Origin: Microcaldota archaeon
GTDB lineage: Archaea > Micrarchaeota > Micrarchaeia > Micrarchaeales > Micrarchaeaceae
Reading direction: 5' to 3'
Assembly: GCA_014874295.1 (NCBI GenBank)
Contig: JACWAL010000035.1
Span: 1-39,424 of the forward strand
DNA length: 39,424 bases
The notes below the pieces were generated by a model. The model saw nothing but the letters and a program-made list of their open reading frames with translations, did no database searches and was not told the DNA's origin. A program made the position numbers and the translations under genes. Positions 1 through 39,424 of the stretch are shown here, piece by piece (position 1 is the first letter of the stretch; each line of letters opens with the position of its first letter).

Positions 1-128
1 GAGGAATTGAGCTGTACGGTTGCGCCTGGGAACGCTATCGAGCCAGTCTGCATGTACGGCACGTTTGTTGGGACTCCGTTGTTGCCGTTGCCTGAGTAGT
101 CGTTGGCGTTGCCGTTGAGGGGCCACCA
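1..128. repeat. Copy A of exact 128-bp repeat (second copy 1800-1927)
   Basis: Base-by-base comparison of 1-128 and 1800-1927: identical; divergence begins at 129/1928. The copy may extend beyond the left edge. Confidence 0.97.
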
Positions 129-908
129 TCCCGCAAGGCTGGAATTCTGTATGGCGTTGCCTATCGGTCCCTTCGAGTAGAGCAGCGCCACGCTGGCGGA
201 GGGCAGCGCTGTATTGTAGAGCTGTACATTGGAAAGGTAGCCGTACACGCTGCCGTCGCTGTCAGCGGATCCTCCCATCGCGAGCGAGTTGCTGGTGACA
301 GGTATGGAACCAGTCTTGGTAGCAGAGCAGTATAACTGCCCGTTCACGTACTCGTTTATCACAGAGCCGTTGTACGTGAACCCTACGAAGCCCCACGTTG
401 TGTTCGGCATAGAGTACGGATATGATGAGCACGTACTCGAGCTGCTGCCTATGTACCCATTGAACTGGCCCGCACCACCGCCAATGCCTATGTTCATCCC
501 ATACGAGCCTTGTTTTTGCGCGATGGCCGTGCTGCCAGATGGCCGCACCCATGCAAACATACTCATCTGGGAAATCGGGGAGAGCGTGACAGAGTTCGAA
601 ACCGTGATGTATGTGCTGGAAGACGAGAAGACAGCCACGTTCGCGGTCATAGACGGCAACAGCGAAGGGGCGTTGGCTGCGATGACTGCGATGGCCTGTG
701 GCAGCGCCGACTGCAGGTAGCTCTGCAGAGCGCCGTTCAGTTCCGAGGCGAGATTGATAGATGACAGGCTTATCGCGCTCTGCGATGCGATCTGCGAGTA
801 GTCGATGTTTATCAGCTCATAGGTGGTCAGCTCTCCGACCAGCAGTATCAGCATGATTATGCTTATGAGCGTAAGCAAAAGCCCCTTTCTGCTCCTCGTG
901 GCTGTCAT
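1..908 (-). CDS. LamG-domain (concanavalin A-like) pilin-like/surface protein, 3' end beyond left edge
   Basis: Read by hand on the minus strand (not in ORF track because the stop is off-window): ATGA overlap with upstream gene at 905-908 (alternative ATG at 914); N-terminal TM 'RSRKGLLLTLISIIMLILLVGELTTYELINIDYSQIA'; LamG body '...MFAWVRPSG...NGYIGSSSSTC...YGYLSNVQLYNTALPSASVALLYSKG...SLAGWWPLNGNANDYSGNGNNGVPTNVPYMQTGSIAFPGATVQLNSS'. Confidence 0.8.
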   Translation of the reverse strand, partial: MTATRSRKGLLLTLISIIMLILLVGELTTYELINIDYSQIASQSAISLSSINLASELNGALQSYLQSALPQAIAVIAANAPSLLPSMTANVAVFSSSSTYITVSNSVTLSPISQMSMFAWVRPSGSTAIAQKQGSYGMNIGIGGGAGQFNGYIGSSSSTCSSYPYSMPNTTWGFVGFTYNGSVINEYVNGQLYCSATKTGSIPVTSNSLAMGGSADSDGSVYGYLSNVQLYNTALPSASVALLYSKGPIGNAIQNSSLAGWWPLNGNANDYSGNGNNGVPTNVPYMQTGSIAFPGATVQLNS

Positions 909-2656
909 CTCCATACACCTATGCTGACGTTGCTTATCGAAGCGGAGATGGAATTGCTAGTTAGCACCGGGACTGTGGCCATGGTTACGCTATAAGCCGA
1001 GCTGAACGCGTCGGGCAGATAGTTCCCGTTCGAGAATGCGACGTTCTGCGCGCTGCCTGACCTGTAGTTGCCCGAGTAATCGTATGTGTCACCGAGGAGG
1101 GGCCACCAACCTACGACATTGGCGCTGGCTATTGGCACACCCTGCGCGCCCTCCCTGTACAGCTGCGCAGCTTGCGCCGAGGACAATGCGCCATCGTACA
1201 GCTGCACATTGACCAGCGACCCGTTGAGGTAGAGGGAGCCCCAGCACGGAGAGGAACCACCACCTAGCAGGACCGCATTGTTGAGTGCAGGCACAGGGAC
1301 GGACACGCTCCTGTTGTAGATGCGCGCGCCATTCACATAAATCGTCTGGTTGGAGGTTGTTGGGCCTGTCGAGTTCCACACGAAGACGATGTTGTTCCAT
1401 GCGCCCGTCTTGAATATCGGATTGAGGTTCACGTCACCCGGGTTAGTGCCTCCCGAATACGAGACAAGCGTCTCGGAGTTGACGCCCCTTGAAGCTATGT
1501 AGAACCCGTTGGTGTTGCAGGATCCCGAGTCGGAGATTAACATGTTGTAATAATAGGTGTTCTGCAGGGGCCATGCCGTTGCCATGAACCACAGGCTTGC
1601 TGACACATGGCTGCTGCTCGATGGCACAGAACTCGTAGCCACGGTGCTGCTCTGCCCGTTGAACTGCGATGTGTGGAGCGAAGGCGCATAGTATCCGTTC
1701 AGGAACACGCCCGTGCTGTTCGGGACCGCAGATGACGCCACCATGTCGGCGTACGCAGCCTGGCCGCTTGAGTATAGCCGGGCGAGCATGCCGAGCGCAG
1801 AGGAATTGAGCTGTACGGTTGCGCCTGGGAACGCTATCGAGCCAGTCTGCATGTACGGCACGTTTGTTGGGACTCCGTTGTTGCCGTTGCCTGAGTAGTC
1901 GTTGGCGTTGCCGTTGAGGGGCCACCAGCCGGCTAGGCTCGCTCCCTTGAGCGGCATACCGCCCATCCCCTCGTTGTAGAGGTAGGATATCTGGTTAGAC
2001 GTCAGGGATGCACTGTAAATCTGGACGTTGGAGATTGATCCGTAGAAGTACGGATTACTGCCGGCCACGTACCCGATGTACAGCGGCGACGACGTTGATG
2101 TTGGAGTCCCGCTGGCGGAAGTGCAAACCCCATTCACGCATAGAGATGTGCCTGACGAGGTGTACGTGGCAGAGATGAAATACCGGTTGTTGAGCGATGG
2201 CACAGGCTCGCATGCGGATGGTTGATACGTACAAAATTGCAAGCCTCCGGACCCGCCAAAGGCTACCCCCCAGTTATTCGTGCTGTAAGCCCCGATCATC
2301 ATTGGGTATGTGATACTTGACGAAGGATTGGCCGTCGGGTATATCCAAGCAGTGACTGTGAGCGGGTACGACATGCTTAATGCGGTAGAGATATAACTGC
2401 TGTGACCGTTGAACTGCGCGACTGAGGTGCCGCCAGCAGTTATGAACGGGCTCGAGTACTGCGAGGGTATGGCTGCCAGCGCCTGGCTGGCTTTCATGCT
2501 GAGCAACCCTTCCATGACCCTGTGCGCCATCGATGACGGCGCCTGTACTATCGTCTGCGGCTGCGCCGACAGGTAGAGGAGGATTGAGACAGCTATGCCC
2601 GCTATGACGAGCGAGAATATCGCGTCGGTCGTGAATATGAATCCCTTTATCCTCAT
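905..2656 (-). CDS. Pilin-like protein with N-terminal TM and two LamG domains
   Basis: 583 aa; N-term 'MRIKGFIFTTDAIFSLVIAGIAVSILLYLSA'; two LamG modules, each ending NVQxY...LYxEG...GWWPL. Confidence 0.82.
   Translation of the reverse strand: MRIKGFIFTTDAIFSLVIAGIAVSILLYLSAQPQTIVQAPSSMAHRVMEGLLSMKASQALAAIPSQYSSPFITAGGTSVAQFNGHSSYISTALSMSYPLTVTAWIYPTANPSSSITYPMMIGAYSTNNWGVAFGGSGGLQFCTYQPSACEPVPSLNNRYFISATYTSSGTSLCVNGVCTSASGTPTSTSSPLYIGYVAGSNPYFYGSISNVQIYSASLTSNQISYLYNEGMGGMPLKGASLAGWWPLNGNANDYSGNGNNGVPTNVPYMQTGSIAFPGATVQLNSSALGMLARLYSSGQAAYADMVASSAVPNSTGVFLNGYYAPSLHTSQFNGQSSTVATSSVPSSSSHVSASLWFMATAWPLQNTYYYNMLISDSGSCNTNGFYIASRGVNSETLVSYSGGTNPGDVNLNPIFKTGAWNNIVFVWNSTGPTTSNQTIYVNGARIYNRSVSVPVPALNNAVLLGGGSSPCWGSLYLNGSLVNVQLYDGALSSAQAAQLYREGAQGVPIASANVVGWWPLLGDTYDYSGNYRSGSAQNVAFSNGNYLPDAFSSAYSVTMATVPVLTSNSISASISNVSIGVWR
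1800..1927. repeat. Copy B of exact 128-bp repeat
   Basis: Same offset (1799) throughout; encodes GWWPLNGNANDYSGNGNNGVPTNVPYMQTGSIAFPGATVQLNSS on the minus strand in both copies. Confidence 0.97.
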
Positions 2657-3195
2657 GTCCCCTCACCATAACTGGTGTTCGTCCAGATGATTACCTTCAT
2701 GAGCACTGGGCTGCCGTCCAGGTAGCCACTGGCGCTCGAACTGTAGACAGTCACCGCACCATACTGGCTCGGGTTCCTGCCTATGCCTATGTTGACGTTG
2801 TTGTTGCGCAGCTGTATATAGTAGTTGTACGACACGCCCAGCAGCTGCTTGGTAGTCTGGTAATTCGAGTTGGCTATGGACCACAGGGCCGCGAGCTTGC
2901 CCTGCGATATCTGCGTGCCGTTGCCGGTGCCGAGACCTATCGAGATCAGACCCCATGTCAGGCTATTGCTGGAGTTGACCGTGCTTTCCCAGTTGAGCGG
3001 CCACCCCGTGTAGAAGAGCGACCTGCTCAGGGTCTCGGACTGCAGCTGCATCATCTCCGCATTGTTCGAGTAGCTCAGCGACAGCTGTCCCTCTATGCTC
3101 GACCACTCGAACGCGAGCAACGTCATCGCCACAGTGAATATGACTATCGCGAGAACGATGTCGAAGCTCCAGAACTGAAGTTTGAGCGTCCTCAT
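2653..3195 (-). CDS. Pilin-like/pseudopilin protein with N-terminal hydrophobic helix
   Basis: 180 aa 'MRTLKLQFWSFDIVLAIVIFTVAMTLLAFEWSSIEGQ...'; overlaps the downstream gene start (ATGA type), cotranscribed. Confidence 0.7.
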   Translation of the reverse strand: MRTLKLQFWSFDIVLAIVIFTVAMTLLAFEWSSIEGQLSLSYSNNAEMMQLQSETLSRSLFYTGWPLNWESTVNSSNSLTWGLISIGLGTGNGTQISQGKLAALWSIANSNYQTTKQLLGVSYNYYIQLRNNNVNIGIGRNPSQYGAVTVYSSSASGYLDGSPVLMKVIIWTNTSYGEGT

Positions 3196-3199
3196 GCAA

Positions 3200-5362
3200 T
3201 CACGGCAGCCTCAGCAGCTTGTATAAGGGGAGCCCGAAGTTGTAGAGCTCCTGCGCCTGCTGCCGGCTAAGCGATGTGTTATATACCTCGACCTCTGACA
3301 CGTATGCCGATCCCACTTTCCCTGCTTGCGGGTTGTCATTGACGCCGAGCATCAGGTTCGTGGCATAGGAGGACAGCGTCCCTGCCGACGCAGTGAACGT
3401 GCATGACGCCACCTCCTGGCCGTTCAGGTATATCGTTATTCCGGTATAGCCGTTGACGCTCACCAGCGCATCGTACCATGCGCCAGGCATTATCGCGCCG
3501 GAGGACGTGTTGCACTTCTGCGCGCTGACTGGCGAGTATTCCATCCAGGTGAAGTTTGATTTCGGACCGCCCGCCCAGCTGCCTGCGAAGTCGAAGTTCT
3601 GCCCGCCACCTATGCCGGAATTGATTATGCCGTTGTATATGTCGACGATAGGATACTGCACGACTGAGTTTGGCACCATGAACCACTGATTGACTGAGAA
3701 GTTCACGCCGGCAAGCGTTGACGGGCTGACACCGAGCCTCGAGTAGCTTATCTTCGACGCGTAGGAGCCATACCCTCCGGTCATGTTCGGAGTGGAAATG
3801 GTGCTGTTCGACGATATCATCATGGAATTGAATGAAACGGAGACAGCATTGCCGTTGTTCGCGTTAACAGAATAGTCGTTGGCGTTGCCGTTGAGGGGCC
3901 ACCAAGCAGTTAGCGGCACAGAAGGCAGTGGCATGGCGGCGATGCCCTGGGCGTACAAGCTGCTTACCTGAGCCTGCGAGAGCGACGCATTATAGATCTG
4001 CACGTTCGCGATGATGCCATTGAAGAAGTAGTAGCTTCCATTGTAATCCCCTATGTACCCTGTCGTCCTTGCGGTCTGGGCGAACCCGCCAAGGGCCGTG
4101 TTGGCGGTTAGTGTGCCATTGATGTATATAGTCCCAATGCCGCTAGTTGTGTTGAATTGCGCTACTATGAAGTTCCACTGGTTGTACTTCACGGCTGATG
4201 ACCCTGTTTGTACGCTCGTGTAGGTGGACCCTGTAGAATACTGTTCTTGAACTGAGCCGGTGGTCATGATGTAGACCCAGGAGAAGCCAGCGGTGCTGCT
4301 CTGTGGGTTCGAGTTATATATTGTCTCTATGTAACCACTGGTTTTTGGATATACCCATGCGGCGACGGATATGGAACCCTTCGGTAGGGCCGACGGGTTT
4401 TGGATGGCGATTCCGCTGCTTTGCCCGTTGAACTGTCCTGTTAAGATATTTGTCACGTTCTTCTGCATCGGCGACCACTTTATGCTGGACACGGTGCCGG
4501 AGTTCGTTGCGATGATGCCGTTGTTGCCGTTGCCGCTGAGATCTGGCAGCGTGTTGCTGGTCATGCCTCTAACCCCGGAGAACATCGGCAGCCAAAGGAC
4601 CAGGCTACCGCTGGCCGAGAGGTTGGCCCCCAGCGCATAGACCGAAGCGTTGAGTATCTGATATGCACTGTTTGTCGTTATCGATACAATCGCGTTGCCA
4701 TTCGAGGCCGTGATGCCGGGGGCCGTGGACATGACAGCATTCGCGCTTCCGCCCTGTATTGCCACTACGCCAACCTTCCCCCCGATGAACGGACCTCCTG
4801 TCATAGATGCGGCATGGATGTTGAGGTTTATCTGGTTGCCGTATGTGTAGTTGACGGCCACGCTGCCGAGCATGCCTGAGGAGCTAGGCGGTTGCGCGTT
4901 CACGTAGACCGTGCCGAGGTAATTATAGACATGCAGCATGCCGGACACGCTGAGCAGCCTGTAAAGTGTCACCTGCCCGGAAGAGAAGACTGCTGTGCCG
5001 TTGATGACCAGGTTCCTCGCAAAGCTTGAAGACTGTGCGCCGAGCACCTGCGACCCTATCGAGAGGTTGGCCACCACAGTACCTGCAGACGAAAGGTAAA
5101 GCGCATATGGCGTGGAGGAGATGCTGGCCGGCAGCGACACGGTTGCTGCATACCCGTTTCCCGAGGCGAGCGCGATGTCTATCTGGCTGGCCACATCCCT
5201 CGTCAATATCTGGAGGAAAGAGCCCTGCTGCGTCGCAAGCGAAGTGGCGCGCTGGTTTGCCACGAGCGCGAATACCACGACGAATATGATGAGCACGATT
5301 GAATATACTACTATGAACTCCAGCGCAATCTGGGCCCTCCTATCCTGGCGCATCCGCATCAT
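3200..5362 (-). CDS. LamG-domain pilin with class III signal peptide
   Basis: Start placed at MMRMRQDRRAQIALEFIVVYSIVLIIFVVVF (ATG 5362) rather than the track's 5497; RRAQIALEF matches the archaeal class III signal peptide; two LamG-like modules and 'TAWWPLNGNANDYSVNANNG'. Confidence 0.82.
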   Translation of the reverse strand: MMRMRQDRRAQIALEFIVVYSIVLIIFVVVFALVANQRATSLATQQGSFLQILTRDVASQIDIALASGNGYAATVSLPASISSTPYALYLSSAGTVVANLSIGSQVLGAQSSSFARNLVINGTAVFSSGQVTLYRLLSVSGMLHVYNYLGTVYVNAQPPSSSGMLGSVAVNYTYGNQINLNIHAASMTGGPFIGGKVGVVAIQGGSANAVMSTAPGITASNGNAIVSITTNSAYQILNASVYALGANLSASGSLVLWLPMFSGVRGMTSNTLPDLSGNGNNGIIATNSGTVSSIKWSPMQKNVTNILTGQFNGQSSGIAIQNPSALPKGSISVAAWVYPKTSGYIETIYNSNPQSSTAGFSWVYIMTTGSVQEQYSTGSTYTSVQTGSSAVKYNQWNFIVAQFNTTSGIGTIYINGTLTANTALGGFAQTARTTGYIGDYNGSYYFFNGIIANVQIYNASLSQAQVSSLYAQGIAAMPLPSVPLTAWWPLNGNANDYSVNANNGNAVSVSFNSMMISSNSTISTPNMTGGYGSYASKISYSRLGVSPSTLAGVNFSVNQWFMVPNSVVQYPIVDIYNGIINSGIGGGQNFDFAGSWAGGPKSNFTWMEYSPVSAQKCNTSSGAIMPGAWYDALVSVNGYTGITIYLNGQEVASCTFTASAGTLSSYATNLMLGVNDNPQAGKVGSAYVSEVEVYNTSLSRQQAQELYNFGLPLYKLLRLP
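3873..3904. repeat. Third copy of the 32-bp core (tagtcgttggcgttgccgttgaggggccacca)
   Basis: Exact match to 97-128 and 1896-1927, same right boundary; encodes WWPLNGNANDY. Confidence 0.93.
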
Positions 5363-5463
5363 CCCGTATTCTCTCAAAACCTTAATAAATCTGCAGACCG
5401 CGTGCGATACTGCGCGCAACTGTTCTCCTGAACAAATAATAACCTGAACGGTGATAAGGCAAC

Positions 5464-7584
5464 ATGGATGTCGCCGAGGCGAGGGGCAGGATCCCATATG
5501 AGGTAAGCGAGTCGCTTGCAGCCAGGGGCATCATGACATTCACCGAGCCCCAGGCCCTCGCGCTCGGGAAAGGGCTGATGGACGGCAGGAGCATCGTGGT
5601 GGCCTCGCCGACCGCCAGCGGCAAGACGCTCGTCGCTGAGATGGCATGCGCCAATTCCATAATAGCAAAGAGGAGGAAGGCGCTTTACATAGCGCCGATG
5701 AGGGCCCTTGTCAGCGAGAAGTACAGCGAGTTCATGGCCGCCTACCCGTACATCAAGACGGCGATGTCCGTCGGGGACCTGGACTCGGACGACCAGTGGC
5801 TCAGCAAGTACGAGATGATATTCGTCTCGACCGAGAAGCTCGACAGCCTGATGAGGCACGGCGTCGAGTGGCTCGGCGATGTGGGTTGCATCGTCTTCGA
5901 CGAAATACACATGCTTGGAGACCCATCCAGGGGGCCAACGCTGGAGCTGCTCATAACGAAACTGAGGAGCATGAGCGGCGCGCAGGTGATAGCGCTGAGC
6001 GCCACGATCGGCAATGCGGATGAGATCGCAAAGTGGATAGACGCCGAGCTCGTGCAGAGCAACTACAGGCCCGTCAAGCTGAGGAAGGGTATAGTCTATG
6101 ACAGCAAGGTGCACTATGCGAGCGGGAAGGTGGGCAAGGAGAAATGGGACGTGGAGGCGCTCGATGCTAGGAGCGGGGTTCCCGAGACGCAGGTTGTGGA
6201 GGACACGCTCAACAGGAAGAAGCAGCTCATCATATTCTATTCTTCGAGGAGGAACGCAGAGGCCGGCGCAACGAGGATAGCGCCGCACGTCAGGACGATG
6301 TTGGCCGCCTCGGAGCGCGAGGGCCTGGAGAGGCTCAGCGACAGGGTGCTGCACGTACTAGACAGCCCGACGCAGCAGTGCACCAGGCTATCAGAGCTCA
6401 TAAAGGATGGTGTCGCGTTCCACCACGCTGGCCTTATGAACGCCCAGCGTTCCATGATCGAGGATGCGTGCAGGGGCAACCTCATCAAGGCCATCTGTTC
6501 GACGACAACGCTTGGGCTCGGGATAAATATGCCCGCGCACACCGTGCTTGTCAGGGACATACACAGGTATGACGGGACAGGGAGCACGTCAATCGGAACG
6601 AACGAGGTAATGCAACTCTTTGGCAGGGCTGGTAGGCCGAAGTATGACACCGAGGGCAGGGCGCTGCTCGTCGCCTCCTCGAAGGAGGGCATGGAGCTGC
6701 TCTCCAAGAGGTACATGAAGGCAAAGCCCGAGCCCGTAGATTCGGGCATAGGCATCGCGCCAGTGCTCAGAACTCACATATTGGCATTCATAGCAGAGGA
6801 CTTTCTTAACACGAAGGAAGCGATCGACGCCTTCCTCGCCAAGACGTTCTACGGCTTCCAGTACCGAAACATGACAGACATAAAGTACAAGGTCAGCTCG
6901 ATACTTAGGGAGCTGCTCGAATGGGAATTTATCTCGCAGGAGGGCAATGCCTTCTTCGCAACGCGATTGGGCAAAAGGGTGAGCGAGCTCTATATAGACC
7001 CGCTCTCCGCGAGGCAGATGGCGGCGTCGCTCTCAAGGGAGCGCGACGCAATCGGTAACCTCTTCATGCTCTGCAACACGCTCGAGATGAGGCCGTACGT
7101 CAAGGCGGGCGAGGAAGCGCTCGCGGGCTATGCCATGATGTCCAGGGTGAGCGGCATGCCCTTGGACTACGACGCGGAGATGTATGTGGCATACGAGCCC
7201 GAGAGAGCTTATGCGACGGCGCTAATGCTGCGCGACTGGATGGACGAGAAGAAGGAGAGTGCGATCGTGGAGAAGTACTCCACGACACCAGGATTCATCT
7301 ACAACAAGCTCAACAACGCCGGATGGCTGGCTTATTCTGCTATCGAGATGGCGAAGATCCTGCATGTAAGCACGCATGACCTCGTGAACATGAACGCGCG
7401 ACTCAAGTACGGCATAATGGAGGAGCTGCTCGACCTCGTGCGCCTGCGCGGCATAGGAAGGGCGAGGGCGAGGATGTTGTTCTCAAACGGCATAGAGACC
7501 GTAAGGGATATAAAGGAGAACAAGGATAAGGTAACGCGTGTGCTCGGAAAGGAGGTCGCGCAGATGGTCTTCGACCAGCTCTGA
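5464..7584 (+). CDS. hel308: Ski2-family DNA helicase Hel308
   Basis: 706 aa; PTASGKT, DEIHMLGD, SATIGN, FYSSRRNAE, GLGINMPAHTVLVRD, QLFGRAGRPKYD motifs and C-terminal HhH-like region. Confidence 0.9.
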   Translation: MDVAEARGRIPYEVSESLAARGIMTFTEPQALALGKGLMDGRSIVVASPTASGKTLVAEMACANSIIAKRRKALYIAPMRALVSEKYSEFMAAYPYIKTAMSVGDLDSDDQWLSKYEMIFVSTEKLDSLMRHGVEWLGDVGCIVFDEIHMLGDPSRGPTLELLITKLRSMSGAQVIALSATIGNADEIAKWIDAELVQSNYRPVKLRKGIVYDSKVHYASGKVGKEKWDVEALDARSGVPETQVVEDTLNRKKQLIIFYSSRRNAEAGATRIAPHVRTMLAASEREGLERLSDRVLHVLDSPTQQCTRLSELIKDGVAFHHAGLMNAQRSMIEDACRGNLIKAICSTTTLGLGINMPAHTVLVRDIHRYDGTGSTSIGTNEVMQLFGRAGRPKYDTEGRALLVASSKEGMELLSKRYMKAKPEPVDSGIGIAPVLRTHILAFIAEDFLNTKEAIDAFLAKTFYGFQYRNMTDIKYKVSSILRELLEWEFISQEGNAFFATRLGKRVSELYIDPLSARQMAASLSRERDAIGNLFMLCNTLEMRPYVKAGEEALAGYAMMSRVSGMPLDYDAEMYVAYEPERAYATALMLRDWMDEKKESAIVEKYSTTPGFIYNKLNNAGWLAYSAIEMAKILHVSTHDLVNMNARLKYGIMEELLDLVRLRGIGRARARMLFSNGIETVRDIKENKDKVTRVLGKEVAQMVFDQL

Positions 7585-7595
7585 GGTTGAGTTGC

Positions 7596-7793
7596 ATGTA
7601 CGTGTCTGAAACGGCAGCGAGGAAGATGCTGAAGGATGCGGGAGCGGAGCGCATAAGCGAGGAGGCGCTGAAGGAGTTCAGGAAGCACGTTGAGAAGGCA
7701 TCGTTCGAGGTTGCGAGCAAGGCGGTGCGTCTCGCACACCACGCGAAGAGGAAAACAGTAGATGTTTCGGACGTCAAGCTAGCGATAGACTGA
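7596..7793 (+). CDS. Archaeal histone
   Basis: Start at ATG 7596 (MYVSETAARKMLKDAGAERISEEALKEFRKHVEKASFEVASKAVRLAHHAKRKTVDVSDVKLAID); single histone fold with no tail. Confidence 0.88.
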   Translation: MYVSETAARKMLKDAGAERISEEALKEFRKHVEKASFEVASKAVRLAHHAKRKTVDVSDVKLAID

Positions 7794-8102
7794 TTATATA
7801 GCCGCCCCGAGCATCTTGAGCAGCACGATCGTTCCTGTTGCTGGCAGCCCGAATATCGCTATCGGGACGAACAGGGCCCACGTCAGCACGATGCCGAGCT
7901 TGAAGACGTAGTTGAGGATGAAGAGCAACATCACGCCCAGCACGCTGTTTATTATTATGCCGAACACGATCTTCAGGAACACCTTCGCTACCTTCATCAC
8001 TATGAACAGCACGACCGCTATCAGCCCTATCACTATCAGCTCGCTGACTATGCCAGGCCCGAGCGAGGGCAGCGCCAACAGCAGCGGAAGCGGCAGTGCC
8101 AT
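7794..8102 (-). CDS. BofA-like (pro-sigmaK processing inhibitor family) membrane protein
   Basis: Hydrophobic, about 3 TM; 'INSVLGVMLLFILNYV...ALFVPIAIFGLPATGTIVLLKML' resembles the BofA domain pattern. Start could be 8123. Confidence 0.6.
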   Translation of the reverse strand: MALPLPLLLALPSLGPGIVSELIVIGLIAVVLFIVMKVAKVFLKIVFGIIINSVLGVMLLFILNYVFKLGIVLTWALFVPIAIFGLPATGTIVLLKMLGAAI

Positions 8103-8134
8103 AGTGTATGATATGCAGGGCAACGGCTAAAAGG

Positions 8135-8620
8135 CTATGTTATCTTCTCCACTATGGTTATGTATTCTGTGTGCAGGAATCCAGACTGCACGTTCGTGTA
8201 GTTCAGGATTATGTAGCCGTTGTACACCGAGCCGATTGAGCCCGAATACGCGACTCCCCCGCTTGTATAACACTGGACGTTCGAGAACGTGTAGTTGCTG
8301 CCTATCGTCATCGTGACCTGCTTGCTCAGCAGCGTCATGCCCTTGTATGAGGCGGTTGCGTTGCACGATATGGCAGTCACGTTTATGTTGGTCATCGTGT
8401 TCTGCTGTATGTTGAACGTTATCTGGCCGTTTGACGTCATCATTGAGGTGAGGCATGAGAAGTCGGCCTGCGCCACGCACTGCGAGCTGACCAGCGTGCC
8501 CGGAGTGAAAACTCCCAGGTAAATGAACGCACCGAGCACTATAGAGATCATCAGTATCGCCCAGCCGTAGGTGAGTATGTACTCCATCGCCGACTGGGAC
8601 CTCTTGTTCTGCGCTTCCAT
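8135..8620 (-). CDS. Class III signal peptide pilin
   Basis: Start at MEAQNKRSQSAMEYILTYGWAILMISIVLGAFIYLGVF (8620); SQSAMEY pilin signal; SD-like AGTGG upstream of the ATG. Confidence 0.85.
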   Translation of the reverse strand: MEAQNKRSQSAMEYILTYGWAILMISIVLGAFIYLGVFTPGTLVSSQCVAQADFSCLTSMMTSNGQITFNIQQNTMTNINVTAISCNATASYKGMTLLSKQVTMTIGSNYTFSNVQCYTSGGVAYSGSIGSVYNGYIILNYTNVQSGFLHTEYITIVEKIT

Positions 8621-8628
8621 TGGAACCA

Positions 8629-9531
8629 CTACAGCGTCGCCACTATCCCGTCTATCACGCCGTTGACGCCTATGCCCCCCGTCGCCCTGACCACTATCCT
8701 GTGGCTCAGCACGGGCTTGGCAAGGAACTTGATGTCGTCTACTGACACGCTCTTCCTGCCCTCTATCAGCGCCTTTGCGCGGCCGCACGCCATGAAGCTT
8801 ATATCAGCGCGCGGGCTGCCGCCCATGACGACATGTATGTCCTCCCTCGTCGCCCGCACCAGGTCTACTATGTACTTGCGCACGTCCTCCCCTATGGCTA
8901 TGGACTGCACCTGTTGTTGCATGGAGAGTATGTCGTCTATCTTGAGCACCTTATTGACCGGCACGCTTGGCCTCTCCTTTATACCCATCATCGTCATCTC
9001 GTCCTCGAGGTTCGGGTAACCCACGCCGAGCCTCATGAGGAACCTGTCCGCGAGGACCTTCGGCAGCGATGTCGTGCCCTCTATGTTTAGCGGGTTCTGT
9101 GTGGCCAGCGTGATGAACGGCTTCGCGAGCGGGAGCGTCGAGTTGCCCACAGTTACCTGTCTCTCCTCCAGCGCCTCCAGGAGCGAGGTCGTGGTCTTGG
9201 GCTGCACCCTGTTGAGCTCGTCTATGAGCAGTATGTTCGTAAATATCGGGCCCTTCCTGAGCTGCACTGCGTTGTTCTGATCCACGTAGGTGTGGCCGAT
9301 TATGTCCGCTATGTCCAGGTCGGGCATGCCCTGGATGCGCTTGAAGTCCGCGCTTACCGCGTCGGCAAGCGCCTTGGACATTGTGGTCTTGGCGACGCCC
9401 GGAACGCCCTCGAGGAGCACGTGGCCATTGGCCACCATCGCGATGAACATCAGCTTTATGGTGTCCTCATTTCCTGCTATGTGTTTCTTGACTTCTGCAA
9501 ACGTGTTCTCGAATGCCGCCTTCGCGTCCAT
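8629..9531 (-). CDS. MoxR-family AAA+ ATPase
   Basis: 300 aa; GVPGVAKTTMSKALA, DLDIADIIGHTYVD, LLIDELNRVQPKTTTSLLEALEERQVTVG, ATQNPLNIEGTTSLPKVLADRF. Confidence 0.92.
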   Translation of the reverse strand: MDAKAAFENTFAEVKKHIAGNEDTIKLMFIAMVANGHVLLEGVPGVAKTTMSKALADAVSADFKRIQGMPDLDIADIIGHTYVDQNNAVQLRKGPIFTNILLIDELNRVQPKTTTSLLEALEERQVTVGNSTLPLAKPFITLATQNPLNIEGTTSLPKVLADRFLMRLGVGYPNLEDEMTMMGIKERPSVPVNKVLKIDDILSMQQQVQSIAIGEDVRKYIVDLVRATREDIHVVMGGSPRADISFMACGRAKALIEGRKSVSVDDIKFLAKPVLSHRIVVRATGGIGVNGVIDGIVATL

Positions 9532-9629
9532 ATAGTGCCCCTCAAAAAGCTTTTATGCCTTTACCTCCTATAGATACTACAGTATAGGGACTAAGTAATA
9601 AATAGTTTAGCGTAGGTCAGGTGGGGGCA

Positions 9630-9959
9630 GTGATCGGAAAGGAATCGAAGAGCAAGGGCAGCATATCCCTGCACGGCGTATTTGGCATACTGGAGGGCAG
9701 GCGCAAGCAGAAGGAGCCGATTTACGAGCAGCAGATAGCCCTCGAGCACGCCGAGAAGTTCAAGATGACCAACCAGCAGTACGAGAAGATGAGGAAGAAG
9801 CTCGAGGAGCTGGGTTCGCTCAAGGATGAGACAATAACAAAGCTTATCGATATAAGACCGAAGAATGAGTCGCTGTTGAGGCACGTGCTCAGCGCGGAGA
9901 GGAGGAGCTTTTCCCCTGAGGAAGTGCAGGGCATACTTGCCATAACAAAGGAAGCCTGA
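9630..9959 (+). CDS. rpoF: DNA-directed RNA polymerase subunit F (Rpb4-like)
   Basis: Rpb4/RpoF-like C-terminus 'KLEELGSLKDETITKLIDIRPKNESLLRHVLSAERRSFSPEEVQGILAI'; followed by DUF655 as in other archaea; GTG at 9630 has AGGTGG upstream (9621 GTG also possible). Confidence 0.82.
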   Translation: MIGKESKSKGSISLHGVFGILEGRRKQKEPIYEQQIALEHAEKFKMTNQQYEKMRKKLEELGSLKDETITKLIDIRPKNESLLRHVLSAERRSFSPEEVQGILAITKEA

Positions 9960-9982
9960 CACACGCGGTCGATGGTGCGCGC

Positions 9983-10567
9983 ATGCAGATGACAAGCGAG
10001 GAGAGGAAGGAAGACTACGCCTACGTACTGGACTTCATGCACGCCGGCAAGTCCTCTTCGAGCAGGTCGGAGCCGCTTGCCCAACTCGTGGGCGACAAGT
10101 GGTTCACTTTGCTGGAGGCGAGCACGAAGCCGGGCATTGCCGTCTCGATAGGCGAGCGCGTCTACATCGGCAATGGGGAGCGCGACAAAATACTGCTCAT
10201 AAAGTCGAGAGTTGCTTACCAGGAGCTCACGCAAACAGCAAAGAACGGACTCGACGGCATAGTGCTGCAGATCATAAAGTCGAACGAGGAGAAGTACGTC
10301 AACGTGTTCAACAAGGCCGGGGCGCTCAACATAAGGCAGCATTCGCTGGAGTTGCTGCCTGGCGTAGGCAGGAAGCACCTCGACGCGATACTGAAGGAGA
10401 GGAACGCGAAGCCATTCACTAGCTTCGATGACATAATGCAGCGCGTCTCGCTGCTGCAGGACCCGGCCAAGCTGATAGCCGACAGGGTTATACTGGAGCT
10501 CCAGGGAGGGGAACGCTTCTACCTCTTCGCGAAGCCCTACTTCGAAAGACAGGAAAGGCAGAGATAA
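9983..10567 (+). CDS. DUF655 family protein (helix-hairpin-helix)
   Basis: 194 aa; 'ALNIRQHSLELLPGVGRKHLDAILKERNAKPFTSFDDIMQRV'; directly downstream of rpoF. Confidence 0.85.
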   Translation: MQMTSEERKEDYAYVLDFMHAGKSSSSRSEPLAQLVGDKWFTLLEASTKPGIAVSIGERVYIGNGERDKILLIKSRVAYQELTQTAKNGLDGIVLQIIKSNEEKYVNVFNKAGALNIRQHSLELLPGVGRKHLDAILKERNAKPFTSFDDIMQRVSLLQDPAKLIADRVILELQGGERFYLFAKPYFERQERQR

Positions 10568-10580
10568 TGTTGGTGTGCCG

Positions 10581-11156
10581 ATGAAAGATTCGGCAAAGGG
10601 CACTGTTTTCCTGAGGCCGCTCGGCCTCGACGACGCGGACAGCCTCGCGAAAAATGCCAGCGACCCAGAGATACGCAGGAACATGGGGCCGCTGGGCGAC
10701 TTTCCATATCCTTATACGAGGAGCCACGCGATGGGGTTCATCGAGGCGTCTGGAAACGCGCTGATAGACGGCACAATGCTGAACTTTGCCGTATGTCTCT
10801 CAAAGACCGGTGAGCTGATAGGGTCGTGCGGCATAAGGAACATAGACAATGCGAGGAAAGAATGCGATATAGGTTATTGGATTGGGAGGAGGTACTGGGG
10901 CATAGGCTATGGAAGGGATGCTGTCGAGCAACTGATAGGCATGGCCTTCTACGCGATGGGCATGAAGACCGTGCGCGCCAGGGTGCTGCAGTCCAATTCA
11001 CGCTCGCTCAGACTCCTGCGCTCCATGGGCTTCGCCAAGGCCGCAGAGCCTGAACAGCGCACAGGTTCTTCCGCGGCCACGGTGCTGATGACCCTATCGA
11101 GCACAACGTATGCCAAGCATAGCGGGATCACGTCAATTCGCGCCTCGCACGGATGA
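10581..11156 (+). CDS. GNAT N-acetyltransferase (RimJ/RimL type)
   Basis: 'FLRPLGLDDADSL...GSCGIRNIDNARKECDIGYWIGRRYWGIGYGRDAVEQLIGMAFYAMGMKTVRARVLQSNSRSLRLLRSMGF'; GGTG-TGCCG-ATG supports the 10581 start. Confidence 0.88.
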   Translation: MKDSAKGTVFLRPLGLDDADSLAKNASDPEIRRNMGPLGDFPYPYTRSHAMGFIEASGNALIDGTMLNFAVCLSKTGELIGSCGIRNIDNARKECDIGYWIGRRYWGIGYGRDAVEQLIGMAFYAMGMKTVRARVLQSNSRSLRLLRSMGFAKAAEPEQRTGSSAATVLMTLSSTTYAKHSGITSIRASHG

Positions 11157-11157
11157 A

Positions 11158-12360
11158 TCACGCCAATACTACATGCTTGCCCTCTATGAGCTCGCGTGCG
11201 AAGTTCGGCAGGTTGCCGAGCATTTCTTCTGCGATGCCGTGCGCCTTGCCCATCACCGCGCCGAACCTCTTCCTGTCCTCAAGCACCAGCTCGAGATTCA
11301 CGTGCTTCGGGTCGCTGATCGGCCTGCCTATCTGCGAGACCATGTAGACCGTGCACTCTTTTACTTCTGGATACTGCATCACGACCTCGCTTGCTATCTC
11401 GTTCGACACGACGCTATATATCTTACCGACGTGGTTGATCGGGTTCTTGCCCCACGCGGCCTCGAGCGTCATAGGCCTGAACGGCGTTATTATCCCGTTG
11501 ACGCGGTTACCCCTCCCGACCGACCCGTCGTCCCCGGCCTCGCAGCTGAGACCGGACTTTGTCAGGTAGACATCGTTGTCGCTGTGCGAGTCCCCGTTGT
11601 TTATCGCCACGGACACGTTGCGCTTCGTGTATTTCTTGGAAAGCTTGAGCACGTCCTCCATAATCCTCTCCTTGTATGAGACGTAATCGTCCATGCTCTT
11701 GACGAACTTGGCGACAAAGGCGATTGCGATTGTCAGGGTTATGCTGTTCTCCTCGCGGATGCTCATTACCTTCACGTCCTCCCCCACCATGGGCATCGAC
11801 TTCTTGTAAGCCATGCTGTTCAGGTAGCGCTCGGTCTCTATGGCCAGCTTTTCGGTCTCGGTGAAAGGCGCGAACCCTATCCCGAACGACGTGTCGTTTG
11901 CTAGCGGTGCTCCTGCTGCCCTCTTGAAGACGCCGTTTAGGTCGGCAGATCCCTTCTGTATCCTCGTGGCGAATTTTACCTCACTCTCTATGCCAAGGAA
12001 GCGCGTGTTCTCCCTCAGGTAGTCTTTTGCAGCCTGCATCGCGATCTCGTCCACTGGTATGGCGATGTTTCCAAGCGACTTCGTCGCCCTGCCCGCGACT
12101 ATGACTTCAATAGGCCTCGTTATCTTGCCAGAACCGAACGTGGCTGTTGACTCCCCTCCTACTATCAGCCCCTTGTCGACGTTGTGGTGCAGTATCTGCT
12201 CGGTCTTCTCGAGATATGCCTTGCTCAGCTCGACGCTCGCTCTCTCCACTATTCCGTCTATCAGCGTGTCAGGGTGCCCCTTTCCCTTCCTCTCCACGTA
12301 CTCGACAGCCTGCTCCTCGAGCGGAGCGTTGCCTAGGTATGAGACTTTTATGTTGCTCAT
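11158..12360 (-). CDS. mat: Archaeal S-adenosylmethionine synthetase
   Basis: 400 aa; 'VEYVERKGKGHPDTLIDGIVERASVELSKAYLEKTEQILHHNVDKGLIVGGESTATFGSGKITRPIEVIVAGRAT...NNGDSHSDNDVYLTKSGLSCEAGDDGSVGRGNRVNGIITPFRPMTLEA'. Confidence 0.93.
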   Translation of the reverse strand: MSNIKVSYLGNAPLEEQAVEYVERKGKGHPDTLIDGIVERASVELSKAYLEKTEQILHHNVDKGLIVGGESTATFGSGKITRPIEVIVAGRATKSLGNIAIPVDEIAMQAAKDYLRENTRFLGIESEVKFATRIQKGSADLNGVFKRAAGAPLANDTSFGIGFAPFTETEKLAIETERYLNSMAYKKSMPMVGEDVKVMSIREENSITLTIAIAFVAKFVKSMDDYVSYKERIMEDVLKLSKKYTKRNVSVAINNGDSHSDNDVYLTKSGLSCEAGDDGSVGRGNRVNGIITPFRPMTLEAAWGKNPINHVGKIYSVVSNEIASEVVMQYPEVKECTVYMVSQIGRPISDPKHVNLELVLEDRKRFGAVMGKAHGIAEEMLGNLPNFARELIEGKHVVLA

Positions 12361-12362
12361 GC

Positions 12363-12407
12363 GACCACAGCATATGCAACATATGTGCCGCTTTTAAGCA
12401 TTGTATC
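12363..12407 (-). promoter_or_regulatory. AdoMet synthetase promoter/leader sharing two blocks with the lysS promoter
   Basis: Minus strand GATACAATGCTTAAA-N21-GCTGTGGTC just before the ATG; the same blocks with the same spacing lie at 29653-29697. Confidence 0.65.
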
Positions 12408-12470
12408 GGCAATTCTATAGCATTCTACAAGAAACGCCAATGTATGAATGGCAGAAAACCGTTCAGCGGG

Positions 12471-14237
12471 TCATTTCTCCCCTTTGGACTGCCTTTTCAG
12501 GGCTATGATCTTTTCGAGGAGGGCGCGCTCTCCTCCGTCAAGCAGGTCGTTGCTGTTGAGAAGGGTGCGCTCGTCGCCATCCCTGACTCTCGTGTAGAGT
12601 TTTTGGTTCTCCCGTATCTGGCGGCCGAATGTCGGCCCCTCTATGGATATCGCCACGCTGTCGCCTTTTGCTGCGGCTTCAAGCGCGGACTTGTCGTTCT
12701 GTATGCCCTTTATCTTTCCGATGACTGTACCGTCCTCTACCATCATAGAGTAGCCGGGCTTTATCCTCCCCGCAATGACGGTCACGCCAAATATCGCGGG
12801 ATGCGAGATGCGGAAGCAAGCGTTTGGGAGTATCTCAACTTCTCCTGGGAAAGTCAGCTCCCGCTCGAGTTCATCCTTGGCGCTCTTCTGCATGTTCGCC
12901 GTCATCTCCTTGTAGTCATCAAGCAGCTTATAGATTATGTTGCCCTCTATTATTGTTATGCCGCTGGCGCTGGCTGTCTCGAACGCGTCATGCTCCGTCG
13001 CTACGTTGAACGACATTATCATCGCGCTCTTGGGGTCCAACGCGCGCATGGCAAACGCGTCAAGCACGTCGCGCTTCGCCACGTTGCCGAGGCCCTTCTT
13101 GCTGATCTTGACACCCTCTGCAGAGAGCAGCCTCGATATAGCTTCGATGCTGCCTATGGAGTCCGCCTTCAGCACTATGCCAGTCTTGTCGGCCGAAAAG
13201 ACGGAGCCGAGCTCGGACTTTATCCGGTCCATGTAGCCCGGGTCTGTGGTCTGTATGACAGGGGAACCTGGCAGTGCATCCTCCAAGCCGTTGCCGCTGA
13301 CCTTCACGCCCGCGGCGGCATCGACCTTGTCCACGTTGAAGAACTTGCTCGACGACTCCCTTATTTCGTGCAGCGGTTTTGGTTTCAACAGCGCCTTTAT
13401 CTTGGCCGTCGCCACAGACGTGGGCGTCGCGAACGCTATGGTGTCATTGACGCGCAGTGAACCGTCATAGAGTATGACGTCTATCGTAGTGCCGAGGCCC
13501 TTGACCTCCTTTTTCTCTAGTATGCTGCCCCTCCCTGGGCCCTTGACCTCTATGTTGAGCCGCATCTCGAGAAACCGCTGCGACAATCCGGACACCAGCA
13601 TCAGCAGCTCGGCAAGACCCTCTCCTGTTTTCGCGCTTATCGGTATTATTGCGACCTCCTTCTGGAAGTCCTTAACCATGTCGTAGCGTTCGCTCGTGAA
13701 GCCGAGCACGCTCATCTTTCCTATCAGCCCGTAGATTCGGTTGTTCAGGTCGTCCTTGACATAGTCGCTCTGCTGTGCCAACGAGGCCATTATGCTCTTC
13801 GACTTTGTGTCGTGCCACCCAGTTATCAAGTCAACCTTGTTTGCTGCGACGATGAAGGGGGTCTTGTACTCCTTGAGTATGTTTATCGCTTCGACGGTCT
13901 GCGGCGCGAAGCCCTGGGCTATGTCCACCACTAGTATCGCCATGTCTGCGGCGCTACCGCCTATCCTCCTGAGGTTCGTGAACGCCTCGTGGCCTGGCGT
14001 GTCTATGAACAGCAAACCAGGTATGACCAGCTTGGATTTAGTCTGTTCGAGCACAGGGCCACATATCTGCCTTATGACTTCTATAGGAACCTCGGACGCC
14101 CCTATGTGCTGCGTTATGCCCCCGACCTCCTTGGCTACTATGCTGGAGCTGCGGATCGCATCGAGGAGCATGGTCTTGCCGTGGTCGACGTGGCCCATCA
14201 CGCAAATTATCGGCTGCCTTATCATGGTGAGACCCAA
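12471..14237 (-). CDS. infB: Translation initiation factor IF-2 (aIF5B)
   Basis: 588 aa; 'PIICVMGHVDHGKTMLLDAIRSSSIVAKEVGGITQHIGASEVP', 'FIDTPGHEAF', 'NKVDL'. Start TTG 14237 or ATG 14225. Confidence 0.93.
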   Translation of the reverse strand: MGLTMIRQPIICVMGHVDHGKTMLLDAIRSSSIVAKEVGGITQHIGASEVPIEVIRQICGPVLEQTKSKLVIPGLLFIDTPGHEAFTNLRRIGGSAADMAILVVDIAQGFAPQTVEAINILKEYKTPFIVAANKVDLITGWHDTKSKSIMASLAQQSDYVKDDLNNRIYGLIGKMSVLGFTSERYDMVKDFQKEVAIIPISAKTGEGLAELLMLVSGLSQRFLEMRLNIEVKGPGRGSILEKKEVKGLGTTIDVILYDGSLRVNDTIAFATPTSVATAKIKALLKPKPLHEIRESSSKFFNVDKVDAAAGVKVSGNGLEDALPGSPVIQTTDPGYMDRIKSELGSVFSADKTGIVLKADSIGSIEAISRLLSAEGVKISKKGLGNVAKRDVLDAFAMRALDPKSAMIMSFNVATEHDAFETASASGITIIEGNIIYKLLDDYKEMTANMQKSAKDELERELTFPGEVEILPNACFRISHPAIFGVTVIAGRIKPGYSMMVEDGTVIGKIKGIQNDKSALEAAAKGDSVAISIEGPTFGRQIRENQKLYTRVRDGDERTLLNSNDLLDGGERALLEKIIALKRQSKGEK

Positions 14238-14284
14238 TATGGATTGTCACCTTAACTTATTAACAGCTGCGGTGGTGTGGCTGA

Positions 14285-14772
14285 CTAGCCTTCAACAATA
14301 TCCGTCCGTCTCAACTGAGTCATCGGGGCGCTTTCCTTCGCTATCTCTATTTTGCCGTGCAGCACCTGGTGGTTGCTGGATAGGCGCGCGTTGCCGTGCA
14401 CGCATGCACCGTCGCGCAGCGTCAGGTCGCCGCACAGCTTGGGGCTCTCGTAGATGTGGGAGCTTATGACCCTAACATAGTCGCGTAGCTCCATGTCGTC
14501 TTCTATAATCGATTCTCCCTTGACTCTCACGCGGTCGAAGAACTTACCGCCAGCAACCATGGACCCGACGTGCACCACCGCCTGGTCCTCCAGCTTTGAC
14601 TTGCCGAACATTTTCGCGTTCTTAATCAGGACTGTGTTCCATCCGAGATAGACGCCATCGTCTGCGTGGGCCGTGCCACCACGAACCCGCCTCCGCTCCT
14701 GTGGCGCCTGAAGACGCGGTCGCCAATTATCGCGATTGCGTCCTTCCTTTCCAGCTTCAAGGGCTTTGCTAA
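14285..14772 (-). pseudogene. Left-handed beta-helix (hexapeptide-repeat-like) protein, apparently frameshifted and 5'-truncated
   Basis: The ORF from 14611 (MFGKSKLEDQAVVHVGSMVAGG...) continues upstream in frame without a start as 'GTAHADDGVYLGWNTVLIKNAK'; in another frame the upstream DNA reads 'LKLERKDAIAIIGDRVFRRHRSGGGFVVARPTQT', similar in layout to the intact neighbour (...KVFYKDGTGWEIKLERCGTGGFV...). Frame switch near 14665. Confidence 0.5.
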
Positions 14773-15199
14773 ATAATTATCGTTTTGAACGAATAAATTA
14801 GCAGATTATTTTATTGTCTTTCCCCGTTTGGTGTTTATGAGATAGGCTAAGCCTCCAGTAACCCAAGCAATCATCAACCCGATTCCGACGCCATCAAAGT
14901 ATTTGTTTCCTATAAGATGCCCGACTAAGAGCACAACTATGCTTATAACGAATTCCAAAATAACCAAGTAAAGTAGCACTCGTTCCAATTCCATATACTT
15001 TAACGTACTTATCGCCGTTCATACTGGTATAGTAATCCTTATAAAGTCGTTGTAAATTTGGACTAGCCCCCAACTCATACATCGCACCTATCAGAACTGT
15101 GATGTTGTATGTTATCAGTTTACAAAGAAGTTCTGGGGCAATCGAATTTATTAGCAAGAATCGAAATTAATTAGCAGACAGTCATTTATTAGCAAAGTC
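14762..15199. repeat. AT-rich island bounded by imperfect 11-bp inverted repeats with internal TGCTAATWWAT repeats
   Basis: ggctttgctaa (14762-14772) versus ttagcaaagtc (15189-15199), one mismatch; on the minus strand TGCTAATAAAT, TGCTAATTAAT, TGCTAATAAAT at about 15195-15144 and TGCTAATTTAT at about 14800-14788. Confidence 0.5.
14806..14994 (-). CDS. Small two-TM membrane protein (possibly frameshifted continuation of the ORF at 14894-15157)
   Basis: 62 aa 'MELERVLLYLVILEFVISIVVLLVGHLIGNKYFDGVGIGLMIAWVTGGLAYLINTKRGKTIK'. Confidence 0.4.
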   Translation of the reverse strand: MELERVLLYLVILEFVISIVVLLVGHLIGNKYFDGVGIGLMIAWVTGGLAYLINTKRGKTIK

Positions 15200-15264
15200 T
15201 AGGGCAAGTTTGCACGCAAAGTCAAGAGCGTACTTATGCGCCGTGGCACCACATGTAGCAGTGA

Positions 15265-15936
15265 CTACTGCGCCGCAGCGGATTTCTGCAAGGATGTGCT
15301 GACAAGAACCTTGAACGGTGGCACGTTCTTTTGCAGGTCATGGCCATCGCCTATGTTCGAGTCATGGTGAACCGTCACGTATGGATAGACGGTCGACTTG
15401 CCCACATAACACCCCCATTCCACGACCGAATTGTCGAGGAGGGCACAACCGCTGCCGAGTTTAGTGATTGTCCCGGAGTGACGTTTGCCCACGACGACGT
15501 TGTCCCCTATCATCGCACCCGCGTACTTGATTGTGTCGTTGACCTTCGTCAAACTCGCGTCTATGATCGTATCGTTGATCTTTGTGTTGTAGCCTATTTT
15601 CGTGCCGCGGCCAATCCGGGAGTTGCGCACAGTAGAGTACCAGCCGATCGTGACCTCGCGGCCAACAATGGAGTTGACCACCTTGACGCCCGGCTGGATG
15701 GAGTTACAGTCGAACACGACAGACGTCCTGTCTATGCTGACGTTCTCCTTAAGGATTGAACCTTCCGGAACGAACCCCCCGGTACCACACCTTTCCAGCT
15801 TTATCTCCCAGCCGGTGCCGTCCTTATAGAACACTTTAGCTATTTCAATCGGCAGCCTTTGGACTGCCCTGACGTCACTCATAACCGTGTAGTCGGCGAG
15901 CGCCACTTCCACAGGCGCTGGTTTTTGCGCTTCCAT
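15265..15936 (-). CDS. Left-handed beta-helix / hexapeptide-repeat-like protein
   Basis: Repeating I/V-G-x4 pattern 'SIQPGVKVVNSIVGREVTIGWYSTVRNSRIGRGTKIGYNTKINDTIIDASL...GAMIGDNVVVGKRHSGTITKLGSGC'; start at MEAQKPAP with TATA-like TTTATAT upstream. Confidence 0.7.
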   Translation of the reverse strand: MEAQKPAPVEVALADYTVMSDVRAVQRLPIEIAKVFYKDGTGWEIKLERCGTGGFVPEGSILKENVSIDRTSVVFDCNSIQPGVKVVNSIVGREVTIGWYSTVRNSRIGRGTKIGYNTKINDTIIDASLTKVNDTIKYAGAMIGDNVVVGKRHSGTITKLGSGCALLDNSVVEWGCYVGKSTVYPYVTVHHDSNIGDGHDLQKNVPPFKVLVSTSLQKSAAAQ

Positions 15937-16075
15937 ATGCCCCGCTATATACGCCATCCGCCACATATAAATAGATTACTACCGGCTTGAGGCATCGACG
16001 ATAATAACTCGGAATTTACGCGCTTACAGGATTATCAGATTAGCCTTTAAATCCCTTCGGCATGAACCTTCTAAC

Positions 16076-16369
16076 ATGGTAGTGATAAAGGATATAGTGG
16101 TGGCGCTGTCGCAGTGCAAGGACCCGGAGCTCGACGCCAACATAGTCGAGATAGGACTCATCTACGGGATAACGATCAATCAGGACGGCAGTGTGAAGGT
16201 AACCATGACTATGACGTCGCCGATGTGCCCCGTCACGGGGATCATACTGGCGGACGTACAGCTGCGGCTGGAGGCCCTGCATGACATAGGCAAGATTGAC
16301 GTCGATCTCGTCTGGGACCCGATGTGGAACCCTGATATGATGAGCGACGACCTCAAGTACAGGAACTGA
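16076..16369 (+). CDS. MIP18/DUF59 family Fe-S assembly-like protein (PaaD/SufT type)
   Basis: 97 aa; 'ALSQCKDPELDANIVEIGLIYGITINQDGSVKVTMTMTSPMCPVTGIILADVQLRLEAL...VDLVWDPMWNPDMMSDD'. Confidence 0.85.
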   Translation: MVVIKDIVVALSQCKDPELDANIVEIGLIYGITINQDGSVKVTMTMTSPMCPVTGIILADVQLRLEALHDIGKIDVDLVWDPMWNPDMMSDDLKYRN

Positions 16370-16378
16370 ATCTCCGGC

Positions 16379-16921
16379 TCAGAAGAAATATTTGTCGAAG
16401 AGCCCGATCTCGACCGGTGCCCTCTCACCGTCGCTCGCGTGGATGAGGTTCCTGCACGCTCTCTTTTCTAGGTTGCCCTTCATTATCGAGTCGTCCGACC
16501 AGTCGCCCCTTATCGTCCCCTTGTCCGCGATGGAAGGGTCAGTCTTCCCCACGATGGTCCTCAGCCTGGAGACAGCGTCCTCGCCCTCGAGTTCGAACGC
16601 GATGATTTCCGTAGACGTCGCGGACGACCTGTTCCACCCGTTGAGCACCTTCCCGATGCCCATCGGGTCCTCGGTACCGAAGATCTTCGCAACGTTCTCC
16701 GGCATGCCAGCGTCCCCCATCGCCTTCAGCGTCTTCTCCCCCATCCCCCTGAGCTGCTGCTCCGAGTCCGGGTAGAGCTGTAAGGCGAGCTCCTGCGATA
16801 TCCTTCCCTTCCTCAGCTTCACGATCCTGAAGCCCTCTGACTCTATCCTCGCTATTATCTTCCCGACGAGCTTCTTCTCAAGCGCGTCCGGTTTCAGGAA
16901 TGCAAACGTCATCTCCGCCAT
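16379..16921 (-). CDS. ndk: Nucleoside diphosphate kinase
   Basis: Start MAEMTFAFLKPDALEKKLVGKIIARIESEGF (16921, AGGTGA SD); 'RNLIHASDG' active-site region. Confidence 0.9.
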   Translation of the reverse strand: MAEMTFAFLKPDALEKKLVGKIIARIESEGFRIVKLRKGRISQELALQLYPDSEQQLRGMGEKTLKAMGDAGMPENVAKIFGTEDPMGIGKVLNGWNRSSATSTEIIAFELEGEDAVSRLRTIVGKTDPSIADKGTIRGDWSDDSIMKGNLEKRACRNLIHASDGERAPVEIGLFDKYFF

Positions 16922-16937
16922 TGTCTCACCTGCGTGT

Positions 16938-17381
16938 TCACTCTTCGATATAGAACTTATTTTGTAGGTAGTTCTTAAGTAGCTTTTCGCTCGGGAGGTA
17001 CATCGGCCTCGGAAGGGCTTTAAGCCCGAACCACCCCCATTCGGTGATCTCATCGGGCTCCATGACCCTCGCCTTGCGGCTGAATTCCTCGGCGAGCATG
17101 CCGACCGTAACGAAGTGTGCTGTCTTGGTCATATCGTTGTTGACCGCGATGACCTTGGCAGAGCCGAGTCTGATACCCGTCTCTTCTATGACCTCGCGCT
17201 TGGCGCCCTCCTCGAACGTCTCGCCGAAGTGGAGCTTGCCGCCCGGCATTGTCCACTTGCCCGCGCCATTGAGCAAGCTGGACGCCTTCGTTGGATCGTC
17301 GTGCCTATGCCCTAGCAGGACCTTCCCGTCCCTGAGGAGCATGACTCCAAATCCCACACCAATCATTCTCTCATCAGCCAT
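16938..17381 (-). CDS. NUDIX hydrolase
   Basis: Nudix box 'GGKLHFGETFEEGAKREVIEETGI'. Confidence 0.92.
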   Translation of the reverse strand: MADERMIGVGFGVMLLRDGKVLLGHRHDDPTKASSLLNGAGKWTMPGGKLHFGETFEEGAKREVIEETGIRLGSAKVIAVNNDMTKTAHFVTVGMLAEEFSRKARVMEPDEITEWGWFGLKALPRPMYLPSEKLLKNYLQNKFYIEE

Positions 17382-17791
17382 TATGCCGTCACATCCACTC
17401 GCTCCATTACCCAGGTGACTTCATCGAACTTCCTTCCTATCGAGAGCGCATTCCTCCTCGTTATTATGTAGCCCTTCTCTGTGGGAGCAAGCTCCTCAAG
17501 CTTGACGAACAGCCAGCCCGCGCCGTTGCTCCTCCAGGCTATGAAGGTATCCATCATCGTGTTGCTCTGCCAGCGCTTCAGGACATCGATCTTCTCCTTT
17601 TCGAAGGTTATGTTGCTCTTCTCCCACGCCTTGCACTCGAATGCCAGACCCTTTCCCTTCCTGACTGCGATTATGTCAGGGGTTATGGAATTGACTCCAG
17701 AACCAGCTGACCGCATGACTGAGTAGCCGTTGTTCTGCAGCATGAACATGAGTTCACGCTCGGTCCTCGCACCCTTCGAGTAGGTCCTCAT
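17381..17791 (-). CDS. hjc: Archaeal Holliday junction resolvase Hjc
   Basis: 'KGARTERELMFMLQNNGYSVMRSAGSGVNSITPDIIAVRKGKGLAFECKAW'; conserved E, PD and ExK residues. Confidence 0.88.
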   Translation of the reverse strand: MRTYSKGARTERELMFMLQNNGYSVMRSAGSGVNSITPDIIAVRKGKGLAFECKAWEKSNITFEKEKIDVLKRWQSNTMMDTFIAWRSNGAGWLFVKLEELAPTEKGYIITRRNALSIGRKFDEVTWVMERVDVTA

Positions 17792-17842
17792 GTGATGCAC
17801 CAGTCAGCGCTATTATCGCACGCAAACCTTAATAGGGGTTGT

Positions 17843-19723
17843 TTACATCCGCTCCAGGGTTCCTATCCCCAACAGAGACAGCGTGCCCCTCATCGCGTGC
17901 TTGAACGAATAGAGCAGTGCCACCCTGGCAATCCGCTCGTCCTTTCTCTCTGCCTTGAGCACAGGCGCCTTTTCATAGAACTTGCTGAACTGCGCCGCGA
18001 GGTTGCCGACATAATCCGTAAGCACGTTGCTCCTGTGCTCCGCGCATGCCTTCTCGGTGATAGCGCCGCATTTCGCTATCAGCTTCACGAGCGCGAACTC
18101 CTCGTCGCTGTTGAGTATGCCCAATGTCTCGTCCGCGGCCCTCGCGTAGTTTTCGCTCATGCCGGAGTTTTCTATTATGCGTGAGGCCCTGGCGTACATA
18201 TACTGGCAGTACGGCCCAGATATGCCCTCGAAGCTCAACGCGGTCTTCCACGAGAACACTATCTTCCTTTCTGGGGAGACGCGAAGCGTCTCGAACTTTA
18301 TGGCGGCCAGGGCAACCTCGTCCGCTACCTTCTCCTTCTCCTCCTCCGCAAGCTTGAGCCTGTCACTTATCAACTTGCCGGCCTTGTCCTTCGCCTCCGC
18401 AAGCAGCTCATCGGCAGTGTAGCCTTCCGTGCCCTTCCTTCCGGAGAAGCTGCCATCCTCCAGCTCGACCACGTTGTAGGCGAGGTGCAGTATGCCTTCG
18501 GACATCCTCCCCTTGCCCATCGCCTGGAAGGCGAGCTTCACTATGCCCTGCTCGTACGACTGCCTCATGTCTATGATGTTCACTGCCTTCAACACGTTGC
18601 CGTAGTCCATGCGCTTGCCTTCGCTGCCGGTCGTGTTGAGCGCCTTCCCGTTCGGCTGCCGGTCAATCAGCGCCCTGTAGAGGAACGGGTCCTCGATCAG
18701 TCCGAACTTCCACATGTGGAATGCGATGTCCTTCGCCGCATAGGTCGGGGCGCCATTGCTCCTCACGAGCACCTTGACGCTCTCCTTCAGGCCCTTGAAC
18801 TCGTCGGGCAGCTTTCCGGCCTTCTCGAAGTCCATTATGAGGCAGTTCTCATACTTGCCGCTGCTTTCCTTCCTGACCGCGCCAGTCTTCTCCAACGTAA
18901 TGAGCGCCTTCTCCAGAAGCCTTGAGCGCACGATGTCGCTCTCCCATATGAGCACGTCGTGGTATATTTTGTAGTCGTAGGCGGTTTTGTACTGCGCGAG
19001 GACGCACTTCTCGGTCATGTCCCTGCCCAGCTTTGCTTCGTACGTCCCGTCCTGCTCCATCGCCTCCATGAGCTTCGCGAGGTCTGCCTTCATGTCACGC
19101 GTCTCCATCGCCTTGTTTACATCTACGTAGAGCTCGCCCAGCCAGTGGTCATACTTCTTGTCTGCCTGGCTGCGCAGGTTCATTACGCCCCACAGCGCCT
19201 CAACCACCTGCAGGCCCATGTCGTCTATGTAGTCCTCCCTCTCAACTGAGTAGCCGCAAGCCACATAGAGGTTGGCGACCACGTCCCCTATGAGCGCGTT
19301 CCTGAGATGGCCTATGTGCCACGGCTTGTTTGGGTTCACGCTCGGGTATTCGATTATCACCTTGTCGCTATTGCCTGCGTCAGATGCCGCAATGGCTTCG
19401 CACTTAGAGAGCGCTTCCTCTATGACGCCCTTCGAGAAGGCGCCGCGGTCAAGGTAGAAGTTTACGAATCCGTTCTCTGCCTTGATCTCTTTGACAAAAT
19501 CAGGCTTCGTGATAGATCTGCAGAGCTGCTCAGCTATCGTTTTGGGGTTCGCGCCCTTCTGCTTTGCGATCTTGAATGCAACCGAGCATGCGACGTCGCC
19601 GAAGCCCTTCTCCGGCATGGTTATGTCATTCTCGAGACTCTCTGTCTCGAACCCGTTCTTGACCAGGGCCTCTGATACGCTGTCCCTGACCTCAGACATG
19701 ACCCTGCTGTAGAATGTCGCCAC
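17843..19723 (-). CDS. argS: Arginyl-tRNA synthetase
   Basis: 626 aa; 'VNPNKPWHIGHLRNALIGD' HIGH motif; C-terminal DALR-type domain; GTG start with AGGTGA SD. Confidence 0.93.
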   Translation of the reverse strand: MATFYSRVMSEVRDSVSEALVKNGFETESLENDITMPEKGFGDVACSVAFKIAKQKGANPKTIAEQLCRSITKPDFVKEIKAENGFVNFYLDRGAFSKGVIEEALSKCEAIAASDAGNSDKVIIEYPSVNPNKPWHIGHLRNALIGDVVANLYVACGYSVEREDYIDDMGLQVVEALWGVMNLRSQADKKYDHWLGELYVDVNKAMETRDMKADLAKLMEAMEQDGTYEAKLGRDMTEKCVLAQYKTAYDYKIYHDVLIWESDIVRSRLLEKALITLEKTGAVRKESSGKYENCLIMDFEKAGKLPDEFKGLKESVKVLVRSNGAPTYAAKDIAFHMWKFGLIEDPFLYRALIDRQPNGKALNTTGSEGKRMDYGNVLKAVNIIDMRQSYEQGIVKLAFQAMGKGRMSEGILHLAYNVVELEDGSFSGRKGTEGYTADELLAEAKDKAGKLISDRLKLAEEEKEKVADEVALAAIKFETLRVSPERKIVFSWKTALSFEGISGPYCQYMYARASRIIENSGMSENYARAADETLGILNSDEEFALVKLIAKCGAITEKACAEHRSNVLTDYVGNLAAQFSKFYEKAPVLKAERKDERIARVALLYSFKHAMRGTLSLLGIGTLERM

Positions 19724-19727
19724 GCTG

Positions 19728-20618
19728 TCACCTGTCGAACCTCTTCAGGAATGAGGGAATCGCATCTATTAAATCTGTCGCTATGACGTGGTTGCCCATC
19801 CTTGCGTGGAGCATGTCACCGATCATCGAGTGCGCGGTAACTCCGGCAACGGCGCTCTCGAAGGCATTGCCATGCATCGCGGCGTAAGCGGCTATCATGC
19901 CGACGAGCACGTCGCCGGTCCCCATCGTGGCAAGCGCCGGCGTTTTCGCTCTGTTCACTCTTATCGAAGCGCCGTTCGTCACTATGGTCTCATGACCTTT
20001 GAGCACCAGGGTGCAGTCGTACCTCTCGGAAAACTCGACGGCCTTATCCATTCTGTCATCCAATTCATCCGATACCCTGTAGCCGAGGGAAGCGAACTCG
20101 CCCGAGTGTGGAGTGAGCACGATATTTGTGGAAAGCCTTGCGCTTTTCTCGATTGCTGCCTTCAGCGCGCCTCCGTCAATTATTGCAATGTTGCCGCATT
20201 CGAGCTCTGTCTCGATGACGCTCCTCATCGATCTGTAAAGCGGACCGCGCGGTTCCGTTCCAGGGCCAACCACAAGGACGTTGTGCCTTATTGACGCGAT
20301 TTTCTTGAGCAGCGATGCGGTGCTGGACGAGGCGGCGAACGACCTGACGACCAGGTTCGGCGACATCTTCTTCTCTATTCCCTCTATGGCCTTTTCGACC
20401 AGCAGGCTCACGTACCCCGTACCTGTCCTTAGCGATGACAGCGCGGCGTTCGCCGCGAAGGAAGAAAGCACTGGGGCACCCGTGTAAGTCTTCCCGCCAC
20501 CGAGCACGAGCACTGCGCCGTTACTGTACTTGTTCGAGTGCATGTCCCTCGGCTCGGCCGCCCTTTTTATGTCGGCGACTGTCGTGAAAAGACCGCCCCT
20601 TTTTGCCGCCTTTGCCAT
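19728..20618 (-). CDS. nnrD: ADP-dependent NAD(P)H-hydrate dehydratase
   Basis: 'NKYSNGAVLVLGGGKTYTGAPVLSSFAANAALSSLRTGTGYVSL...VVGPGTE...LTPHSGEFASLG...LVLKGHETIVTNG...TMGTGDVLVGMIAAY'. No NnrE epimerase domain. Confidence 0.88.
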   Translation of the reverse strand: MAKAAKRGGLFTTVADIKRAAEPRDMHSNKYSNGAVLVLGGGKTYTGAPVLSSFAANAALSSLRTGTGYVSLLVEKAIEGIEKKMSPNLVVRSFAASSSTASLLKKIASIRHNVLVVGPGTEPRGPLYRSMRSVIETELECGNIAIIDGGALKAAIEKSARLSTNIVLTPHSGEFASLGYRVSDELDDRMDKAVEFSERYDCTLVLKGHETIVTNGASIRVNRAKTPALATMGTGDVLVGMIAAYAAMHGNAFESAVAGVTAHSMIGDMLHARMGNHVIATDLIDAIPSFLKRFDR

Positions 20619-20685
20619 GCGCAAAAACCTTATAAGCCTTCTATGCGCTATCATTACTGTATAAAGTTATAAGTGTGGTGGTTGG

Positions 20686-21537
20686 ATCTCGAAGGTTTAC
20701 AAGAAGGACAACAAGCTCGTCATTGTTGTCCCGTACGACGTGGTGTCGACGTTGAGCATAAAGGAGGGTGATGACGTCGACTTCCTCAAGTACAACGACA
20801 GCACTTATATATTCGCGAAGAAGAGCGATCTTGTCAACGCGCTGACGGGCAACAAGCAGGCCGCAGCAGCGACGGCTCCTTCCCATGAGCGCCCAAGAGA
20901 GAAGATAAGCGCGGAGGAGCTAGAGGTCCTCAAGAAGCTCGACACAGTCAGATACAGCAACCGTACGAAGGAGAACGTGCGCAAACTGCTCGACTCACGC
21001 GAGAACGCGATACTGCAGGGCCTGCTGAAGCGCAAGGCAGTGACACTCTTCAAGAAGGAAGATGAAAGCGAGTACAGGTATGGGATATCGAAGGAGATAT
21101 ACAACGAATTCCTGTTCGGCAAGCGCGGCGCGGGCAAGCCGAACATAGTCGAACCGGAGCAGCATGCCACAAAGGGGTGGATGGTAAAGCTCAAGGAGCA
21201 GAACAAGTACTCCGAAGAGCTGGAGACAAACGGTTACCTTGTCATACTTACTGAGGCAGAGGCCACGACACTTTCAACGCTGCTGGAGGAAAGCATACGC
21301 CTCGGACTGGTCATAGGCACGAGGGCGTTCAACAAGAAGTACTACGTCGCGCTGAAGAGTTTTGTGGCGCAGAACGCCAACCCGGTGCTCAAGCTGATAG
21401 AGGGCAAGAGCATCGGAATAGCGGACATAGCAAAATCGCTCAAGGTCGAGGAGGACGCGGCGCGCGCGGTGCTTTACCTGCTGGCTGAAAGCGGTGACGT
21501 TACGGAAGTGAGAAGGGATGTCTTCAAGGCGGCGTGA
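20686..21537 (+). CDS. AbrB/SpoVT-domain protein with C-terminal helical/wHTH region; probable non-canonical start
   Basis: The frame upstream of the track's 20740 start encodes 'ISKVYKKDNKLVIVVPYDVVSTLSIKEGDDVDFLKYNDSTYIFAKK', an AbrB-like swapped-hairpin pattern, with no in-frame ATG/GTG/TTG before the stop TAA at 20662. Confidence 0.65.
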   Translation: MSKVYKKDNKLVIVVPYDVVSTLSIKEGDDVDFLKYNDSTYIFAKKSDLVNALTGNKQAAAATAPSHERPREKISAEELEVLKKLDTVRYSNRTKENVRKLLDSRENAILQGLLKRKAVTLFKKEDESEYRYGISKEIYNEFLFGKRGAGKPNIVEPEQHATKGWMVKLKEQNKYSEELETNGYLVILTEAEATTLSTLLEESIRLGLVIGTRAFNKKYYVALKSFVAQNANPVLKLIEGKSIGIADIAKSLKVEEDAARAVLYLLAESGDVTEVRRDVFKAA

Positions 21538-21541
21538 CCGC

Positions 21542-22387
21542 ATGGAGATAAAGGAGATTCAAGCGAAGCAGATAATCACGAGATCCAGGTTGCCCGATGC
21601 AGAGTATGTAGTGAACCCCTATACTGGCTGCGAGTTCGGCTGCCTCTACTGCTATGCGAGCTTCATGGGAAAGTTCGTCAACAAGGACATTGATGATTGG
21701 GGCCGTTATGTCTGCGCCAAGACCAACGCAGTGGAGCTGTTCAGGAGAGAGATCGTGAAGCTACACGGCACTTCCGACATATTCATGAGCTCGGTCACGG
21801 ACCCGTACCAGGGCGTAGAGGCGAAGTACAGACTGACGCGCGGCATACTTGAGGTGCTGGCCGAGACCAGATACAGGGGCCCTGTCGAGGTTCAGACGAA
21901 ATCCTCGATGGTGCTCCGAGACATCGATGTAATCAAATTAGTGCCCAACATTGAGGTGGGCATGACGGTCACTACCACTGACGACAGCTTGGGCAGGCTC
22001 CTGGAGACCGGGGCGACTTCGACGAGCATGCGAATAAGCGCCCTGAGAACGTTGAACGAGAGCGGCATACGCACCTATGCGTTCATCGGGCCGCTCCTTC
22101 CCACTTTCATGGAAAAGCCGGAAATGCTGGACAGGCTGTTCGCCAGCCTCGCAGACGCTGGGATTCGAAAGGTTTATGTCGAGCATATGAACCTAAGCCC
22201 TTATATAAAGGGGAGGCTGTTCAACGAACTAAAGGGACGCCCTGACCTGCTGGGGGCGTATGAAGAGGCCGATACTCCGGAGCGCAGGGCGCAGTTGGAC
22301 GGCATGGTGAATGGGTTTATAGGGCAATATGGCATGGAGCTGAAGCTCGGCAGCACCATATACCATGAGACGTTCAGGAGACGGTGA
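21542..22387 (+). CDS. Radical SAM protein (SPL/Rv2578c-like)
   Basis: 'VVNPYTGCEFGCLYCYASFM' = CxxxCxxC; 'SSVTDPYQGVEAKYRLTRGILEVLAE'. Confidence 0.87.
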   Translation: MEIKEIQAKQIITRSRLPDAEYVVNPYTGCEFGCLYCYASFMGKFVNKDIDDWGRYVCAKTNAVELFRREIVKLHGTSDIFMSSVTDPYQGVEAKYRLTRGILEVLAETRYRGPVEVQTKSSMVLRDIDVIKLVPNIEVGMTVTTTDDSLGRLLETGATSTSMRISALRTLNESGIRTYAFIGPLLPTFMEKPEMLDRLFASLADAGIRKVYVEHMNLSPYIKGRLFNELKGRPDLLGAYEEADTPERRAQLDGMVNGFIGQYGMELKLGSTIYHETFRRR

Positions 22388-22396
22388 CGACCAGGT

Positions 22397-22552
22397 TCAG
22401 AGGATGCTGAGCTTGTCCGCAACCATTACTATGATGGAGAAGGCCAGTATTACCGCGATTATTATCTTTGGGTTTATCATCGGCCCCTTCGTAGGCGCAT
22501 CATAGAAGCTCATGATGCCGGCCTGCGACTGCGGCGAATAAAGGTTTGCCAT
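22397..22552 (-). CDS. secG: Preprotein translocase subunit Sec61-beta (SecG)
   Basis: 51-aa ORF read by hand, not in the ORF track: MANLYSPQSQAGIMSFYDAPTKGPMINPKIIIAVILAFSIIVMVADKLSIL; matches archaeal Sec61-beta pattern (AGIMSFYD..xKGPxIxP + single TM). Confidence 0.87.
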   Translation of the reverse strand: MANLYSPQSQAGIMSFYDAPTKGPMINPKIIIAVILAFSIIVMVADKLSIL

Positions 22553-22623
22553 CTCTCTTCACTGATTGGTTTTGTAACCCAAGGTTATTAAAGGCTAGCA
22601 ATCAAATCTGAGTCAGTGATATT

Positions 22624-23259
22624 CTGGGAGAGCAAACTGTCAATGTCCCGCCGCTGTATCCGAACAGGGCGGCTTCGGAAGCCTCTGACGGACAACCGAA
22701 GCCCGCGCCGAAGAGGCAACTACCCGATGAGCCTTCCGTGAAGCTCGAGGGCCCGCTGTTCTTCTGGATCGGATTCATAGTGGTGGCGCTGGTCGTGCAG
22801 CTGCTCGCCAAGGACGTGCTACTGGCCAGCGGCGCCACAGCCAGCGCGGTCAAGCTCGGGAACCTGCTGCTCAGCGTGTCTGGTTACATAATAAACCTGC
22901 CTGGTCTTCTCATCTTCCCATTCCTCGTGGCGATATGGATAGGCGAAAGGGTGAGCAAGTCCTCCACGGACATATCGAAGGCTTTCATGACCTCGCTGAT
23001 AAACGCGGCCTACGCCTCGCTGATCTACGCAATAAGCATATTCATAGTCTTCATGCTGCTGAACGTCAACACTCTTGACGCGCTGTTGAGCGCGGCGAGC
23101 GTGAACATGATAGTCTTCACGGTGCTGGTACCAGTGGGCATACTCTTCGTCTTCATGACGATATTCTCGCTGCTTGCGTTCGCCCAGAAGGACAAGATAA
23201 GTTTAAAGCCGCTGCGACGGGACCTTAACCGGCCGGAAGCCAGAGTAAGAAAACCTTAA
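22624..23259 (+). CDS. Multi-pass (about 4 TM) membrane protein of unknown function; start uncertain (CTG 22624 or GTG 22738)
   Basis: ORF 'KLEGPLFFWIGFIVVALVVQLLAKDVLLASG...'; open in-frame upstream extension 'LGEQTVNVPPLYPNRAASEASDGQPKPAPKRQLPDEPSV' without a canonical start. Confidence 0.6.
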   Translation: MGEQTVNVPPLYPNRAASEASDGQPKPAPKRQLPDEPSVKLEGPLFFWIGFIVVALVVQLLAKDVLLASGATASAVKLGNLLLSVSGYIINLPGLLIFPFLVAIWIGERVSKSSTDISKAFMTSLINAAYASLIYAISIFIVFMLLNVNTLDALLSAASVNMIVFTVLVPVGILFVFMTIFSLLAFAQKDKISLKPLRRDLNRPEARVRKP

Positions 23260-23348
23260 CCTGCGGACGACTGATTAAATAAAGATAAGTTAAAATTTAA
23301 TCAAATCGATAGTTATTTAAATTTAAACGCATATATTTTAATGATTCT

Positions 23349-24521
23349 ATGGATGTCTCAGGGTTCAAAAGGCCTTCCGGGCGGCTGGTAAGGAACACAA
23401 GGCGCGATTATTATTCGTTCATCCCATCCAACCTGCCGGTAAAGTTCGAGAAAGATGACGAGTTCATAGATCTGCTTGCGGCTGCGAGCCAGAAGCTTGG
23501 CGAGCTTAACGGCTTGGGAAAGGCGCTGGACGAGACCTTGGGCAACGTGACGAGGAGGTTGATAATACCGTATCTCAGGAACGAGGCAGTTCTCAGCTCA
23601 AAGATAGAAGGCACACTGAGCACGCTGCAGGAGGTAATGGAGAACGAGATAGGGATAACCCCAAATAGCGAGGAATCCCGCGGTAACATGCGTGAAGTCA
23701 CAAACTACGCGATAGCCCAGGATGCTGGGATAGACATGATAAGGCATGGCAGGGAGATAAATGTGACCTTTGTGAAACGGCTCCATGCACTCCTGCTCAA
23801 GGGCGTGAGAGGGGAAGAGGCAGTTCCTGGGGAGATAAGGGCCCTCCAGAACTACATCTCGCGGCCCGGTCAGAAGATAAGCTCGGCCACATATGTGCCA
23901 CCGCCGCCGGAGAGAGTGGAGCGCCTGCTTGCATCATTGTTCTCTTATATGGACAGCAGCACTGAGCCGGTGCTTGTAAAACTGGGGATGATGCACTACC
24001 AGTTCGAAGCTATACATCCGTTTCTCGATGGCAATGGCAGGATAGGCAGGCTCCTTATGATACTCTACCTGATAAGGCAGCGTGCGCTTGAGTTGCCGCT
24101 GCTCTACATGAGCGAATATTTCGAGAGGAACAGGATGGAGTATTACTCCCTCCTGCTAGAAGTGAGCAGGAGCAGCGCATATCTCACATGGATGAAGTTC
24201 TTCCTCAATGGCGTCATAACCCAGTCAGACAGCATAATAAGGAAAACGAACGCGCTCCTCGTGTATCACGATGGCCTTGCCAAAAGGATAAAGAAAGAGG
24301 CGAGCAGTGCGAAGGCGTACGAGCTGTTCCTCATGCTCTTCTCAAATCCGATAACTGTGATACCTAGGGTTGCGGACAGGTTGGAAATCAGTTATCCCGC
24401 CGCAAAAAATGCGGTGGATGATCTTGTCAGGCTTGGCATACTGAAGCAGGGAGGCAAAGGGCATAAGGCGAAGGCGAGGATGTTTGTGGCCGACCGTATA
24501 CTTGACATTTTCAGGTCGTAA
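23349..24521 (+). CDS. Fic-domain AMPylator-type protein with N-terminal inhibitory motif and C-terminal wHTH
   Basis: 'SSKIEGT' inhibitory motif; 'HPFLDGNGRIGRLLM' Fic motif; C-terminal 'ADRLEISYPAAKNAVDDLVRLGILKQGG' HTH. Confidence 0.92.
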   Translation: MDVSGFKRPSGRLVRNTRRDYYSFIPSNLPVKFEKDDEFIDLLAAASQKLGELNGLGKALDETLGNVTRRLIIPYLRNEAVLSSKIEGTLSTLQEVMENEIGITPNSEESRGNMREVTNYAIAQDAGIDMIRHGREINVTFVKRLHALLLKGVRGEEAVPGEIRALQNYISRPGQKISSATYVPPPPERVERLLASLFSYMDSSTEPVLVKLGMMHYQFEAIHPFLDGNGRIGRLLMILYLIRQRALELPLLYMSEYFERNRMEYYSLLLEVSRSSAYLTWMKFFLNGVITQSDSIIRKTNALLVYHDGLAKRIKKEASSAKAYELFLMLFSNPITVIPRVADRLEISYPAAKNAVDDLVRLGILKQGGKGHKAKARMFVADRILDIFRS

Positions 24522-24530
24522 TTTCCCTTG

Positions 24531-25712
24531 TCACTTGGCTGCGCTGACTATCTTCACCACGTCGCCGTCGTGAAGCTCCTGCTCCTTGCCTATGCGCATC
24601 CTCCTTATAGCGTCGACGGCATAGAGCATGTGCTTCGCCAGATCGGTGTGTATGGCGACCGCGAGATCGAGCGCGGTCGATCCCTTCTTGAGCAGTATGG
24701 CATCGGGCAGTACGTTTCCAAAGTGGTCGGTGTACTTGTTCTCATCTTCAACAGGATAGACTACTATGTTGTCAAGGACATTAAAGACTGTCGAATCAAG
24801 CGCGCGCTGCATCCCAGTCCCGTGGTCCGAGCCTTCCAGGAAGGAGAGCATGTAATCCAGCGCTTTCCTCTGCTCCGCGCTCACATTGCTCCCGATAACC
24901 TCGAACGACTTCGAACCAGGAAGGTAATTTATCACCTTTGCTGACGACGCCTTCCTCAGCGCCATCTCTATCGCTGCGGAACACTCAAAGACATTCGCCT
25001 CTCCGAACCTGTCCTTCAGAGCCTTGACGTTCGCTGTGGCGTCGCCCCCCACGTCGATCTTGTTTGCGATTATTGCAACCGGCTTCGCCTCCTGGAGTAA
25101 CGCCTTCGAGAACTTCAGTGCGTCCCCGTCGCTCCATGATATGTTCGAGGAAGTCAGGCTGCATTTCCCTATGGCGCGTTCTATGCTGCTCCTCGGTATC
25201 TTCAGCCCAGTCAACACCGCCTCGAGTGCCGACACGCCATCCTTGTTCTTTGACATTGCCTGTATGTGCTTGGTTATTATGCCGGAAAGCCACTGGTACA
25301 GCTCTGACAGGATCATTTCCGCGTCCTCGACTGCACTGCAGTGCTGCGCCAGACCACCGGCGCTGTCAGTCCTCCCACTCGCGTCCACGACCAGCATGAA
25401 CGCGTCGGCAGCCGCAAGGTCGTTGAGGAACTGGTTGCCCATGCCCTTACCCTCATGTGCGCCCTCCACGAGCCCCGCTACGTCTATGACGTTTACGGGT
25501 ATCCTGCGCGTGCCATTGACACAGAGCGAATTGCGCGCCTTGCACTTCACGTTCAGCCTCATTTCGGCGCACTCGTGCGTCGCATAGGCTATTCCGCTGT
25601 TCGGATCTATCGTGGTGAACGGGTAGTCCGCTATGGCGACATCGTTCATGGTCAGCGCTGAAAAGAGCGTGCTCTTCCCCTTGTTCGGCGCCCCTATTAT
25701 GCCTATGAGCAT
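24531..25712 (-). CDS. OBG/YchF-family GTPase with TGS domain
   Basis: 'GIIGAPNKGKSTLFSALT', 'ADYPFTTIDPNSGIAY', 'VIDVAGLVEGAHEGKGMGNQFLNDL', C-terminal TGS 'LKKGSTALDLAVAIHTDLAKHMLYAVDA'. Confidence 0.9.
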   Translation of the reverse strand: MLIGIIGAPNKGKSTLFSALTMNDVAIADYPFTTIDPNSGIAYATHECAEMRLNVKCKARNSLCVNGTRRIPVNVIDVAGLVEGAHEGKGMGNQFLNDLAAADAFMLVVDASGRTDSAGGLAQHCSAVEDAEMILSELYQWLSGIITKHIQAMSKNKDGVSALEAVLTGLKIPRSSIERAIGKCSLTSSNISWSDGDALKFSKALLQEAKPVAIIANKIDVGGDATANVKALKDRFGEANVFECSAAIEMALRKASSAKVINYLPGSKSFEVIGSNVSAEQRKALDYMLSFLEGSDHGTGMQRALDSTVFNVLDNIVVYPVEDENKYTDHFGNVLPDAILLKKGSTALDLAVAIHTDLAKHMLYAVDAIRRMRIGKEQELHDGDVVKIVSAAK

Positions 25713-25716
25713 GTCA

Positions 25717-27021
25717 TCACTTGAATAGCTTGACGCGTATTATCTTCTTCTCGTCGATCTCCCTGAAGAAGTAGTAGATCACGAGGAGGGCGATTATCAT
25801 CACCGCGCCTATCATCAGCGATTCCTGCGGCATCGCCATGATGAACGCGAAGACGAGCAGTATCGCCACTATTGCCAGGTATGGATATCCGGGCATCCTG
25901 AATTCGGCGGCCCTGCCCTCCTTCCTGAAGTGCACGAGGGCGAAGCTGGCTATGAGATATGAGAACAGGAGCCCGAAGTTGCTTATCGCCGCTATGACGT
26001 AAATGTTACCGGCGAAGAGCATCACCACGGATATGATGGCAGACGCCACGACACCGCTGACGGCTACATCCCTTTTCCTGTTGTATTTCCGCATCGCCTT
26101 CGGGAGCAGCTTGTCCTCGCCTATCTGATATACGATCCGCGACGAGCTCAGTATCATGGCCAGGACGGCGGATGCTGTGGCCACAAGCGCCCCGATGTCG
26201 ACCGCCAGCGTCAGCCAGTACGGCGCGCCCACGTGGTGCAGGGCGAACGAGAGCGGGTCGGCGCTGATTGAGTAGCTGGAAGCGGGCACCATCACGAGCA
26301 GCGCCAGCACAATCGCTATGTAGAACGCCATGCTTATTATAACGGAGAGCAGTATGGCCCTTGCCGCAGCCCTGCTCCCTCCCCTCACCTTTGACGTGAA
26401 GGTCGTTATGGTCTGGAAGCCCGAATACGCGAAGAATACCGCTATGCTCGCCGCGAATATCGGGAGTATGCCAGCCTGTGCAGGACTGCTGGTGAAGTTG
26501 ACTAGGCTGAACGTACCAGAGTCAAGCGAAAGCAGCACGGCCGCAGCTATAAATATGACCAGTATAGCCAGCTTCACCGAGACCAGGCCGAAGTCCGCCT
26601 TCGCCGCCTTCTTTATGCCAACTATGTTGACCAGTGAAAGGGCGAATATCAGCCCTATCGCCCCCGCCTGGCTGTACGCGGTTGAGAACCCCAGCAGGCT
26701 CGACAGGTAGCTGCCGAATCCGAGTGCTACGACCGATATCGAGGTCGCGAAACTGAAGTAGAGCAGTATTCCGGTCATGAAACCGAGCTCGCTCCCGAAC
26801 GCCTTGTAGGCGTAGGAATACGCCCCTCCTTTCGCGTTCGGCATTATGGAGGAGAGCTCCCCGAGCTCCAGTGCTATTATCGTGGCGAGTATGCCGACAA
26901 AGACGAATGCAAGGAGCGCCCACGATCCGGCAAGCGCTATCGCGGTGCCGCTCAGCACGAATATGCCCGCGCCTATTATGTTGCCCAGCCCTATGGCAAG
27001 GGCGAGCCTCATGCTGATCAT
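25717..27021 (-). CDS. APC-family amino acid permease
   Basis: 'ALAIGLGNIIGAGIFVLSGTAIALAGSWALLAFVFVGI'; about 12 TM; start placed at MISMRLALAIG (27021), since the longer track ORF runs into the tRNA. Confidence 0.88.
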   Translation of the reverse strand: MISMRLALAIGLGNIIGAGIFVLSGTAIALAGSWALLAFVFVGILATIIALELGELSSIMPNAKGGAYSYAYKAFGSELGFMTGILLYFSFATSISVVALGFGSYLSSLLGFSTAYSQAGAIGLIFALSLVNIVGIKKAAKADFGLVSVKLAILVIFIAAAVLLSLDSGTFSLVNFTSSPAQAGILPIFAASIAVFFAYSGFQTITTFTSKVRGGSRAAARAILLSVIISMAFYIAIVLALLVMVPASSYSISADPLSFALHHVGAPYWLTLAVDIGALVATASAVLAMILSSSRIVYQIGEDKLLPKAMRKYNRKRDVAVSGVVASAIISVVMLFAGNIYVIAAISNFGLLFSYLIASFALVHFRKEGRAAEFRMPGYPYLAIVAILLVFAFIMAMPQESLMIGAVMIIALLVIYYFFREIDEKKIIRVKLFK

Positions 27022-27099
27022 GTTGCTTTGCAACGCACCACTGCAATTAGATATGCGCGGCAGGCTTATTAATTCATCTGCACAATAGTTCCGATGAAT

Positions 27100-27184
27100 G
27101 CAGAGGTAGCAAAGCCTGGTCAAATGCGACGGATTCAGGGTCCGCTCCCTTAGGGGTTCGAGAGTTCAAATCTCTCCCTCTGCA
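27100..27184 (+). tRNA. tRNA-Leu(CAG)
   Basis: Acceptor GCAGAGG/CCTCTGC, anticodon loop TTCAGGG (CAG at 27136-27138), long variable arm (type II), T-arm GAGAG-TTCAAAT-CTCTC; no encoded CCA. Confidence 0.92.
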
Positions 27185-27241
27185 TCTATATCAAACATAC
27201 GTGCATATACCCCCTTTAAATACTTGCCATGTATCTTTCTA

Positions 27242-27817
27242 ATGAACCATAATGGTAATCGGATGTTGTCTTATAAGAAAATCGCAGTCATTGCATTTGC
27301 TTTGGGGTTGTTGATTGTATTTCTAAGCTTCCAGATAAATAGAACAGACACAGATAGGGGACCCGTTTATGGCGCGCCGTTGACCTTCTACAATTGCATT
27401 TCTGCTCCTTATTCCACAATAAGCTGCCAGATTGAATATCTGGGCCTAACAATCGACTATTTGGATTACGTGGCAGGGATTGCATTCGTGCTTCTTATTA
27501 TGAAGTTTCTGATTAGCTTGACAGCCCACAAAATATCCAATCCCAAGGTTAAACTGGAGGTTATCATAACCGCCACCATATCCGGAATATTCTTCACCTT
27601 GTTTACTCTCATGTTCTGGGTACCGACGGGCGATATCAACGGCGCGGTTGGATACGGCTTGCCGTTCGGTTACTTTCTTCCATTTTACTACGGGCTCGAC
27701 TCAATTTCCTATCTAAACTTTGTAGTAGACTATGTTTTTTATTTTGGGATTTCCGCGCTAGCGATGCTGTACACCAAGACGTTGTTTATAGCACAGCACA
27801 GTAAAAAGTCTGCTTGA
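27242..27817 (+). CDS. Multi-pass membrane protein, unknown, AT-rich
   Basis: 'MNHNGNRMLSYKKIAVIAFALGLLIVFLSFQI...'; TATA-like TTTAAATA about 30 nt upstream of ATG 27242. Confidence 0.6.
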   Translation: MNHNGNRMLSYKKIAVIAFALGLLIVFLSFQINRTDTDRGPVYGAPLTFYNCISAPYSTISCQIEYLGLTIDYLDYVAGIAFVLLIMKFLISLTAHKISNPKVKLEVIITATISGIFFTLFTLMFWVPTGDINGAVGYGLPFGYFLPFYYGLDSISYLNFVVDYVFYFGISALAMLYTKTLFIAQHSKKSA

Positions 27818-28197
27818 AGAATAAGCATTGGGACCACTCTGGGTTCATAAACGATAGGATAGCAGGCGTAACTGTGTATGGACTAGAGGACTTACTTGCC
27901 AGGAAACTCAATGCTCTGAAGGATCGGGCGGAAGGCAAGGACATATTCGACTCTTACAATGGTCTTGCAATAGCTGATATAAAGAAGTTGAAAAAGGCCA
28001 TGCCGGTGGCATTAGAGGATGGATCGCATAAATTGACATTAGAAGAGTTCATAGATTCTATATCTGCGAAATTAAACAGTGTCGATGCAAAGAAGGTCCA
28101 AAAGCTGACTAATCAATATATACCTGTGAGGAACAGGCCTACAAGTTGGAAGATCATGATAAGCACATTGCGCGACAGACTCGAAACGATGGCATAA
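27814..28197 (+). CDS. AbiEii/AbiGii-type nucleotidyltransferase C-terminal fragment (probable remnant)
   Basis: 'IAGVTVYGLEDLLARKLNALKDRAEGKDIFDSYNGLA' is typical of the AbiEii toxin family after the catalytic core; the N-terminal GGxxLxxxxxxR/DxD half is absent; TTG start. Confidence 0.6.
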   Translation: MKNKHWDHSGFINDRIAGVTVYGLEDLLARKLNALKDRAEGKDIFDSYNGLAIADIKKLKKAMPVALEDGSHKLTLEEFIDSISAKLNSVDAKKVQKLTNQYIPVRNRPTSWKIMISTLRDRLETMA

Positions 28198-28218
28198 TGC
28201 ATCAGTCGCGTTGGAGTT

Positions 28219-29649
28219 TCACTTTGTGGTTCTCTTCTCCATCGGGAAGGCGATGACCTCCTTGATGGAAGTCTGGTTTGTGAGCAACATGACCAGCCTG
28301 TCGACGCCTATGCCGATGCCACCCATCGGCGGCATCCCGTACTCCATCGCCTCTATGAATTCTATATCGAGCGGCTCGGCCTCCTTGTCGCCTATCGCCG
28401 CCTTCGCCTTCTCGGCCTCGAAGTTTTCCCTCTGTACGAATGGGTTGTTCAGCTCGGAGTATGAGTTCCCAAGCTCCATGCCCTGTATGAAGATCTCGAA
28501 CCTTTCCACGAGCTTCGGGTTCCCGCGCTTCTCCCTGGTGAGCGGCGACGTCTCCCTCGGATAATCGACTGCAAATGTCGGCTGCTTGAGCTTCGGCTGT
28601 ACCAGCACGTCGAACAGCTTCTCGTATGCATGCGCCCTGAAACGCTTGCCCTTCTCAAACCTGATGCCGTGCTTCTCGGCAAGCGAGAATAGCTCTTCGT
28701 CCTTGAGCGACATGACATCCTTCCCTGTCGCATCGTTTATGCTGTCTATGTACTTCACGCGCCTGAACGGCGCCTTGAAGCTGATCTTCTCGCCTTGGTA
28801 CTCTATCATGTCGGAACCATACAGCTCCTTCACTATGAACTCGAACATGCCCTCCGTTAACTTCATCATCCCCTCGTAGTCTGTGTAGGCCTGGTAGGCC
28901 TCCATCATCGTGAATTCAGGACTGTGCGTCGTGTCGATATCCTCGTTCCTGAACGCCTTGTAGATCTCGAAGACGCGCTCAAAGCCCCCTATGACAAGGC
29001 GCTTTAGATACAGCTCGTTCGCAATTCTGAGATAATCCTCCTCGTTCAGCGTGTTGACGAACGTCTTGAACGGCTCGGCGTCGGCACCGCCGTACAGCGG
29101 CTGTATCACTGGAGTCTCGAACTCCATGAAGCCCTGTTTTTCTAAGTAATAACGCATCATCTTGGTTATCGTGACTCGCTTCACGAATATGTCGCGCGTC
29201 TCGCGGTTTATTATCAGGTCGAGGTAGCGCTTCCTATACCGCAGTTCCGTGTCCTGCAGCCCCTTCCACTTGCCAGGTAGCGGCCTTACTGCCTTCGCGA
29301 GAAGAACATGCTCCTTTACCCTCACGCTCACCTCCCCTGGTTTGGTCTTGAATACTGTTCCCTTCGCGCCCAGCACGTCCCCTGGATTCAAGGCCTTCGC
29401 CGCATCTATGCCCTTCTCTCCCACATCGGTGAAGTCGAAATAGCACTGTATGGCCTGTGTCGCATCGAGGATGTCGACGAAGACGAGCTTGCCGGACTTC
29501 CTCACGGCGAGTACGCGGCCCGCTACCGATACCTCTTTGCCCTCATATGAATCGTAGTGCGCCTTTATCTCCACAGCCCTCGCATCCGCGTCGTACGTGT
29601 ACGGCACAGCGGCAATCATGTCGCGCAGCCTTGTCTCGTCTGCATCCAT
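28219..29649 (-). CDS. lysS: Lysyl-tRNA synthetase, class II
   Basis: 'GKEVSVAGRVLAVRKSGKLVFVDILD', 'LRYRKRYLDLIINRETRDIFVKRVTITKMMRYYLEKQGFMEFETPVI', 'PEFTMMEAYQAY', 'GIGIGVDRLVMLLT'. Confidence 0.95.
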   Translation of the reverse strand: MDADETRLRDMIAAVPYTYDADARAVEIKAHYDSYEGKEVSVAGRVLAVRKSGKLVFVDILDATQAIQCYFDFTDVGEKGIDAAKALNPGDVLGAKGTVFKTKPGEVSVRVKEHVLLAKAVRPLPGKWKGLQDTELRYRKRYLDLIINRETRDIFVKRVTITKMMRYYLEKQGFMEFETPVIQPLYGGADAEPFKTFVNTLNEEDYLRIANELYLKRLVIGGFERVFEIYKAFRNEDIDTTHSPEFTMMEAYQAYTDYEGMMKLTEGMFEFIVKELYGSDMIEYQGEKISFKAPFRRVKYIDSINDATGKDVMSLKDEELFSLAEKHGIRFEKGKRFRAHAYEKLFDVLVQPKLKQPTFAVDYPRETSPLTREKRGNPKLVERFEIFIQGMELGNSYSELNNPFVQRENFEAEKAKAAIGDKEAEPLDIEFIEAMEYGMPPMGGIGIGVDRLVMLLTNQTSIKEVIAFPMEKRTTK

Positions 29650-29650
29650 C

Positions 29651-29747
29651 CGGACCACAGCTATTAGAACGCGAATAACCTATTTAAGCATTGTATCCGA
29701 GCGCACAATGGAACTGTGGTCCGCTCGAAAACATCTAAATAGGTTAT
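29651..29747. promoter_or_regulatory. Divergent lysS / TPR-AAA+ promoter region with interlocked inverted repeats
   Basis: TAAATAGGTTAT at 29736-29747 and its exact reverse complement at 29675-29686; CTGTGGTCCG at 29714-29723 and its exact reverse complement at 29651-29660; CATTGT/ACAATG at 29689-29694/29705-29710. Confidence 0.65.
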
Positions 29748-29773
29748 ATCCGACTAAATATCAGTGCAATTAG

Positions 29774-31297
29774 ATGGCCGACGAGAAAACCCCGAATGGC
29801 AGCCAAGGCAAGAAGGAGGTCAACCCGCAGGCAAAGGAACATTGGATGAGAGGCAACAGCTTCTTCGACGAGAGTAAGTTCAATGAAGCGATAAAGGAAT
29901 ATGGGGAAGCGATAGCCATCGACAAGGACTACGCGAGTGCGTACTTTAACAGGGCGCTCAACAACACGATAACCAAGAGCTTCGACGCAGCGAAGAAGGA
30001 CCTGCAGTCCGTCATGGAGCTGGAGCCGAAGAGCGCCGACGCGCCTCTGCTCATGGGCGACATCGCCGAGCAGCAGGACGACCTGCTCGGTGCCAGGTTC
30101 TGGTACGAGCGGTCGCTGGCGAACAACCCCAGCTATACAGAGGCGAAGAACAGGCTCGAGCACATAGACTCGCTGCTGCACGTCGAGCCCGGCAAGGGAG
30201 GCTCCGCGCAGGTGCAGGTAGGGGCGAAGAAGGAGGTCAAGAAGGAAGAGACCATCATAGAGGAGGGCCAGATCAAGAAGGTCGCGTTCTACAAGTCGAG
30301 CATGAAGTTCGACAGAGTCATAGGCATGGACAAGGTCAAGAAGTACCTCTACGAGAACGTCGTCCTTGCCATACAGAAACCGGACCTCTTCAAGAAGTAC
30401 GGGAAGAAGCTCGGCGTGGGCCTCCTGCTCTACGGCCCGCCTGGTACAGGAAAGACGTTTGTCGTCAATGCGATAGCTGGGGAGTCGAACGCCAACGTCA
30501 TAATAGCGAGGATAAACCAGATAGTGGACATGTACACGGGCAACACTGAGAAGAACCTCCATGCCATATTCGAGCAGGCCAGGCAGAACGCCCCGTGCAT
30601 AATATTCTTCGACGAGCTCGACGCGCTCGGCGTCAAGCGCGGCAGCGGAGGTGATGGCGGAGGCGGCGAAAGCTCGGCCATGCGCCTCGCGGTCAACCAG
30701 TTCCTCGTCGAGATGAACGGCGTGGAGGCCAATCCGGAGGGCATATTCGTTATAGGTGCAACTAACAATCCATGGGACATCGACCCGGCACTGAAGAGGA
30801 GTGGCAGATTCGGCGACGCAGTTTACATACCGCCGCCGAAGTACAAAGACAGGAAGGGGCTGTTCGAACTCTACACGCGCAACAAGCCGAGGGGGTGGCT
30901 CAACTACGGGAGGCTTGCCAGAGCAACGTCCGGATACTCCCCGGCTGATATAGAGCGCGTCTGCGACAAGGCGGCTATGCGCCCCCTGCTCCATGAGCAC
31001 GAGCACCAGACAGCCAGGAAGCTTGACATGCATGACATGATGGCGATACTCAAGGACAAGGACACGAGCGGAAGCAGTCTTGACGAGTGGTATTCGATGG
31101 TCAAGAAGGACGTGATAAGCAAGACAGAAGTAGCTACAGTCAACGGGAAGAAGCAGGAAACCGTCAAGGAGGGTAAGCTCGACGCGCAGGAGAAGGTCCT
31201 CTACAAGGTGATGGTCAAGGACATAAAGAAGAACACCAGCCCCGCTAGGATAAAGATCAAGAACTTTAACAGGTGGTGGGCGCTGCACGTGTTCTGA
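29774..31297 (+). CDS. AAA+ ATPase with N-terminal TPR repeats
   Basis: TPR-like 'AKEHWMRGNSFFDESKFNEAIKEYGEAIAIDKDYASAYFNRAL...' then AAA+ 'LLLYGPPGTGKTFVVNAIAGES', 'IIFFDELDALG', 'VIGATNNPWDIDPALKRSGRF'. Confidence 0.88.
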   Translation: MADEKTPNGSQGKKEVNPQAKEHWMRGNSFFDESKFNEAIKEYGEAIAIDKDYASAYFNRALNNTITKSFDAAKKDLQSVMELEPKSADAPLLMGDIAEQQDDLLGARFWYERSLANNPSYTEAKNRLEHIDSLLHVEPGKGGSAQVQVGAKKEVKKEETIIEEGQIKKVAFYKSSMKFDRVIGMDKVKKYLYENVVLAIQKPDLFKKYGKKLGVGLLLYGPPGTGKTFVVNAIAGESNANVIIARINQIVDMYTGNTEKNLHAIFEQARQNAPCIIFFDELDALGVKRGSGGDGGGGESSAMRLAVNQFLVEMNGVEANPEGIFVIGATNNPWDIDPALKRSGRFGDAVYIPPPKYKDRKGLFELYTRNKPRGWLNYGRLARATSGYSPADIERVCDKAAMRPLLHEHEHQTARKLDMHDMMAILKDKDTSGSSLDEWYSMVKKDVISKTEVATVNGKKQETVKEGKLDAQEKVLYKVMVKDIKKNTSPARIKIKNFNRWWALHVF

Positions 31298-31747
31298 TCA
31301 CTTGCGCAGCAGGCTCTTCCTTGCCGCCTCCACGGCCGTTATCGCCCTCTCCGCTATTTCCCTGTCGTCCCCTTCGAGGTCCTCGAGCATTATGTTCAGG
31401 CTCTTCTCTATCGTGTCTAGGAACTCGAGCCACTCCTTCGACTCGTCCCTGACGAGCTCGATGAAAGCGCTGTCCTTCGAGAAGAGGTCGAGCACCTTGA
31501 GCAGCGTGCGTGTCTCCTCGAAGCCCTGATTTTCGGACAGCTTCTTTACTATTTCCTCGCGCGCCTCCCTTACCTCGTGGGCGTTGACGCTGCTGTTCAT
31601 GCTCGTGAGCTTCGACGCCTCGGCAGACAATGCCAGCAGGCCCCTGTGAAGCCGGGAGAACAGGCCACCTATGCTGGAGGTTATCTTGTCATCCATCTGA
31701 TACATCCGTTGCGCGACATGCGGCGCCTTCTCTAGAGATTCGGACAC
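31298..31747 (-). CDS. Hypothetical helical/coiled-coil protein
   Basis: 149 aa charged helical ORF, convergent with the AAA+ gene; TATA-like sequences in the shared upstream region. Confidence 0.55.
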   Translation of the reverse strand: MSESLEKAPHVAQRMYQMDDKITSSIGGLFSRLHRGLLALSAEASKLTSMNSSVNAHEVREAREEIVKKLSENQGFEETRTLLKVLDLFSKDSAFIELVRDESKEWLEFLDTIEKSLNIMLEDLEGDDREIAERAITAVEAARKSLLRK

Positions 31748-31781
31748 AAAGTTTAAATATCGGCTTGTTTATTCTTTCTGC

Positions 31782-31877
31782 ATGCCAGGATTGCAGACAT
31801 CAGAAAGCTCATTCTTCAGTGCCGCGCCAGCTGGCGGCATCGTCCTGGGCATACTGCTGCTAATACTGACAGCGTAA
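31782..31877 (+). CDS. 31-aa single-TM microprotein
   Basis: MPGLQTSESSFFSAAPAGGIVLGILLLILTA*; TTTAAATAT box about 30 nt upstream of the ATG. Confidence 0.45.
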   Translation: MPGLQTSESSFFSAAPAGGIVLGILLLILTA

Positions 31878-31982
31878 AACCTGTGATATGGGTTTTGCGC
31901 GTGTGCTTGATATGATAGAGCTTATGCTTGGTTTTAACTGGTTGGGCAGGAAACGGGTTTCACATTGCAATTAGGTGGCAAC

Positions 31983-32168
31983 ATGGCAAGAGAATTGAAC
32001 AAGGAGTTGCTTAAGGACTACCGCAAGGCAACAGGCAACGAACAGCCCCCGAAGAACATGGATCTTCACGGGGCAGTGAAGATCGCGGAGAGGTATAGGG
32101 CCCTCAAGAGGGAGGGGAACCAGGCAAAGATCGAGGACTTCAAAGCCAAGCTGCGGAATGGAAGATGA
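31983..32168 (+). CDS. Small basic hypothetical protein
   Basis: MARELNKELLKDYRKATGNEQPPKNMDLHGAVKIAERYRALKREGNQAKIEDFKAKLRNGR; GGTGG-CAAC-ATG SD context. Confidence 0.55.
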   Translation: MARELNKELLKDYRKATGNEQPPKNMDLHGAVKIAERYRALKREGNQAKIEDFKAKLRNGR

Positions 32169-32177
32169 CAGGCAAAA

Positions 32178-32250
32178 GGCCTCACCCGGGAGTCGAACCC
32201 GGTCTGGGAGATCCACAGTCTCCTATGCAAGCCGTTACACCAGTGAGGCC
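32178..32250 (-). tRNA. tRNA-His(GTG)
   Basis: GGCCTCAC...GTGAGGCC eight-pair end consistent with encoded G-1:C73; anticodon arm GGAGA-CTGTGGA-TCTCC; T-arm CCGGG-TTCGACT-CCCGG; no encoded CCA; followed by TTTT. Confidence 0.92.
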
Positions 32251-32299
32251 ATCACAATGCAATGATATGGCACAAGGAGACTTTTAGCTCTTTTGCTGG

Positions 32300-32605
32300 C
32301 TATGTCGATGAATCGCCGATGATCGCGTGGACTGCACTGCCCTTCAGATACGCTATCAGGGTTCGGTCTTGCAGGTACGTGGAGAAACCGTCCATCTGCA
32401 GCGCCTGCGAGAGCGCGGACATGTAGCTCGCATTGTAACCCGCATTGCGCGCGTAGATGGACGCGAGCATCAACCCCTGCGATGTGGAATATGCGGAATA
32501 CGGGAGCGCGAACGACTGGTAAAGCGCAACACCTGAGAGGATAGAGGGGGCTGTCAGCGAGGATGCCATTATGGAAGCGACGACCAACAGTCCTAACGAC
32601 GCCAT
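32300..32605 (-). CDS. Small pilus-operon protein with N-terminal TM
   Basis: 101 aa; last gene of the pilus operon; abuts upstream ORF. Confidence 0.6.
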   Translation of the reverse strand: MASLGLLVVASIMASSLTAPSILSGVALYQSFALPYSAYSTSQGLMLASIYARNAGYNASYMSALSQALQMDGFSTYLQDRTLIAYLKGSAVHAIIGDSST

Positions 32606-32986
32606 TCAACCACACAGAGTCATGCACGACATGTTGACTTCCGCTCTGTATTTTAATGGCAGGCAGAATGTCTTGGAGGATGTGCAAGCCGCTGCTGCGC
32701 CATACGAGAAGGTTCTGCCACGGTAAGACAGCGATGCATAGCTTGTGTGGTAAAAGGTGTTGAACTCCTGCAGCATAGATGTCATGCATGTGTCATTCAG
32801 TGCTATGAGGCATGAACTGTATGTATGGTCGTATAGCAGCGCACTGAAGATGTCGTAGATCTCATTGTCGCTCGACAGCATGACTCCGTAGGGGTGCGCG
32901 GCAGCGGAGAAAGCATATGAGAGCGCGGAGGAAGCTATGGCGACTACTGCAATCGATAATGCGGCTTCTACGATGATGGTCGGCAT
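32606..32986 (-). CDS. Small pilin-like, Cys-containing secreted protein
   Basis: 126 aa; N-term 'MPTIIVEAALSIAVVAIASSALSYAFS'; five Cys outside the TM. Confidence 0.6.
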   Translation of the reverse strand: MPTIIVEAALSIAVVAIASSALSYAFSAAAHPYGVMLSSDNEIYDIFSALLYDHTYSSCLIALNDTCMTSMLQEFNTFYHTSYASLSYRGRTFSYGAAAACTSSKTFCLPLKYRAEVNMSCMTLCG

Positions 32987-32990
32987 GTGT

Positions 32991-34280
32991 TCACCTGACG
33001 CTTATCTTGGATCCATCGACATATACTGTCTCATTCGCGTTGAGGCTGTCGTTCAGGCGTTCGAGTATGTCGCCGTAAACAAACTCCTGCAATGGAGGGC
33101 ACGACAGCATGCCCCTCCCTGTAAGGTAGATGCATTGCGACGTTGATTGCGCCGGAAGGGTCGAGTTGACGTAGGAATCGTATGCGCTGATGGCCTGCTG
33201 TATCGCAGACATCTGTGAATTGTCCACACCAGTGTTGTTGTAATAGGCTAGCATGCTCTCCACGTTGTTCAGGTACTGTTGGAACGTAGTGTAATAGCTC
33301 ATGTTGACCAGGCGCGCCGCATTCGAGCGAAGCACTGCAATGCTCTGCGCTGGATCGGGCCCATATGCGATGATGTTGCCATCGACTACGGCGTTGCCCG
33401 CTATGGCATTGCCAAGGTAGACGTACGAAGATGGTGCATGCGATGACAGGTTAGCGGTCAACATGGTCCCACCAACGTTCGTGACCAGCGATATGTTGTA
33501 GTACGGACTATATGAATAGTTGACCTTCTGCATGATCTTGCCGTTACCGGGGCCGTAGAAGCAGTAGGTCCTAGTAGTGCCGTACGCGCCGAAACAATAG
33601 TCATCGAATATGCGCACTTCCCACTTCGCGTCGCCGCACTGCATCTGTATGGGCCATAGCTGGTCCCAGAAGTTCATCATGGTGCAGCTCGACGATTGCG
33701 TTATGGCCCCCATGCTGACCGGACTTGACAACCCGTACAGCAGTGATTCGTTGCGGCGCGCTATATAAGCGCTGACCTGGCCGGACTGGTTGCGGACATA
33801 CTGCGATGCGCTGCCATTGACCGTGACGGTCATGCCATATGCATGCAGCGCTACTGTATTACTGCCGTTCACCGCAACTACGGCCACACTCACATTATGC
33901 TGGCCTACTGCAGTGAGCAGTATTGGTATGCTCAATATCGATGGGTTTCCCTGCCCTACATAGCTGTACTGTATGGCTCCTATTCCAGCCTCGCCCGCGG
34001 TGACATTGGATATCGCGAAGCCTGCAGGGAGGTATACGATTGCGTATGCACGGGCAGGCTGCATCAGATATGTAGTGGAAGGCACGTAGACTGAAAGCTG
34101 TGACGCAGTGTCGGTCGTTGCCATCATATTTGAGTAGTCCAAACCTGAAACGTTCCTGAGCGATGAATAGACCGGCGCCTCGCGCGATGCGAGGCCCGCA
34201 TAGAGGGATAAGATGGTGACAGCGAACGCTGAGACTGCCGCAAGCAGTATTATGAACTCCGTGCTGCTCTGACCCTTCAT
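32991..34280 (-). CDS. Large class III signal-peptide pilin
   Basis: 429 aa; 'MKGQSSTEFIILLAAVSAFAVTILSLYAGLA' class III signal peptide. Confidence 0.78.
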   Translation of the reverse strand: MKGQSSTEFIILLAAVSAFAVTILSLYAGLASREAPVYSSLRNVSGLDYSNMMATTDTASQLSVYVPSTTYLMQPARAYAIVYLPAGFAISNVTAGEAGIGAIQYSYVGQGNPSILSIPILLTAVGQHNVSVAVVAVNGSNTVALHAYGMTVTVNGSASQYVRNQSGQVSAYIARRNESLLYGLSSPVSMGAITQSSSCTMMNFWDQLWPIQMQCGDAKWEVRIFDDYCFGAYGTTRTYCFYGPGNGKIMQKVNYSYSPYYNISLVTNVGGTMLTANLSSHAPSSYVYLGNAIAGNAVVDGNIIAYGPDPAQSIAVLRSNAARLVNMSYYTTFQQYLNNVESMLAYYNNTGVDNSQMSAIQQAISAYDSYVNSTLPAQSTSQCIYLTGRGMLSCPPLQEFVYGDILERLNDSLNANETVYVDGSKISVR

Positions 34281-34564
34281 CCATTCACCGATACGGAGCG
34301 GAGCGCACCGCCGGAATCGACCAGCCTCACACCCGGCTTTGACACTGGATTCTGCACGTATGCGCCATGCAACACGGTGCCTGTCATCTGTGCGATGTAA
34401 AGCGCGGCCTGGATCGAGGAATTAGATGCTAGCGCACCGCCTGCTGAGGAGATTGCGCCATACAGCGATGAGCGCTCGGAAATGTATTGCGCTGCCATTA
34501 TGATGAGTGCGGACGAGACCAGCAGCAATGCGATGAGCAGGTCTACGCCTATTATGCACCGCAT
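34277..34564 (-). CDS. Minor pilin-like protein
   Basis: 95 aa; 'MRCIIGVDLLIALLLVSSALIIMAAQYISE'; 4-bp ATGA overlap with downstream gene. Confidence 0.65.
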   Translation of the reverse strand: MRCIIGVDLLIALLLVSSALIIMAAQYISERSSLYGAISSAGGALASNSSIQAALYIAQMTGTVLHGAYVQNPVSKPGVRLVDSGGALRSVSVNG

Positions 34565-34568
34565 TGGG

Positions 34569-34751
34569 TCACCTCAGCAGCGCCTCAAGACTGTTCACCG
34601 ACGCGTTCGCGCTGGCAAACGCACTTCCTTGTAGTGTCTCTATAGTAGGCGGCGCGCGCGCCAGCCCTGCATAGAGCCACGATGAGGCCAGGAGCAGCGA
34701 CAGCGATGACAGCAGATAGACCAGCAACATAAGTGAGATTTGCGCCTTCAT
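34569..34751 (-). CDS. Minor pilin-like protein
   Basis: 60 aa from ATG 34751: MKAQISLMLLVYLLSSLSLLLASSWLYAGLARAPPTIETLQGSAFASANASVNSLEALLR. Confidence 0.6.
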   Translation of the reverse strand: MKAQISLMLLVYLLSSLSLLLASSWLYAGLARAPPTIETLQGSAFASANASVNSLEALLR

Positions 34752-34755
34752 GCGT

Positions 34756-35118
34756 TCACCCAACCAGGTAACCTCCTGCGGACCTTTGCACAGTAATCCG
34801 CACAGTGCTGCCTTCCTCACTGCATAGCAGGCTACTGAACGAGACGTTTCCGTACAGCGGGAATGTCCCGTATCTGGTTGCTATACCATAACCCGATAGC
34901 GTGGAGTTGCATAGCCCATACGGCACCTTGGCTGTGAAACTGTACGAGGAATAACCCATCGCATAGTCTATCGCGGCCACGAAATCGCGGAACTGCGCGG
35001 CGCCCTCGCCATTCGTCATTGCCGAGTAGTACGGCAGGAAGAGCGAGAGCGAGAGCGCCAATGACGCTGCCGACACGGCGATGTAGGTCAGGAACTCCAC
35101 AGTCATCTGCGGCCTCAT
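34756..35118 (-). CDS. Minor pilin with class III-like signal
   Basis: 120 aa; 'MRPQMTVEFLTYIAVSAASLALSLSLFLPYYSA'. Confidence 0.72.
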   Translation of the reverse strand: MRPQMTVEFLTYIAVSAASLALSLSLFLPYYSAMTNGEGAAQFRDFVAAIDYAMGYSSYSFTAKVPYGLCNSTLSGYGIATRYGTFPLYGNVSFSSLLCSEEGSTVRITVQRSAGGYLVG

Positions 35119-35119
35119 C

Positions 35120-35329
35120 TCACTTCACCATTGCGCTGAGGTTCCCAAGCTGCGAGCCGAGCTTCTGCGCCATCGTATTGCTGCCGTTGAAGAACTGGCT
35201 TGTCGCCGTCCCCTTCAACTGTACCATCATGGTCAGGGCTATCACGATTATGATGCTGACGGCAGACAGCATCATTATGTACTCTATCGAGCTCTGCACT
35301 TTCCTTGTCCTGCTTTTCTTGTCTCTCAT
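35120..35329 (-). CDS. Small pilin with class III signal peptide
   Basis: 69 aa from ATG 35329: MRDKKSRTRKVQSSIEYIMMLSAVSIIIVIALTMMVQLKG...; QSSIEY motif. The track ORF starting at 35752 is over-extended. Confidence 0.78.
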   Translation of the reverse strand: MRDKKSRTRKVQSSIEYIMMLSAVSIIIVIALTMMVQLKGTATSQFFNGSNTMAQKLGSQLGNLSAMVK

Positions 35330-35343
35330 CGAATCACCTAGCG

Positions 35344-36093
35344 TCACATCATCAGCGAGCCTGCGGCCGCGACGATATTGAGCATGACCATGCCAGAGGA
35401 AGCCATCGCGATGGCGCCCGGAACCCTGTCCCCCTTCTGGAAGAACGCCGATATGACCGCGACCAGCGCGATGTACGCGGCAACGACCACAATGAACGGC
35501 AGCGTGGCAGCGGTGGTTGCCTGCGTGGGCAGCCCGATGTCCATTATGTTCCTGCACACACCAGCAAACGCGGGAAAGAAGGCGCAGTTCCCGGCCTGTA
35601 TGAGCGAGAGGGTGTTGCTGATGCCGCCGATGTGTCGCATCTTTAGCTCGCTCGCGTACCTCTGCCTTGATAGCAGCGATTTCAGCTGCGCGTCGATATT
35701 CGCCCCGTTGAGCACGGCGTCCCTTGCGAGGTGCATTGTAGAGAGCAGGCACGTCGGGTCATCGGCCAGCGGCAGCGGGACGTCTGACGCATCTCCCAGC
35801 GCCCAGCGCTTCACGGTGTCGACTACAGCCTGTTCGAACTTCAATCCCTTCGCAGCATCCATCGCTCTCTTGGAGAACGGAATGACCTCGCTGCTGGACA
35901 GCCTGGAGAGGAACTCCAATGAATCCCTCTCTTGCCTCGAGGATGCGAGTGCGCGCCCCCTTCTTGCCGAGACATAAAGGTATGAGGCGGGCAGAAGGAT
36001 CGGCAGCGATAGGTACGGCTGCACGAACGACACAACTAGTGCGGCGGCAAACATTGGGACAGACGCGGCTATTCTCTTATCCATATACCTCAC
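35344..36093 (-). CDS. TadC-like type II/IV pilus membrane platform protein (T2SF-type half)
   Basis: 249 aa; hydrophobic N- and C-terminal pairs flanking a helical T2SF-like core 'DSLEFLSRLSSSEVIPFSKRAMDAAKGLKFEQAV...RQRYASELKMRHIGGISNTLSLIQAG'; located after the ATPase. Confidence 0.65.
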   Translation of the reverse strand: MRYMDKRIAASVPMFAAALVVSFVQPYLSLPILLPASYLYVSARRGRALASSRQERDSLEFLSRLSSSEVIPFSKRAMDAAKGLKFEQAVVDTVKRWALGDASDVPLPLADDPTCLLSTMHLARDAVLNGANIDAQLKSLLSRQRYASELKMRHIGGISNTLSLIQAGNCAFFPAFAGVCRNIMDIGLPTQATTAATLPFIVVVAAYIALVAVISAFFQKGDRVPGAIAMASSGMVMLNIVAAAGSLMM

Positions 36094-36601
36094 TCATCTT
36101 CCTGCGCAGCAGCGCGTATACCAGCGGGAACACCATTATCAGTGCCATCGAGAATGCCGCGAACGACGCGGCAGAGCTGTAGAGCATCGAGTATCCCACG
36201 AAGCCGAAGAGCGCTAGGGACGGCAGTATCACGCTGGAGAGCAACGACAGCGTCATATACTTCTGCACCGACCCGAACCCAATCTCGAGCCGCAACCTGC
36301 CGGAATGCTCCACCTCATCAGAAAGCCTCAGCATCGCAGCCCTCGCGTCATCACAGCCGGATACCGCTTCCATGAGGCGGATCCTTAGCCCGCGGTCACG
36401 CAGTTTGGCGGCTGACATGGAAGTACGGAACGCGTCAGCTACGGGCACGCCCAGCTTCACGTTCGCGTAGGCTGTTGATACTGCATAGCGCAATGTGCTC
36501 CGCGATTCCGTCAAGGCAGCACTGCGAATTGCTTCCATCGATGTCGGGGCGCTGAGCGCGCACTCGCGCATCTTCTCTGCAAACACTTCGTCATCATCCA
36601 T
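36077..36601 (-). CDS. TadB/C-like pilus membrane platform protein (second T2SF-type half)
   Basis: 174 aa; helical N-terminal region followed by TMs; overlaps the next platform gene. Confidence 0.62.
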   Translation of the reverse strand: MDDDEVFAEKMRECALSAPTSMEAIRSAALTESRSTLRYAVSTAYANVKLGVPVADAFRTSMSAAKLRDRGLRIRLMEAVSGCDDARAAMLRLSDEVEHSGRLRLEIGFGSVQKYMTLSLLSSVILPSLALFGFVGYSMLYSSAASFAAFSMALIMVFPLVYALLRRKMSEVYG

Positions 36602-38047
36602 TCAAGCACCGTAGCTTCGTATGTATTCCGTTACACTTGCATTGCTGTCTATCGATGCGAGGAACCTGGAGCGCCTCCTCAGCTCGGCCGCGGCCTTCTG
36701 CACCGTGATGAGATGCAAATCTGCGAACCTCTCCACGACCTTCAGCGTGGTCGCACTCGAGCGCAGGTTACTAAAATTGACCTGGGACATCGCGCACCCG
36801 ATGTCGCCCGTCCCCTCGGCAGGTATAGCATCCCTGGTTGCCCATCTATATTCCCACGCACTGGACAGGCTGCGCGACGCTCCGTCCTTACGCATGAACA
36901 GCGCCACGTCGAGCGCGCTTACGTTGCTCCTCTCGACCTCCATCGGCTTGGATGTGAGCCTGTCGAGCAGGCTGCGCGCGTCGCAGTTGCTGTGCATGGT
37001 GGCCATAAAGGGTATGCCCAGGTTGCCTGCCGCGAAGACGTCCCTCGCCTCCGGACCGCGGAGTTCTCCAAGTATTATTCTGTCTGGCCTTATGTGCAGC
37101 GCGTTCACCACCTGGTCGCGCAGCTCTGCTTTCGATCCGGCGCGGCCCTGCAGACCCACAAAGTTCGAGAGATCATGGTCCAGCCTGAGCTCGCTCACGT
37201 CCTCCTCCACCACGACGACGCGCTCGTGTCGGGGCAAAAACGAGAGCAGGGACATGAGCAGCGATGTCTTGCCTGAAGCGGGGGCTCCAGACACCATGAT
37301 GTTAAGCCCTGCATCGAGCGCCATCCACATGTAGGCCAGGGCATCGCTGGTCAGCGTTCCCGTAGAGAGCAGCTTCCTCATGTCAATCTTGTTCGAGCTG
37401 TTCAGCCTTATCGACACCGCCGCCCCTCCTGGGGCGTACGGCCTGAGCTGGGCGTGTACCCTCGACCCGTCCGCAAGCTGGGCATCTATTATTGGAGTAT
37501 CGGAGTTCAGCTCCCTCTCCGCGTCGGCGATGAGCCTGTTGAGCGCGGAGCGCATCGCCTGCTCGCTCCTGAAGGAGAGGTTAGTGCGGCAGAACCCCAG
37601 CCTCGAGTGATACACACATATGCGCGACGTCGGGCTGTTCACCACTATCTCCTCCATGTTCTCCTTGTCGTCCATCAGCATCGAGAATGGCCCGAACCCC
37701 GCTGTGTCGTGCGCGGCCATGTACGAGATCAGCTCCCTGTCCTGTACATCTTGCGGCAGCGAGGAAAGCGCCAAGGCGTACGCGTCCTTCACAGAGGCGC
37801 TGCTCCCAGGGGCGAGGTTGGAGACCACGGCGCGCTTGGCAGCCGCCATCATGGCCTCGTCTGAACTGGTCAGCACCCTGCCAACCGAATAGACGTTGCC
37901 GTCCTTCCCGCTACCGGCGGTAAAGAACCTCCCGCTGAACTCGGCGGCCGACGGCGCATCGCCCGAAACGCTGAACGACGCGGGCAGGCCTTCCCGAAAC
38001 GCCCTCGTGAACACCCTTCCAAACATCCTGCATCCAACCCGAGGCAC
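36602..38047 (-). CDS. Type II/IV secretion ATPase (TadA/ArlI/PilB-like)
   Basis: 481 aa; 'MEEIVVNSPTSRICVYHSRLGFCRTNL', Walker A 'GAPASGKTS', 'VVVEEDVSELRL', 'IILGELRGPEARDVFAAGNLGIPFMATMHSN'. Confidence 0.88.
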   Translation of the reverse strand: MPRVGCRMFGRVFTRAFREGLPASFSVSGDAPSAAEFSGRFFTAGSGKDGNVYSVGRVLTSSDEAMMAAAKRAVVSNLAPGSSASVKDAYALALSSLPQDVQDRELISYMAAHDTAGFGPFSMLMDDKENMEEIVVNSPTSRICVYHSRLGFCRTNLSFRSEQAMRSALNRLIADAERELNSDTPIIDAQLADGSRVHAQLRPYAPGGAAVSIRLNSSNKIDMRKLLSTGTLTSDALAYMWMALDAGLNIMVSGAPASGKTSLLMSLLSFLPRHERVVVVEEDVSELRLDHDLSNFVGLQGRAGSKAELRDQVVNALHIRPDRIILGELRGPEARDVFAAGNLGIPFMATMHSNCDARSLLDRLTSKPMEVERSNVSALDVALFMRKDGASRSLSSAWEYRWATRDAIPAEGTGDIGCAMSQVNFSNLRSSATTLKVVERFADLHLITVQKAAAELRRRSRFLASIDSNASVTEYIRSYGA

Positions 38048-38142
38048 TTTACCTCACTGCCGATTCTTTTACTCAGATAAAATATTTATACTTTACTATA
38101 TCTCCATATATATAGCTTAAGAGGTCATCAATATCAGGCCAC

Positions 38143-38179
38143 AAGGTTTAGCGCGGGATAATAAGGTTTATAAGGATTA
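38143..38179. repeat. Direct repeats AAGGTTTA / AAGGTTTA / AAGGATTA in divergent promoter
   Basis: aaggttta at 38143-38150 and 38163-38170, aaggatta at 38172-38179, upstream of the wHTH gene. Confidence 0.5.
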
Positions 38180-38195
38180 ACAGCTAAGCCTAAGT

Positions 38196-38522
38196 ATGGC
38201 AAAGGGAGAGATAGAGAAGGACGAGATATGGAACTTCAGGAGGGTACTGAGCAGACCGAACTACGCGGTCATGGATCTGCTGTTCAAGAAGTCGCCTAGG
38301 ACCACAAGGGAACTGTACGCGCTTCTCGAGAAGAGGTTCACCAGGAAGACTCTCATCATAACCCTAAGGGAGCTTTCACTGGAGCTTAACGTCATACAGC
38401 CAACGCACATAAGGACCGACAAGGGCTATGGCCTGGGATACAGGCTTAACCCGAAGATGAAGGACGTTGTCAAGACCGTGGCGAAGCTCGCGAAGGTAAT
38501 GGACGGCGTTGTAAAGGAGTAA
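38196..38522 (+). CDS. Winged-helix transcriptional regulator
   Basis: 108 aa; 'NYAVMDLLFKKSPRTTRELYALLEKRFTRKTLIITLRELSLELNVIQPTHIRTDKGYGLGYRLNP' resembles wHTH; divergent from the pilus operon. Confidence 0.65.
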   Translation: MAKGEIEKDEIWNFRRVLSRPNYAVMDLLFKKSPRTTRELYALLEKRFTRKTLIITLRELSLELNVIQPTHIRTDKGYGLGYRLNPKMKDVVKTVAKLAKVMDGVVKE

Positions 38523-38591
38523 CCCCCAACAGGACCCCATTGTGGCCGTGCAGCCTATTTATACCTTTGTCTGATATAAGATAGGAGTCGC

Positions 38592-39424
38592 ATGCATCAC
38601 AAAGCTGATGATTGGGAAGGGGTGGCACCGCGCAGCGGGCGTATGGCTCAGTCCGCGATGGAGTACTTAATGACGTATGGATGGGCAATCCTGATTATCG
38701 CGGTCGTACTTGGCGCACTCTATTCCCTCGGAGTCTTCAACATGTCGGCGTACATGCCGAAGATAGGACCGGGAGCCTGCCACGTCTTCAGGCCTAACGG
38801 TCCCGGAACCTCGTGGAACGTCGCACTGACAGGCAGCTGTGCTGGTTACCTGCCACAGTACGTCGCGCAGTTCAACGGGCAAGGCACCACTTACGTGCAG
38901 GTTCCAGCTACATCAATCTCCACAAACCTCAATACGTCCAATGCTTTTTCTGTCTTCGCGTGGGTTTATATGACAGGATTTCCTGTAGTACAGGGCAGCA
39001 CCGGTTATCCCACCGTCTTGGGGGGCAGAGGCGACCAGTTAGGAATATATGAAGCATCTCCAACAGCCTTCAATGTGCGGCCTTGCCTTGCGGGTTGCTT
39101 ACTTAGCTCAAGCACGGCACCGCTAAACACATGGGTCATGATAGGATACTCTTATAGCGCTTCTTTAGGGAGCGTCGTGATCTACATAAACGGAAGAGTG
39201 GATAGTACCCCGTCTGTATCGGGAGGCATTCCGATAAACAGCACGTATTGCATAGGCAATACCAATACGGGCGCCGTTTGCGCGAACGTGTGGCCATTCC
39301 AGGGCTCCATCGCCAACGTCCAGATCTACAACGCTTCATTAACGGCAGACCAGGTTCAGTACCTCTACAAGGAGGGCATAGGCGGTGCACCGATCTACCT
39401 GCAGCGCCTTGTTGGGTGGTGGCC
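38592..39424 (+). CDS. LamG-domain pilin with class III signal peptide, 3' end beyond right edge
   Basis: Not in ORF track (no stop in window). ATG 38592, internal ATG 38643: MAQSAMEYLMTYGWAILIIAVVLGALYSLGVF... then LamG '...FSVFAWVYMTG...QGSIANVQIYNASLTADQVQYLYKEGIGGAPIYLQRLVGWW'. Confidence 0.85.
   Translation, partial: MHHKADDWEGVAPRSGRMAQSAMEYLMTYGWAILIIAVVLGALYSLGVFNMSAYMPKIGPGACHVFRPNGPGTSWNVALTGSCAGYLPQYVAQFNGQGTTYVQVPATSISTNLNTSNAFSVFAWVYMTGFPVVQGSTGYPTVLGGRGDQLGIYEASPTAFNVRPCLAGCLLSSSTAPLNTWVMIGYSYSASLGSVVIYINGRVDSTPSVSGGIPINSTYCIGNTNTGAVCANVWPFQGSIANVQIYNASLTADQVQYLYKEGIGGAPIYLQRLVGWW

Follow-up and report, generated by a model that had tools for sequence, protein, structure and literature searches.

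An exact 128-bp repeat in adjacent LamG genes of a Micrarchaeota genome: a probable contig-end chimera around a shared 53-bp tract

INTRODUCTION

Does an exact repeat between two neighboring surface-protein genes record a recent exchange between them, or the way in which the contig was assembled? This question is raised by a DNA stretch of 39,424 bp from a member of the Micrarchaeota, a tiny symbiotic archaeon, in which the first 128 bp recur in the gene next door. The window analyzed here is this entire stretch and equals the complete contig C33 from a metagenome-assembled genome (MAG; G000, 823,640 bp in 42 contigs, all of which were compared with one another); base 1 is, therefore, a contig end. 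A sequence-only reading of the window had attributed the repeat to "gene conversion or assembly repeat." For comparison, we used two congeneric genomes, G001 (JAJYLX010000006.1, a SPAdes contig) and G002 (a k141 contig). Based on the contigs and these relatives, we consider it very likely that bases 1 to 75 are a chimeric tail and that the remainder is a real 53-bp tract, which probably arose by a short gene conversion.

RESULTS

Genes A and B are adjacent LamG genes beside a type IV pilus operon

The features of the locus are listed in Table 1. Gene B runs from position 914 down off the left end of C33 and on to position 12660 of contig C37, on which pilus genes encode a T2SSE ATPase and two T2SSF proteins. 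Genes A and B both encode LamG surface proteins and lie next to each other, flanked by a type IV pilus (TadA/TadC-like) operon. PF13385 matched above the curated cut-off in genes A and B, in the gene at 3200, and in the LamG pilin gene at 38592. The gene at 3200 also holds an 84 to 89% identical copy of the 53-bp motif described below (positions 3852 to 3904), while the pilin gene at 38592 runs on into contig C12 via an exact overlap of 128 bp. Adjoining the latter gene, positions 32235 to 38047 contain a second pilus-like cluster of membrane ORFs and small pilin-like ORFs, including an ATPase-like ORF (36602 to 38047) with a Walker-type motif recognized by eye.

Table 1. Features of the locus (positions in the window)
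Feature	Position	Strand	Basis
Probable chimeric tail: gene A linker sequence (as at 1800-1874) fused to gene B	1..75	-	C37 and G001/G002
5' part of gene B, with N-terminal membrane segment and LamG domain (Laminin_G_3)	76..914	-	PF13385, E 1.2e-17
53-bp tract in gene B, coding for WWPLNGNANDYSGNGNNG	76..128	-	In both the C33 and C37 copies of gene B
Gene A, 583 aa: N-terminal membrane segment and two LamG domains	905..2656	-	PF13385, two stretches
Gene A linker VPTNVPYMQTGSIAFPGATVQLNS, authentic; recurs in contig tail	1800..1874	-	Homologous linker in gene A of G001/G002
Gene A copy of the exact 53-bp tract	1875..1927	-	Identical to 76-128
Small protein with N-terminal membrane segment, encoded upstream of gene A; synteny anchor	2653..3195	-	G001/G002 orthologues
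LamG pilin-like protein (ORF), two LamG stretches	3200..5497	-	Profile match
Helicase-like gene; anchors synteny on the C33 side	5464..7584	+	84% identical G001 orthologue adjoining the locus
LamG pilin, constant-variable-constant family, cut by the right contig end	38592..39424	+	Family comparison

The repeat is exact in the window and abuts a contig end

At the level of the letters, the comparison confirmed the earlier description: positions 1 to 128 match positions 1800 to 1927 at 128 of 128 bases, far above chance, and the two copies diverge at 129/1928. Both copies are on the minus strand and in frame, one in gene B and one in gene A.

To interpret this identity at the level of the genome, the assembly has to be considered. 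The longest exact repeat anywhere in the MAG is 141 bp, and overlaps of exactly 141 bp, the commonest end overlap, connect 15 pairs of contig ends. Together, this repeat-length ceiling and these end overlaps indicate de Bruijn assembly at k=141; a k of 127, with the repeat equal to k+1, was considered and dropped on the same evidence. The name of a congeneric record, DAIDAQ010000013, contains "k141." Exact copies (100 bp or longer) of contig-interior sequence are present at 15 of the 84 contig ends, among them the left end of C33, and 7 of these 15 ends fall in LamG genes. Because such end copies are common in this MAG, a copy of this type is by itself no evidence of a second locus. The first copy in C33 begins at base 1 and, thus, directly abuts the contig end.

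Gene B probably continues on contig C37

The 134 bp at the right end of C37 (12661 to 12794) are identical to C33:76-209 and comprise the 53 bp common with gene A followed by 81 bp found only in gene B. Past this overlap, C37 differs from C33:1-75. On C37, gene B can be read in frame to a stop at 11442, adding 450 aa for a total of 685 aa, while C33:1-75 instead repeats the gene A linker. A point against this continuation is that the overlap, at 134 bp, is shorter than k=141, so that C37 and C33 were left unjoined by the assembler.

The gene order that follows from joining the two contigs is confirmed by the relatives. In G001 as well as G002, the pilus genes of C37, gene B, gene A, and the genes at 2653 and 3200 lie unbroken on one contig, and in G001, the helicase-like gene joins this uninterrupted series. 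Gene A has full-length orthologues in both genomes, and the orthologues of the gene at 2653 occupy the same position (72% and 54% identical in G001 and G002, respectively). Across the junction, the C33+C37 protein is 70% identical to gene B of G001 (residues 7 to 405) and 50% identical to gene B of G002 (residues 1 to 416). Gene B of G001 reads ...NNGVATGVAYQTVLSNASSSRL..., resembling ...NNGAATGISYVRITSNATASRL... on C37. A linker ending in FPGA.VQ.NS is of the gene A type, and the tail C33:1-75 matches the gene A linker of the relatives. We also note that C37:11442-12660 encodes a Gly-rich C-terminal extension of gene B that is absent from the 412- to 416-aa orthologues in G001 and G002.

Because C37 continues gene B in frame and the relatives share the C37-type continuation, the most likely reading of bases 1 to 75 is that of a chimeric tail to the contig, in place of the sequence into which gene B truly continues. 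A different reading takes the entire 128 bp to be genuine: gene A sequence would have entered gene B by a recent gene conversion or duplication in the population sampled, and C37 would carry the allele of another strain or a third paralogue. The contig as assembled stays in frame through bases 1 to 128, and long exact exchanges between LamG pilin genes, e.g., of 746 and 611 nt, occur in related genomes, both as this reading would have it. However, C37 includes 81 bp found in gene B alone and supplies the rest of this gene, the C37-type continuation is found at the syntenic place in both relatives, and the copy stops exactly at the contig end, as at 14 other ends of the MAG. We consider this reading improbable, although a minority strain may carry a real 128-bp conversion.

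Short-read de Bruijn assemblies produce contig-end chimeras and ends broken at repeats. The copy in C33 resembles such chimeras in that it stops at a contig end, near the k limit, and in that the true continuation was found on a second contig; it differs in that the switch point holds a short real repeat of 53 bp. Starting from the chimeric tail as the preferred explanation, the assembly at k=141 would have failed to cross the 53-bp spot cleanly, and C33 would have been extended beyond it into 75 bp of gene A sequence and not into the continuation of gene B on C37. As a consequence of this reading, C37 and C33 become one locus with pilus motor genes beside LamG genes.

A 53-bp tract is shared by genes A and B

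Of the two genomic copies of 128 bp that had been proposed, 53 bp (76 to 128 versus 1875 to 1927) hold up and bases 1 to 75 do not; the 53-bp tract is the only part supported by contigs and relatives as truly shared by genes A and B. The two alternatives offered by the sequence-only reading can, thus, be assigned to different segments. For bases 1 to 75, the in-frame continuation on C37 and its agreement with two relatives point to assembly. For bases 76 to 128, recombination is plausible, as the synonymous identity exceeds expectation and is missing between the A and B orthologues of the relatives. The tract encodes the conserved motif that ends a LamG domain, and the A/B pair has 15 consecutive synonymous-identical codons (p about 5e-5; permutation within amino acids), a test applied to a tract that was picked because it was conspicuous. 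The tract is bounded, and its synonymous identity is above that of the rest of the A/B pair; in the sister species, which do not have the identity, the longest exact A/B matches are 17 bp (G001) and 12 bp (G002).

The main rival to gene conversion invokes no recombination and attributes the 53-bp identity solely to the LamG end motif being strongly constrained and subject to a common codon preference; it concerns the origin of the tract and leaves the artefact part untouched. In its favor, the motif is conserved family-wide, other copies being 76 to 89% identical over the same stretch, and a strong codon constraint could lengthen a synonymous-identical run. Against it are the 15 codons in a row as well as the A/B pairs of G001 and G002, which at the same motif do not exceed the 17-bp exact match. 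We regard constraint as a rather unlikely cause. Genes A and B are adjacent and related in their LamG domains, as would also be expected from a whole-gene tandem duplication followed by divergence everywhere but in the repeat. However, the corresponding positions in G001 and G002 are already occupied by A and B as separate genes, placing their duplication before the genus, and the identical tract is not shared by these species; this scenario is highly improbable, being refuted by the relatives unless the three loci had independent origins. The likeliest cause of the 53-bp tract is a short lineage-specific gene conversion, which is plausible and may have taken place directly between A and B or involved a different copy from the family.

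The contigs and relatives suggest that the exact 128-bp duplication arose mostly from assembly, around a core of 53 bp that is real. The 128-bp copy is, accordingly, poor evidence for recombination in LamG pilin genes. Removing this false example implies that long exact repeats at MAG contig ends need to be checked against partner contigs before gene conversion is inferred.

LamG pilin genes have mosaic flanks

The wider idea of the earlier reading, recombination among LamG pilins, is backed by mosaic flanks in several genomes, including the closed genome of Mia14 (G011; 952,257 bp). In G000, at least 12 LamG pilins consist of an N-terminal part (about 80 residues) that is nearly constant, a LamG center with mostly 10 to 40% identity, and a constant C-terminal part (about 60 residues); the flanks have a synonymous identity of about 0.5 to 0.7 and the center one of about 0.3. 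A similar contrast between flanks and center is present in G005 (three contigs) and G039 (one contig). The contrast was not seen in G011, the array of which contains recent near-identical copies, and this explains the difference.

Pair-specific runs were significant in 5 of 66 paralogue pairs in G000 after Bonferroni correction under a looser null, and in 2 of 66 when the null was made stricter by permuting within amino acid and flank. Given the latter number, discordant trees and relatives in which the genes lie on single contigs provide more of the basis for the mosaic claim than this test does. The tree of the N-terminal flank groups by genome with the fewest possible changes (four), while that of the LamG center needs 17 changes and includes a supported cross-genus group; many branches are weak in both. 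In Mia14, the first 746 nt of gene 592467 are identical to gene 593398 and its last 179 nt to gene 591533, and three LamG pilin genes are identical over 852 nt. In G005, two neighboring genes share 611 nt exactly, preceded by 186 nt at 56% identity. Based on the mosaic flanks, the discordant trees, and the exact exchanges in Mia14 and G005, sequence comparison makes recombination among the LamG pilin genes of this group well supported.

Beyond this, we tentatively raise the possibility that Micrarchaeota actively shuffle their repertoire of LamG pilins, with the constant N- and C-terminal flanks, homogenized per genome through gene conversion, serving as homology arms. Equally tentatively, the hypervariable lectin centers might be exchanged, putatively diversifying binding to host archaea, and the 53-bp tract might be a small trace of this process. 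If confirmed, the wider pattern would allow a test of whether obligate symbionts among the archaea use shared-flank recombination to diversify the pilins with which they bind their hosts.

Antigenic variation by pilE/pilS in Neisseria is a pilin gene-conversion system. The LamG pilins resemble it in having a constant N-terminal pilin part, a variable remainder, and exchange via shared homology. They differ in that many members look like complete genes: most have the N-terminal segment and stop within one open frame, and silent partial cassettes feeding a single expression locus were not found among them. A diversity-generating retroelement in G000 was considered and rejected since no reverse transcriptase matched PF00078, the one profile searched, which a divergent enzyme could escape.

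In "Ca. Mancarchaeum acidiphilum" Mia14, expansions of LamG (Laminin_G_3, PF13385), some linked to type IV pili, have been described (PMC5498576). Our family is similar in its expanded LamG genes, some of them tied to pilus loci; the difference is that the passages found of that account report expansion without mention of mosaic flanks or exact shared tracts. In the literature searched, we found no account of recombination among these LamG pilin genes. The complete Micrarchaeum A_DKE genome lacks the LamG pilin family and matched only at a generic pilin N-terminus.

Two further observations concern individual LamG pilin loci. In Mia14, positions 583637 to 589559 (L171) contain a tandem LamG pilin array with units spaced 1,974 bp apart and three copies identical over 852 nt. 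On contigs C11, C20, and C42 of G000, LamG pilin genes are split or shortened by stops, as pseudogenes, frameshifts, or assembly errors.

Other repeats in the MAG

A 151-bp MITE-like element has 20 matches at 98 to 100% identity in G000, all outside the window (C1:1927-2077, C32:7335-7483, C16:48-198, and the ends of about 15 contigs), and breaks the assembly in many places; it was absent from the four relatives searched. Its ends are imperfectly inverted (GTAAGAGTTTAA / TTAAACTGTTAC), and two of three interior copies have direct repeats of 8 bp. A second contig-end repeat occurs at the left ends of C2, C8, C13, and C37 and at the right ends of C7 and C32, and by eye, its C13 copy resembles the start of an IS200/IS605-type transposase.
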